NCBI GenBank assembly: GCA_002070215.1
Contig: MWCV01000019.1
Span: forward strand, 1 to 47,097
DNA: 47,097 nucleotides
Source: Chloroflexi bacterium ADurb.Bin180
Lineage (GTDB): Bacteria > Chloroflexota > Anaerolineae > UBA2200
Reading direction: 5' to 3'
Below, in pieces: positions 1 to 47,097 of this stretch; position 1 is the stretch's first letter, and each line of letters opens with the position of its first letter. The notes under the pieces are model-generated. The model was not told the DNA's origin. It did not search any database and saw only the letters and a program-made list of their open reading frames with translations. Position numbers and translations under genes: made by a program.

Positions 1-38
1 TAGCGCTCGTCAATGGTCATCTGTTCGTCTTCCGGCAT
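1..38 (-). CDS. Transposase, first 12 codons only (runs off left edge)
   Basis: The minus-strand ATG at 38-36 opens a frame reading MPEDEQMTIDER before the window ends. A second ATG at 20-18 would give the shorter start MTIDER. A GAGGGG stretch just upstream could be the ribosome-binding site. The peptide resembles the N-terminus of integrase-core transposases such as IS481-like or related elements, but twelve residues cannot settle the family. The repeats upstream fit a transposase gene close to an element end. Function is inferred mainly from context. Confidence 0.45.
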   Translation of the reverse strand, partial: MPEDEQMTIDER

Positions 39-112
39 GGTCCCCTCGGTGACATTATCATTTGAGTGAACCATACCATCCTAGTGACATTTTGGCTGAT
101 AGAATACGGACA
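1..112 (-). mobile_element. End of an insertion sequence (partial; integrase-type transposase family suspected)
   Basis: Read on the minus strand this stretch looks like the terminus of an insertion sequence. It begins TGTCCGTATTC at 112, carries the 8-bp direct repeat AATGTCAC twice (84-91 and 49-56), as expected of transposase-binding repeats, and then an ATG at 38 opening a protein that runs off the window. The start of that protein (MPEDEQMTIDER) resembles, from memory, integrase-core (rve/DDE) transposases. Only one end is visible, so the family and a target duplication cannot be confirmed. The border at 112 is inferred from the TG-type end and lies 1 bp from the -35 box at 114. Confidence 0.55.
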
Positions 113-113
113 C

Positions 114-142
114 TTGACAAGGCGGAAGCGATGAGGTAGAAT
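114..142 (+). promoter_or_regulatory. Sigma-70-type promoter of the aldehyde oxidoreductase cassette
   Basis: TTGACA (114-119) and TAGAAT (137-142) are separated by 17 bp, a near-consensus promoter. Transcription should begin near 149, giving a leader of about 205 nt before the oxidoreductase start. The -35 box lies 1 bp outside the inferred insertion-sequence end. Confidence 0.75.
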
Positions 143-148
143 CGCATT

Positions 149-353
149 AGGTAGCCTGCGCTCGTAGGCTTCCACCTCCGACCCATCGGGTTCCCCAAGC
201 GGGCCCGTGGGCGACAAGGTGCCGGGAGAGATCCTGGCGCCCGCCATGTTTGCAAAGGAGGCAATCGCCGTCATATTGGCGGCGATTGCCTCTTGTTTAT
301 TGCAGAGGCAGGGGAGCCTGTCGCAAGACATCTCGCTGAGGAGGAAAAGGGCA
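149..353 (+). promoter_or_regulatory. Long structured 5' leader of the tungstoenzyme operon; candidate riboswitch
   Basis: About 205 nt of transcribed, non-coding leader contain several complementary blocks: AGCCT/AGGCT (153-157 with 166-170), ACCC/GGGT (181-184 with 188-191), GGGCG/CGCCC (209-213 with 238-242) enclosing TGCCGG...CCTGGCG, and a 13-bp hairpin at 258-292. The gene downstream makes a pterin-cofactor tungsten or molybdenum enzyme. Moco/Tuco RNAs are a known leader class in front of such genes, so that class is the first hypothesis. I have not matched its consensus; the structure is seen, the ligand is inferred. The GTG-initiated reading frame through the leader from 207 looks like an artefact. 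Confidence 0.45.
258..300 (+). terminator. Terminator-like hairpin inside the leader (possible attenuator)
   Basis: A perfect 13-bp inverted repeat (258-270 with 280-292, 9-nt loop) is followed directly by TTGTTTATT. It lies 54 nt before the oxidoreductase ribosome-binding site, where a transcription attenuator would act. The U-tract is interrupted, so strength is uncertain. Confidence 0.55.
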
Positions 354-2117
354 ATGTGGATTCTGCGCGTTAACATGTCGGATCGCAGCTACCGGCTGGA
401 AGATGTGCCGGCGGACTACAAGCTGCTGGGCGGGCGCGGCCTGACGTCGACCATCGTGGCCAAGGAAGTGCCGCCGCTCTGCCACCCACTGGGTCCGAAC
501 AACAAGCTCGTTTTCGCCCCGGGAATGGTGACCGGCACTGCTGCAGCCACGTCAGCACGAGTCTCGGTCGGTGGCAAGAGCCCGCTCACGGGAGGCATTA
601 AGGAATCGAATGCTGGCAGCTCGTGGGCTCCCGCTGTGGCCAACCTGGGCATCAAGGCCATCGTAGTGGAAGGGCAGCCCAACGAAAAGGGCAAGTACTG
701 GCTGATCCACCTGACCTGGGACGCCAAAGCCGGCAAGCCCAAGGTAGAGTTCGAGCCAGCCGACCAGTATGTTGGCAAGGACCTGTTCGAAGTATTCCCC
801 AAGCTCTATGAGAAGTACGGCGCCAAGGCGCACATCGCAGCCCCGGGGGTAGCGGGGGAGTTTGGCTATGGGAACTCGGGCGTATGCTTCAATGATATGG
901 AAAAGAACCCGAACCGCTACTCCGGTCGAGGTGGCCTCGGTGCGGTGATGGCCAGCAAGGGCTTGAAGGCTATCGTTGTCGATGCCACTGGCGGCCCGGG
1001 CGTGACCATTGTCGACAAGGTGCTGTTTGATCAGGGCCGCAAAAAGCTGGCCGACGCATTGCGCTCGCACGCCATCACCAAGCCCAAGGGCGGCCTGAAT
1101 AGCTACGGCACGGCCATCCTGGTCAACATTCTGAACGAGGCAGGCGGCTTGCCGACGCGCAACTTTTCCGCCGGGCGGTTCGAGGGAGCGGCCAAGATCG
1201 CGGGAGAGGCCATCTTCGAGGGCAACAAGCAGCGTCTGGGCAAGGAACTCTACAACCACGCCTGCAGTCCCGGTTGTATCATCCAGTGCTCCAACACCTG
1301 GCACAAGGCCGACGGCACACCTCACGCTTCCTGTATTGAGTACGAGTCGGATTGGTCATTCGGTGCCAACTGCGGCATCGACTCGTTGGATGACATCGCC
1401 GAGCTGGTGCGTCTGAGCAACGCCTACGGGCTGGACACTATCGAGACAGGCACGACGATTGCCGTGGCCATGGCCGCTGGTGTGATCAAGTTCGGCGACG
1501 GTAAGGGCGCAATCAAGCTGTTACACGAGATGGGGAAGGGCACCCCGCTGGGCAGGATCCTGGGTGCCGGCACCGAGACCACGGGCCGGGTCTACGGGGT
1601 GACTCACGTGCCAGTGGTGAAAGGCCAGAGCATGCCGGCCTATGAGCCGCGCGCCGTGAAGGGTATTGGCATCACCTACGCCACCAGCACGATGGGCGCC
1701 GATCATACCTCCGGCTACACCATTGCTCCCGAAATCCTCAGCGTGGGCGGCAAGTCGGACCCACTGAGCCCGGAGGGCAAGGCCGCGCTGAGCCGCGCTT
1801 TCCAGGCCACGACGGCGTTCATCGACTCGAGCGGGCACTGCCTGTTTATTGCCTTTGCCATCCTGGACATTCCATCGGGGTTCGAAGGCATGGTCGAGGA
1901 AGCAAACGCGGTTCTTGGCGCCAAGTGGACTAGCGATGACGTGGTCAAGTTCGGCAGCAAGATCCTCAAGATCGAGCGCGCGTTCAATGAGGCTGCCGGC
2001 ATTGGCAAGCAGGCCGACCGGATGCCCGAGTTCATGAAGCTCGAGCCACTGCCACCACACAACCAGGTATTTGATGTGCCCGACAAGGCTCTCGATTCAG
2101 TCTACGGGGAACTCTAG
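354..2117 (+). CDS. aor: Aldehyde:ferredoxin oxidoreductase, tungsten-type (AOR family)
   Basis: This is a 587-residue protein of the AOR family, cytoplasmic tungsten- or molybdenum-pterin enzymes that oxidise aldehydes to carboxylic acids and pass electrons to ferredoxin. The N-terminal domain has the family's RGLTS and GPxNKLVFAPG stretches. Cysteines 304, 308 and 312 (spacing C-x3-C-x3-C) with C496 (DSSGHC) fit the four ligands of the 4Fe-4S cluster. The family more often has C-x2-C-x3-C, so the first spacing is slightly unusual. ATG 354 is chosen because AGGAGG sits about 9 nt upstream and the protein then begins as family members do; an in-frame GTG at 207 would translate the structured leader. 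The following radical SAM and MoaD-like genes look like its maturation partners. The aldehyde substrate cannot be told from sequence. Confidence 0.93.
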   Translation: MWILRVNMSDRSYRLEDVPADYKLLGGRGLTSTIVAKEVPPLCHPLGPNNKLVFAPGMVTGTAAATSARVSVGGKSPLTGGIKESNAGSSWAPAVANLGIKAIVVEGQPNEKGKYWLIHLTWDAKAGKPKVEFEPADQYVGKDLFEVFPKLYEKYGAKAHIAAPGVAGEFGYGNSGVCFNDMEKNPNRYSGRGGLGAVMASKGLKAIVVDATGGPGVTIVDKVLFDQGRKKLADALRSHAITKPKGGLNSYGTAILVNILNEAGGLPTRNFSAGRFEGAAKIAGEAIFEGNKQRLGKELYNHACSPGCIIQCSNTWHKADGTPHASCIEYESDWSFGANCGIDSLDDIAELVRLSNAYGLDTIETGTTIAVAMAAGVIKFGDGKGAIKLLHEMGKGTPLGRILGAGTETTGRVYGVTHVPVVKGQSMPAYEPRAVKGIGITYATSTMGADHTSGYTIAPEILSVGGKSDPLSPEGKAALSRAFQATTAFIDSSGHCLFIAFAILDIPSGFEGMVEEANAVLGAKWTSDDVVKFGSKILKIERAFNEAAGIGKQADRMPEFMKLEPLPPHNQVFDVPDKALDSVYGEL

Positions 2118-2163
2118 TAGCCACCGGGATAGCAGGCCGGGTACTGCCCAGTCACGCATAGAC

Positions 2164-2201
2164 AAGGGACCTCCGAGGTAGTGAGGCCTCGGAGGTCCTT
2201 T
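2164..2201 (+). terminator. Intrinsic terminator between the oxidoreductase and its maturase
   Basis: A perfect 12-bp stem (2167-2178 with 2187-2198, loop TAGTGAGG) is extended to 15 bp by AAG/CTT-type pairing and ends in TTT. The next start codon is only 25 nt away with no promoter between, so downstream genes probably depend on read-through. Confidence 0.75.
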
Positions 2202-2225
2202 GCCTAACCGGGGAGCAACTAACTG

Positions 2226-3413
2226 GTGTCGATAGCACGATTCAGAAAGAACGGGACGGTGGAGCTGCCAGAGGCGGTGCGTGCTTCGCCACGGCTGGCA
2301 GAGGCCGACGGCTTCTGGGTCGAAGAGCGCGACGGGGAGCTGCTGTTGCACCCTCGGGTGCGGGACATCAAAAAGCTCTACGTCGAACCGACCACGGGCT
2401 GCAACCTCACCTGCCGCACCTGTATCCGCAACGTTTGGTCTGACCCGGTCGGAGCGATGAGCGCCGGCACCTGGAACAACCTGCAGGAACAACTGGCGGA
2501 CCTGCCTCAGCTCAGCCGGGTGGTGTTCACTGGATTCGGCGAACCACTATCTCACCCCCGCATCCTGGAGATGGTCGCGGATGTTCGCGCCAGGGACATA
2601 GCGGTCAGCCTCGGCACGAACGGTCTGCTGCTCGATGCGGCGATGGCTCGCGACCTGGTTCGGCTCGGAGTGGATCGGCTCGTGGTCTCCGTCGACGGTG
2701 TGGATCCGGCGGTCTATGCCGACGTTCGCGGGGCACAACTGGAGCAGGTGCTGGACAACATCCGCCTCTTGAACGAAGCCAAGCGGCAATTAGACACGCT
2801 CATTCCGGCCCTGGGCATCGAGTTCGTGGTCCTCAGGAGCAACCTGCACGAGTTGCCACAACTGACCGGTCTGGCTTCTCGACTCTGTGCCGCCAGGGTC
2901 CTGGTCAGCAACGTGCTCTGTTATACGGCCGAGATGAAGGAACAGATGCTCTACGGCTATGATCCACAGCCGTCTCTCTTGGCAAGCGGCTGGCCAGTCA
3001 GGACTGGACCATGGGTGACCTGGGGCACAGTGGAGCTGCCCAGGATGCACTGGGGCGCCGAAAGACAGTGCAAGTTCGTCCACGATCACTCGACGGTCAT
3101 TGGCTGGGACGGAGCGGTGACTCCCTGCTACGCGCTTTCGCACAACTATGAGTATCTCGCGATTGACGGGGTGAAGAAATCCGTTGCCAGATACGCACTG
3201 GGAGACGTGAACCGACAGCGGCTTGAAGAGATCTGGATGTCCGAGGACTATGTCCGGTTCCGAAGTGAAGTGAGGGCTTTTCACTTTCCCTCCTGTCCCA
3301 ACTGCGACCTGCGCGAAACCTGTGACCTGCGGCAGCAGAACGAAGCATGTTGGGGCTGGAACCCGTCCTGCGCCGACTGTCTCTGGGCGCAGGACATTGT
3401 GAGGTGTCCGTAG
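2226..3413 (+). CDS. Radical SAM/SPASM protein, probable tungsten-cofactor oxidoreductase maturase
   Basis: This 395-residue protein has the radical SAM motif C59-x3-C63-x2-C66 (sequence CNLTCRTC), followed by a TIM-barrel core with a GFGEP loop. A Cys-rich SPASM-type C-terminus (CPNCDLRETC...CADC) should bind auxiliary iron-sulfur clusters. Proteins of this kind lie beside AOR genes and are thought to modify the enzyme or its cofactor. The first ~45 residues (RKNGTVELPEAVR...DGELLLHP) resemble an AbrB/SpoVT swapped-hairpin module. The start is GTG 2226 with GGGGAG about 10 nt upstream. The gene follows the terminator at 2164-2201 and precedes two MoaD-like genes. The assignment to AOR maturation rests on family resemblance and position; the chemistry is unknown. 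Confidence 0.85.
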   Translation: MSIARFRKNGTVELPEAVRASPRLAEADGFWVEERDGELLLHPRVRDIKKLYVEPTTGCNLTCRTCIRNVWSDPVGAMSAGTWNNLQEQLADLPQLSRVVFTGFGEPLSHPRILEMVADVRARDIAVSLGTNGLLLDAAMARDLVRLGVDRLVVSVDGVDPAVYADVRGAQLEQVLDNIRLLNEAKRQLDTLIPALGIEFVVLRSNLHELPQLTGLASRLCAARVLVSNVLCYTAEMKEQMLYGYDPQPSLLASGWPVRTGPWVTWGTVELPRMHWGAERQCKFVHDHSTVIGWDGAVTPCYALSHNYEYLAIDGVKKSVARYALGDVNRQRLEEIWMSEDYVRFRSEVRAFHFPSCPNCDLRETCDLRQQNEACWGWNPSCADCLWAQDIVRCP

Positions 3414-3455
3414 TGGCTGGCGTGCATCTCTTGGTCAGAGAGCAATGGAGTTGAG

Positions 3456-3695
3456 ATGCTGGTAAGCGTGAGATTGCACGCCGGACTGGTGGACCATGTA
3501 CGCGGCGCAAAGGCCGGTGAGACACTGCAGGTGCGAGTTCCACCCGGCTCGAAAGTGAGCGACCTGGCGAGGGCGCTTGGTGTGCCCGAGCAGGAAATCC
3601 GGACCACCTTTGTCAACGGGCGCGCCCGGGGGCCAGACTGGCCGCTCGAGCCTGGAGACGAGGTCGGCTTTTTTCCAGCGGTCGGAGGCGGATGA
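3456..3695 (+). CDS. MoaD/ThiS-family sulfur-carrier protein with Gly-Gly tail
   Basis: This 79-residue beta-grasp protein ends in VGGG, the C-terminal glycine tail that MoaD and ThiS proteins use for adenylation and thiocarboxylation by MoeB/ThiF-type enzymes. The DEVGFFPAVGGG ending is typical of MoaD. MoaD donates sulfur to the dithiolene of molybdopterin, the ligand of tungsten and molybdenum, which fits its place after the oxidoreductase and radical SAM genes. GGAG precedes ATG 3456. No MoaE, MoaA or MoeB partner is present in the window, so those would have to come from elsewhere in the genome. It might instead be a dedicated accessory subunit of the oxidoreductase. Confidence 0.85.
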   Translation: MLVSVRLHAGLVDHVRGAKAGETLQVRVPPGSKVSDLARALGVPEQEIRTTFVNGRARGPDWPLEPGDEVGFFPAVGGG

Positions 3696-4073
3696 ATGGC
3701 GCAGATGACAATCGACGTCTGGCTATACGGAGTTCTCTCCCGGTTCGGAGGAGAGGGGGCGGAGCCAAGTCACGCGCACCTGTCCGTCGCGTTGCCCGAG
3801 GGCAGCACGATGGGGGATCTGTTGGCCAGGATCGGCCTGCCGACGGAGGAGCGAGGAATCACCTTCATCAGCGCCCAGTTGAGCGCCATGCCGGGGCTTC
3901 AGCCAGATTTGGTCCACGTGCTGGTCGATGGCGACAGGGTGGGCCTGTTTGACCTGAAGAGCATGTGGCCATTCCAGTACCGGCATGGAGCAGCGATGAT
4001 CAAAGAGATGCAGCAGGCAGTGGCCGAGCGAGATGGCGGCCTGCACCATGACTATGAGGTAGACAACAAGTAG
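3696..4073 (+). CDS. Second MoaD/ThiS-like beta-grasp protein, lacking the terminal Gly-Gly
   Basis: The 125-residue product begins directly after the stop codon of the preceding MoaD gene (TGA 3693-3695, ATG 3696), so translation is probably coupled. Residues 4-85 read as a ubiquitin-like beta-grasp fold ending DGDRVGLFDLKSMWPF, where MoaD proteins would have DEVxFFPxxxGG. The glycine tail is replaced and a ~38-residue extension follows; an internal GG at 114-115 is not at the fold's end. It therefore probably cannot be adenylated as it stands and may be a structural or regulatory partner of the oxidoreductase. An alternative ATG at 3692 reads a shadow frame. The fold call is good; the role is inferred from neighbours. 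Confidence 0.75.
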   Translation: MAQMTIDVWLYGVLSRFGGEGAEPSHAHLSVALPEGSTMGDLLARIGLPTEERGITFISAQLSAMPGLQPDLVHVLVDGDRVGLFDLKSMWPFQYRHGAAMIKEMQQAVAERDGGLHHDYEVDNK

Positions 4074-4085
4074 CCGGGGCTCGAG

Positions 4086-4123
4086 CGACTCGCTGACCCC
4101 ATGAGGGTCACCGCGAGTCGTTA
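4086..4123 (+). terminator. Hairpin after the MoaD-like genes, probable terminator
   Basis: CGACTCGC (4086-4093) pairs with GCGAGTCG (4113-4120), with an inner stem TGACCC/GGGTCA (4094-4099 with 4105-4110) and a CC bulge. Only two T residues follow, so it may act with the second hairpin at 4156-4192. Confidence 0.5.
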
Positions 4124-4155
4124 GTGGAGGCAGGAGCCGTACCGGCATGGGCAAC

Positions 4156-4197
4156 CCAGCGCCCTCCGACCGATGAGGTCAGGGGGCGCTGGTGTTT
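4156..4197. terminator. Bidirectional terminator-like hairpin between convergent genes
   Basis: CCAGCGCCC (4156-4164) pairs with GGGCGCTGG (4184-4192), with an inner GACC/GGTC stem (4168-4171 with 4177-4180). It lies between the convergent MoaD-like gene and the channel gene and is followed on the plus strand by TGTTTC. It could serve both strands. Confidence 0.55.
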
Positions 4198-6083
4198 CAG
4201 GCGTCGGCGAGGATGATGATGTGGTCCGCCTCGGCAAAGGTGATCGGAGCTGACTTGACCGGGTTCAGATTCAGGCCCGAGTCAGTGCCCAGGTTGCTAC
4301 GAGCAGCTTTGCGGTAGCCCAGCGCTACCTCTCCCCGCGCCCGTGCCGCGTCGAGCACCGTGTAAAAGTCGACCGGCTGACCGAGCACGACATAATCGCC
4401 AGCGGGCCGCAGGTGGATCTCAGAACCCTCGGGGTTGAACAGGTCAGCAAACACCGCCGCGAGCGCCCGGTGCTCGGAGATCTGCGCCAGAGCGAGACTG
4501 ATGTACTGCTCGCTGACGATGAAATCGTCTGCTCTGGCCGAGGCAGCGAGTTCGCGGTTTCTGATGTCGAGAATCTCGGTGACAATGGAGAAGGTGTGCC
4601 CGGCCCTCTCCGCAAACTCGCGGAGATGCAGCAGCGTGACCAGCGTCTTGGCATCCGCTGCATGGCGGCTCAGCGAGTCGCAGTAGCACAAGACCGCCAC
4701 GTGATGGTAACTGGGAATGTCCAGGCCCTCGAGCGTCTCGCGGTCGGCGGTATTGCCCGAGCGAACACGCACCGTCAAGTTCACCAGAGCGCCACACTGG
4801 CGGCGGATGTCGGTCCTGGTGCGTGGCTGGTCCGAGACCACGCTGACCAGGGACCCCGGTGCGACGTAGTGGTCCAGCTCGTTGATAATGGACGCAGCGA
4901 GCCAGTTCCAGCCCAGGACGAGGATTCGCTCCGGTGGGCGAAAGCTGCGGGCTGAGCGAACGATCAGGTCCGACCGGATGTCCCACGACGTTCTTCCGGA
5001 GAGCTTGATGGTGCTGTCGTCCTCGGCAATGACGATGAGCGAGTCGCCGTCTCTCAACACCGTGTCCATGGGCGGCTTGAGCTCCGGCACGCCCCCTTTG
5101 GGCAAGACGCCGATCACGGTCGATGTGTCATAGGCCAGGAGCGTGTAAGCGAAGGTTCGACCAACCAACGTCGGCTCCTGGCGAAAGTAGATCTCGTCGC
5201 CGGCGAAATCGAGCAGCTCGCTGTACACCGCCGAGAGGCCCGGTTCGCGGCAGGCCTGAGCGGTCATTCTTGAAATGAGGTCGCCCGCCCAGACTACCTC
5301 CACCCGTCCTTCTCCGGCCAGCCGAGCGACATTGATATTCCATGGGCGCTTGATCTCGGCTACGATGTGGGCGTCCATCGGCTCATTCGCGGTGCAAAGC
5401 CTGATGGCAAGAAGAGCGCGGATGACCTCCGAGTCGGGATCGTCACCTTCGGGTGCGGGGATGATGATGGAGTGGGCTTGAACCAGGTTGGCCAAGTTCA
5501 GGTCAATGGGATTGCTCGGCACGCCGCGGCGGCACACGATTCGCGTCTTGATGCGGCCGTGCAAGGCCTGGCGGATCTCCTGATCCATCTCGGCCTTGTC
5601 CCGGTCGGCCAGAACAACCACGCAGGAGCGAGCCTCGCTGGCCATGGCGGTCATCAGCTCGCGGAGGATGATGATCACCTGCGGCGACCAGCCCAGAATC
5701 ACCGTGTGTCTCGATTCGATGACTCGGGAGCGTCCTTCGCGAAGATCGGCGATCTTTTTCCGCACCATCTCGGTCAGTGCCGCGATTAGTGTACCGGTGA
5801 TGAAGATGCCGCCAAAGGTGATCAGCAGCATCAGGATCAGGTAGACCCAGCCGGCTCCCTGGGAGCCAGGGATGGTCTTGCCAAGGGTGTGGAGGGTAAG
5901 CATCCATACCAGATCAATGAAACGGTGAACCGGGGATACTCCGAGGACAGACAGGAGCAGCGCAGATACAAGCACCAGCACCGCAGAGGCAACGGCGAGC
6001 CAGCCGATGAGCGGCAGAGTGCCGCGCGAGAGCGAGTTGTCAAAGGCATAGCGCATGCGGTCGAACAGTGTTGGCTTTTTCAT
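4197..6083 (-). CDS. CASTOR/POLLUX-like ion channel with paired RCK/TrkA-N domains
   Basis: This 628-residue membrane protein has an N-terminal hydrophobic helix (about residues 20-47), a pore-loop-like stretch ending KTIPGSQG and a second helix (VYLILMLLITFGGIFITG). Two Rossmann-like cytosolic regulators follow, with HTVILGW and RILVLGW as their nucleotide-fold openings. This is the layout of CASTOR/POLLUX channels and their bacterial relatives; ion selectivity is not evident and no TVGYG potassium filter is present. ATG 6083 is chosen over an in-frame start at 6215 because GGAGG lies 7 nt upstream and the promoter at 6163-6191 would fall inside the longer frame. It is divergent from trpD. 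Confidence 0.85.
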   Translation of the reverse strand: MKKPTLFDRMRYAFDNSLSRGTLPLIGWLAVASAVLVLVSALLLSVLGVSPVHRFIDLVWMLTLHTLGKTIPGSQGAGWVYLILMLLITFGGIFITGTLIAALTEMVRKKIADLREGRSRVIESRHTVILGWSPQVIIILRELMTAMASEARSCVVVLADRDKAEMDQEIRQALHGRIKTRIVCRRGVPSNPIDLNLANLVQAHSIIIPAPEGDDPDSEVIRALLAIRLCTANEPMDAHIVAEIKRPWNINVARLAGEGRVEVVWAGDLISRMTAQACREPGLSAVYSELLDFAGDEIYFRQEPTLVGRTFAYTLLAYDTSTVIGVLPKGGVPELKPPMDTVLRDGDSLIVIAEDDSTIKLSGRTSWDIRSDLIVRSARSFRPPERILVLGWNWLAASIINELDHYVAPGSLVSVVSDQPRTRTDIRRQCGALVNLTVRVRSGNTADRETLEGLDIPSYHHVAVLCYCDSLSRHAADAKTLVTLLHLREFAERAGHTFSIVTEILDIRNRELAASARADDFIVSEQYISLALAQISEHRALAAVFADLFNPEGSEIHLRPAGDYVVLGQPVDFYTVLDAARARGEVALGYRKAARSNLGTDSGLNLNPVKSAPITFAEADHIIILADA

Positions 6084-6124
6084 TGTGCCTCCAGCGTGCC
6101 GGTCAGAGAAGAGTGCAAGACGCA

Positions 6125-6142
6125 CTCGTTTCACGAAACGAG
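6125..6142. promoter_or_regulatory. Palindromic operator-like site in the channel gene leader
   Basis: CTCGTTTCACGAAACGAG is a perfect 8-bp inverted repeat around a 2-bp centre, placed about 15-32 nt downstream of the predicted start of the minus-strand channel transcript. The symmetry and position suit a dimeric repressor, though an RNA hairpin is also possible. Confidence 0.45.
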
Positions 6143-6162
6143 GACCGCGCTTCTGGGCGTAC

Positions 6163-6191
6163 ATTGTAGCAGGGCGACGGGCAGGCGTCAA
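6163..6191 (-). promoter_or_regulatory. Promoter of the CASTOR/POLLUX-like channel gene
   Basis: On the minus strand TTGACG (6191-6186) and TACAAT (6168-6163) are 17 bp apart. Transcription would begin near 6156, about 73 nt before the start codon. Confidence 0.7.
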
Positions 6192-6217
6192 CAAGGCTGA
6201 GCGGACAGCCCTCAAGG

Positions 6218-6246
6218 TTGACAGGCTCTCGCTGCGTGACTAGAAT
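6218..6246 (+). promoter_or_regulatory. Promoter of trpD
   Basis: TTGACA (6218-6223) and TAGAAT (6241-6246) with a 17-bp spacer repeat the hexamers seen at 114-142. It is back to back with the channel promoter and gives a leader of about 38 nt. Confidence 0.78.
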
Positions 6247-6290
6247 GGCTTGGCTGCAAGACCATCACCACGAGCATGTTGGGGGCAAGC

Positions 6291-7322
6291 ATGAGTCTGA
6301 TTCGTGACGCAATCGGCAGACTGACTGAGAACCAAGGGCTCGAGGAAGCGCTGGCTGAAGGGGCAATGGGCGAGATCCTTCAGGGCAAGGCATCCGTCGC
6401 TCAGGTGGCGGCCTTCCTCACTGCCCTGCGCATGAAGGGCGAAACTGTAGAGGAGCTGATCGGCTGCGCCCGCGCCATTCGCCAGGGCGTGACGCCGGTC
6501 CTGTCGCGGCGGCGGGACCTGGTTGACATCTGCGGCACAGGTGACGACCGGGCAGGCACCTTTAACATCTCTACCACGGCCGCGCTCGTTGCCGCCGGCG
6601 CTGGTCTGGCCATTGCCAAGCATGGCAACCGCTCTGTCTCGAGTCGCTGCGGCAGCGCCGATTTGCTCGAGGCGCTGGGCGTCAATCTGGGCCTCACGCC
6701 CGAGCAAATGGCGCGGTGCATCGATGAGGTGGGCATCGGCTTTCTGTTCGCTCCTTTGCTCCAACTCGGGATGGACTCGGCACTGGCCATCGCTCGCGAT
6801 ATGGGCGTCCGAACGGTGCTGAACGTACTCGACCCGCTCATCAATCCGGCAGGCGCACAGGCCCAGGTCATGGGCGTCTACTCCAGTGCGTTGACCGAGC
6901 GAGTAGCCTACACACAGCGGGCGCTGGGCATTCACGACTCGTTTGTGGTGTACGGCGCAGATGGAATGGATGAGCTCTCGACCACCGGTGTGAACAAGGT
7001 CAGCCGTCTCGACGAGGAAGGCATGGTTTCGACCTTTTTCCTCGACCCGGCGGACCTTGGCCTGGCGCGCGCCAGGCTGACTGATGTGGCTGGAGGGTCC
7101 ATCGCCACGAACGTGGAGATCACGCGCAGCGTTCTCGGCGGAATGAAGGGACCCCGGCGCGACATTGTGGTTCTCAATGCCGGAGCATCGCTGGTAATCG
7201 GCAAGATGGCGCGCAGTCTGAGGGAAGGCATTGCCAAGGCGCAGGCATCGATCGACAGTGGCGCGGCGGCGGCGAGCCTGCAGCGACTGGTCGAATTCAG
7301 TCACTCGGTGGCCAATGCCTAG
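6291..7322 (+). CDS. trpD: Anthranilate phosphoribosyltransferase
   Basis: TrpD transfers phosphoribose from PRPP to anthranilate, the second dedicated step of tryptophan synthesis in the cytoplasm. The 343-residue length is normal for the family. The PRPP-binding loop reads CGTGDD (usual CGTGGD), followed by the conserved FNIST and KHGNRSVSSRCGSADLLEALG-type block and a NPAGAQAQVMGVY stretch. ATG 6291 is preferred over 6276 because GGGGG lies just upstream and the promoter at 6218-6246 gives a sensible leader. No other trp gene is in the window, so it is detached from a trp operon. A related pyrimidine-nucleoside phosphorylase is less likely because the length and motifs fit TrpD. The next gene follows closely. 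Confidence 0.92.
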   Translation: MSLIRDAIGRLTENQGLEEALAEGAMGEILQGKASVAQVAAFLTALRMKGETVEELIGCARAIRQGVTPVLSRRRDLVDICGTGDDRAGTFNISTTAALVAAGAGLAIAKHGNRSVSSRCGSADLLEALGVNLGLTPEQMARCIDEVGIGFLFAPLLQLGMDSALAIARDMGVRTVLNVLDPLINPAGAQAQVMGVYSSALTERVAYTQRALGIHDSFVVYGADGMDELSTTGVNKVSRLDEEGMVSTFFLDPADLGLARARLTDVAGGSIATNVEITRSVLGGMKGPRRDIVVLNAGASLVIGKMARSLREGIAKAQASIDSGAAAASLQRLVEFSHSVANA

Positions 7323-7365
7323 CCTTGCCCCGGACTGGAGGTGGCCTGGAGTTCAGCGCAGAGCC

Positions 7366-7845
7366 ATGCGCGCGGTGGCCGGGTTGCTGTTGCTGCTGCT
7401 CATCTCGGGATCGGCCTGCAAACGCGGAGAGCCTGAGCTGGCTGGCTGGCTGGCTACCGACCCTTCGACGGATTTGAGGTTAGAGCCAGGAGCTGGCCCG
7501 AGCGGCGAGGATGTTACAGCCCTGCTCTACACCATGTCGAGCGGGGGAGTTTACGCTATTGAGCATTCGGGCCCGCCGCCCATGGTGAACGATCGGCCCA
7601 GTCTGGTTCTGCAGGCCAGGGCAACGCGCGCCCTCTACCTGGCCATCGTGCTGGTCGACGAGGACGGACGAGAGTACGAGTGCGGCAGGAGCCTGACCCC
7701 GGGAGACTGGCGCACGCTCAGGTTCGACGAGTTCGAAGGGTTTGCGGCAGGCACCAGGCTCGTGCTGACCAGACTGGTCGATCGAACCGCACAATTAGGC
7801 AGCCAGGGCCCAGTCAGTCTCAAACTGGTGGGTCTGACGCAGTAG
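7366..7845 (+). CDS. Small predicted lipoprotein of unknown function
   Basis: The product of 159 residues starts with a short hydrophobic signal (AGLLLLLLISGSAC) whose Cys18 would be lipidated, although the lipobox GSAC is not ideal. The mature part is rich in beta-strand-like stretches (ALYLAIVLVDEDGREYECG) and hints at a small beta-sandwich, possibly ligand- or sugar-binding; no family is recognised. An alternative ATG at 7315 overlaps the trpD stop and would add 17 residues before the signal. Neither start has a strong ribosome-binding site. It lies between trpD and a phosphatidyltransferase and ends directly before that gene's upstream region, so it is probably cotranscribed. Confidence 0.6.
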   Translation: MRAVAGLLLLLLISGSACKRGEPELAGWLATDPSTDLRLEPGAGPSGEDVTALLYTMSSGGVYAIEHSGPPPMVNDRPSLVLQARATRALYLAIVLVDEDGREYECGRSLTPGDWRTLRFDEFEGFAAGTRLVLTRLVDRTAQLGSQGPVSLKLVGLTQ

Positions 7846-7881
7846 ATGCGCTCCGGTCGCCCTGTGGCAGGAGAGTGCAAG

Positions 7882-8499
7882 ATGGCCTATTCAGACTCGT
7901 ACTCGGCGCTTGAAAGGCGCTTTCTCGGCCCCGTACGAGGCATCCTTCTCCGGGTCTACTCGCCCATTGTACGATTCCTCGCCTGGGCCAGGGTCACCCC
8001 GAACACGGTGTCAGCCAGCGGACCAGCCCTCGGGGTGCTCTTTGTGCTGACCGTTCCTCGCTCGCCGCGGCTCGCTTTCCTGATCTGGGTGCTATCGGTG
8101 GTGGTAGACGGCTTTGACGGCGCCCTGGCGCGCTATACCGGGCGTGCCTCCAGTCTTGGTGCCTTCGTTGACCAGGTTTGTGACCATGTCCGCGAGACGC
8201 TCACCGTGGCCGGGCTGGTGGCAGTAGGGGCCATTCCGCCCTTCTGGGGCAGCTTCTATCCGGTGGTGTATACGGCGCTAAATCTGGTTCTGTACATGTG
8301 CAATCAGCATCAGGTTCCGCTGCCAGTGGCGGTCAAGAGCTGGCTGGTGCTGTACCCGGCCATTGCCCTGTTCCTCCTCACAGGCCGGAGCTATTTGAAC
8401 ATTGCGACCCCTTTGTGCGTCCTGGTGATGGCAGTGGTCGTTGTGCAGGGCTTGATCGCCCTGAAACCGGCAATGGACCACACCGGAGGGCCAGGATGA
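7882..8499 (+). CDS. CDP-alcohol phosphatidyltransferase family membrane enzyme
   Basis: This 205-residue integral membrane enzyme carries the complete family signature D-G-x2-A-R-x8-G-x3-D-x3-D (DGALARYTGRASSLGAFVDQ..D). These enzymes displace CMP from a CDP-linked lipid or alcohol to make phospholipids such as phosphatidylglycerol phosphate, phosphatidylinositol phosphate or archaetidyl-type lipids. The acceptor alcohol cannot be told. Several hydrophobic helices follow the motif. ATG 7882 is chosen because AGGAGAG lies 6 nt upstream; an ATG at 7846 abuts the previous stop but has no such site. It overlaps the next gene by 4 nt (ATGA), so the two are translationally coupled. Confidence 0.87.
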   Translation: MAYSDSYSALERRFLGPVRGILLRVYSPIVRFLAWARVTPNTVSASGPALGVLFVLTVPRSPRLAFLIWVLSVVVDGFDGALARYTGRASSLGAFVDQVCDHVRETLTVAGLVAVGAIPPFWGSFYPVVYTALNLVLYMCNQHQVPLPVAVKSWLVLYPAIALFLLTGRSYLNIATPLCVLVMAVVVVQGLIALKPAMDHTGGPG

Positions 8500-9815
8500 C
8501 CGAGCGGAATCCGACTGTGAGCCTGGGACAGCAACGGCGGGAGCCCGGGGTGCGCTGCCGGTCGTTGCTCTTGCTGCTGGGAATGTGCACGCTGTTCGCC
8601 TGCAAAAGCCCCGTGACGCCGACGCCCACCGCGCCATCTGCCACGCCATCGGCTATCGCGTCGGCCACGGCCACCGCGCTCATCGCGCCAACCAGCACGT
8701 CCACCCCGACCAGCACATCCGCGCTGACGCCGACGGCGGCACCAACGAAGACAAGCACCGCAGAGCCTACGGCGACAGCAACAAGCACGCGCAGTACAGC
8801 TACCCCCATGCCCTCGCGCACGCCGACCCTGACCGTGCAGCAGGCGCTGCAGAGCACCATGCCCTACGTGTACTGCCTGGTGGTCACCCCGGACGATCCG
8901 CCCGAGTATCTGGCCGTTGCTAACAACCGCCTGTTCCGGAGCAAGGACCGGGGCCAGAACTGGGGGCCCGAACCGATGGAGGGAGTGCCAGGGAGCGCAC
9001 GTGTGCTCGTACTGGCCATCGACTACCGGCATCCGGATACGATGTATCTGGGCACAGACCAGGGACTCTATCGCCAGGAGGGCGCGGACAACACCTGGCA
9101 GTTCGTGCACACGATGGTGGTGAGCGCGCTGGCAGTTGACCTCGAGAACCCGGACATCCTCTACGCCGGTACTAGCTGGGGAACCGAGCTCGAGGCGGTT
9201 CTGGTCAAGAGCGAGGATCGGGGCCGGACGTGGGGTGGCGCGGATCACGGGATGCAACGAGGCCAGGTGACGGCTATCCTCATCGACCCGAACCAGCCAA
9301 ACGTGCTATGGGCTCACCTGCGTCCAGCGTTCAATCGCGCATGGCCCTACGGCCAGATCTATCGCGGCGGGAGAGATGGTTCCTGGGAGCGCCTCTCTTT
9401 GGGCCAGTACGACATGCGCGGGTTTGCCGACAAGCCGGGCGAGGAAACTTGTTCTCCGGCTGGGCTAGCCTACGATCCCAATTCGAACAGTCTGTACACT
9501 GGCTGCGACATCACCTACTACGGCGGAACGAGGCGCTACTGGCTGCTGCGCTCGACCAACGCCGACTCGCCTGATTCCAGCCTGGTGTCCTGGAAGCTGG
9601 TGGCAGACTGGGGGCCAGTGCCGGATGATTTCGCGGGGTTCAACACCATTAGGCCGCTGGCGGTCGATGCGCGTGAACCCAGGTCGGTGCTCGTGTTCGT
9701 GGATACGACGCGGCGAGTTGGAGCACCCGAGTTCCAGCTCAAGATTGGCCACGATGACGGTTCCAGATGGGAGAGCCTGGTGCCAGTAGGGCTGGGCGGA
9801 AACGGCCTGCCCTAG
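8496..9815 (+). CDS. Lipoprotein with BNR/sortilin-type beta-propeller repeats
   Basis: A 439-residue exported lipoprotein. A lipobox LFAC places the lipidated cysteine at residue 36, followed by ~70 residues of almost pure Thr, Pro, Ser and Ala that act as a surface tether. The remainder contains repeated Asp-box/BNR-like units such as SKDRGQNWG and SEDRGRTWGG, alternating with DPNxPNVLWA-type stretches, as in YCF48-like or sortilin-type propellers. No enzyme active site is evident. ATG 8496 overlaps the upstream stop as ATGA and has GGAGGG upstream. Homologues usually lie on the cell surface and bind proteins or glycans; a specific ligand cannot be given. Confidence 0.8.
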   Translation: MTERNPTVSLGQQRREPGVRCRSLLLLLGMCTLFACKSPVTPTPTAPSATPSAIASATATALIAPTSTSTPTSTSALTPTAAPTKTSTAEPTATATSTRSTATPMPSRTPTLTVQQALQSTMPYVYCLVVTPDDPPEYLAVANNRLFRSKDRGQNWGPEPMEGVPGSARVLVLAIDYRHPDTMYLGTDQGLYRQEGADNTWQFVHTMVVSALAVDLENPDILYAGTSWGTELEAVLVKSEDRGRTWGGADHGMQRGQVTAILIDPNQPNVLWAHLRPAFNRAWPYGQIYRGGRDGSWERLSLGQYDMRGFADKPGEETCSPAGLAYDPNSNSLYTGCDITYYGGTRRYWLLRSTNADSPDSSLVSWKLVADWGPVPDDFAGFNTIRPLAVDAREPRSVLVFVDTTRRVGAPEFQLKIGHDDGSRWESLVPVGLGGNGLP

Positions 9816-9826
9816 GGAGGGTGAGT

Positions 9827-10429
9827 ATGAAGTGCCACTATGACGAACGGATTGCTCCTTATCGCTGTGCGCGGACCGGCGAGTATGTCTGTCTGGAGCA
9901 CGCCCGGTTAGATGTCGTGTCGGTCAGCACCAGGGTCCGGCCACCGCCCATGCCGGTGCGAGACGCCACGGCCGAGGACCAAGCGATTGTTCGCGCTTTT
10001 GCCCTGGACTACTGGGGCGAGACGCAGGTAGAGTGCTTTGGCCGCGAGTACGATGTCACGACTCTGCCAGCCTGGATCGCGGTCAGCGAGGGTCAGCCAG
10101 CGGGCGTGCTCGCCTACAGCATCGAGAAGGACCGGCTCGTGGTGGTGATGCTCAACGTGCACCCCGAGTTCCAGGGGCGGACAGCCGCCAGGTCGCTGCT
10201 GGCAATGGCCGAGCATGAGGCTCGACGCAGGGGACTAGCCAGGATCGCCGTCGCCACCACGAATGACGACCTCCCGGCGCTGTACCTGTATCAGCGGTGG
10301 GGCCTGGTCGTCACCGAGGTGCTCGTCGGGGCACTGGTGGCGCATCACGGGGGAGAAGAGCCGGGGTTTGCCGGGATACCGGTGCGCGATGAGATCCGAC
10401 TGGAGAAACGTCTCAGCCGGGCGCAGTGA
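9827..10429 (+). CDS. GNAT acetyltransferase fused to an N-terminal B-box-like zinc finger
   Basis: The 200-residue protein opens with a compact Cys/His cluster (C3, H4, C14, C22, H25; CHYD...YRC..TGEYVC..H) resembling a B-box-type zinc finger. From about residue 45 it continues as a GNAT N-acetyltransferase: a beta-strand (LVVVMLNVHPEF), the acetyl-CoA loop QGRTAA and a terminal LYLYQRWG stretch that is common in the family. GNATs transfer acetyl groups from acetyl-CoA to amines; the substrate is unknown. ATG 9827 has GGGAGGGTG immediately upstream. It follows the propeller lipoprotein by 11 nt and precedes a patatin gene. The fusion is unusual: the zinc finger could recognise the protein target. 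Confidence 0.82.
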   Translation: MKCHYDERIAPYRCARTGEYVCLEHARLDVVSVSTRVRPPPMPVRDATAEDQAIVRAFALDYWGETQVECFGREYDVTTLPAWIAVSEGQPAGVLAYSIEKDRLVVVMLNVHPEFQGRTAARSLLAMAEHEARRRGLARIAVATTNDDLPALYLYQRWGLVVTEVLVGALVAHHGGEEPGFAGIPVRDEIRLEKRLSRAQ

Positions 10430-10445
10430 GTTAGTGAGGCAAAGC

Positions 10446-11225
10446 ATGACGACTCGGAGAATCGGGCTGGTATTGAGTGGCGGGGGAGCGCTGGGCGCGG
10501 CTCACGTTGGTGTGCTAGAGGTGCTGGAGGAGGCCGGAATCCGTCCCGGCTGCGTCGCGGGTACCAGTGCCGGCTCGGCCGTGGGCGCTGCCTACTGCGG
10601 CGGGGTCAGCCTGTCCAAAATCCGCGAGGTCGCGTCGAACCTCCAGTGGAGCCAGTTGGGACGGGTCGTGAGGCCACGCGGCGGCTTTTTTGACGGCACC
10701 CGCCTGGAGGAGTACCTCATTGATCTCATAGGGGACCGTTCGTTCGAGGACCTGGACATTCCCTTTGCCGCGGCGGCGGCGGACATATTGGGAGATGAGC
10801 TGCTGATCTTGAACAGCGGTCCCGTGGCGTCGGCGGTGAGGGCCTCCTGTGCCTTTCCGGGCGTGTTTACCCCGGTGGAGGTGGAAGGCAGGCTGCTCGT
10901 TGACGGTGGGCTGATTAACAACCTGCCAGTGAGCGCAGCGCGGGACCTCGGCGCGGAGTACATCATCGCTGTTGACCTGTCGGCGCCGCTAGTGGGGCGG
11001 CGCAAGCCGCCGTCGAACCTGATGGAGATGTGGTTCATGAGCCTGGCCACACTGATTCGCAACACGAATCGAGAGGCCGCTATGGCCGATGTAGTCATCC
11101 AGCCGGAGGTGGGGGAGTACAACTGGGTGGAGCTGAACCACGCTCAGGAACTGATGGAGCGCGGCAGAAAGGCGGCGACGCTGGCTTTGCCGCAGATTCT
11201 GGCTGATCTCGAAGTGGAGGGTTGA
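10446..11225 (+). CDS. Patatin-like phospholipase
   Basis: The 259-residue protein has all elements of the patatin Ser-Asp dyad hydrolases: the glycine-rich oxyanion loop SGGGALG (residues 11-17), the nucleophile elbow GTSAG with Ser41, and the DGG motif with Asp153. These cytoplasmic or membrane-associated enzymes hydrolyse acyl esters of phospholipids. Length and motif spacing fit the RssA/YchK-like bacterial group. ATG 10446 is chosen because an upstream in-frame start at 10263 lies deep inside the preceding gene. GTGAGG precedes the start. Its position near the CDP-alcohol phosphatidyltransferase suggests a lipid-turnover theme, which is an inference. Confidence 0.9.
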   Translation: MTTRRIGLVLSGGGALGAAHVGVLEVLEEAGIRPGCVAGTSAGSAVGAAYCGGVSLSKIREVASNLQWSQLGRVVRPRGGFFDGTRLEEYLIDLIGDRSFEDLDIPFAAAAADILGDELLILNSGPVASAVRASCAFPGVFTPVEVEGRLLVDGGLINNLPVSAARDLGAEYIIAVDLSAPLVGRRKPPSNLMEMWFMSLATLIRNTNREAAMADVVIQPEVGEYNWVELNHAQELMERGRKAATLALPQILADLEVEG

Positions 11226-11226
11226 G

Positions 11227-12819
11227 TTGGAGGCCGAGCTGATCATCGTCAATGCCCGGGTGCACACCGTGGACGAAGAGATGCCGTATGCTGAGGCGGT
11301 GGCAGTGGCGAACGGGCGCATCGTAGCAGTAGGTGACAACGAGCAGATCCGAACGCTTGCCACTGATGACACGGAGGAGGTGGATGCCGCCGGGCGCTTG
11401 CTGCTGCCCGCCTTTACCGATGCGCACATCCATCTCATCGAGTATGGGCTGAGCCTAGGTCTGCTGCACCTTGACCAGGCGCGGTCCATTGAGCAGGCCG
11501 TCGATCAGGTTGCGGCGGCGGCGCGCACCAACGAACCGGGTACCTGGATCCGCGGGCTGGGCTGGAACCGCAATTTGTGGCCGGGGTCGCCGCTGCCGAC
11601 CCGTCAGCAGCTCGACCGGGTAGCACCTCACCATCCGGTGATGCTGGATAGCAAAGACCTGCACGCTGCCTGGCTGAACTCGGCTGCTCTGGCGCTGGCG
11701 GGCATTACCGCCGAGACGCCAGACCCACCTGGGGGCGTGATTGTCCGCGACAGCGCTACTGGCGAGCCAACAGGTGTGCTGCAGGAGGGCCCGGCGATCA
11801 AGCTGGTCACCGAACGGATCCCGCCGCCAGGGCCTGAGCAGCACAGGAAGGCCATTGCTGAAGCGACGCGGGAGCTCCATCGGCAGGGGATCGCGGCCGT
11901 GCACGTGCCAGAAGGGCGCCGCAAGCTCACTGCGGTGATGGAGTGCTGGCTGCGGCACGAACTCGAGCTGCGCGTGTTGTGGATGGTAGCAGCAGAGGAC
12001 CTGCCCGGACTGGCGAATGCCGGCGTACGCAGCGGATTCGGCGACGACTGGTTGAGACTCGGGCCGGTCAAGGCCTTTGCCGACGGGGCACTGGGTTCAC
12101 GCACGGCGGACATGAACGCACCCTACGAGGGTGATGGCGACAACCGCGGGGTTGAGGTTCAGTCAACAGAGCAGCTCAGTGCCGTGGTCGAGTACTGCAC
12201 ACTACATAACTGGAGCGTAGCCATACACGCTATCGGCGACAGAGCCAACAGCCGGGTTCTGGACGCGCTGGAGGACCATTGGCACCAGTGGACCAGCCGG
12301 TACTTGCGGCCGCGAATCGAACACGTACAGCTCCTGGCACCGGAGGATCTGCCGCGGCTGGGGGCGATGGGAGTGGTCGCTTCGATGCAGCCCATCCACT
12401 GTCCCTCTGATTGGGAGATGGCTGAAGCCAGATGGGGCAAGCGCTGTTCTGGCAGCTATGCCTGGCGGAGCCTGCTGGAGAGCGGCGCGGCGGTGGCGTT
12501 CGGTTCGGATGCCCCTGTCGAGGAGCCCAGCGTGCTCAAGGGGCTATACGCAGCGGTAACGCGCCAGAGAGAAGACGGCCAGCCTGCCGGCGGGTGGTAT
12601 CCCGAGCAGCGCTTGAGCTTGAGCGATGCCATTCATTGCTACACGATGGGCGCTGCCTATGCAGCCGCACTGGAACGCGAGTCTGGCTCGATCGGGGTGG
12701 GCAAGCATGCCGATATGATCCTGCTGTCACAGGATGTGTTCAGCCTACCCCCAGCAGCGCTGCTCGAAACGCGGGTGGAAATGACGCTCATCGCCGGGCA
12801 GGTCGTGCACGGCGGCTAG
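11227..12819 (+). CDS. Amidohydrolase of the YtcJ type (amidohydrolase 3)
   Basis: A 530-residue metal-dependent hydrolase. The N-terminal beta-sandwich is followed by the metal-binding DAHIHL (residues 65-70), an IHAIGDRA stretch with a further metal His, and the catalytic-Asp region FGSDAPV. The late KHADMILL segment returns to the beta-sandwich, as in the YtcJ/N-substituted formamide deformylase group. Substrates in this group are diverse amides and cannot be predicted. The start is TTG 11227, 1 nt after the patatin stop, with GGAGGG about 7 nt upstream; no ATG would keep the IIVNARVHT start. It closes the plus-strand run from trpD. No terminator is clear in the 58 bp after it. Confidence 0.88.
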   Translation: MEAELIIVNARVHTVDEEMPYAEAVAVANGRIVAVGDNEQIRTLATDDTEEVDAAGRLLLPAFTDAHIHLIEYGLSLGLLHLDQARSIEQAVDQVAAAARTNEPGTWIRGLGWNRNLWPGSPLPTRQQLDRVAPHHPVMLDSKDLHAAWLNSAALALAGITAETPDPPGGVIVRDSATGEPTGVLQEGPAIKLVTERIPPPGPEQHRKAIAEATRELHRQGIAAVHVPEGRRKLTAVMECWLRHELELRVLWMVAAEDLPGLANAGVRSGFGDDWLRLGPVKAFADGALGSRTADMNAPYEGDGDNRGVEVQSTEQLSAVVEYCTLHNWSVAIHAIGDRANSRVLDALEDHWHQWTSRYLRPRIEHVQLLAPEDLPRLGAMGVVASMQPIHCPSDWEMAEARWGKRCSGSYAWRSLLESGAAVAFGSDAPVEEPSVLKGLYAAVTRQREDGQPAGGWYPEQRLSLSDAIHCYTMGAAYAAALERESGSIGVGKHADMILLSQDVFSLPPAALLETRVEMTLIAGQVVHGG

Positions 12820-12877
12820 TTGGCGGCGGAACAGACTCGAGAGTGCTCTTGCCGCGTTCGCGATGGCGCGAATGGCG

Positions 12878-14605
12878 CTATTTGAGCAGGAGCACCCAGC
12901 CTGAAGTCGGCTCCAGACGCTTCAGCGGCACCCAGCCCGCAATTGCGCCAGCCTGTGCGACCTCAAGAGGCGCAAATGCGTCCGTGCCCAGCAGGTCCTG
13001 CGCCTGATGAGCGCCAGCCGCCAGCGGACTGGACTGTGCGGACACGGCACAGGAATCCACTTCCCGCGCTCCGAGATTCAGCACGACCACAATGCTCGAC
13101 GCGGCGTCACTGCGCAAGTAGGCGTAGACTGCCGGGTCACTGGCCTGCAGCGGCTGCCAGGCACCGGTGCGCAGAGACGAGTAGGCGGTCCGCAGCCGAA
13201 TCAGCTTTCGGTAGTGGCTCAGTAGCGAGTCCGGATTGGCGCTTTCGTCGGCCACGTTGACCTGATCATAGTTCAGGTCGACTTCCATCCACGGCCGACC
13301 AGAGGTGAATCCTGCGGCGCGCTGGTTGGCCCACTGCATCGGTCGGCGGATGAACACGTCGGGCGTGCTGCCCCTCATACCAATCTCTTCGCCATACCAG
13401 AGGAAGGGCACGCCCGGTGACGTGAGCAGGAGCGTTGCGGCGAGGCGGGCTTTGGCCACATTGTCGCGGAGCTGGGTGATGACCCGCGTGTGATCCTGCA
13501 GGGCGAGAAAGCTGCCGTAGGCACCGCCGGGGAGCAACGCCTCTATGGCCTGCTGCTTCTGCACCAGAATGCCCGGGTCGCCCTTGTCCAGACTGGCGAT
13601 GGCGGCCGCGGCCCAGTCGAACTCGAAGCACAGATCTACCTCATTGCCCACATAGGACACCCGCTCGGCAGTGGGCCCAGTGACCTCACCAATGGCAAAG
13701 GCGTTGGGCTGCGTTTCCTTGAAGGTGCGGTAGAACCCCTGCAGCCAGGCATGAGTGTCCGGCGTGCTCTCCTGAGCCTCTCCCTGCTCGACGAGATGAC
13801 GGATTGCGTCGAGCCGGAAGCCATCGACGCCCATATCGCGCAGCCAGAAGCGAACGACGTTCATCAGCTCGGCCGTGACGGCAGGATTTCGCAGGTTGAG
13901 ATCCGGCAGCGAGCCGCCAAAGAAGGCATAGTAGTAGGCGCCTCCGCTCTGAAACCAGACCACGCGCTTGTCCGGACCTCGCCAGCCAGGGTTCTCGGGC
14001 AGCCAAACGTACCAGTCGCGGTGCTCTGCCTGGGGCGAGCTCATCGAGTCCTGGAACCAGGGGTGCTTGTCGGAAGTGTGGTTGAGAGCCAGGTCGAGCA
14101 GCACGTGGATGCCGCGGCGGTGCGCCTCGGAAACCAGGCGGCGGAAGGTTTCGTTGTCGCCGTAGGTTGGCTCGAGCGTGTAATAGTCGGTGGTGCCATA
14201 GCCGTGATAGGTGGGCGATCTGGTTACGGGCAGCAGCCACAGCCCCGTTACGCCGAGGTCCGTGTCAGTGGACGGGTCGCCGTCGTTCAGGTAGTCCAGC
14301 TTGTCGATCAGCCCGGCCAGGTCCCCGTAGCCATCTCCGGACTGGTCGTAGAAGCTACGCACCAAAAGAACGTAAAAGACGCCATCCCGCCACCAGTTCT
14401 GACTCAGCCCGCCCGGGTACGGATCGGGCGGCGTAACCGCGGGCAACGGGGTTGTGGTGGGGGCAGCGGTCACCCCGGGGGTGGGCGACGTCTCTGGTTC
14501 CGGGGGGAGAGGGATGGCCGTGGGTGTCGGCGCGGTCGCTGGCGAACAGCAGGTCGCGAAAACAGCCACCAGTATGAGAGCCGGAAGGATACGTCGGAAG
14601 CTCAA
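12878..14605 (-). CDS. GH13-family alpha-amylase-type glycoside hydrolase, lipoprotein
   Basis: This is a secreted, lipid-anchored amylase-family enzyme of 575 residues. A hydrophobic signal ends in an ATCC lipobox-like stretch, a Thr/Pro linker follows, and then the TIM barrel. Visible GH13 regions are region I DLALNH, region II GFRLDAIRH with nucleophile Asp266, region III GEV with acid/base Glu307, and region IV LQDHTR with Asp371. Region IV normally reads NHD; here the His is Gln370. TTG 14605 is chosen because AGAGGAGG lies 6 nt upstream; ATG 14629 has no ribosome-binding site and would add eight residues. It follows the glycosyltransferase gene. It likely acts on alpha-glucans at the surface. 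Confidence 0.88.
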   Translation of the reverse strand: MSFRRILPALILVAVFATCCSPATAPTPTAIPLPPEPETSPTPGVTAAPTTTPLPAVTPPDPYPGGLSQNWWRDGVFYVLLVRSFYDQSGDGYGDLAGLIDKLDYLNDGDPSTDTDLGVTGLWLLPVTRSPTYHGYGTTDYYTLEPTYGDNETFRRLVSEAHRRGIHVLLDLALNHTSDKHPWFQDSMSSPQAEHRDWYVWLPENPGWRGPDKRVVWFQSGGAYYYAFFGGSLPDLNLRNPAVTAELMNVVRFWLRDMGVDGFRLDAIRHLVEQGEAQESTPDTHAWLQGFYRTFKETQPNAFAIGEVTGPTAERVSYVGNEVDLCFEFDWAAAAIASLDKGDPGILVQKQQAIEALLPGGAYGSFLALQDHTRVITQLRDNVAKARLAATLLLTSPGVPFLWYGEEIGMRGSTPDVFIRRPMQWANQRAAGFTSGRPWMEVDLNYDQVNVADESANPDSLLSHYRKLIRLRTAYSSLRTGAWQPLQASDPAVYAYLRSDAASSIVVVLNLGAREVDSCAVSAQSSPLAAGAHQAQDLLGTDAFAPLEVAQAGAIAGWVPLKRLEPTSGWVLLLK

Positions 14606-14636
14606 GGAGCGCCTCCTCTGCGGGGTCATGCTCGAG

Positions 14637-15773
14637 CTAGGCCGGCAGGCGCAGCACTCGTTGGTAGACGGCCAGCGTCTCGCGGACGGTGCGTTCCCAG
14701 GAAAAGCTTGCCGCCTGCGCCATTCCCACGCGCCGCATCTCGTGGCGCAGATCCTGGTCGGCGAGAACCGTCTGGATCACGGAGGCCATCTGGGCCGCGT
14801 CGTGCGGGTCAAAGTAGCGCGCGGCCTGTCCACCCAGCTCGGGCAAGCTGGAGGCGCTGCTGCTGACGACCGGCGTGCCGCAGGCCATCGCCTCCAGCAC
14901 GGGCAGACCGAATCCTTCGTACAGCGAAGGCATGACCAGCGCCTCGGCGCCGCTCATTACTGCCGGCAGGTCCTCATCCGGCAGGAATCCCGACAGCAGC
15001 ACCGAACGCGGCTGCTCCAGCTTTTCCAGGAGCTCGAAAAAGTCCTGGTAGAGCCAGCCCGCACCCCCGACGATAACGAGCGTGAGCTCAGGGTCTGAAC
15101 GTCGCAGGATCTGCAGCGCCTGAACGAGGCGGATCAGGTTCTTGCGCGGCTCGATGGTGCCTACGGTGAGCAGGTAGCGCTCGGGCAAGCCGTAAGCCGA
15201 GCGGACCGATGCCACGCGTTCGGCCGGTGCAGGGCTGAAGGTAGGCGAGGCGGCCTCGTAGGTGACGGTGATCTTGTCAGCGGGCACACCGTAGACTCGC
15301 ATCAGGTCGCGCTTGCTCGACTCGGACACGGTGATGATGGCGGTGGCGCGCTCGAGGAACAACGGCATGGTCGAATTGAGAAACCAGCGATTGAGCCGCC
15401 GGTGGTAGGCGGGGTACAGCTTGAAGGCCAGGTCGTGCACGGTCATCACGGTCGGGGCGCTCTGGAGCGGCATCAGCAGGTGCTCTGTCGAGTGGAACAG
15501 CTCGACGCCGGGCACCAGCCTGTCCAGACCCACGCCGGCCCGATGCGAGAGCCAGACCATCATTCGCCAGGGCTTGCTCCCGAAGGGCACGCTGCGGCGC
15601 GGCACAGGGCCCAGGCCAGCCAGGCGGCCGCAGGAATCGGCTCCATTGTGAAAGAGCGCGAACGAGAAGGCGCCGTGATGCTCGGAGATCATGGTGCGAG
15701 CGATACGCGACGCATAGCGCGCCAGGCCGGCACGCTGATGGACTGCGGCTGATACGTCGATGTAGACTGGCAT
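14637..15773 (-). CDS. GT4-family glycosyltransferase
   Basis: A 378-residue GT-B-fold glycosyltransferase. The C-terminal half has the group-1 features GTIEPRKNL and a nucleotide-sugar site EGFGLPVLEAMACGTPVV with the conserved Glu pair. These enzymes move sugars from NDP- or GDP-sugars to lipids, polysaccharides or proteins; donor and acceptor cannot be read from sequence. AAGGA lies about 14 nt before ATG 15773. The gene leads a two-gene minus-strand unit with the amylase (8-32 nt downstream depending on start), suggesting a shared role in surface or storage glucan metabolism. I could not identify a convincing promoter in the 130 bp upstream. Confidence 0.9.
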   Translation of the reverse strand: MPVYIDVSAAVHQRAGLARYASRIARTMISEHHGAFSFALFHNGADSCGRLAGLGPVPRRSVPFGSKPWRMMVWLSHRAGVGLDRLVPGVELFHSTEHLLMPLQSAPTVMTVHDLAFKLYPAYHRRLNRWFLNSTMPLFLERATAIITVSESSKRDLMRVYGVPADKITVTYEAASPTFSPAPAERVASVRSAYGLPERYLLTVGTIEPRKNLIRLVQALQILRRSDPELTLVIVGGAGWLYQDFFELLEKLEQPRSVLLSGFLPDEDLPAVMSGAEALVMPSLYEGFGLPVLEAMACGTPVVSSSASSLPELGGQAARYFDPHDAAQMASVIQTVLADQDLRHEMRRVGMAQAASFSWERTVRETLAVYQRVLRLPA

Positions 15774-15843
15774 AAGAGTTGCGGTTGTCCTTTTTCAGGA
15801 TCTACTGTGTAGACGTGTGGCAGGGGTCATAGGTTCTATGCAT

Positions 15844-15872
15844 TTGCCTTCTGGGTAAGTGTACTCTAGAAT
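15844..15872 (+). promoter_or_regulatory. Promoter of the DksA/TraR-type gene
   Basis: TTGCCT (15844-15849) and TAGAAT (15867-15872) with a 17-bp spacer. Predicted start near 15879 gives a 25-nt leader to ATG 15904 and rules out the in-frame GTG at 15859. Confidence 0.68.
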
Positions 15873-15903
15873 GAGTGCCTGCGGGAAAGCGAGGCAGAGA
15901 CAG

Positions 15904-16269
15904 ATGCTGACCGAGAAACGCCTTCAGCGTAACCGACAATGGCTGCTCGATGAGCGAGCCAGGCTGAAGAGTGATCTGATGAGTATCGACGCCGCGAAGG
16001 ACAGCAGCGAACGGCCCGGCCTGGGAACGCACATGGCCGACAACGCCAGCGATGTGTTCGAGCAGGCCAAGAACGCGGCGGTCCAATCCAGGCTGCGGAA
16101 CAGCCTTACGCTGGTTGAGCGTGCGCTCGAGAAGCTGGAAAAGGGCACCTACGGGTCGTGCGAAAGGTGCGGGCAGCCCATCGACCCGGCCCGTCTCAAG
16201 GCCTTGCCCCACTGTGCTCTGTGCATGGCCTGCCAGTCGCGAGCCGAGCTCTCCTCACCCTCTCGCTAG
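15904..16269 (+). CDS. DksA/TraR-type C4 zinc-finger protein
   Basis: The 121-residue product has a long helical, charged N-terminal half resembling a coiled coil and ends in a C4 zinc finger (CERCGQPID...CALCMAC), the DksA/TraR signature. Members bind in the RNA polymerase secondary channel and alter promoter response, often with ppGpp; some shorter relatives have other roles. A DxxDxA-like acidic tip is not obvious, so regulatory activity is uncertain. ATG 15904 fits the promoter at 15844-15872 and has GAGG upstream. It is followed by lspA with a 23-nt gap, so the two are likely cotranscribed. Confidence 0.82.
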   Translation: MLTEKRLQRNRQWLLDERARLKSDLMSIDAAKDSSERPGLGTHMADNASDVFEQAKNAAVQSRLRNSLTLVERALEKLEKGTYGSCERCGQPIDPARLKALPHCALCMACQSRAELSSPSR

Positions 16270-16292
16270 TCCTCATCCGGAGACAGAGCTCG

Positions 16293-16811
16293 ATGCGACG
16301 CAAGCAGCTTGACGACCTGGTGATCCTCGCTCTGGCGACCCTGGTGGTTCTGGCCGACCAGTGGACCAAGTCCTGGGTCAGGAGTACGCTGCCGGTAGGG
16401 GTGCCGTGGAATCCCGTGCCGTGGCTGCGGCCGATTCTCAGCATTACCCACGTCACCAACGAGGGTGCCGCGTTTGGCATGCTGCCTCAGCTCAAGCCAG
16501 TCTTTCCCTTCATCTCGCTGGCTGTTTGCGCGCTCATGTTCTACTTCTACCGCCCCCTCGCCCACGGCCGGCCGTGGATCACCATCAGCCTGGGCCTGCA
16601 GCTCGGAGGCACGCTGGGCAACCTCATCGACCGACTGACCCAGCAGGGTCGGGTAACAGATTTCCTGGACCTCAACTTTTGGCCGCTGCAGGACTGGCCG
16701 GTGTTCAACATTGCCGATAGCTCGGTCGTGGTAAGCGTGTGCATCCTGGCCGCGGTGCTGCTCCTGGAAAAGGATCTCCTGCAGGAGAACCCTCCTGCCC
16801 AACCGACGTGA
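16293..16811 (+). CDS. lspA: Lipoprotein signal peptidase (signal peptidase II)
   Basis: LspA removes the signal peptide from lipid-modified prolipoproteins in the inner membrane. The 172-residue protein has four hydrophobic helices and both catalytic aspartates, in GGTLGNLIDR and FNIADSSV. The N-terminal region contains DQWTKSWV, typical of the first periplasmic loop, and VTNEGAAFG. The lipoproteins elsewhere in the window would be its substrates. ATG 16293 is chosen with GGAGA about 10 nt upstream; the longer frame from 16158 overlaps the zinc-finger gene. It lies between that gene and a transporter. Confidence 0.93.
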   Translation: MRRKQLDDLVILALATLVVLADQWTKSWVRSTLPVGVPWNPVPWLRPILSITHVTNEGAAFGMLPQLKPVFPFISLAVCALMFYFYRPLAHGRPWITISLGLQLGGTLGNLIDRLTQQGRVTDFLDLNFWPLQDWPVFNIADSSVVVSVCILAAVLLLEKDLLQENPPAQPT

Positions 16812-16855
16812 CACCCGGTGATGGGTGACGAACCTGTACCAGGGAGGTGCCTCGA

Positions 16856-18145
16856 GTGAAGGACAAGGAATATCAGCGGACGATCAATGCCTGGTGCATG
16901 TATGACTGGGCCAACTCGGCCTTTGCCACCACGATCATGGCGGCGGTGCTGCCGACGTTCTATAGCTCCGTTGCGGCTGCGGGTCTGGAGCGCCACATCG
17001 CCACCGCCTACTGGGGCTATACCTCGTCTATTGCGCTCTTGATCGCAGCCGTGCTGGCCCCGACCCTGGGCGCGCTGGCCGACCTGCTCGGCGCCAAAAA
17101 GCGCTTCCTGGCCGTCTTTGCCATTCTCGGCATCTTTTTCACCTCTCTGTTGGTGCTGGTCAGCAAGGGAGACTGGCTGCTGGCATCGGTGTTGTACGTG
17201 CTCGGTGAAATTGGCTTTAGCGGGTCCATCGTCTTCTATGATTCGCTGCTTCCCCACGTGGCCAGGCCGGAGGATATTGACTATGTGTCCAGCAAGGGCT
17301 ACGCCATGGGCTATCTGGGTGGCGGTATCCTGCTGGCGGTCAACATTGCGATGATCCTGTTCTGGGACAAGCTTGGCCTGGGCAGCGCCGAGATGGCTTC
17401 GCGGTGGTCATTCCTGAGTGTTGGCATCTGGTGGGCCATCTTTACCATTCCAGTCCTGCGCTACGTTCCCGAGCCGCCCACCAAGCCCGTGAGTGTCGAC
17501 AAGACCGGCGCGCTAAAGGCCACCTTCGCGCGGCTGGGCAGCACGGTGCGCGACATTCGCCGCTATCGCGAGTTGGCCACCTTCATCGTTGCCTTCTGGC
17601 TCTACAACGACGGCATTGGCACCATCATCAAGATGGCCACCATCTACGGCACGGAGATCGGCATCGGGCAAACCGACCTGATTGGCGCCTTGCTGCTGAC
17701 CCAGTTCGTAGGGATACCGTTCAGCCTCCTCTTTGGCAAACTGCCCAAGAGGATCGGCACCAAGCGGTCCATCTTTGTGGCACTGGCGGTGTACACCCTC
17801 ATCTCTGTGCTGGGATTCTTCATGAGCAAGGCCTGGCACTTTTGGGTGCTCGCGGCGATGGTGGGATTGGTGCAGGGCGGCAGCCAGGCTCTATCGAGGT
17901 CGCTCTTTGGGGTGATGGTGCCGAAAGCCAAGACCGCCGAGTTCTACGGCTTTTACGACATCAGCAGCAAGTTCGCCGGGGTCATTGGGCCGGCCGTGTT
18001 CGCTCTAGTGGGACAACTCACCGGAACGAGTCGGCTCAGCATCCTGTCACTGATCGTGTTCTTTGTAGCCGGCGCGCTGATCCTGACCCGTGTGAATGAA
18101 GCTGAGGGCATCCGGGTAGCACAGGCTGAGGACGCGCTGGCCTAG
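16856..18145 (+). CDS. MFS transporter of the UMF1 (Atg22-like) family
   Basis: This 429-residue membrane protein begins with the family-typical WCMYDWANSAFATTI and has about twelve hydrophobic helices. It resembles UMF1 proteins, which in yeast (Atg22) export amino acids from vacuoles; bacterial substrates are largely unknown. GTG 16856 is chosen because AGGGAGGTG lies 6 nt upstream; the earlier GTG at 16847 is inside that site. It ends at 18145, sharing the last four bases with the convergent gene. It is probably the third gene of the zinc finger-lspA operon. Transport substrate not predictable. Confidence 0.88.
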   Translation: MKDKEYQRTINAWCMYDWANSAFATTIMAAVLPTFYSSVAAAGLERHIATAYWGYTSSIALLIAAVLAPTLGALADLLGAKKRFLAVFAILGIFFTSLLVLVSKGDWLLASVLYVLGEIGFSGSIVFYDSLLPHVARPEDIDYVSSKGYAMGYLGGGILLAVNIAMILFWDKLGLGSAEMASRWSFLSVGIWWAIFTIPVLRYVPEPPTKPVSVDKTGALKATFARLGSTVRDIRRYRELATFIVAFWLYNDGIGTIIKMATIYGTEIGIGQTDLIGALLLTQFVGIPFSLLFGKLPKRIGTKRSIFVALAVYTLISVLGFFMSKAWHFWVLAAMVGLVQGGSQALSRSLFGVMVPKAKTAEFYGFYDISSKFAGVIGPAVFALVGQLTGTSRLSILSLIVFFVAGALILTRVNEAEGIRVAQAEDALA

Positions 18146-18414
18146 AGGATATCGAACCACATCAACACGCCGAGCAGCACGAACAGCGCGGCGGCGATTC
18201 TGCGCATCACGTCCGGCTGCACAACGCGTGCAATGGTCTGACCGCCAAAGACGCCTACGGCTGTGACCGCAGCGAGAGCGGCCGTTGCCCCGAGAAAGAT
18301 GGGCAGCGGCCGCTGGTGTTTGCAGGTGAGAGTAATCACCGCCAACTGAGTCTTGTCGCCCAGCTCGGCCACAAACAGCGATGCAAAGGTGAGAGCGACG
18401 ATCTTCCAGTCCAT
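18142..18414 (-). CDS. Half-size GDT1/TMEM165 (UPF0016) family membrane protein
   Basis: This 90-residue protein has three predicted helices and one copy of the hallmark motif ELGDKT (residues 17-22). Full-length GDT1/TMEM165 proteins have two such halves and export or exchange Mn2+ or Ca2+ with H+; bacterial half-size forms work as pairs of related subunits or homodimers. No partner half is seen here. GAGGAACA precedes ATG 18414. The stop codon is in the CTAG shared with the opposing UMF1 gene. Role in manganese efflux is inferred from the family. Confidence 0.8.
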   Translation of the reverse strand: MDWKIVALTFASLFVAELGDKTQLAVITLTCKHQRPLPIFLGATAALAAVTAVGVFGGQTIARVVQPDVMRRIAAALFVLLGVLMWFDIL

Positions 18415-18530
18415 TGTTCCTCACAGTGTGCGCAGAGGGTGGGTAAGCGCCGAGTTTGGTGCGCGCTCGTGGATTCGTCTAGCAATGGGTCGCGCCGGCA
18501 GCCAGGTCCGGCCTATCTCCATCGCACCGC

Positions 18531-19499
18531 CTACCAGAGTGGCCTGTGACTCCTTCGTTGCAGAACGATCCAGGAGACCAGGCCCACGGCCCGCGGCATC
18601 CAGAACGACAACAGCCGGTACGTCAGCACAGCCGCCACGGCCGTAGAGCCGGGCACGCCCTGCCTGGCCAACAGCGCCGAGAGCGAGCCCTCTGCCACCA
18701 GCAGCCCTCCTGGCGACGAAGACAAGTAGCTCAGCACAGACGAGAGTCCATAGTTGAGCGTGTGCAACCGCAGGGGCAGCGAATAACCAAAAGCGCTCAA
18801 GGTGCAGGCCAGCGAAAGGATGTCAGCGCCGGTGCGCACCAGGTTGGCCCCCATCACGCGCCAGCGGTGAGGGGCATCGAGGCCATGGACGGCCTGACGC
18901 ACCCGGTCGAGACGGGTCGAGAGCTCGTTGCTGGCCAAATGCAACTTGCCCTGGTGAAGCAGCGCTTTGTTGATGCGGTCCAGCAGCGCATAACGCCAAT
19001 CGTCCGGTCCGGGATCGGACAGCAGCACCGAGAGCACCCCCAGACCCGCCAGCACCGCACCCGTCAGCAGCAGCAAGATCCACCACGGAGCAACTTCGCC
19101 GACCAGCGCAAAGTCGACAAAGGCAATGGCTACCAGCACGGTGATGGCGATGCCCTGACCGATGATCTCCAGGATGTAGCTCAGCAGAGTCGCCTCGACG
19201 CCGACGCCCTTCTCACGCAGGTAGTGGACTCGCACGGCAAGCCCGCTCAGCCCCGCGGAGGGGATGAACATGGTGGCAAAGTTTGACGCCATCGTTACCT
19301 GGAGAACGTACCAGAAGGGGAGCCCTTGCCCAAAAGACGGCAGTGCCGCGGCGACCACCTGCACCGTCCCGGCCATGGCCAGCACTTGCATCAGCAGTGC
19401 CAGGAGCAGCCAATCAGGACGAGCCTGGCGCGCCGCCTGGAAGGCATTGGATAGGCCGGCAAACCGGGGCAGCAGCAGGTAGGTGCCGAGAAGAAGCAA
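18531..19499 (-). CDS. Flippase-like integral membrane protein (LPG synthase TM / UPF0104 type)
   Basis: The 322-residue frame encodes about eight hydrophobic helices with features of the lysylphosphatidylglycerol synthase transmembrane domain family: FIPSAGLSGLAVR near the second third, a YILEIIGQG helix and SSSPGGLLVAEGSL near the end. No soluble MprF transferase domain follows, so it probably moves lipids or lipid-linked molecules rather than aminoacylating them. The start is uncertain: TTG 19499 is the only conventional codon, but it falls inside the first hydrophobic segment, and the open frame extends to 19625 without ATG, GTG or TTG. A promoter at 19651-19679 transcribes the whole open frame. 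Confidence 0.78.
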   Translation of the reverse strand: MLLLGTYLLLPRFAGLSNAFQAARQARPDWLLLALLMQVLAMAGTVQVVAAALPSFGQGLPFWYVLQVTMASNFATMFIPSAGLSGLAVRVHYLREKGVGVEATLLSYILEIIGQGIAITVLVAIAFVDFALVGEVAPWWILLLLTGAVLAGLGVLSVLLSDPGPDDWRYALLDRINKALLHQGKLHLASNELSTRLDRVRQAVHGLDAPHRWRVMGANLVRTGADILSLACTLSAFGYSLPLRLHTLNYGLSSVLSYLSSSPGGLLVAEGSLSALLARQGVPGSTAVAAVLTYRLLSFWMPRAVGLVSWIVLQRRSHRPLW

Positions 19500-19650
19500 G
19501 ATGATGAGGACCGCCCGCCGTGGCGCTGTGCTGCCGATCCTTTGAAAGGGCGCAGGTTCGTAGGGCGGCTGGTTTTCTGGACTCTGAGCTGTGATCTGGC
19601 GCCTCCGCGGCTCCAGGATTGGTTGTTACTGCCGGAACAGAACGGCGTCC

Positions 19651-19679
19651 ATTGTAGTGCCAGGCTGAACTGGCGTCAA
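19651..19679 (-). promoter_or_regulatory. Promoter of the flippase-like gene
   Basis: On the minus strand TTGACG (19679-19674) and TACAAT (19656-19651) are 17 bp apart, the same hexamers as at 6163-6191. Predicted start is near 19644. The -35 box is 4 bp beyond the terminator of the macroglobulin gene. Confidence 0.68.
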
Positions 19680-19683
19680 CCAA

Positions 19684-19710
19684 GAGGAGGCGGCCATTGG
19701 CCGCCTCCTC
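19684..19710 (-). terminator. Terminator of the alpha-2-macroglobulin gene
   Basis: A perfect 12-bp inverted repeat (19684-19695 with 19699-19710, loop ATT) sits 18 nt past the macroglobulin stop. On the minus strand it is followed by TTGGTTG, a weak U-tract that merges into the next promoter's -35 box. Confidence 0.72.
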
Positions 19711-19727
19711 CGAACCTTGCCAGATGC

Positions 19728-22700
19728 CTACTGGATGTTGAACAGCAGGCCGTTGCTCCGTCCCATGACCTCGGGGAAGTACATCTCGAAAGCGGTAGCC
19801 GGCATGGTGAGGAAGCTGCCCGCGAGGCTGGCGCGCATGAGGTAGGTGTATTGGTAGGTTCCGGCAGGGAGATAAGTGGCAAAGAGGGCCACCTTTTCGT
19901 CGCGCACCTCAGAGTGCACAAAGTACCACCACGGCGGCATGCGTCCGTCCTCGCCGACCAGACCAGGATCCAGGTACTGGGCGCTGGTGGTCTTGAGGCT
20001 GGGATCCAGAGCCTCGCAGCCAGCAGGCAGCGGATCCTCGACCACGACATAGTGCAGGCTGTTCGGGGCGATGATGGTCAGCTTGACTTGAATCACATCG
20101 CCCACGGCCGCGCTGGCGACGGACACCTTCGGACGCTCCAGGAGGCTGTACTCCCTCTGGACAAAGATGCCGCGGTCGAGTTCTTGCACCTGGTCGGCGG
20201 GCAAAAAGTAGCGCAGGGACAGGCTGTAGTAGAGCTGGCCTTTGCCGGTCTGGGGCGCCTGGGCGATACTGCGGTCGATGACAATCCGGTTAGCCTCCTC
20301 GCGAAGAAGGCCGCCGACATCGACGACGAGCTTGCGGGTGGCGCCGACGTCCTGCGCTGTTACCACCCCCTGGCCAAGAAGCCTGGTGTTCAGGCCAACC
20401 CGGTAGCCATAGTCCGCTTCTAGCTCACCCGTGGACACCATAAAGTCAGTGAGGGCCATCACGGACCAGGCGGTCTCCTGTGTTGTCTCCCAGTGGCCTT
20501 CCCGGCGCGCGGCCATAAGCCAGCGCACCACGTTGGGCAGCAGGGGATCGGTGGGGTCTGCCTTGAGCAGGGCCATCAGCACCAGGGCCGTGGAGCGCGT
20601 GTCGGTGCTCATCGTCCAGTAGTCCAGCTCGAGCTCTTCCCAGTGCGCGCCAGTCGCGGAGAGGATAGCCACGTTCTTTATCTCGGTGACGAGCGTGGTC
20701 ACGCGCGAGTTGTCGTTCGGCTGGAGGTTCCGCAGGGCAAGGATCAGATAGGCCTTGCCGTAGGTGCTGAGGGCAGCGCGCTGGTCATACAGAGCAACAG
20801 TCCGGCCCAGGTCGCCTTTTCCCACAACCCCCAGAACATAGAGCACAAAGGCCCGGGCGTTGGCTGAGTACTTGATGGTCAGTTCATCCGAATCCAGGGC
20901 ACCAACCAGGTAAGCCGAGGCTCTGTCCAGTGCGCTCGAGTCCACGGAAAACCCGGCCTGCCTGGCCTGGTACATGCCGAGCAGGGTGTAGGCACTGAGG
21001 AAGGGCTGCGAGTCGTCTGACAGCCACCAGCCCCAGCCCCCATCATAGTGCTGCAGCGCGTAGAGTCGCTGCAATCCCACGCCCACATACTGCGGCAGCC
21101 TGGCCTCGAGGTCCTGATTGGCAATGCCCAGCTCTCTGAGGGCTCGATAGGTGAGCACATTTGGCAAGAAGCGGCTCACCGTCTGCTCGATGCAGTCATA
21201 GGGGTAGGTCTCCAGGTAGGTCAGACCGTCCTTCATGCTCGCGGCGAGGGATGGGTCAAGCTGCAGCGTCAACTCACCCTGGCTGGCGTCGAGAACGTCG
21301 GGCAGGATGACTGTTTCTACACGCGCTTCGCCGGCTGGCACCTGGCCCGCCGTGGCCACGACCTCCGGGGCGCTGTAGGGGTACACGGGGAGCGTGAGCT
21401 CAAGGCCATCGGAGAGGCCCCCGGACGCGGCCCGCCAGGTGATCACGGCACTGCCCACTGCCCTGACCTGAACGGTCCAGAACACCGTGGCCGACCCTCC
21501 AGCCTCGACTCGCACCCGCTGCGACGGCTGCTGGAAGTCGAGAGTGGGGCACTGCAGGCTGACCTCGGCCTCGAGGGCGGCCGACGTGGCGTTGTGGACG
21601 ATGGCGCCGAGTTGTGCTTTGTCGCCCACCACAAAGAAGCGCGGTGCGACAGCCCGCACCATCAGTGGCTTGTTGGTGATGATATCGATGCTCTGCTCGC
21701 CGACGAGAGTGGAGCCGGTGAGCCCCTTGGCCGTCACCCGCCACGTGGTGAGGTTGTCAGGAAGGTCCACGGTGGCGTGGGCCCGACCCGCTACGTCGGT
21801 CCTCACCTGAGCGTTCCAGTAAGCCGTGTCCAGCAGGTTCTTGCGCACCACGTCGGTGCCGAGGTCGCCTCGTCCGCTGCCGCCTTTGCCGCTGGGCGGA
21901 GTAGTCTGTTCCAGTCGGCGTTCGGCCGATATCGACAGGGATGACCCGGTACGAACACCCAGACTCCTGGTGCCGTAAAAGGTCCCGAGCAGGGTGCCCT
22001 GCCAGCCTTCGGAGAGCGCCAGCACCGCGGCGTCGACGAGCTGCAGCGAGAACTCGGCCTGGACCGGCTGGCCGGCATAGTCGGTGGCAACGATGTCGAA
22101 ACTCGCTTGCTGGCCCGGGCGGTAGGCCTCGGTTCGGTCGGGAGTGACCTTGAGCGTCAGTTGCTTCTGCACCGTCGACACGGGCAGAGTGATGTAGCCA
22201 ACACGGTAGGAGGGGAGCGGGTTCGTGGCATCGCTGCCCTTGACCAGGACCACGGAGACAAACACGTTGGGGGCATAGTCGGGCAGGATAGGTATCTCCA
22301 CCTGCTCACTGTTGCTGCCGAGCTGCAGCACACGGTGCTGCAGGATGTGGCCTCGCTCGATGGTCAAGAGCGCCGCGACATTTCCCTGGAACGGCGAGGG
22401 GATGAGCAGTCGAGCGGTGTCGCCAGGCGCATAGGCCTTTTTGTCGAGCACCAACTCGATGCGGTCATTGTTTTCCTGCCTCCACGATACATAATCCCTT
22501 GCGCTCACCCAGAGGTAGGCCGAGGAGCGGACCTCGTTGCCGCGCGAGTCGCGGGCAAAGGCACGCACGCGGTAGGAGCCGCCCTTGAGCGGCGTGACGG
22601 CGGCCACTGCCCGGCCATCGGCGCCGCTGGTGACTGTAGTCGTGGCCACGGGGGTCTCCCTGAGCTGCCATTCCCAGTAAAAGCCTTCGTCTTTTGACTC

Positions 22701-25610
22701 GACCTGGACGTTGTACCAGTTGAGCTGGAGCAGGACAATCGTGACCGGCACGCCAGGCACCGGAGCGCTGGCCCGATCGACAGTGATGAGACGCTGTTTG
22801 GATTCCTGGCCCGCCGTGCTCAGATAGAGCTCTGGCCTGATGCCAACGTAGACGAGGCCCTTGTGCACGACTGCGCTAGTACGCGAGCTGACTTCCTGAT
22901 TGCTGGCATCGACGATGCTCGCCTCAAGAGTCCAGAGCTGGCTGTTGCGATAGGCAGCGACGTCAGCGGGAAGGCTGAAGGAGAACTGCCCCGACGCATC
23001 CGTTACTCCCTGACCGCTGGTGACGGCGGTGCCATACATCGTTTGCCGGCTGCGCGTCTCCCAGTCGACATCAACAAAGCTATAGTCGTCGCTTCCCGAG
23101 TAGGAGAAGTAATAGTCCTGGCTCAGCACGCGCCAGGTGACTGTGGCTCCAGCCACTGGCCCGCCAAAGTAGTAGCTGGATTGAACCGTAGCGGTGATCC
23201 GGTCGCCCTGGGTGTACTCCTGCTGGCTGGTGGTCACAGAGACGACGTACTCGGGCTTGCGGTACTCAGCCACGGTAAAGCCGGTACCATAGGCTCTCCC
23301 GTCCAGCTCCAGGCTCAGGCTATAGTCGCCGAGGCTGGCCTCAGCAGCGAGGTCGATCTGGCCGGCAGCGGTCCCCAGGTCATTGAGTTCCAGCTTGCCG
23401 CGATAGACTTCCTTACCCTGGTTGTCGGTGATGACCGCGATGGCGCTGTGCGCGGCAGCAGGGAGCCCGTAGTGGCCGTCATCATCGGAGCGGACCACCG
23501 CCTTGAAGTACACCGTCTGAGCTGGCCGGTAGATGGCGCGGTCTGTGTACAGGTGAACGCGGTATGGATCTGCGCCGTACTCATAGGGCAGGTCGAACTG
23601 CCACGGGGAGATGCCCTCGGTCAGCTCGGTGGAGACAAAGGCGGAAGCATCCATCGATCCGGCAAAGGCCAGTATGGTCGACCAGGCGTTCATCGCAGCG
23701 GTATTCTGAAGGGTAGTAAAGAACACCCCCTGGTTGTCGGTTCTGCCTGTTCCCAGCACCGCCTGATTCGGCCCAAACAGGGCAACATCCACGCCAGGAA
23801 GCGGCAGCCCACTCTGCAGGTCGGTAACCCACACCAGGGCCTCGGTACTGGAGGCCTTGAGCGTCACCGCGGCGTGGGAGACGACCAGGAGCTGGCGCGC
23901 GGTCGATTGGACGCCGGGAGCCGAGACCTCGAGGTAGTAGAATCCCGGTGCAAGGGCACTGACCCCATCGGTGCTCAGCGGCAGGCGAGTGGTCGCCGTC
24001 TGGTTCAACCGATTGTCGGGCACAACCTGCCAGCTCCGCAACAACCGGGTGGATTCGGGCCTGAAGTCACGCCAGCGCTGCCACCAGTCGTCGCTATTGA
24101 GCAAAAGAAAGTCAGCTCTGGTCAGCCGATACAGCCGCAGGTCAATGCGAGGCACGTTGACGTGCTGGACGGCCATCACGGTGGTGGTGTAGGCATTGAA
24201 GGCGGAGACTCGGTCCAGGGTGGACCACAGAGAAGGCTCCAGCGCCCGGGTAGTGAAGGTGACCCGAGTGGTCTGGCCAAGTCGGTGTCCGTACCGTCCG
24301 CGGGCGTCGGCGCCGATCTCGAACGAGTAGGTTCTGGAGGGTTGCGCTCCAAAGCTCAGCGTCAACTGCATATCCGAGTCGCTCCAGTACTTATCGACCT
24401 CGTCAGGCGCGGGAGTGATGGTGAGGTTGCTCATAACCGATTCGCGGTTCATCGGACTGCTGAACTGGATGCGCAGGGCGGTGCCCGGGTCAGCAGTCAG
24501 TGAGCCATCTGCTGGCCTAGTCGAGACGATGCCGGGCAGCTCGAAGGTTCTGAACGCCCAGGTTACCTCTTCAGTGGTGCCTGGACCACCAGCCGCGGCC
24601 ACAGCGCCCTTGCTCACCCGCACGACAAAGTCGGTCTGAGGAGGCAGTGCGGCAACGGGACTGAGCGCAACCGTGGAGCCGCTGACGCGGTAACTGCACG
24701 TGACCACAGTGCGGATCCTGGTGGTCTCGAGGGTCACCAGGCGCTTGACCGATGCCGAATCCATCGGCATGTTGAAAGTCACCGTGATCGTTGGGTACGG
24801 CCCAATGACCGAGAAAGAATCGCCGGCATTGAAGGACACGACCTGGGGAAACGCAGTGCGAAAGGTCCAGCGATAAGGGGACTGAAGGACCGCATCGCTC
24901 ACGGACTGGATGAGCGCGGGGTGCACCGTCACCTGATAGGTGGTTCCGGGAAGCAGGTTGGGCGACGGGTGGAAGACATAGGTGGAGGTATTCAGCCACT
25001 GGCCAGTGCCAGGCACTTCGGGGTCAATGACGAGCAGCTGGTGCAGAGCCAGGCCGCTCTGGCCCTGAATGTCGGTGAGGGGCACCACCGGTCGATTGAA
25101 TACCACCGTCAAGGCGCTGTCGATAGGTACGTCGCCCGCGTCTTGCGCCGGCACGATGCTCACTACCTCGAGATAGCCCTGCGTGCGAAAGTCAAACACA
25201 AAGTCATCCTGGAGAGCAAGGCCCGCCGCGCTTCTGGCCTGCTTGTCCAGCGTGACCCGATAGCGGGTGGCCCTGGCGAATCCGTCCCCTGACGGCAGAA
25301 AGCTGAGTCGGTTCTTGTCCCAGTGAAAGCTGCCCTGAACCGCGGGGGAGACGGCAAAAGCCGCCTCTACCGAGCGTTGATCCATCGGCTGGTCAAAGGT
25401 GAGAACCACTGGGTCAAGGGGAGCCTGCTCCTGCCCGCGCTGCGGCCCCCGGCTCACTACGACAGGAGACTGGGGAGGCAGGGGGGCGATGGTGGGCGCC
25501 GGGGTTGGCGAAGGCCGGGGCACTGGCGTGGGTTTGGTCGTGCATGACAAAAGAGTCAGAGCCACAAACACGAGAGCCAGATAGCGGAAACGAGTCCAGC
25601 AGGATGGCAT
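19728..25610 (-). CDS. Alpha-2-macroglobulin family lipoprotein with intact thioester
   Basis: A 1960-residue cell-envelope protein, at the long end for bacterial alpha-2-macroglobulins, which trap proteases by exposing a bait region and reacting through a thioester. The signal ends in the lipobox LLSC (Cys23), followed by a Pro/Thr linker. Residues about 55-480 hold several Big/SbsA-type Ig-like repeats (TFDQPMD, VVFNRPV, TFNMPMD, QFSSPMN). The MG2-like TDRAIYRPAQTVYF is near 690, the A2M domain opening DNLTTWRVTAKGLT near 1290, and the thioester CIEQ at 1473-1476. A helical region and a receptor-binding-like C-terminus follow. GGGGAGG precedes ATG 25610. It follows coaX by 70 bp, with PBP1C nearby. 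The protease partners are unknown. Confidence 0.93.
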   Translation of the reverse strand: MPSCWTRFRYLALVFVALTLLSCTTKPTPVPRPSPTPAPTIAPLPPQSPVVVSRGPQRGQEQAPLDPVVLTFDQPMDQRSVEAAFAVSPAVQGSFHWDKNRLSFLPSGDGFARATRYRVTLDKQARSAAGLALQDDFVFDFRTQGYLEVVSIVPAQDAGDVPIDSALTVVFNRPVVPLTDIQGQSGLALHQLLVIDPEVPGTGQWLNTSTYVFHPSPNLLPGTTYQVTVHPALIQSVSDAVLQSPYRWTFRTAFPQVVSFNAGDSFSVIGPYPTITVTFNMPMDSASVKRLVTLETTRIRTVVTCSYRVSGSTVALSPVAALPPQTDFVVRVSKGAVAAAGGPGTTEEVTWAFRTFELPGIVSTRPADGSLTADPGTALRIQFSSPMNRESVMSNLTITPAPDEVDKYWSDSDMQLTLSFGAQPSRTYSFEIGADARGRYGHRLGQTTRVTFTTRALEPSLWSTLDRVSAFNAYTTTVMAVQHVNVPRIDLRLYRLTRADFLLLNSDDWWQRWRDFRPESTRLLRSWQVVPDNRLNQTATTRLPLSTDGVSALAPGFYYLEVSAPGVQSTARQLLVVSHAAVTLKASSTEALVWVTDLQSGLPLPGVDVALFGPNQAVLGTGRTDNQGVFFTTLQNTAAMNAWSTILAFAGSMDASAFVSTELTEGISPWQFDLPYEYGADPYRVHLYTDRAIYRPAQTVYFKAVVRSDDDGHYGLPAAAHSAIAVITDNQGKEVYRGKLELNDLGTAAGQIDLAAEASLGDYSLSLELDGRAYGTGFTVAEYRKPEYVVSVTTSQQEYTQGDRITATVQSSYYFGGPVAGATVTWRVLSQDYYFSYSGSDDYSFVDVDWETRSRQTMYGTAVTSGQGVTDASGQFSFSLPADVAAYRNSQLWTLEASIVDASNQEVSSRTSAVVHKGLVYVGIRPELYLSTAGQESKQRLITVDRASAPVPGVPVTIVLLQLNWYNVQVESKDEGFYWEWQLRETPVATTTVTSGADGRAVAAVTPLKGGSYRVRAFARDSRGNEVRSSAYLWVSARDYVSWRQENNDRIELVLDKKAYAPGDTARLLIPSPFQGNVAALLTIERGHILQHRVLQLGSNSEQVEIPILPDYAPNVFVSVVLVKGSDATNPLPSYRVGYITLPVSTVQKQLTLKVTPDRTEAYRPGQQASFDIVATDYAGQPVQAEFSLQLVDAAVLALSEGWQGTLLGTFYGTRSLGVRTGSSLSISAERRLEQTTPPSGKGGSGRGDLGTDVVRKNLLDTAYWNAQVRTDVAGRAHATVDLPDNLTTWRVTAKGLTGSTLVGEQSIDIITNKPLMVRAVAPRFFVVGDKAQLGAIVHNATSAALEAEVSLQCPTLDFQQPSQRVRVEAGGSATVFWTVQVRAVGSAVITWRAASGGLSDGLELTLPVYPYSAPEVVATAGQVPAGEARVETVILPDVLDASQGELTLQLDPSLAASMKDGLTYLETYPYDCIEQTVSRFLPNVLTYRALRELGIANQDLEARLPQYVGVGLQRLYALQHYDGGWGWWLSDDSQPFLSAYTLLGMYQARQAGFSVDSSALDRASAYLVGALDSDELTIKYSANARAFVLYVLGVVGKGDLGRTVALYDQRAALSTYGKAYLILALRNLQPNDNSRVTTLVTEIKNVAILSATGAHWEELELDYWTMSTDTRSTALVLMALLKADPTDPLLPNVVRWLMAARREGHWETTQETAWSVMALTDFMVSTGELEADYGYRVGLNTRLLGQGVVTAQDVGATRKLVVDVGGLLREEANRIVIDRSIAQAPQTGKGQLYYSLSLRYFLPADQVQELDRGIFVQREYSLLERPKVSVASAAVGDVIQVKLTIIAPNSLHYVVVEDPLPAGCEALDPSLKTTSAQYLDPGLVGEDGRMPPWWYFVHSEVRDEKVALFATYLPAGTYQYTYLMRASLAGSFLTMPATAFEMYFPEVMGRSNGLLFNIQ

Positions 25611-25680
25611 GAACGCACCTCCCCGAGCAGAGCTCTGTCGTTGCTGTGTGGTAGACGCGATATTGAGGCGGTCAGTTCCC

Positions 25681-26448
25681 CTAGACGGGGTTGAGCAGGT
25701 GCAAGAGGCGCAGGCCGTCCAGCGTCAGCCAGGGGTCGAGGTCGTTGATTTCCGGGCTCAGGGGAGCCAGAACGCGGCTGTGACCGCCGGTGGCGATGAC
25801 CTGCGCTTCCCCGCCCAACTCGCTCTTCATGCGTCGCAAGACACCCTCGACCAGGCCGATGTGTCCCAGAACAAGCCCCGATTGCATCGATTGCACAGTG
25901 TTCTTGCCGATGGCATGCGCCGGGGCGCTCAGACTGACGCGGGGCAGTTGGGACGTAGCGCTGGTGAGAGCTTCGGCGGCGACCCCCAGCCCGACCGCGA
26001 TGGCCACCCCCTCAAAATCGCCCTTGGCGCTGACGGCGCTAAAGGTCGTAGCAGTGCCGAAATCCACCACAATGCAGGCGCCCCGGTAGCGCTGGTAGGC
26101 CGCCACGGCGTTGGCCAGCAGGTCGGCTCCCAGCTCGCGCGGGTTGTCGATGCGAATCTGCAGCCCAGTGCGGATGTCGGGACTCACCATCAGCACCCTG
26201 GCATTCACGTGGTTCGCCAAGACCTCGCTGAACACAGTGGTGAGCGGCGGAACCACGCTGGCCAGCACAATGCGGTCGACCGCGCTCAGGTCATGGCCGC
26301 CATCGCGGAGCAGCGACTTGAGCAGCATCGCGTACTCGTCTGGCATCTGATTGCGGATGGTACGCACGCGCCAGTGGGCAAGCCAGTCGTGCCCGTCCGC
26401 GAGTCCGATGACCACATTGCTGTTCCCTACATTCACGCAAAGTAGCAT
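25681..26448 (-). CDS. coaX: Type III pantothenate kinase
   Basis: CoaX phosphorylates pantothenate, the first step of coenzyme A synthesis, in the cytoplasm. The 255-residue product fits the family: ASKHA-type motif VNVGNSN (residues 5-11), a GADLLANAVAAY stretch and the DFGTATTFSAV block. Several usual residues are altered: Asp6 of DxGN is Asn, DR in GADR is DL, TFD reads TFS, and APG reads AVG. The kinase may be divergent or impaired, so activity should not be assumed. ATG 26448 is chosen because AGGAGGGG lies 4 nt upstream; the longer start at 26469 overlaps it. It is divergent from a transporter and followed by the macroglobulin gene. Confidence 0.85.
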   Translation of the reverse strand: MLLCVNVGNSNVVIGLADGHDWLAHWRVRTIRNQMPDEYAMLLKSLLRDGGHDLSAVDRIVLASVVPPLTTVFSEVLANHVNARVLMVSPDIRTGLQIRIDNPRELGADLLANAVAAYQRYRGACIVVDFGTATTFSAVSAKGDFEGVAIAVGLGVAAEALTSATSQLPRVSLSAPAHAIGKNTVQSMQSGLVLGHIGLVEGVLRRMKSELGGEAQVIATGGHSRVLAPLSPEINDLDPWLTLDGLRLLHLLNPV

Positions 26449-26499
26449 GAACCCCTCCTGGCCTGACAAACCGGGTGCTCTGGCAGTGACTGGCGATGC

Positions 26500-26528
26500 T
26501 TGCCAAACCCCTGGAAGTGTGCTAGGAT
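26500..26528 (+). promoter_or_regulatory. Promoter of the ECF transporter operon
   Basis: TTGCCA (26500-26505) and TAGGAT (26523-26528) with a 17-bp spacer; transcription would begin near 26535, giving a leader of about 95 nt. The leader contains CGGCTGCC (26580-26587) complementary to GGCAGCCG (26602-26609), just before the ribosome-binding site. Confidence 0.65.
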
Positions 26529-26565
26529 GACCCGGCCCGTGTCGAACACAGACGCTCGTTCCGCC

Positions 26566-26594
26566 ATTCTATTGGCTTTCGGCTGCCTGGTCAA
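26566..26594 (-). promoter_or_regulatory. Promoter of coaX, facing the transporter promoter
   Basis: On the minus strand TTGACC (26594-26589) and TAGAAT (26571-26566) are 17 bp apart, with predicted start near 26559. The transporter RNA begins near 26535 and runs across this promoter, so the two transcripts overlap by about 25 nt at their 5' ends. Confidence 0.65.
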
Positions 26595-26630
26595 AGAGCT
26601 TGGCAGCCGCAGGCCTCTTCAGGAGATATG

Positions 26631-27488
26631 ATGGCCGACCCGATTATCCGTCTGGATGGGGTCAGCTTTAAGTACAACGCGGGGTCCCCCGATCCCCACT
26701 TGGCTCTTCGTGACATCAACCTCCAGATATGGCCCGGCGATTATGTGGTTATCGTGGGCCACAACGGTTCCGGCAAGTCCACGTTGGCCAAGCTGCTCAA
26801 TGCACTGCTTCAGCCCACGGTCGGCGATGTGTGGGTCGACGAGATGAACACCCGTAACCAGCGACAGATCCCGGAAATCCGCAGCACGGTCGGGATGGTC
26901 TTTCAGGTACCGGACAACCAGATCGTAGCAACGGTGGTGGAGGAAGATGTGGCCTTTGGCCCCGAGAACCTGGGGGTACCGCGGGCCGAGATACGCCTGC
27001 GTGTCGATGCCGCCCTAGATGCGGTGGGGCTGACCGAAAAACGGCAGAGACCGCCGCACCTCCTCTCGGCTGGCGAGAAGCAGCGGGTGGCCATCGCCGG
27101 CGTAATCGCCATGCAGCCCAAGGTGATGGTGCTCGATGAGGCCACCGCCTACCTCGATCCGCAGGGCAGGTCGCAGGTGCTGGATGTGATTCGGCAACTC
27201 AATCGCTCCGGCATGACTGTAGTGGCGATCACGCACTTTATGCACGAAGCGGTCGAGGGCAATCGTGTGCTGGTGATGGAGAACTCGCGCATTGCCCTCG
27301 AAGGAACGCCGCGCGACGTCTTTGGCCAGGTTGAGCGACTGAGAGAACTACAGCTCGACGTGCCTCAGCCGACGGACCTGGCCTATCGGCTGCACCAGCG
27401 CTGGTCGGGCTTCCCTGAGGGCTTGCTGACTGTCCCGGAAGTGGTGGAGGAGACGGTCAAGCTGTGGCAGCGAATGAGGCCGGCATGA
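26631..27488 (+). CDS. ecfA1: ECF transporter ATP-binding protein 1
   Basis: First of two ATPases that drive an energy-coupling-factor vitamin importer at the inner membrane. The 285-residue protein has Walker A GHNGSGKST, a Q-loop FQVPDNQ, a signature helix LSAGEKQRVAIAG and Walker B VMVLDEATAYLDP. The DNQIVATVVEEDVAFGPENL stretch is typical of EcfA. ATG 26631 is preferred over 26628 because AGGAG then has a 5-nt spacing. It overlaps ecfA2 by 4 nt (ATGA) and belongs to a four-gene operon with ecfT and the S component. Confidence 0.93.
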   Translation: MADPIIRLDGVSFKYNAGSPDPHLALRDINLQIWPGDYVVIVGHNGSGKSTLAKLLNALLQPTVGDVWVDEMNTRNQRQIPEIRSTVGMVFQVPDNQIVATVVEEDVAFGPENLGVPRAEIRLRVDAALDAVGLTEKRQRPPHLLSAGEKQRVAIAGVIAMQPKVMVLDEATAYLDPQGRSQVLDVIRQLNRSGMTVVAITHFMHEAVEGNRVLVMENSRIALEGTPRDVFGQVERLRELQLDVPQPTDLAYRLHQRWSGFPEGLLTVPEVVEETVKLWQRMRPA

Positions 27489-28372
27489 GCATCGATGTTG
27501 GCGGCACGGGGCGAGAACCGCTGATCGAGTTGCGGAGTCTCGAGCATGCCTACCTGCGAGGCACGCCTCTGGAGACGCCGGCGCTACGCGGAATCACCCT
27601 GCGCGTGCTGCGCGGGGAGGCCCTGGGCATCATCGGACGCTCGGGGTCTGGCAAGTCGACCACGGTGCAGCATATGAACGGGCTGCTCAGACCCATCGCT
27701 CGCGGGCAGGCCCTGGTCTACGGCCAGGACATGGCTGACCCCGGGCTGGACATTCGCACCATTCGCCAGAAAGTGGGCCTGGTCTTTCAGCACCCAGAGG
27801 ATCAGCTATTCGAGCGACTGGTGGGCGATGACGTGGCCTTCGGCCCGCTCAGGATGGGCCTGACGCTGGATGAAGCCCGCGATCGCGTGAGATGGGCCAT
27901 GGACGCGGTGGGACTGGACTTGGCCGCTTTTAAAGACCGTTTCACCTTTTCACTGAGCGGCGGCGAAATGCGCAAGGTGGCCATTGCCGGAGTTCTCGCC
28001 CTCAAACCCGAGGTCCTCGTGCTGGACGAATCGACCTCGGGACTTGACCCCCGGGGCCGCCGTGAGCTGCTGGCGCTGATGAGGCGCTGGAAGGAGAGAG
28101 AGGGGCTCACCATCGTCTTTGTCTCCTGCAACATGGAGGATATCGCGGCACTGGTGGATCGCGTTTGCGTGCTCGACCAGGGACGCAGCGTGCTGGAAGG
28201 GCAAGTGCGAGAGGTGTTCTCCCGGCCCGCAGAGCTGCAACAGTATGGGTTGAATGCCCCGCAGATCACCGAGATCCTCGTGGAGCTCAAAGAACGGGGG
28301 TTGGACGTGGACCCGCGCTGCAGCAACGTGGCCGAGGCTGAGGAGCAGGTGTGGAAGACTTTGAGTACCTGA
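27485..28372 (+). CDS. ecfA2: ECF transporter ATP-binding protein 2
   Basis: The partner ATPase, 295 residues. Walker A is GRSGSGKST, the Q-loop FQHPEDQLFE, the signature LSGGEMRKVAIAG and Walker B VLVLDESTSGLDP, with a conserved D-loop. It pairs with EcfA1 to form a heterodimer that contacts the coupling helices of EcfT. GAGG lies just before ATG 27485, which overlaps the ecfA1 stop; its own end overlaps ecfT by 22 nt, so all three are tightly coupled. Confidence 0.93.
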   Translation: MSIDVGGTGREPLIELRSLEHAYLRGTPLETPALRGITLRVLRGEALGIIGRSGSGKSTTVQHMNGLLRPIARGQALVYGQDMADPGLDIRTIRQKVGLVFQHPEDQLFERLVGDDVAFGPLRMGLTLDEARDRVRWAMDAVGLDLAAFKDRFTFSLSGGEMRKVAIAGVLALKPEVLVLDESTSGLDPRGRRELLALMRRWKEREGLTIVFVSCNMEDIAALVDRVCVLDQGRSVLEGQVREVFSRPAELQQYGLNAPQITEILVELKERGLDVDPRCSNVAEAEEQVWKTLST

Positions 28373-29208
28373 GACACGTCACCATCGGTCAGTACCTTCC
28401 CGGAAGCTCGCTGGTGCACCGGATGGATCCGCGCGCCAAGATGATCATCCTGTTCCTGATGGCCGCCGCGGTGACGGTGAACATGTCCTACACGGCCAAC
28501 ATCATTCTGCTGGTGGTCAGTGTGGTCTACGTGCTGGCAGCCCGGGTTTCGCTGCGCTACATCCTCGGCGGAGTCAAGCCCGTATTACCGTTTATGATCC
28601 TGTTAGCCGCTATGCAGCTCCTCTTCTATGGCAACCAGTTCATTGGCCCGAACCTGCAGAACGTGGTTCTCTGGAAGTGGTGGATTGTCAACGTCACTAC
28701 CGGCAGTGTGCAACTGGTGGTCATTTCCATCCTGCGGTTCCTGCAACTGCTGTTGCTGGCCAGTCTGCTGACCAACACGACCACCACAACTGAACTATCG
28801 CATGGCGTGGAGCGGCTGCTGCGTCCCCTGGCACGGATAGGCGTGCCGGCGCACGAGCTATCACTGGTCGCGACCATCGCCCTGCGCTTTGTGCCCATTC
28901 TGGCGGAACAGCTCGAGACGGTGGCCAAGGCTCAGGCGTCACGAGGGGCAGAGCTGGCAGGGGGCGGCCCGCTGCACTTGGTTCAGTCGGCGCGACGGCT
29001 GGCGGTGCTGATTGTACCCCTGTTTATGGACGCCTTTCGCCGCTCGGAAGATCTCATTCTGGCCATGGAGGCACGCTGCTACCTGGGCGGTAAGAACCGC
29101 ACCCATCTCATCGAGCTGAGGTATAATGGGATAGACTATGCGGCGATAGCAGCAAACCTCGTGCTCGCCGTCTGGCTCATTGTCTATCGCAACCGGTTTC
29201 CGTTCTAG
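28351..29208 (+). CDS. ecfT: ECF transporter transmembrane subunit
   Basis: EcfT couples ATP hydrolysis to the S component in the membrane. The 285-residue protein starts IGQYLPGSSLVHRMDPRAK, characteristic of the family, has about five hydrophobic helices, and carries the two Ala-Arg-type coupling motifs, ASRG and EARC, in the cytosolic helices. GTG 28351 has GAGGAG upstream and overlaps ecfA2. It is followed by the S component gene after 58 nt. Confidence 0.92.
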   Translation: MEDFEYLRHVTIGQYLPGSSLVHRMDPRAKMIILFLMAAAVTVNMSYTANIILLVVSVVYVLAARVSLRYILGGVKPVLPFMILLAAMQLLFYGNQFIGPNLQNVVLWKWWIVNVTTGSVQLVVISILRFLQLLLLASLLTNTTTTTELSHGVERLLRPLARIGVPAHELSLVATIALRFVPILAEQLETVAKAQASRGAELAGGGPLHLVQSARRLAVLIVPLFMDAFRRSEDLILAMEARCYLGGKNRTHLIELRYNGIDYAAIAANLVLAVWLIVYRNRFPF

Positions 29209-29266
29209 CCAGGCAGAAGAACAAGGTGCCTTTCCTGACCGCAGCGGAGATGAAGGAGGTAGTTCG

Positions 29267-29809
29267 ATGCAAAGCGGGCTGAGTGTGCGCAAGATCGTCA
29301 TTTCTGGCGTGCTGGGGGCAATTGCCATCCTGCTCGGAGCAACAAGACTCGGATTCATCCCCGTGCCGTTTATCGTGGGCGACGCGACCATCATGCACGT
29401 GCCGGCGATCATCGGCGGAATCCTTGAAGGGCCCATCGTGGGGGCCATCATCGGCACCATCTTTGGGGTGTTCAGCTTTCTCCAGGTGGGGGCACCCATG
29501 TTCAAAGATCCGCTGATCTCGATCCTCCCGCGCGTCCCCATCGGCGTCACGGCGTTTCTAGCCTACGCCGCACTGAAAAAGCGCAACGAGTACCTGGCCC
29601 TGATCATCTCAGCCATTGTGGGCACGTTCACCAACACGCTGTTGGTGCTGGGCATGGCCGTGCTGAGGGGCTACCTGACTCCTGCCGTCGCGGGCGCGAT
29701 CGTGCTGCCTTTTGGCTCGGCCGAAGCAGTCCTGGCAGCGATCATCGTGGTGGCTGTGGTCAGCGCCTGGAAGCACCTCGAGTCGGGGCACGGCAAGTCC
29801 AGGATCTAG
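29267..29809 (+). CDS. ECF transporter S (substrate-binding) component, pantothenate suspected
   Basis: The 180-residue protein has about six hydrophobic helices and resembles the PF12822-type S components, including those thought to bind pantothenate, through GFIPVP...DATIMHVPAIIGGILEGPIVGA. The substrate is not readable from a motif; the pantothenate call rests on the family and on the divergent coaX. Other vitamins remain possible. ATG 29267 is chosen because AAGGAGGT lies 6 nt upstream; the longer frame from 29180 overlaps ecfT. It converges on the PBP1C gene with a 9-bp gap and no terminator is seen. Confidence 0.85.
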   Translation: MQSGLSVRKIVISGVLGAIAILLGATRLGFIPVPFIVGDATIMHVPAIIGGILEGPIVGAIIGTIFGVFSFLQVGAPMFKDPLISILPRVPIGVTAFLAYAALKKRNEYLALIISAIVGTFTNTLLVLGMAVLRGYLTPAVAGAIVLPFGSAEAVLAAIIVVAVVSAWKHLESGHGKSRI

Positions 29810-29818
29810 CTGCGAGCT

Positions 29819-32296
29819 CTAGCGCAAGACGGTGATCTGAACTGCCTCGGAACAGAAGGACCGTCCCACAGGGTCGGTCAGTTCGGCGACAAAGGTGTGC
29901 TCGCCCGGCGTGAGCTGCCACAGCGTCGCGTACGGAGGTGAGGTCAGCTCGTTCAGAAGCTGATCGTCGGCGTACAGGCGAAGCGACGCCACTTCCACCG
30001 AGGCCTGGGCGCGCACCTCGATGCGTTGTGAGTCTTCGGGAACAGAGGATACCATCCGGTAAGTGGTGCCGGCGCGCGGGCTAACCAGGACGACCGCCGG
30101 CGCGGGTTTCGCAGAGCCGCCGGCCGGACTCGTCCGGTCGATGAAGTAGTGAACCCCCACGCGGTACTGCTGCTCGGCCACCCAGTCGGCCGCTTCTGCT
30201 GGCAAAAAGACCCCAACCTGTCGGCGCAGGTACTCGGGCCGGGTATCAGGCGAGGCCAGCTCGCCAGTGCGTGAGTCGACCTCGACCCGGCGATGCATTG
30301 TGCAGGTCGCAGTCGGGCCGTGTCCCTCGATGAACCACTCCTGGCGAACGGGACACCACGGCCCCGGAAGCGCCCCTGACTCGGCGCACACGGTCTCCCT
30401 GACCATCCCCTGAGGTACGTCGAAAGGCAGCACTGCCTGGCCCTTCAGTGCCTCGAGCATGACATCATGCCAGAGCGGAGCGGCCCCGCTGATCCCGGAC
30501 ACATCGACCATGGGCGAGTTGTCCGCGTTGCCCGTCCACACGCCCACCACGAGCTGCGGCGTGTAGCCCACGGTCCAGTTGTCTCGCCAGTCGGTAGTAG
30601 TTCCTGTCTTGGCGGCAGCGGGTCGATCCAGGGTGAGTGCGCTATCTTCGCCAAAGGCAGGGATTCTCGCCTCGTCGTCGGCCAGGATGTCCGTGATCCA
30701 GAAGGCTACCTTCTCATCGAGGACGCGCGCGCGAGCCGGCGTAGCCGCCTGCCTGAGCAGAGCGCCGGAAGCGGCCTCCACGCGCGTGATGGCCACCGGG
30801 TCAACCCTCAGGCCGCCAGACGCAAAGGCCGCGTAGGCTGCCGTGAGGTCAAGCAGCCTGACCTCACCACCGCCGAGCGTGAGAGACAGACCGTAGCGCT
30901 GCGGGTCGGTAAGCGTAGAGAGGCCCATCCGCTGTGCCAGATTCACGACCTGCGGAACGCCAACGTGATCGAGGGTCTTGACCGCAACCACATTCAGCGA
31001 CGAGCCGAGCGCCTCCCGCAGGAGCACCGGGCCGTGGTAGATACGGTCATAGTTCACCGGAACGTAGGTCGCGCCTTCACGCGTGGTAAAGGCCGACTCG
31101 ATATCCAGTACCATCGTGGCCGGCGTCCAGGCGGGGTCGTTGCTGAACGCAGCGGCGTAGGTCACCGGTTTGATAGCCGAGCCCGGCTGCCGGGGCATCA
31201 GGGCGACGTTGACTGCCCCGCTGATGCGCAAGTCAAAGTAGTCCGGGCTGCCCAGCATGGCCAGAATCTGCCCGTTGCGCGGGTCGATGGCTACCACCGC
31301 GGCGTCGGTGACGTTGTGCGCTGGCTCGTTCACCTGCGCCACAGAGAGCTGGCTCAGGTGGTAGCGCGCGAGGGATTCCACGCGGGCCTGGAGGTCCACG
31401 TCCAGCGTGGTGTGCACCCGCAGGCCGAGCCGGTAGATCTGCTCATCCCCAAACTCCTGGCGCAGCAACCCCCAGACGTACATTATAAAGTGCGGAGCAC
31501 GAATGGGAAAGGGAGTGGCCGCATAGTGGAGCTGCTCGTTCGCCGCCTGCTCTGCCTCCTGAGGCGCAAGCAAACCTTGTTTTACCAACAGCCCCAGAAC
31601 CACCGCCTGACGAGCCTGTGCGGCTGCTGGGTCGCTCAATGGGTCGTAGAGGGCCGGCGCCTGAGGAAGCCCGGCGATGAGGGCACACTCAGCCAGGTCC
31701 AGATCCTGAACCGGCTTGCCAAAGTAGGTGCGAGAGGCTGCTTCCACGCCGTAGGCCAGGTTGCCGTAGTAGATCTGGTTCAGGTAAAGCTCGAGAATGC
31801 GCTCCTTGCTCAGCGTCCTGGCCAGCCGGAAGGCGAGGATGGACTCGCGCAGCTTGCGCCGCAGGGTTCGCGGGGTGCGTTCCTCAGGACTCAGAAGCAG
31901 ATAGCGTGCCAACTGCTGGGTGATGGTACTGCCCCCGGAGAGCACCTCACCGCCGCGCAGGTTGATCCAGAGAGCGCGCAGGATGGCCCGCGCGTCCACA
32001 CCGGGATTGGCGTAAAAACTGGCATCTTCCGTAGCGACTGTAGCCTCACGCAGCCACAAGGGGATCGACTCGAAGGACACCGGCTGGTGCCGGCCCAGAT
32101 TGGGGTCGAGAATCTCGTACAGCACCCGACCGCGTCGATCATAGATGATCGTGCTAGGGGCGATTCCCGCGCTGGATACCCGACGAGGATCTGGCAGGTC
32201 GCGGAGCAGCCATAGGTAGACTGCTCCGCCGATGACGACGAGTGCGCCGGTCAGGAGCAGAGCCAGACGTGATCTGGTAAGCATCTTCTTGGCCAT
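29819..32296 (-). CDS. pbpC: Penicillin-binding protein 1C, bifunctional glycosyltransferase/transpeptidase
   Basis: A class A PBP of 825 residues that polymerises and may cross-link peptidoglycan outside the inner membrane. An N-terminal helix (residues ~8-30) anchors it. The GT51 domain has EDASFY with catalytic Glu90 and GGSTITQQLAR. The transpeptidase domain has SAIK with Ser373, SLN and KTGTT. The C-terminal ~90 residues form a BiPBP_C-like beta domain (LVSPRAGTTYRM...AEL), the PBP1C hallmark. In many bacteria the PBP1C gene adjoins an alpha-2-macroglobulin gene; here they are 4 kb apart. ATG 32296 is used, though ATG 32284 with AAGAAG upstream is possible. It follows the CAAX protease gene by 70 bp and is probably cotranscribed. 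Confidence 0.93.
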   Translation of the reverse strand: MAKKMLTRSRLALLLTGALVVIGGAVYLWLLRDLPDPRRVSSAGIAPSTIIYDRRGRVLYEILDPNLGRHQPVSFESIPLWLREATVATEDASFYANPGVDARAILRALWINLRGGEVLSGGSTITQQLARYLLLSPEERTPRTLRRKLRESILAFRLARTLSKERILELYLNQIYYGNLAYGVEAASRTYFGKPVQDLDLAECALIAGLPQAPALYDPLSDPAAAQARQAVVLGLLVKQGLLAPQEAEQAANEQLHYAATPFPIRAPHFIMYVWGLLRQEFGDEQIYRLGLRVHTTLDVDLQARVESLARYHLSQLSVAQVNEPAHNVTDAAVVAIDPRNGQILAMLGSPDYFDLRISGAVNVALMPRQPGSAIKPVTYAAAFSNDPAWTPATMVLDIESAFTTREGATYVPVNYDRIYHGPVLLREALGSSLNVVAVKTLDHVGVPQVVNLAQRMGLSTLTDPQRYGLSLTLGGGEVRLLDLTAAYAAFASGGLRVDPVAITRVEAASGALLRQAATPARARVLDEKVAFWITDILADDEARIPAFGEDSALTLDRPAAAKTGTTTDWRDNWTVGYTPQLVVGVWTGNADNSPMVDVSGISGAAPLWHDVMLEALKGQAVLPFDVPQGMVRETVCAESGALPGPWCPVRQEWFIEGHGPTATCTMHRRVEVDSRTGELASPDTRPEYLRRQVGVFLPAEAADWVAEQQYRVGVHYFIDRTSPAGGSAKPAPAVVLVSPRAGTTYRMVSSVPEDSQRIEVRAQASVEVASLRLYADDQLLNELTSPPYATLWQLTPGEHTFVAELTDPVGRSFCSEAVQITVLR

Positions 32297-32366
32297 GGTA
32301 CTCGATCAGTGGACGACGTGCGCGCGGCCGCTGTTCCCACGGGCGCACGGAAGCGGCGACGTCAGT

Positions 32367-33149
32367 CTAGAGCGCCAGTCGCTCGCTCACATAGAGCAGC
32401 AGGAAGGACAGGCTGTTGATGAAGGTGTGAACAAAGATGGCCGGCCACAGGGAGCCGGTCAGCTCGAGCAGCCCGGCGAACAGCACGCCGAGCAAGAAGA
32501 TGGGCGGGTAGGAGGTCGGCAGGATGTGAATCAGCGCAAAGATCAAGCCGTTGAGCAGCAGCGCCCACTTCAGGCCCAGATGCTGCCTCATACCGGCGAA
32601 CAGGTAGCCGCGGAAGAAGACCTCCTCGGCAAAGGGTCCGACCAGACCGCCGGCCAGGAGGGCAGCAACGAGCCCGCCGATTCCGCCGCCAAAAAGGGGC
32701 AGCATGTTGGGTTGGGTACGCAGATTGAAAAGGCTGAGCACCAGCGACCAGATGACGGTGCCGGTCATTGCCAGTGCCCACGCCGCGCATCCCAGGACCA
32801 GGCCACGCACCATACTGAAGGGCCTGAAGCCTACGCTGGACCAGCCCAGCCCATGCCGGCGCAGACCAAACCACCACACCGGCAGCAGCAGGCCCAGTTC
32901 ACCGATGAGGGTGATCGCGCCGGTGACCTGCTTGGGGAGTGGCGCCGACAGGCGTGACTGAAGCACTGCCAGCGCAGCAGTGAGGGCGAAGGTCAGGACA
33001 AACATGGAGGCAAGGCCGCTAACGCCCACCGCCACCAACTCCCGCTTTGACCAGGGCAGCGACGGTGGGGGAGTGCCGCGGTCCTCGAGCAGATTGCCTC
33101 CTGGTACCGTAGAGATGCCGCTGTCGGCAAGGTCCGGCTGGTTGCTCAT
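32367..33149 (-). CDS. CAAX-family (CPBP) intramembrane metalloprotease
   Basis: A 260-residue membrane protein of the Abi/CAAX family, glutamic-type intramembrane proteases related to Rce1. Motif 1 is EEVFFRG, motif 2 FALIH, motif 3 HTFINS, all with the catalytic Glu and His residues in place. About seven hydrophobic helices are visible. Substrates in bacteria are mostly unknown; some members act in bacteriocin immunity or peptide processing. ATG 33149 is chosen because GAAGGAT lies about 7 nt upstream and the longer frame has no support. It is transcribed from the promoter at 33259-33287 and precedes pbpC. Confidence 0.88.
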   Translation of the reverse strand: MSNQPDLADSGISTVPGGNLLEDRGTPPPSLPWSKRELVAVGVSGLASMFVLTFALTAALAVLQSRLSAPLPKQVTGAITLIGELGLLLPVWWFGLRRHGLGWSSVGFRPFSMVRGLVLGCAAWALAMTGTVIWSLVLSLFNLRTQPNMLPLFGGGIGGLVAALLAGGLVGPFAEEVFFRGYLFAGMRQHLGLKWALLLNGLIFALIHILPTSYPPIFLLGVLFAGLLELTGSLWPAIFVHTFINSLSFLLLYVSERLAL

Positions 33150-33213
33150 GCGCACGATCCTTCTCCACGCCGCTCGAGGCAGCGCGCCAAAGATGGGGAG
33201 TGGATATGGCCTC

Positions 33214-33229
33214 CCGCAGCGCGCTGCGG
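33214..33229. promoter_or_regulatory. Perfect 16-bp palindrome in the CAAX protease leader
   Basis: CCGCAGCGCGCTGCGG lies about 23-38 nt downstream of the predicted start of the minus-strand CAAX protease transcript. It could be an operator for a dimeric regulator or an RNA hairpin. The position resembles that of the palindrome at 6125-6142. Confidence 0.35.
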
Positions 33230-33258
33230 TAGAATCGGCCGTGACTTGGCTGGCCACG

Positions 33259-33287
33259 AGTATAGAGCCAAGTAGGATGGTGGTCAA
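33259..33287 (-). promoter_or_regulatory. Promoter of the CAAX protease-pbpC unit
   Basis: On the minus strand TTGACC (33287-33282) and TATACT (33264-33259) are 17 bp apart. Start near 33252 leaves a leader of about 100 nt. Confidence 0.65.
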
Positions 33288-33441
33288 CATCGACCTGATG
33301 GAAGACAAATGCGCTCCGGGGTCATCCGACCAAGAGCCATCGGTGACATAATACAGACACCTGGCCCTACGAGGAGAGCAGCAGGGCAGAGCTTGAGCCG
33401 CGTGACTCGGCAACCAGTGCCAGCCTCAGGGCCAGCGCTGG

Positions 33442-33470
33442 TTGCGGGCTCTGGCGGGTTGTGCTACAAT
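33442..33470 (+). promoter_or_regulatory. Promoter of the zinc-ribbon membrane protein unit
   Basis: TTGCGG (33442-33447) and TACAAT (33465-33470) with a 17-bp spacer, start near 33477, 62 nt before ATG 33539. The stretch 33288-33441 between this and the opposing promoter has no gene or clear site. Confidence 0.62.
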
Positions 33471-33538
33471 TGAACCGTGCACGGAATTGGTTTGCGCGAT
33501 CACACGGGAGCTTCTGAACGGGAGAAGAGGTGCCGCCC

Positions 33539-34168
33539 ATGACCGAGCAAGTTGTGCTATGCCCCCAGTGTCAGGGTCAAGTTTGCTTTTCGGGCCCCCG
33601 CCGTTTTGTGCAGTGTGCCTGCTGCGGGAGCAACCTGGTAATCCGATGTGACGAAGCAGGGCAAGCCAGCCTCGAGATGCCAGGCCCGGCCTTTCTCGAG
33701 CTGGCCGCCACCAGCCCGGGAGAGCGAGCCAAGAGCCTGGCCCTCCAGGTCTCGGACGCCCAGGAGGAGCTGCAGTTGAGACAGGCCGAAGTAGATGCCA
33801 CCTCTACCGCCTACTGGCGAGGGCGACTCGGGCTGCAGCGGGTGATCGCTGGTTCGCAGAACTGCACCTATGTTTCGGGCCTGCTGTGCGCTGCGGCTGG
33901 CTTTCTGGCGCTGTTCGCCCTGCAGTCTGACGAACGCCTGTATGGGGGAGCGATTGCCCTGCTGATAGCGCTGGTAGCCTGGGCATTCCAAAGGGAATGG
34001 CGAAGCGAAGAGAAGCTCGGGGAGGCCGACCTGGCCGGCTCGCTCGCTGCTGTGGCTGAGGCCAGGGCCGCCTACGACGCCACAATGAACCGCCTGGCCG
34101 ACCTCTCTTGCGAGCAGTCCATCTGCGTGGCGTTTGCGAGCGGCGCAACGGAAGCAGCACCGGCATGA
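33539..34168 (+). CDS. Zinc-ribbon membrane protein of unknown function
   Basis: The 209-residue product begins with a zinc ribbon (CPQCQGQV...CACCGSN; Cys pairs C-x2-C), continues through a charged helical segment (SLALQVSDAQEELQLRQAEV) that looks like a coiled coil, and has two adjacent hydrophobic stretches (TYVSGLLCAAAGFLALFAL and YGGAIALLIALVAWAF) forming a hairpin. A second charged helix follows. No known family is recognised. ATG 33539 has GGAGAAGAGG 8 nt upstream. Its stop overlaps the next gene as ATGA, so it is coupled to the oxidoreductase gamma subunit; whether the two proteins interact is unknown. Confidence 0.7.
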   Translation: MTEQVVLCPQCQGQVCFSGPRRFVQCACCGSNLVIRCDEAGQASLEMPGPAFLELAATSPGERAKSLALQVSDAQEELQLRQAEVDATSTAYWRGRLGLQRVIAGSQNCTYVSGLLCAAAGFLALFALQSDERLYGGAIALLIALVAWAFQREWRSEEKLGEADLAGSLAAVAEARAAYDATMNRLADLSCEQSICVAFASGATEAAPA

Positions 34169-34710
34169 GACTGCCTTTTGAAGTTGAACTGGCCGGTGAA
34201 GGCGGGCAAGGGGTAGTACTCGCAGCAATCATCCTGGCCGACGCGGCGGCGACCTATGACGGCCGCTTTGTCGCCCAGTCGGCCTCCTACGGCCCCGAGG
34301 CCAGGGGGGGACTGACCAGGTCCGAAGTAGTCATCAGCGACCAGGAGATCGATTATCCCAAGGTAGTTCGTCCGGACCTGCTCGTAGCGATGAATCAGGA
34401 CGCTTGCGACAAGTACGCCAGCCGGCTGAAGCCAGACGGAGTGCTGGTGGTTGACTCGACCCACGTGAGCATCGCGCCGCCGGGCAGGGTGTACGCCGTG
34501 CCCATCACCAGACTGGCAGAGGAGTCCACCGGGCGGCTGGTTACGGCCAACGTCGTGGCCCTGGGAGTCATCGTGGGGATTTCGGGCGCCGTGTCCGACG
34601 CCGCAGCGGAGAGCGCCGTGCGGGCCAGGTCTCCGGAAGGGACGGCGGAGGTCAATCTCAAGGCACTGCACGCGGGGCTGACGGCGGCGCGGGCAGCAGC
34701 ACTGCAGTGA
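34165..34710 (+). CDS. 2-oxoacid:ferredoxin oxidoreductase gamma subunit (orphan)
   Basis: The 181-residue protein matches the gamma domain of pyruvate/ketoisovalerate/2-oxoglutarate ferredoxin oxidoreductases: GEGGQGVVLAA near the start, SYGPEARGG and RSEVVIS, followed by VLVVDSTHV and TANVVALG. These complexes convert 2-oxoacids and CoA to acyl-CoA and reduce ferredoxin. Neither the thiamine-diphosphate beta subunit nor the alpha subunit is encoded nearby, so it is an orphan here or works with partners elsewhere. It overlaps the upstream zinc-ribbon gene by 4 nt and is followed by a strong terminator. Confidence 0.85.
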   Translation: MRLPFEVELAGEGGQGVVLAAIILADAAATYDGRFVAQSASYGPEARGGLTRSEVVISDQEIDYPKVVRPDLLVAMNQDACDKYASRLKPDGVLVVDSTHVSIAPPGRVYAVPITRLAEESTGRLVTANVVALGVIVGISGAVSDAAAESAVRARSPEGTAEVNLKALHAGLTAARAAALQ

Positions 34711-34732
34711 GCAGGCGGGAGACTGCAGCTCG

Positions 34733-34765
34733 AGACCCGGTCGGAGGCAGGCACCGGGTCTTTTT
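34733..34765 (+). terminator. Strong intrinsic terminator before the NUDIX gene
   Basis: AGACCCGGT (34733-34741) pairs with ACCGGGTCT (34753-34761) and continues into a run of five T (34761-34765). It is the best terminator in the window and ends only 12 nt before the next ATG. Confidence 0.85.
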
Positions 34766-34777
34766 GTGGGAGGATGA

Positions 34778-35362
34778 ATGAGGGTCGAGTTCACCGGGAA
34801 GCATCGCGAGTACGACGGGTTCTTCAAGCTCGATTCGTACGCTCTGCGCTTTCAGCGCTATGACGGCACCATGACCCGGCCTGTGGAGAGGCTGGTGTTC
34901 GAACGGGGTGACTCAGCGGCCGTGTTGCTATACGATAGCGAGGGACGGACGGTTGTGCTGGTCGAGCAGTTTCGCTTGCCGGCGTACCTCCGGGAGGAGG
35001 GAAATGGAACGCTGCTCGAGGTCGTCGCCGGCACGATAGAGGAGGGTCGCGCCCCCGAGGACGTGGCGCGATGTGAAGTGGTCGAGGAGGCGGGTTTTTC
35101 GCTGCAACAGCTCGAGCCAGTGGGCTGCTTTTACGTCAGCCCGGGCGCCTGCACCGAGCGCATCTGGCTCTACATCGCCTGGGTCAAGCCGCAGGACAGG
35201 ATCGGCAGCGGCGGGGGAGTGGGCGACGGCGAGAGCATTCGAATACACGAAATGCCATTGGCCGAGGCGCTGCTCCGGGTTCAAGAGGGCAAGATACGCG
35301 ACGCCAAGACGATCATCGCTTTGCAGCATCTGGCACTGAGCCTGAGGCACGACGATGCCTAG
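34778..35362 (+). CDS. NUDIX hydrolase, ADP-ribose/nucleoside-diphosphate-sugar pyrophosphatase type
   Basis: This 194-residue enzyme hydrolyses nucleoside diphosphates linked to another moiety. The Nudix box reads GTIEEGRAPEDVARCEVVEEAGF; the metal-binding EVVEEAG core is intact, while the first Glu is Arg and the usual Arg before Glu is Cys. The preceding VVLVEQFRLPAYL stretch is typical of ADP-ribose or GDP-mannose pyrophosphatase-like enzymes, and SPGACTERIWLY follows. ATG 34778 has GGGAGG about 4 nt upstream. The terminator at 34733-34765 lies just before it, and it overlaps the next gene by 8 nt. The substrate cannot be fixed. Confidence 0.86.
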   Translation: MRVEFTGKHREYDGFFKLDSYALRFQRYDGTMTRPVERLVFERGDSAAVLLYDSEGRTVVLVEQFRLPAYLREEGNGTLLEVVAGTIEEGRAPEDVARCEVVEEAGFSLQQLEPVGCFYVSPGACTERIWLYIAWVKPQDRIGSGGGVGDGESIRIHEMPLAEALLRVQEGKIRDAKTIIALQHLALSLRHDDA

Positions 35363-36806
35363 GCCTGCCCTGATCTCGGATCCGTCGCTGAGCAGCCTGC
35401 TCGCGCGCATTGCGGCAGAGTATCCGGGCCTCTATCTGGCCGGAGGGCGCATTCGCGATTGGCTGCTGGGCCGCGAGGGCCGCGATGTCGACCTGTGCGT
35501 CGCTCGTGGGGCGATACGCCTGGCTAGGGGCATTGCCAACGCCACGGGAGGAGCGTTCTACATCCTCGATGACGACACGGATGCGGCGCGCATCCTCTAC
35601 CAGGAAAGCGGCCTCGTCGTCGACCTGGCCAGCCTGCGTGGTGGTGACATAATCAGCGATCTCAAAGCCAGGGATCTGACCATCAACGCCATGGCAGTGC
35701 GTCTGGCGGATGTAGCACTTGCCGAGCCACGGCTGATCGATCCGTGTCACGGGCGCCAAGACCTCGAGGCGAGAGTGGTCCGCGCGACCTCGGAGGAGGC
35801 GTTTCGGCACGATCCAGTCCGGCTGCTGCGAGCGGTGCGGCTGGAGGCAGTGCTGCGCTTCAGGATTGAACCGCAAACAGAGGCCTGGATCAGGAGAGAC
35901 GCCAGCCTGCTGCCCAACTCCTCACCGGAGCGGATACGCTACGAGCTCTTGCAGATCCTGGCCACCGCCGGCGTGGCGAACCACGTCTTGAGGCTGCACA
36001 CGCTCGGCCTGCTCGCGTCGGCACTGCCAGAAGTGGCCCTGCTGGCGGGGTCACCGTCCTCGCCAGAAAGGGGCGCCGCCAGTCAGCTTGAGTGGACCCT
36101 GGCCGTGCTGACGGGCATTGAACGTCTCGAGACGCAAGGCAACTGGCTGGCGGAAGAAGAGAAGGTGCTGGGACCGTTCTCGGTCGAGCTGGCGCGGTAT
36201 CTGGAAACCGCCATCTGCGACCAACGCACGCGCGGTCTCTTGCTCCGCTGGGCGGCACTCCTTCAGCGAATCGATGATGTCGACGCCGCACACTCCGAGA
36301 GCCAGGCCCACGAGAGCGGAGGCAACGTCTCAGGCGATCCTGCGGCCGAGATCACAGAGAGATTCCATTTCTCCGCGCAGGAAGTGAACCTGGCGCGTTC
36401 GACGGTGGCCAACGCGCAGGGGCTGTTGCGCCTGGCGGCGAAAGGCATGTGGGACCGCCGCGACCTCTACCGCTACTTTCAGCGAGCCATTGCCGGCCCC
36501 ATCGAGCCGCTGCTGCTGGCCCGGGCCAGCCAGCCCATCCTGCCAGGCAAGCAAAGGCCCAACGGCGAGAGCCTGAGCCGGCTGGCTTCTGAGATTCTGG
36601 GGCACTACTTTCTGCACCCGGAGGAGCTGGTGACCCCGCCGACCATCGCCACCGGTGCAGACGTGATGGAATGGCTTGGTGTGGAGCAGGGTCCGGTGGT
36701 AGGTGCTGTGCTGCGCGAGATCCGCGAGGAGCAGGCCATGGGCCGGGTCTCGACGCGCGAACAGGCCAGGAAGCTGATTCGAGCAAGGCACGCCCGCGCG
36801 GACTAG
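35355..36806 (+). CDS. CCA-adding/poly(A) polymerase-family nucleotidyltransferase
   Basis: A 483-residue class II tRNA nucleotidyltransferase-like protein. The N-terminal palm has AGGRIRDWLLGREGRDVDL with the DxD metal motif, RDLTINAMA, and FRHDPVRLLRAVRLE as in CCA-adding and poly(A) enzymes. The ~250-residue C-terminal part is less conserved and carries no HD motif that I can identify. It would add CCA ends to tRNA or short A-tails to RNA; which one cannot be told from sequence. ATG 35355 overlaps the NUDIX stop. The gene ends at a CTAG shared with the convergent TrmO-like gene. Confidence 0.87.
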   Translation: MPRPALISDPSLSSLLARIAAEYPGLYLAGGRIRDWLLGREGRDVDLCVARGAIRLARGIANATGGAFYILDDDTDAARILYQESGLVVDLASLRGGDIISDLKARDLTINAMAVRLADVALAEPRLIDPCHGRQDLEARVVRATSEEAFRHDPVRLLRAVRLEAVLRFRIEPQTEAWIRRDASLLPNSSPERIRYELLQILATAGVANHVLRLHTLGLLASALPEVALLAGSPSSPERGAASQLEWTLAVLTGIERLETQGNWLAEEEKVLGPFSVELARYLETAICDQRTRGLLLRWAALLQRIDDVDAAHSESQAHESGGNVSGDPAAEITERFHFSAQEVNLARSTVANAQGLLRLAAKGMWDRRDLYRYFQRAIAGPIEPLLLARASQPILPGKQRPNGESLSRLASEILGHYFLHPEELVTPPTIATGADVMEWLGVEQGPVVGAVLREIREEQAMGRVSTREQARKLIRARHARAD

Positions 36807-37288
36807 CGGTTGGTCGTCCGGTCAGGGTCGTTCCACAGACGTGCTACCCACTCGGCCACGCGAGCCTGCGGATAGGCATCCCCGTCGGGCAGGTACGGCT
36901 TGACATCCAGAAGCGGCGTGCCGTTAAGCGCATCCAGCATGCGTACGACCAGGACATTTCCCTCTCGGGCCACCAGCGGACAGACCTGCAGCCCAATGGG
37001 ATTCGGCCTACGTGGCGTGCGGGTAGCAAAGATGCCCACCTCGGGCAGATCCTGGCGATTCATAGGATGAACGTGCACCTGAATCGGGGGACGGATCTTG
37101 CTCAGCCAGAAGAGGACGTGGACGTGGGAGAATGCCTCGATGCCCTCCAGCGCCGGTGCCCACTCTGGCCGCAGCACCAGTCGATGAATGGCCGACTCCC
37201 AGCCCTGGGGCACGCTGTCCAGAAAGTCGTTCTCGATCACCCCGATGGGACTGAGGCGCATGGCCGGTTGGGATGGGCGAGGCGGCAT
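36803..37288 (-). CDS. TrmO/TsaA-type tRNA methyltransferase (UPF0066)
   Basis: The 161-residue product belongs to the TrmO (YaeB/TsaA) family, S-adenosylmethionine-dependent enzymes that methylate N6-threonylcarbamoyladenosine at position 37 of tRNA. The family block RTPRRPNPIGL is present, and IGVIENDF near the start fits the conserved IGxIxS/N opening. ATG 37288 is used; ATG 37261 would begin MRLSPIGV. No strong ribosome-binding site precedes either, so it may depend on coupling to the upstream CBM48 gene 6 bp away. It overlaps the CCA-type gene by 4 bp at CTAG. Confidence 0.83.
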   Translation of the reverse strand: MPPRPSQPAMRLSPIGVIENDFLDSVPQGWESAIHRLVLRPEWAPALEGIEAFSHVHVLFWLSKIRPPIQVHVHPMNRQDLPEVGIFATRTPRRPNPIGLQVCPLVAREGNVLVVRMLDALNGTPLLDVKPYLPDGDAYPQARVAEWVARLWNDPDRTTNR

Positions 37289-37294
37289 AGCAAG

Positions 37295-37627
37295 TTAGGA
37301 ACGCTTCCGCTGGACTGTGGGAGCACCGACCGTTGAGACCACCGAGTTCGTGCCGCCATAGGGATTGGGCGCGTAGCCGTCGGCGTTCCAGTCGTTGTGC
37401 CACTCCCGGCCGTTGACCAGGTAGCGGAACTCGTAGGTCTTGTCGCGGTCGAGTTCCAGCGAGATGCTCCAGGTGGGATCGTTGCGCCCCCGGGTCATTG
37501 GATGAGACGCTTCGTTCCACTGGTTGAAATCGCCGACCAGGAACACCGAGTCTGCCCAGATCGCCGGCGGCAATTCAAAGCGCACATTGACCCGGGCGGG
37601 GTTGCTCGACGGGGTCTTGATTATCAT
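37295..37627 (-). CDS. Stand-alone CBM48/isoamylase early-set domain protein
   Basis: A 110-residue single-domain protein with the glycogen-binding early-set fold: VFLVGDFNQWNE and TYEFRYLVNGREWHND match the CBM48 domain found at the N-terminus of branching and debranching enzymes and in AMPK beta subunits. No catalytic domain is attached, so it could target glycogen or another alpha-glucan to a partner. A C-terminal TVQRKRS tail is basic. AAGGAG lies 8 nt before ATG 37627. It sits between the site-2 protease and TrmO-like genes. Confidence 0.85.
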   Translation of the reverse strand: MIIKTPSSNPARVNVRFELPPAIWADSVFLVGDFNQWNEASHPMTRGRNDPTWSISLELDRDKTYEFRYLVNGREWHNDWNADGYAPNPYGGTNSVVSTVGAPTVQRKRS

Positions 37628-37667
37628 CGCTTGACTCCTTGAGCGTCATCGCTCAGACAGACGGCTT

Positions 37668-38777
37668 CTAGAAGACCGTGATGGGCACGGGAGTAAAGAG
37701 CAGCAAGAACAGGACGAGCACGGCAACTGCCAGGAGCTTTTCGCGGGTGCGCAGCGGCGTGAGGTCATCCAGCGGCTCAGCGTGGTGCTGGCCGAGCAGC
37801 ACCAGGACCACGGCGAACGTCCACCAACCAGACCAGACAAAGCCGAGGGCAACGGCCGCAGCTACCATAAGGCGGCTGAGCCAGCGGGCATTGTGGCCCA
37901 ACAGCGCGTAGGCTACGTGTCCTCCATCAAGCTGGCCTGCCGGCGTCAGGTTGAGACCGGTAATGAAGAGAGCTGCCCAGGCACCGAAAGCGACCGGAGC
38001 GAGGAACACATCGTATCCGCCGGAAGGCAAAAGGCGCCCAAAAACCAGGAACTTGAGCAGGGCATAGAGGGCAAAGTTGCCCTCCATCAGCGAGCCAGGA
38101 GTGTTGAGGATCGGCTGCACCTCGGAACGAAGCAGGCCGAGCAGCAGGAGCGGAACGGCTACGATCAGCCCGGACAGCGGCCCGGCAGCGCCGATGGCCA
38201 GAACCTGCCTGCGGTTGCGCATCGGCTCGCGAGTGCGGATGATGGCACCCATAGTCCCAAAGAGGCTCAACACGGGCATGGGGATGAAGAAGGGCAGGCT
38301 GGTGGCGACCCCGAGGCGGCGCGATACCAGATAGTGCCCCAGTTCGTGAGCAACCAGCACGCCGAGCAGGCCAACGGCGAAGGGCACGCCGGCCAGCGGA
38401 TGCTGAAAGGGCCACAGCCAGTCGGTGGCCTGCAACAAACCACCGGCGTACAGGACAGAAATGACCGTCAGGCCAAACGAAACCAGGGCACCTGCATCGC
38501 GCGAGGACGGTCGGGCAGCAACCTTCGGGAGGGCGATGACTACCACACCACCGCCGCTCCGGCGCAGGACCGGGGTGCAGCCCAGCTCGGCGAATCGCGC
38601 CGCCATCTCACCGTAAGCGCGCTCGGGATCGGTCAAGAGTTGTCCGTACAGCTCGATGCGAGCGGGGGCTCGCGCACTGGTCATCACCCGTTCGACGCTC
38701 AGGACCGACTCGATGGAGCTGGCCAGCTGATGGGCCAGGTCGGTCCCGGCCAACGGCGCAGGAGTCACTTGAGACAA
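37668..38777 (-). CDS. Site-2-type intramembrane zinc metalloprotease (M50)
   Basis: The 369-residue membrane protein carries HELGH (residues 144-148) and the second zinc site NLTPAGQLDGG typical of M50 proteases. The first ~90 residues are soluble and unlike a PDZ domain, as in the FtsH/EGY-like plant-type site-2 proteases (YUP8H12-like). About six hydrophobic helices follow. It would cleave membrane-bound regulators or signal remnants; no partner is identified. The start is TTG 38777, with GAGGAG about 12 nt upstream; GTG 38768 is an alternative. The gene follows galU by 41 bp. Confidence 0.86.
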   Translation of the reverse strand: MSQVTPAPLAGTDLAHQLASSIESVLSVERVMTSARAPARIELYGQLLTDPERAYGEMAARFAELGCTPVLRRSGGGVVVIALPKVAARPSSRDAGALVSFGLTVISVLYAGGLLQATDWLWPFQHPLAGVPFAVGLLGVLVAHELGHYLVSRRLGVATSLPFFIPMPVLSLFGTMGAIIRTREPMRNRRQVLAIGAAGPLSGLIVAVPLLLLGLLRSEVQPILNTPGSLMEGNFALYALLKFLVFGRLLPSGGYDVFLAPVAFGAWAALFITGLNLTPAGQLDGGHVAYALLGHNARWLSRLMVAAAVALGFVWSGWWTFAVVLVLLGQHHAEPLDDLTPLRTREKLLAVAVLVLFLLLFTPVPITVF

Positions 38778-38818
38778 GGTTAGAATTCACTCCTCATCTG
38801 GCAGGGCGCAGCCATGCC

Positions 38819-39748
38819 CTACGAATCCTCACCGCAGGCGGACGTGCGCTGCAGGCAGTCCTGAACGTACTCGCGCATTTCGGGGCCCAGCTCGTCGTCC
38901 GCAAGGGCGAACTCGATACAGGCACGGAAGTAGCCATCAAAGTTGCCAATGTCGTGATGGCGCTGGCCCTGTTTGAGGCAAACCGCCCGCACCCTTTCGC
39001 CCTGACGAAGCAGCATGCGCAGCGCATCGACCAACTGCAGTTCGCCGCTGCGGGCCGGGCGAGTGCAGCGGATGGCCTCGAAGATGGCCGGGCCAAAAAC
39101 GTAGCGCGCGGCGATGGTCCAGTCACGTTTGGTGTCAGAAGCCCGCTGTTTGTCGACGATCTGCGCCACCTCGAAGGCGCCGCCGGTCACGCTCTCGCTG
39201 TCTGCTGGCACCACCAGACTATGGTGTCGCGAGCGATCCCGAGTATTGGGCTCTACCGCAATGACGGCGGCTATGCCGCCCTTCTGGTGTTCGGTGATCA
39301 TGCTGCGCAATAGCGCGCCCATATCTGACTCGCAGATGATCGAGTCGCCCAGTGCCGCCACAAAGGCGCTGCCGCCGACCCAATCCTCGGCCAGACTCAA
39401 TGCGTCGGCGACACCCTGGGGTCCGCCCTGCCTGATGTAGGTGAGATGCAGGCCCGATTCCAGGTAGGCCAGCTCTGCCAGCAGGCCGTCGCTGCGTTTG
39501 TCTTGCAGATAGCGGACCAGTTCGGGGTCGTGGTCAAAGTGCTCTTGGATCAGGGCCTTTTTGCGCCCCGTGACAAAGCAGATGTTCTCCAGGCCCGCAG
39601 CGCGCATTTCCTCCACCACATACTGCACCATCGGGCGCCGACCGACAGGCAGGAGCTCCTTAGGCAGCGCCTTGGTTGCAGGCAACAGTCTGGTGCCGAG
39701 TCCACCAACAGGGATGATTGCCTTACGAATCTGCTCAGCTTTTACCAT
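38819..39748 (-). CDS. galU: UTP--glucose-1-phosphate uridylyltransferase
   Basis: GalU makes UDP-glucose from UTP and glucose-1-phosphate. The 309-residue protein has the nucleotide-binding opening GGLGTRLLPATKALPKELLP, an FVTGRKK stretch and LGDSI, as in bacterial GalU. AAAGGAAGG precedes ATG 39748 by about 3 nt. It leads the unit with the site-2 protease, CBM48 and TrmO-like genes, and its promoter is at 39791-39819. With galK (42142) it suggests sugar activation, though galE and galT are not here. Confidence 0.93.
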   Translation of the reverse strand: MVKAEQIRKAIIPVGGLGTRLLPATKALPKELLPVGRRPMVQYVVEEMRAAGLENICFVTGRKKALIQEHFDHDPELVRYLQDKRSDGLLAELAYLESGLHLTYIRQGGPQGVADALSLAEDWVGGSAFVAALGDSIICESDMGALLRSMITEHQKGGIAAVIAVEPNTRDRSRHHSLVVPADSESVTGGAFEVAQIVDKQRASDTKRDWTIAARYVFGPAIFEAIRCTRPARSGELQLVDALRMLLRQGERVRAVCLKQGQRHHDIGNFDGYFRACIEFALADDELGPEMREYVQDCLQRTSACGEDS

Positions 39749-39790
39749 TCGCCTTCCTTTCGCGCTGCGGTCACTGAACCGCGCCAGCCA

Positions 39791-39819
39791 ATTCTAGCCG
39801 TCCGGCCCGACGGCGGCAA
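39791..39819 (-). promoter_or_regulatory. Promoter of galU
   Basis: On the minus strand TTGCCG (39819-39814) and TAGAAT (39796-39791) are 17 bp apart. The spacer contains an inverted repeat CCGTC...GACGG that may also end the upstream protease transcript. Confidence 0.68.
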
Positions 39820-39827
39820 ATGCCGGG

Positions 39828-41978
39828 CTAGGGCCTCTTCCGGAGGACAAGCGGCAGGTGCAGCCTGGCCGCGGGCGTGGCGGTGGGCGTGGGAATCGCC
39901 CCGAGAGCCGCAGCCACGTCCAGTTTGCCACTACCCCACCGCTCGTTCGGCACGACGCCGGTCTGCAGATCCGCTCGCGCCGAATTACGCAGCCACTCGC
40001 CGACTGCCTCTGGTCGCAAGTAGGGGTAGGCCTGTCGCACCAGGGCCACTGCTCCCGCGACGTGGGCGGCGGCAGCACTCGTGCCGCCAAACCAACGGTA
40101 CTGACCGAAGGAACCGCCTTCCACGGAGCGTGACGAAGCAGTGGCGACGTCGGCGAAATGGCCGGGCGCGGCCAGAGCGATAGCTGGTTCTCCGTCCAGC
40201 CGCGGCCCGACACCGCTGAACTGAGAGCGCACGCCAACCGGGTCGCCGCCCCTGCCGCGAGTGCTGTAGGAGGCCACGGCGATGGCACTGTCAGCGGTGG
40301 CCGGTGAGGTGACCGTGTAGAACGCGTCCACGCTATCCATAAAGACCACGCCGCCCTCCCAGTTGCGATCCTGGTCGGTGAGATACAGGTTCACATTCAG
40401 CCCGTAGCTGAGACGGTTGGTGAGGCGCAACGTCCAGATGCCAGCATCGACCGGAGTGCCGTCGCCAAAGAGCCCAATGTCAAAGCGCACTGTGTCCCGG
40501 GGAGAGTGGTCGCGCGAGCTAATGACGATGTGCCCGGCCAGGGGGGTAACCGTGTCGTTTCCGGGTAGCTGCACAACCGACCCACCAGGCGAGACCAGCT
40601 CGACGCGCAGACCCGAATCCCAGCGGTGCCAGAGAATGCTCACCCATACCTGGGTAGTTGGCTGACCCAGGGGAACCATCAGCCGGACCTGGTGCGAGCC
40701 GGCTGTACCTAGGACGAGGTGCGCGTGTTTGGCGCCGTTGGCCAGGTTGCCGGCAGGGGCCACCTGAACGATCCCTCTGGCCGATTCGGCGTCGAGCATC
40801 TGCTCCAGGTTGGAGGAACCATCCAGGAACTCCTGAACCCAGCTACCGAATTCGTAGAGCATGACTCGGGCGCCGTTCCGCTCGGCCCAGGGGATGTAGA
40901 CTGACGGTTCGTTGGTCCAGCAATCGGCGACCAACAGGCTGGCGCCAGGTGCTATTCCCACGTAGCGTCGCAGGCCGACCTGTCCACCGGCGACGATGCT
41001 GGCGGCCTGGGTGCCGTGGCCAGACCGGTCGGACGGCGAGTCGATCAGGTTGACGCCGCGGCGGGCCTGGACCTTGCTGCTTCCAAGAGCGACGAGAGTC
41101 TCGCTGATACCAATGGTCGAGTCGTGGTTCAGGTCGCGACCAAGCAGGATTGTTTCGCCGAACGCCGAGTGCGTCTCGGTGAATCCCGCGCTGGCACCCA
41201 CGTCGCGCTGCGCGTTATTGTTGGCATCGATGTACAGCCAGTCCACGGAAGGCACATAGCCCGCGTGAACAGTGCCGGGGACCTCATCGCCAGCCTCAGA
41301 GGTCGCTCGCACAACACGAAGCAGCTCGCCCGAGTCGGCCTCGCCGTTAGCGTTGAGGTCGATGCAATCGATCCCCGGGTCCAGGGTCCCATTGTGGTTG
41401 ACGTCGAGCCAGCCATAGGTCGCACCATCGTCGCGCCAAAAGTCGGGGTGGTAGACATCGATGCCGGTGTCGAACAGGGCAACGGTGATTCCCTCGCCAA
41501 TGATGGGACGGCCGGCAGCATCGACCATGGCCCAGGCAGCGTCCGCGCCGACCTCGGGGGCGCTGAGGTCCAGCGCACCGGCCATGGCAGGTTTCCACAC
41601 ACTGTCGACGCGTTCGATGCCCGGCCAATCGGCCAGGCGTGCCAACGACTCCCAGGGCACCTCAACGGCGTGGACGCGGTCAAACGAGACGGGAGCAGAG
41701 CTCCAGTCGACACCCAGTGCCTCGGCCAGATGGGCCCTGTCCTCCGAACGCGGCTGGGCGCCGCGCTGGAAACGGACGGTGACGGGGATCCGCGAATCCT
41801 TGAGGTGCCCCTGGAGGGACTCGGGCAGCCCGCTGTGCCCTCGCAGTGCGGCGAGCATGCGCAGCGTCGAGTCCAGGCGGTCAGGCCGCTCGCCGCTTTG
41901 GACGCGCAAAAGACCAGCCGAGAGCAGCACCAGTGCAAGGACGATCAGGGTCCACCGCGACAGACGGGGCAAGCGCAA
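39828..41978 (-). CDS. Secreted subtilisin-like serine protease with calcium-loop insertion and LPLVLR tail
   Basis: A 716-residue S8 protease. A signal helix (WTLIVLALVLLSAGLL) is followed by an inhibitor-like propeptide and the catalytic domain: Asp170 in ALFDTGID, His321 in SGHGTQ and Ser634 in GGTSAAAAHVAG (usual GTSMAAPHVAG). Between Asp and His lie dockerin/EF-hand-like Ca2+ loops: DVNHNGTLD, DLNANGEADSGE, DANNNAQRD and DLNHDSTIG. The C-terminus is a short Thr/Pro linker plus LPLVLRKRP. The TTG start at 41978 has GGAGG about 8 nt upstream. It is transcribed from 42045-42073. Extracellular proteolysis is inferred; substrates are not known. Confidence 0.9.
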   Translation of the reverse strand: MRLPRLSRWTLIVLALVLLSAGLLRVQSGERPDRLDSTLRMLAALRGHSGLPESLQGHLKDSRIPVTVRFQRGAQPRSEDRAHLAEALGVDWSSAPVSFDRVHAVEVPWESLARLADWPGIERVDSVWKPAMAGALDLSAPEVGADAAWAMVDAAGRPIIGEGITVALFDTGIDVYHPDFWRDDGATYGWLDVNHNGTLDPGIDCIDLNANGEADSGELLRVVRATSEAGDEVPGTVHAGYVPSVDWLYIDANNNAQRDVGASAGFTETHSAFGETILLGRDLNHDSTIGISETLVALGSSKVQARRGVNLIDSPSDRSGHGTQAASIVAGGQVGLRRYVGIAPGASLLVADCWTNEPSVYIPWAERNGARVMLYEFGSWVQEFLDGSSNLEQMLDAESARGIVQVAPAGNLANGAKHAHLVLGTAGSHQVRLMVPLGQPTTQVWVSILWHRWDSGLRVELVSPGGSVVQLPGNDTVTPLAGHIVISSRDHSPRDTVRFDIGLFGDGTPVDAGIWTLRLTNRLSYGLNVNLYLTDQDRNWEGGVVFMDSVDAFYTVTSPATADSAIAVASYSTRGRGGDPVGVRSQFSGVGPRLDGEPAIALAAPGHFADVATASSRSVEGGSFGQYRWFGGTSAAAAHVAGAVALVRQAYPYLRPEAVGEWLRNSARADLQTGVVPNERWGSGKLDVAAALGAIPTPTATPAARLHLPLVLRKRP

Positions 41979-42044
41979 GTTGTTCCTCCAGTGTAGACAG
42001 TGCGGCTGAACAGTGCCGGTTTGTCATCGTTCCCACAGCGATCG

Positions 42045-42073
42045 ATTGTAGGGCCGGAGCCCTGTCCGGGCAA
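42045..42073 (-). promoter_or_regulatory. Promoter of the subtilisin-like protease
   Basis: On the minus strand TTGCCC (42073-42068) and TACAAT (42050-42045) are 17 bp apart. It is back to back with the galK promoter, 10 bp away. Confidence 0.65.
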
Positions 42074-42083
42074 ATGCGCGCCC

Positions 42084-42113
42084 TTGTAGCAGCGATGTGG
42101 CCGATGGTATACT
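42084..42113 (+). promoter_or_regulatory. Promoter of galK
   Basis: TTGTAG (42084-42089) and TATACT (42108-42113) with an 18-bp spacer give a start near 42120 and a 22-nt leader to ATG 42142. The weaker -35 makes this less certain than the others. Confidence 0.55.
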
Positions 42114-42141
42114 GCCCGTTGTGAAAGGGAGCAGGCGCAGC

Positions 42142-43320
42142 ATGAACAACGAGGAACTCGTCAAGCGGGTATTCGCCAGCTTTGCCCGGCAGTATGGCGG
42201 CGGGAAGCCACGCTGTTTCCGCGCCCCGGGCAGGGTCAACCTGATTGGCGAGCACACGGACTATAACGACGGCTTCGTCTTGCCTGCAGCCATCAATCGG
42301 CAGGCGATTCTGGCGGTGCGCCGGCGACCTGACCAACTGGTTCGCCTCTACTCCGACCAGTTCCGGCAATCAACGGCCTTTGACCTCCAGGCTATCGTGT
42401 CCGACCCCGGCGCCTCCTGGAGCAACTACATCCGGGGCGTGGCGCTGGTGCTGCAGTCACGGGGGTTTCACCTGTGCGGTCTGGATGCTGTGGTTGCCGG
42501 GGATGTGCCCATGGGGGCCGGTCTTTCGTCGTCGGCCGCCCTGGAGGTGGCGGCGGCTGCGGCCTGGCGCAGCGTAGCCGAGCTCGAGCTCGATGATGTG
42601 GACCTGGCGCTCATCTGCCAGCAGGCAGAGCGCGAGTTCGTGGGCGTACAGTGCGGGATTATGGACCAGTTCATCTCCACGCTTGGACGCTCGGGCCACG
42701 CCCTGTTAATCGATTGTCGCTCGCTCGGCTATGAGCACATCCCCATACCGGAGGGCATTTCCGTTGTGGTCTGTGACACCAGGAAGCGACGCGGGCTAGT
42801 GGATTCCAAGTACAACGAACGGCGGCGCGAGTGCGAGCGCGGCGTCGCTCTGCTGAGCAAGCGCCTGCCACAGGTCAGGGCGTTGCGCGATGTTACGCTG
42901 CGGCAGCTCGAAGCATATGCCAACGATCTCCCCGAGTTGATCTTGAAGCGGTGCCGACACGTTGTGACGGAGAACGAACGCGTGGTGAGAATGGTCGACT
43001 CGCTGCGCCGCGGCGACCTGGCCGAGGTCGGCCGGCAGATGGCCCTGTCTCACCTCAGTCTGCGCGACGATTACGCAGTGAGCTGTACCGAGCTCGACGC
43101 AATGGCAGAGGCGGCGCAGGGAACGCAGGGCACCATCGGCGCGAGGATGACCGGCGCCGGATTCGGTGGCTGCGCGGTAGCGCTCGTCCAAACTGCACTG
43201 CTGGGCGACTGGGTGCCGGCAGTGCTGGCCAGGTACCGTGCCGCCACCCGCATCCAGGGTGAGACCTACATCTGCCAGGCGGCAGACGGGGCGAGCGAGG
43301 TCACGCCGGAACAGGCGTGA
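42142..43320 (+). CDS. galK: Galactokinase
   Basis: GalK phosphorylates galactose to galactose-1-phosphate in the Leloir pathway. The 392-residue protein has the GHMP-family galactokinase signature GRVNLIGEHTDYNDGFVLP, the ATP loop MGAGLSSSAALEVA and the C-terminal TGAGFGGC. ATG 42142 is chosen because the promoter at 42084-42113 would lie inside a frame started at 42097; GGGAG lies upstream. It converges on the YbaK-type gene with 1 bp between stops. The galU gene is close by on the other strand. Confidence 0.93.
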   Translation: MNNEELVKRVFASFARQYGGGKPRCFRAPGRVNLIGEHTDYNDGFVLPAAINRQAILAVRRRPDQLVRLYSDQFRQSTAFDLQAIVSDPGASWSNYIRGVALVLQSRGFHLCGLDAVVAGDVPMGAGLSSSAALEVAAAAAWRSVAELELDDVDLALICQQAEREFVGVQCGIMDQFISTLGRSGHALLIDCRSLGYEHIPIPEGISVVVCDTRKRRGLVDSKYNERRRECERGVALLSKRLPQVRALRDVTLRQLEAYANDLPELILKRCRHVVTENERVVRMVDSLRRGDLAEVGRQMALSHLSLRDDYAVSCTELDAMAEAAQGTQGTIGARMTGAGFGGCAVALVQTALLGDWVPAVLARYRAATRIQGETYICQAADGASEVTPEQA

Positions 43321-43321
43321 C

Positions 43322-43813
43322 TCATTTGCCAGCTTGCAGCAGGGGAGCGGAAATCGGTGCCAGCCGGGCGTGAGTGACGCGAATGAGATCCTGCGGCTTG
43401 AGCCGCAGGTTGACACCGCGTGCGCCAGCGCTTACATAGACGTGCTCGATGCTGGCCAGCGTCTCGTCGGCATAGACTTCAAAGCCCTTGTTGAGCAGGG
43501 CAATGGCCGAGATGCCCCCCACCTCGAGGCCGGTCAGGTCCTCGGCCTCCTTGTGCGAGGCCATATGCAGCTTCTTGTCGCCGCTGGCCTGGGCCAGCAG
43601 CTTGAGATCCAGTGCCCGGTCGCCTGGCAGCATCACCAGCAAGGCGTGACCCCGCTCCCGGAGCACCACCAGGGTCTTGAACACCTGCTGAATGGGCGCT
43701 CCCATCGCCTTTGCGGCGTCATCTGCCGAGCGGACCTCCGAGGAGAACTCAAAGGCCTCGTAGGCGACGTGCAGGGATTCGAGCACTCGCATCGAGTTCG
43801 TACGCGTCTTCAC
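43322..43813 (-). CDS. YbaK/EbsC-type Cys-tRNA(Pro) deacylase
   Basis: A 163-residue member of the YbaK/aminoacyl-tRNA editing family, which hydrolyses Cys (or other mischarged residues) from tRNA-Pro. Key blocks are VFKTLVV, the LLVMLPGDRALDLKLLA stretch and TGLEVGGISAIAL. GTG 43813 is preferred because AGGAGG then has a 6-nt spacing; ATG 43819 directly abuts the AGGAGG, and ATG 43792 has none. It follows miaB by 10 bp, so the two form a tRNA-quality unit. Substrate specificity is inferred from the family. Confidence 0.85.
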   Translation of the reverse strand: MKTRTNSMRVLESLHVAYEAFEFSSEVRSADDAAKAMGAPIQQVFKTLVVLRERGHALLVMLPGDRALDLKLLAQASGDKKLHMASHKEAEDLTGLEVGGISAIALLNKGFEVYADETLASIEHVYVSAGARGVNLRLKPQDLIRVTHARLAPISAPLLQAGK

Positions 43814-43823
43814 CGTCATCCTC

Positions 43824-45089
43824 CTAACCCTTGACCATTCCGCGCAGCGACCAGGCTCCGGCCCTGATGATCTCCACCTGCACCATCCTGCCTGTCCATT
43901 CACCATCGGCATCGAAGAACACCAGTTTGTTCGTACCGGAGCGGCCCTGCCAGCGGCCGCGGCGCTTGCCTTCGACGAGGACTTCCACCGTCCGTCCCAG
44001 ATACGTCGAGTTGATTTCCTGCGAGATGCGGGTCTGAAGCTTTTCCAATGCGAGGCGGCGGCGCTCCTTGACTGGCTCGGGCACATCATCGGGCAGCAGT
44101 GCGGCCGGCGTGCCGGGGCGGGGTGAGTACCTGGCCAGGTGCACGGTATCGAGGCGCTCGGTTGCCACGAGGTCATAAGTGGCCGCGAACTGCGCCTCGG
44201 TCTCACCGGGGAAGCCAACGATGACGTCTGTGGCAATGCTGCAACCCGGAACACGGGCGCGAATCTCGCCTACCAGAGCCGAATACTGAGCCGCGGTGTA
44301 GCCCCGGCCCATCCGACGCAGCACCGTGTCGTCACCCGACTGTACTGGCAGCTCAAAATGCGGACAGACCCGCTCCAGGCGAGCCACGGCATCGATGAGC
44401 GTGACGCTCATCTCGGCCGGGTGAGAAGTCAGGAAGCGCAGCCGCAGCAGGCCGTCAATGCTGTTGACCATGGATAGAAGCGTCGCCAGGTCGACGCCTT
44501 GCTCGGGCAAGTCGTGCCCGTAGGCATCCACATTCTGGCCTAGCAGCACGATCTCACGCGCGCCTTTGCCCACCGCACTCACCGCATCAGCGAGGATGTC
44601 ACCGGCAGGGCGGCTCTGCTGGCAGCCCCGACGGAGGCGAACGATGCAGTAGGTGCAGTGATGATCACAGCCGAGAGAAATGGGAATGGAGACAGACACT
44701 GGCGAAGGGAAGGGGGGAGCCGGCTGGTCTGGTTCGCCGAGGCTGCGCTGACGGACGAACTCGGCCAGCCCGCGAATGTCAGAGGGGCGGAAGAAGGCGT
44801 CAACCCAGGGGAAACGCCGCCCCAGGGTTTCGGCATCGTCGACCAGGCAGCCCATGACTAGGACCAGCGAGTCAGGGTGGAGCTGCTTGTGGCCTTTCAG
44901 GGAGTCGATGCGCGCCACCGCCTTGTCTTCGGCGGCCTGGCGCACGACACAGGTGACGAGGACGACCACATCCGCTTCGTCAGCCGGAGCGCTCGCCTCA
45001 TAGCCGAGCGAGGCCAGGGCCTCCCGCACCTTTTGTGCGTCGGCATCGTTCATCTGGCAGCCGATGGTCCAAATGTGTTGGCGTCTCAT
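43824..45089 (-). CDS. miaB: tRNA-2-methylthio-N6-dimethylallyladenosine synthase
   Basis: MiaB is a radical SAM methylthiotransferase that converts i6A37 to ms2i6A37 in tRNA. The 421-residue protein has the UPF0004 domain cysteines (TIGCQMN, VTCVVRQAAEDKA, MGCLVD), the radical SAM motif CDHHCTYC with the IVRLRRG continuation, and a C-terminal TRAM-like domain beginning YLGRTVEVLVEGK. The TCxxR...AE block supports MiaB over MtaB/RimO. ATG 45089 lies only ~9 nt after the -10 box at 45098-45103, and no ribosome-binding site is present, so the transcript may be leaderless. It leads the YbaK-type gene. Confidence 0.9.
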   Translation of the reverse strand: MRRQHIWTIGCQMNDADAQKVREALASLGYEASAPADEADVVVLVTCVVRQAAEDKAVARIDSLKGHKQLHPDSLVLVMGCLVDDAETLGRRFPWVDAFFRPSDIRGLAEFVRQRSLGEPDQPAPPFPSPVSVSIPISLGCDHHCTYCIVRLRRGCQQSRPAGDILADAVSAVGKGAREIVLLGQNVDAYGHDLPEQGVDLATLLSMVNSIDGLLRLRFLTSHPAEMSVTLIDAVARLERVCPHFELPVQSGDDTVLRRMGRGYTAAQYSALVGEIRARVPGCSIATDVIVGFPGETEAQFAATYDLVATERLDTVHLARYSPRPGTPAALLPDDVPEPVKERRRLALEKLQTRISQEINSTYLGRTVEVLVEGKRRGRWQGRSGTNKLVFFDADGEWTGRMVQVEIIRAGAWSLRGMVKG

Positions 45090-45097
45090 TGCGGCGG

Positions 45098-45127
45098 ATT
45101 GTACATCAGGCGGGGTGAAACGTTCAA
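45098..45127 (-). promoter_or_regulatory. Promoter of miaB, possibly giving a leaderless mRNA
   Basis: On the minus strand TTGAAC (45127-45122) and TACAAT (45103-45098) are 18 bp apart. Transcription should begin at about 45089-45091, essentially at the ATG. Confidence 0.62.
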
Positions 45128-45142
45128 TCGGCTGTTGGTCAC

Positions 45143-45171
45143 TTGGAGCCTGGGCCGGGCTGTGGTAAGAT
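45143..45171 (+). promoter_or_regulatory. Promoter of the rhomboid protease gene
   Basis: TTGGAG (45143-45148) and TAAGAT (45166-45171) with a 17-bp spacer give a start near 45178, 25 nt before TTG 45203. Divergent from the miaB promoter. Confidence 0.58.
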
Positions 45172-45202
45172 GGGCCAAGTTCGACAGTGGAGGGTAACGC
45201 AA

Positions 45203-45868
45203 TTGATTCCCTTGCGCGATCTCAACCCCAGGCGTCGGTTTCCCCTGATCACCATTGCCCTCATACTCATCAATGTCGCCGTGTTTGCTGTCGAAGCCCT
45301 GACCCCCAACGAACAAGCCCTGAGTGAGCTGATCTTTACCTGGGGATTGATCCCGGCGAGGCTTGGCACCCTCGAACCAGCGGCTTTTGTCACGATCATC
45401 ACCTCGATGTTCCTGCACAGTGGGTTCATGCACATCGCCGGCAATATGCTCTACCTGTGGGTCTTTGGCGACAACATCGAGGCCGCCCTGGGCAGTGCGC
45501 GATTCCTGCTGTTCTACCTGCTGTGCGGGGTAGGTGCGGCAATGGGGCAGTACATCATCGAACCGACCTCGCAGGTGCCCATGGTCGGCGCCAGCGGTGC
45601 CATTTCCGGCGTGATGGGGGCATACCTGCTACTCTACCCCCACGTCGAGGTCGAAACCCTCGTTCTCTTTGGCCTCTGGGGCCGGGTCGTCAGGCTGCCA
45701 GCAGTAGTCGTGCTCGGCATGTGGATTGTACTGCAGCTCTTTAGCGGGCTGGCCTCCCTGGGCGCGGAGGCATCGGGCGGCGTGGCCTTCTTTGCGCACA
45801 TCGGCGGATTCCTCGCCGGCCTCGTTCTAGTGTTGATCCTGCGCCGTAAGCGATGGTGGGAACAATGA
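45203..45868 (+). CDS. Rhomboid-family intramembrane serine protease
   Basis: A 221-residue membrane protease. The family's SMFLHSGFMHIAGNMLYLWVFGDN block is present, the nucleophile is Ser131 in GASGAISG and the catalytic His199 is in FFAHIGGF. About six hydrophobic helices are seen. It would cleave single-pass membrane proteins; no substrate is known. TTG 45203 is chosen because GTGGAGGG lies 8 nt upstream and the promoter at 45143-45171 would fall within the longer frame from 45143. It overlaps the next gene by 4 nt (ATGA). Confidence 0.9.
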   Translation: MIPLRDLNPRRRFPLITIALILINVAVFAVEALTPNEQALSELIFTWGLIPARLGTLEPAAFVTIITSMFLHSGFMHIAGNMLYLWVFGDNIEAALGSARFLLFYLLCGVGAAMGQYIIEPTSQVPMVGASGAISGVMGAYLLLYPHVEVETLVLFGLWGRVVRLPAVVVLGMWIVLQLFSGLASLGAEASGGVAFFAHIGGFLAGLVLVLILRRKRWWEQ

Positions 45869-46569
45869 GCAATCCTGGACGCAAACTCTATCAACTGCAA
45901 GCGCTTGACCTCGAACTGAGAGAGCAGCTCAGCCGACTCAGGGAGAAGGAAAGCCTGTTGGGCGAAACGGCCGAGTTCCGCGCCGCCAAAGCGAGCGTGG
46001 ACGAAGGCGAACGGGACCTGGCGGCCAGGAAATCAGCCGCCAAGGAGCTCGAGTATGAGCTGGCCCGCACCACCGACAAGCTCAAGAGCACTGAAGCCCG
46101 ACTCTACGGAGGCGGCGTCAGCAATCCCAAAGAGCTCAACAGCCTCCAGCAGGAACACGAGTACCTGCAACGAACTCGGGGACGCTACGAGGACGAGCTG
46201 CTGCACGCCATGGCGGCACTCGAGGGGGCCGAGGCGGAGCTGGCGGCCAGGTCAAAGCACCTAGGCCAGGTTCGAGAGGCGTGGCAGAGCAGCCAGTCCG
46301 CGGTTACGGGGCAGGTGCAGGACCTCCGCGCCCGAGTGGCCGAGCTAAAGGCTCAGCGCGGCGGTCTGACAGCGGACATCGATGCGGCATCGCTGTCGTT
46401 GTACGAGGACCTAGCCCGCAAGAAGGGCGGGCGCGCCGTGGCGCTACTGGTGAAACAGACTTGCCAGGGGTGCAGAGTGACTCTGCCCAGTGGCAAGGCG
46501 CAGGAAGCGCGCAAGTCGGCGGTTCTGGTGCTCTGTACTAATTGCGGCCGCATCCTGGTGGCCGAATAG
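45865..46569 (+). CDS. Coiled-coil protein with C-terminal C4 zinc ribbon (zf-RING_7 type)
   Basis: The 234-residue product is mostly a long, charged helical coiled coil (residues ~5-180), ending in a zinc ribbon with CQGC and CTNC pairs, the layout of the widespread bacterial zf-RING_7/CsdD-like proteins (PF02591). A GGGVSNPKEL break in the helix is also common to the family. Its role is not established; nucleic-acid or flagellar-type functions have been proposed for relatives. ATG 45865 overlaps the rhomboid stop and has GGTGGG upstream. It is followed by a 96-bp gap without clear terminator. Confidence 0.82.
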   Translation: MSNPGRKLYQLQALDLELREQLSRLREKESLLGETAEFRAAKASVDEGERDLAARKSAAKELEYELARTTDKLKSTEARLYGGGVSNPKELNSLQQEHEYLQRTRGRYEDELLHAMAALEGAEAELAARSKHLGQVREAWQSSQSAVTGQVQDLRARVAELKAQRGGLTADIDAASLSLYEDLARKKGGRAVALLVKQTCQGCRVTLPSGKAQEARKSAVLVLCTNCGRILVAE

Positions 46570-46665
46570 GCGGAACCAGGCAGGCCAACTGGTCGTCAAT
46601 GGATGGCAGCGCGAGGCCCTCCAAGGCCGCCTGCAGTAACCCGATGTGCTACCAAAGGGGGTAGT

Positions 46666-47097
46666 ATGGCGAAGATTGTCGTACCGGTCGGCGATGACTT
46701 GCCGCGCCAGGCGGATCTGGTGATTATCGGCGGAGGGATCATCGGCTGCGCCGGCGCGTTCTATGCCTCCAAGGCCGGCCTGTCCACGGTGGTGCTGGAG
46801 CGCAGGGATGCACTCGGTTCGTTGACCACCGCGGCGTCAGAGGAGTGTTTCCGGGCCCAGTTTGACGAGCCAGAGAACGTGCAAATGATGCTGGAGAGCA
46901 TCGACGTGTTTGAGAGATTCGCCGAGATCACCGGCCTGGCCGACTGGGACATCCATCTGCGGCAGCAGGGTTACCTGTTTATGACAGCCGGAGATCCCGA
47001 CGCGGTGCGAGCGCGAGTGGAAAAGCAGCGGGGCTGCGGACTGTCGGACGTCGAGTTTCTCGATGGCGACGAGGTACGTTACCGGTTCCCAACGGCG
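46666..47097 (+). CDS. FAD-dependent amine/amino-acid oxidoreductase (DAO family), 5' part
   Basis: The frame is open to the window end, 144 codons visible. The Rossmann-type FAD motif DLVIIGGGIIGCAGAFYAS is followed by VVLERRDALGSLTT, as in D-amino-acid dehydrogenases, sarcosine oxidases and glycine/opine oxidase subunits. Substrate and true length are unknown. ATG 46666 has AAGGGGG about 4 nt upstream. The family call is secure for the first domain only. Confidence 0.83.
   Translation, partial: MAKIVVPVGDDLPRQADLVIIGGGIIGCAGAFYASKAGLSTVVLERRDALGSLTTAASEECFRAQFDEPENVQMMLESIDVFERFAEITGLADWDIHLRQQGYLFMTAGDPDAVRARVEKQRGCGLSDVEFLDGDEVRYRFPTA

Follow-up and report, generated by a model that had tools for sequence, protein, structure and literature searches.

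CoaBC is counted among the near-universal enzymes and as an antibacterial target. Type III pantothenate kinases (CoaX) contact pantothenate through an arginine of the PAN motif, and the known members of this class cannot use pantetheine (PMC8721197). Mycoplasmas carry Leu or Ile in this motif of the kinase, and eight of the species are without CoaBC; the authors suggested that these enzymes use pantetheine, and the proteins were insoluble (PMC8721197). A coaBC deletion in B. subtilis survives on pantethine, and use of pantetheine by this organism needs CoaA, not CoaX (PMC11487621). ECF importers of the type solved from L. brevis (4RFS) and L. delbrueckii (6ZG3) are named ECF-PanT (PMC7755397). 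In E. coli, yfhM-pbpC (ECAM/PBP1C) places a lipoprotein alpha-2-macroglobulin (A2M) with a CxEQ thioester next to PBP1C (PMC4498604).

Here we analyse a locus in which such genes meet. It lies in a stretch of 47,097 nucleotides (hereafter the window) from a 3.13-Mb Anaerolineae assembly that is 95% complete. Our preferred reading of the sequence, to which we give a probability of about 0.55, is that an ECF importer and a CoaX-derived pantetheine kinase would together bypass CoaBC, encoded in a module that was inserted between A2M and PBP1C and partly replaced.

Gene content of the locus

All of the genes that the earlier note had named, that is, A2M, CoaX, a four-gene ECF importer, PBP1C and a CAAX protease, are present and open according to the ORF list and to domain and family scans (Table 1). 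Their order is A2M (-), CoaX (-), EcfA1-A2-T-S (+), PBP1C (-) and CPBP protease (-). The four ECF genes overlap one another (26628-29809, +) and lie on the strand opposite to all flanking genes, divergent from CoaX-A2M and convergent with PBP1C. Misassembly is unlikely because a congener (G001) independently displays the identical order.

Table 1 Features of the locus, with positions in the window, strand and basis of assignment
Feature	Position	Strand	Basis
A2M lipoprotein, YfhM/ECAM type, bystander flank	19728..25610	-	Pfam domains, phmmer, family alignment
A2M CIEQ thioester, Cys1473-Gln1476	21183..21194	-	Invariant, alignment of six sequences
A2M lipobox cysteine Cys23 (LLSC)	25542..25544	-	Invariant, alignment of six sequences
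CoaX-like kinase, GADL type, predicted pantetheine kinase	25681..26448	-	PF03309; phmmer 2h3g; start with ribosome-binding site
CoaX Val148	26005..26007	-	Gly in 61/64 CoaX of genomes with CoaBC
CoaX Ser137	26038..26040	-	Asp or Asn in 64/64 CoaX of genomes with CoaBC
CoaX Leu110, replaces PAN-motif Arg (GhDR to GADL)	26119..26121	-	Sequence comparison
CoaX Asn6, for usual phosphate-1 motif Asp	26431..26433	-	Also Asn in G001 and family f3
Divergent intergenic region, outward promoter-like sites	26449..26627	.	Sites 26594-26566 (-) and 26500-26528 (+)
EcfA1, ECF ATPase	26628..27488	+	TIGR04520, 344 bits
EcfA2, ECF ATPase	27464..28372	+	TIGR04521, 312.9 bits, under cut-off 330
EcfT, transmembrane coupling subunit	28351..29208	+	Pfam CbiQ, E=5.7e-35
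EcfS, PanT-like substrate-binding subunit	29180..29809	+	Pfam PF12822; phmmer to PanT
PBP1C, bystander flank	29819..32296	-	TIGR02073 over cut-off; BiPBP_C
CPBP (CAAX/Rce1-like) membrane protease	32367..33149	-	PF02517; synteny

The A2M protein (1960 residues) comprises the domains bMG3, MG2, bMG5, bMG6, bait-region, A2M, TED and bMG10, and matches E. coli YfhM (5a42; phmmer E=8e-43). Its lipobox and CIEQ thioester, both intact as the note had stated, are invariant in an alignment of the window protein with five relatives from the family or order; the thioester reads CIEQ or CAEQ in the orthologues at the loci read. The lipobox, the CxEQ thioester and the bMG/TED domain order are those of a YfhM-type A2M, and protease trapping is a putative function of the protein. 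A second A2M is encoded in the same genome (L071, contig C44); it is 27% identical, has a CSEQ thioester, and no PBP1C match was found within the 20 kb read around it.

PBP1C scores 495.9 bits with TIGR02073 (cut-off 494.2) and 29.2 with BiPBP_C (cut-off 26.8). As a class-wide marker of PBP1C, BiPBP_C was too weak in the window's family (hereafter f1), and the window PBP1C protein was used as query instead. The best start of the CPBP protease is the ATG at 33149, which coincides with the end coordinate in the earlier note. This gene also adjoins PBP1C in G001 and in G002 of f1; synteny comparison found no CPBP match beside PBP1C in G005 (f1) or G006 (same order, another family).

CoaX (255 residues) matches PF03309, the type III pantothenate kinase family, at 220.9 bits (cut-off 24.7) and the solved 2h3g with E=4.6e-63 (phmmer). 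Translation likely begins at the ATG at 26448, which follows AGGAGGGG, and not at the TTG further upstream (26469). The promoter-like sites between CoaX and EcfA1 are consensus matches only (2 found against 0.7 expected in 4.5 kb), and there is no Rfam match to an RNA regulator at the CoaX-ECF module. Elsewhere in the window, a molybdenum/tungsten-cofactor riboswitch (RF01055, 164-276, +, 44.4 bits) lies directly upstream of an aldehyde:ferredoxin oxidoreductase gene (207-2117, +); the listed start of this ORF overlaps the riboswitch, and the true start is therefore probably further downstream. The gene at 4197-6215 (-) encodes a protein with the middle domain of the CASTOR/POLLUX ion channels (E=2.2e-25), a family best known from plants.

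An insertion in the A2M-PBP1C pair

The pairing of A2M with PBP1C assumed by the earlier note was borne out: the two are genuine, widely conserved neighbours, of the type known as YfhM and PbpC in E. coli (PMC4498604). A second set comprised 80 named A2M loci. PBP1C adjoins A2M with neither ECF nor CoaX between them in 31; the insert lies between the two in only 2 of the 80, UBA2200 (same genus as the window) and MAG-37 (same family). The window resembles E. coli in having a lipoprotein A2M with a CxEQ thioester associated with PBP1C. The genes are adjacent in E. coli, however, whereas about 4.2 kb of CoaX-ECF separate them in the window. Of 100 Anaerolineae genomes, 21 have CoaX and an ECF S gene on one strand and no more than 2.5 kb apart, and 28 have PBP1C next to A2M; both pairs meet only in f1.

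Within f1, G002 and G005 have the order PBP1C, ECF-CoaX, A2M, with all genes pointing the same way. G004 has T-S-CoaX-A2M on a short contig, and in G003 both ends of the arrangement match but are on two contigs. The ECF block of the window and G001 is reversed relative to that of G002 and G005. CoaX-ECF thus lies next to A2M in at least three of the four genera of the family, and probably in all four. In G002 (L064, 5313-6116) and G005 (L065, 5587-6429), PBP1C and the ECF operon are separated by a gene for a beta-lactamase-fold hydrolase, which the window's genus does not have at this place.

According to the earlier note, a single unit would be refuted by relatives with A2M and PBP1C adjacent and coaX/ECF elsewhere, as a sign of recent rearrangement. 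Such a relative exists: in G006, PBP1C is next to A2M, and a separate contig carries EcfA1-A2-T-S-CoaX. The insertion is nevertheless retained within one family and is therefore no recent accident. On our reading, the pair was opened by an insertion in an ancestor of this Anaerolineae family. Because pair and module meet only there, the striking A2M/PBP1C surroundings of the module are incidental, and the locus is two unrelated things, an envelope pair and a CoA-precursor salvage insert.

In family f3, CoaX lies beside A2M in convergent orientation without ECF or PBP1C; one such case fits chance. In Peribacteria-type genomes (L128, L134, L136, L141, L142, L144, L149 and L153), A2M comes first and PBP1C second, opposite to the order that is usual in Chloroflexota.

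Identity and origin of the importer

Two ATPases, EcfT and an S component are encoded in one operon, as expected of an ECF importer, and the solved proteins closest to EcfS are PanT (L. brevis 4rfs_S, phmmer E=1.3e-9; L. delbrueckii 6zg3, E=2.6e-4). This upholds the assignment of coaX and the importer to a CoA-precursor module. The EcfA-EcfA'-EcfT-S plan is shared with ECF-PanT, and the S components align over 137-153 residues. Unlike ECF-PanT, the window importer has its own A-A'-T genes in the same operon, and it occurs with a partner kinase whose substrate site is altered, in genomes without CoaBC. We compared 31 EcfS sequences from genomes with and without CoaBC at the L. brevis PanT site: R95 and N131, both known to be important for pantothenate in PanT, are kept in all 31, whereas the site Trp (W64) is Phe in all 31. 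Since the pantothenate-site Arg and Asn are retained everywhere, the cargo of the importer is less certain than the kinase switch described below, and pantothenate itself may be what EcfS carries. EcfS has parallel shifts that are weaker than those in CoaX; the clearest is at residue 82 (Met to Leu), and the cassette that was swapped into the window's genus shows it as well. In the 100 Anaerolineae genomes, panC is present in 1 of the 32 with a strong PanT-like S gene and in 34 of the other 68.

The importer genes at this position are of different origin within f1. An insert that EcfS has in all other family members read is missing in the window and in G001, and each of the four window ECF proteins has better scores with families f14/f15 than with f1. 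In a concatenated ECF tree of 23 cassettes, f1 as a single clade is rejected (lnL lower by 314.5, p-AU 1.5e-61; the clade was chosen after the identities had been seen, and the margin is very large). By contrast, f1 stays together in the CoaX tree (SH-aLRT 99) and in the A2M tree (99/99), from which it follows that the importer was swapped while CoaX stayed. A simple inversion of the ECF block is ruled out by the lack of orthology between its genes and those at the same spot in the sister genera. The importer genes of the window's genus were thus replaced, later than the insertion, and the ECF cassette that took their place is a distant relative and lies in reverse orientation.

An altered substrate site in CoaX

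CoaX shares family, length and the GAD and GTATT motifs with the type III kinases 2h3g and 3bex. It differs from them in GADR to GADL, TTFD to TTFS and Gly148 to Val, and the window protein also in Asp6 to Asn. In place of the PAN motif GhDR, GADL is found in the window CoaX and in 19 other CoaX sequences. The two other switched columns, 137 and 148, may line the substrate pocket. Asn6, in place of the phosphate-1 Asp, could lower the activity of the window enzyme.

Of the proteins measured in the block, CoaX is the most conserved (dN/dS 0.10, window against G001); it is under strong purifying selection and is therefore not decaying. Families f1-f4 and f9 retain CoaX at full length. In G002, EcfS and A2M are separated by two CoaX genes in tandem (L064, 9921-10679 and 11274-12029); VVDFGT has become VVNFGT, with Asn for Asp, in the copy beside EcfS, and is unchanged in the copy beside A2M.

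The CoaX switch and the absence of CoaBC

We read 90 CoaX sequences from the 100 Anaerolineae genomes, which are mostly MAGs. All 20 GADL sequences come from genomes without CoaBC, and 64 of the 70 GADR sequences from genomes with it. By genome, GADL compares with GADR as 0/19 to 62/68 for CoaBC (Fisher p 2.5e-14), 0/19 to 32/68 for panC (p 7e-5) and 18/19 to 14/68 for the PanT-like S gene (p 4e-9), all uncorrected for kinship; the genomes in these tables are non-independent, and the effective sample amounts to about three origins, with the mycoplasma precedent in addition. Six GADR genomes, some of them incomplete, also lack CoaBC. In the CoaX tree, leucine needs three changes (a clade of 17 sequences, G034 with G067, and G044), of which the strongly supported branches force only one; G094, the sister of G034 and G067, has Arg (GADR) and CoaBC. 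Columns 137 (Asp/Asn to Ser/Thr) and 148 (Gly to Val/Ala/Cys) change together with 110 in all three Leu groups. Loss of the arginine is thus tied to the absence of CoaBC in a clean and apparently convergent association.

CoaBC was not found in the six f1 genomes, in G006 or in family f3 by two independent searches, one with Pfam, which matches all 14 control genomes, and one with the CoaBC of a relative. Splitting or divergence is an improbable cause, as the same searches recover split CoaB/CoaC in G011, G047 and G078. So is incompleteness: the chance that all 19 genomes would miss the gene is about 1e-23, a rough figure that equates completeness with the chance of detection and assumes independence. 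A substitute CoaB encoded beside ECF-CoaX was also sought, and the CoaBC-less genomes share no extra gene there. Families f39 (G043, G074) and f5 (G009, G046, G077), which are without CoaX, have no convincing CoaBC either.

None of panB, panC and panD was found in any of the six f1 genomes, and the organism is therefore predicted to rely on import of a CoA precursor. The window genome has CoaE; no CoaD turned up in the part of it that was read (1.67 of 3.13 Mb, 53%), and a CoaD-like match in L283 proved to be NadD. Five GADL genomes (G006, G008, G034, G044 and G048) have panB without panC, an apparently broken pantothenate pathway.

A proposed pantetheine route and its alternatives

In our model, the ECF transporter would import a pantothenate-like CoA precursor, the GADL CoaX would phosphorylate pantetheine to 4'-phosphopantetheine, and CoaD and CoaE would complete CoA, a route that would bypass CoaBC and make PanBCD unnecessary. 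We infer that pantetheine is both the substrate of the kinase and the molecule imported. The change from Arg to Leu would fit a substrate without a carboxylate, and pantetheine kinase activity would make CoaBC dispensable. CoaA salvage in E. coli and B. subtilis likewise converts pantetheine to phosphopantetheine and bypasses CoaBC, but through a type I kinase that is structurally unrelated; B. subtilis CoaX does not do so (PMC11487621). The mycoplasma type III kinases have the same Arg to Leu change in CoaBC-less species (PMC8721197). There, the change was described for the group in general, whereas within a single class, the Anaerolineae, it has about three origins, separates CoaBC-less from CoaBC-bearing genomes and goes together with an ECF importer.

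A classical route would have EcfS import pantothenate, CoaX phosphorylate it despite Leu110, and unrecognised, non-homologous enzymes supply the CoaB and CoaC activities. Non-orthologous replacement occurs in cofactor pathways, which gives this reading a general precedent; the kinship of EcfS with solved PanT, its retained Arg and Asn, and the avoidance of panC by strong PanT-like S genes are also as expected of a pantothenate importer. We consider it unlikely, if the most serious competitor, since CoaBC is absent precisely where CoaX has lost the Arg that contacts pantothenate, in about three lineages, and no candidate gene beside ECF-CoaX is common to the genomes lacking it. That CoaX is inactive or repurposed, with CoA made from imported phosphopantetheine or dephospho-CoA by CoaD/CoaE, is less probable again. 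Asn6 in the window's genus and f3 and the Asn for the motif Asp in one of the two G002 copies would suit such a loss, and a similar option was raised for mycoplasmas (PMC8721197). The strong purifying selection on CoaX speaks against it, as do its full length in f1-f4 and f9, its place beside a PanT-like importer in many families and the presence of that importer in 18 of 19 GADL genomes.

The possibility left open by the earlier note, that A2M through the CAAX protease form one envelope-defence unit, here one needing a CoA supply, is very improbable. The genus and, for the most part, the family have preserved the gene order, and CoaX and A2M stand in tandem with a 70-bp gap, so that co-transcription is possible. 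Yet the two halves are independent outside the family; G006 and the 31 loci without the module largely refute a single functional unit. The ECF genes of the window's genus, moreover, run in the opposite direction and have a different origin, and PBP1C has no CPBP match beside it in G005.

Implications

A switch to pantetheine has already been suggested for mycoplasmas (PMC8721197); here, the association with CoaBC loss is clean and apparently convergent. The Anaerolineae proteins offer new material for a direct test of that suggestion. For a more general reading, the odds seem to us about even: that a type III kinase became a pantetheine kinase about three times in the Anaerolineae and, with an ECF importer, would serve an obligate CoA salvage that replaces PanBCD and CoaBC in genomes of ordinary size. 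If the pantetheine reading is true, the kinase would have a type III activity reported for no characterised CoaX, and the annotation 'coaX plus PanT-like ECF' can mislead. Metabolic predictions for Anaerolineae would then change, with auxotrophy for pantetheine, not pantothenate, which would bear on cultivation media.
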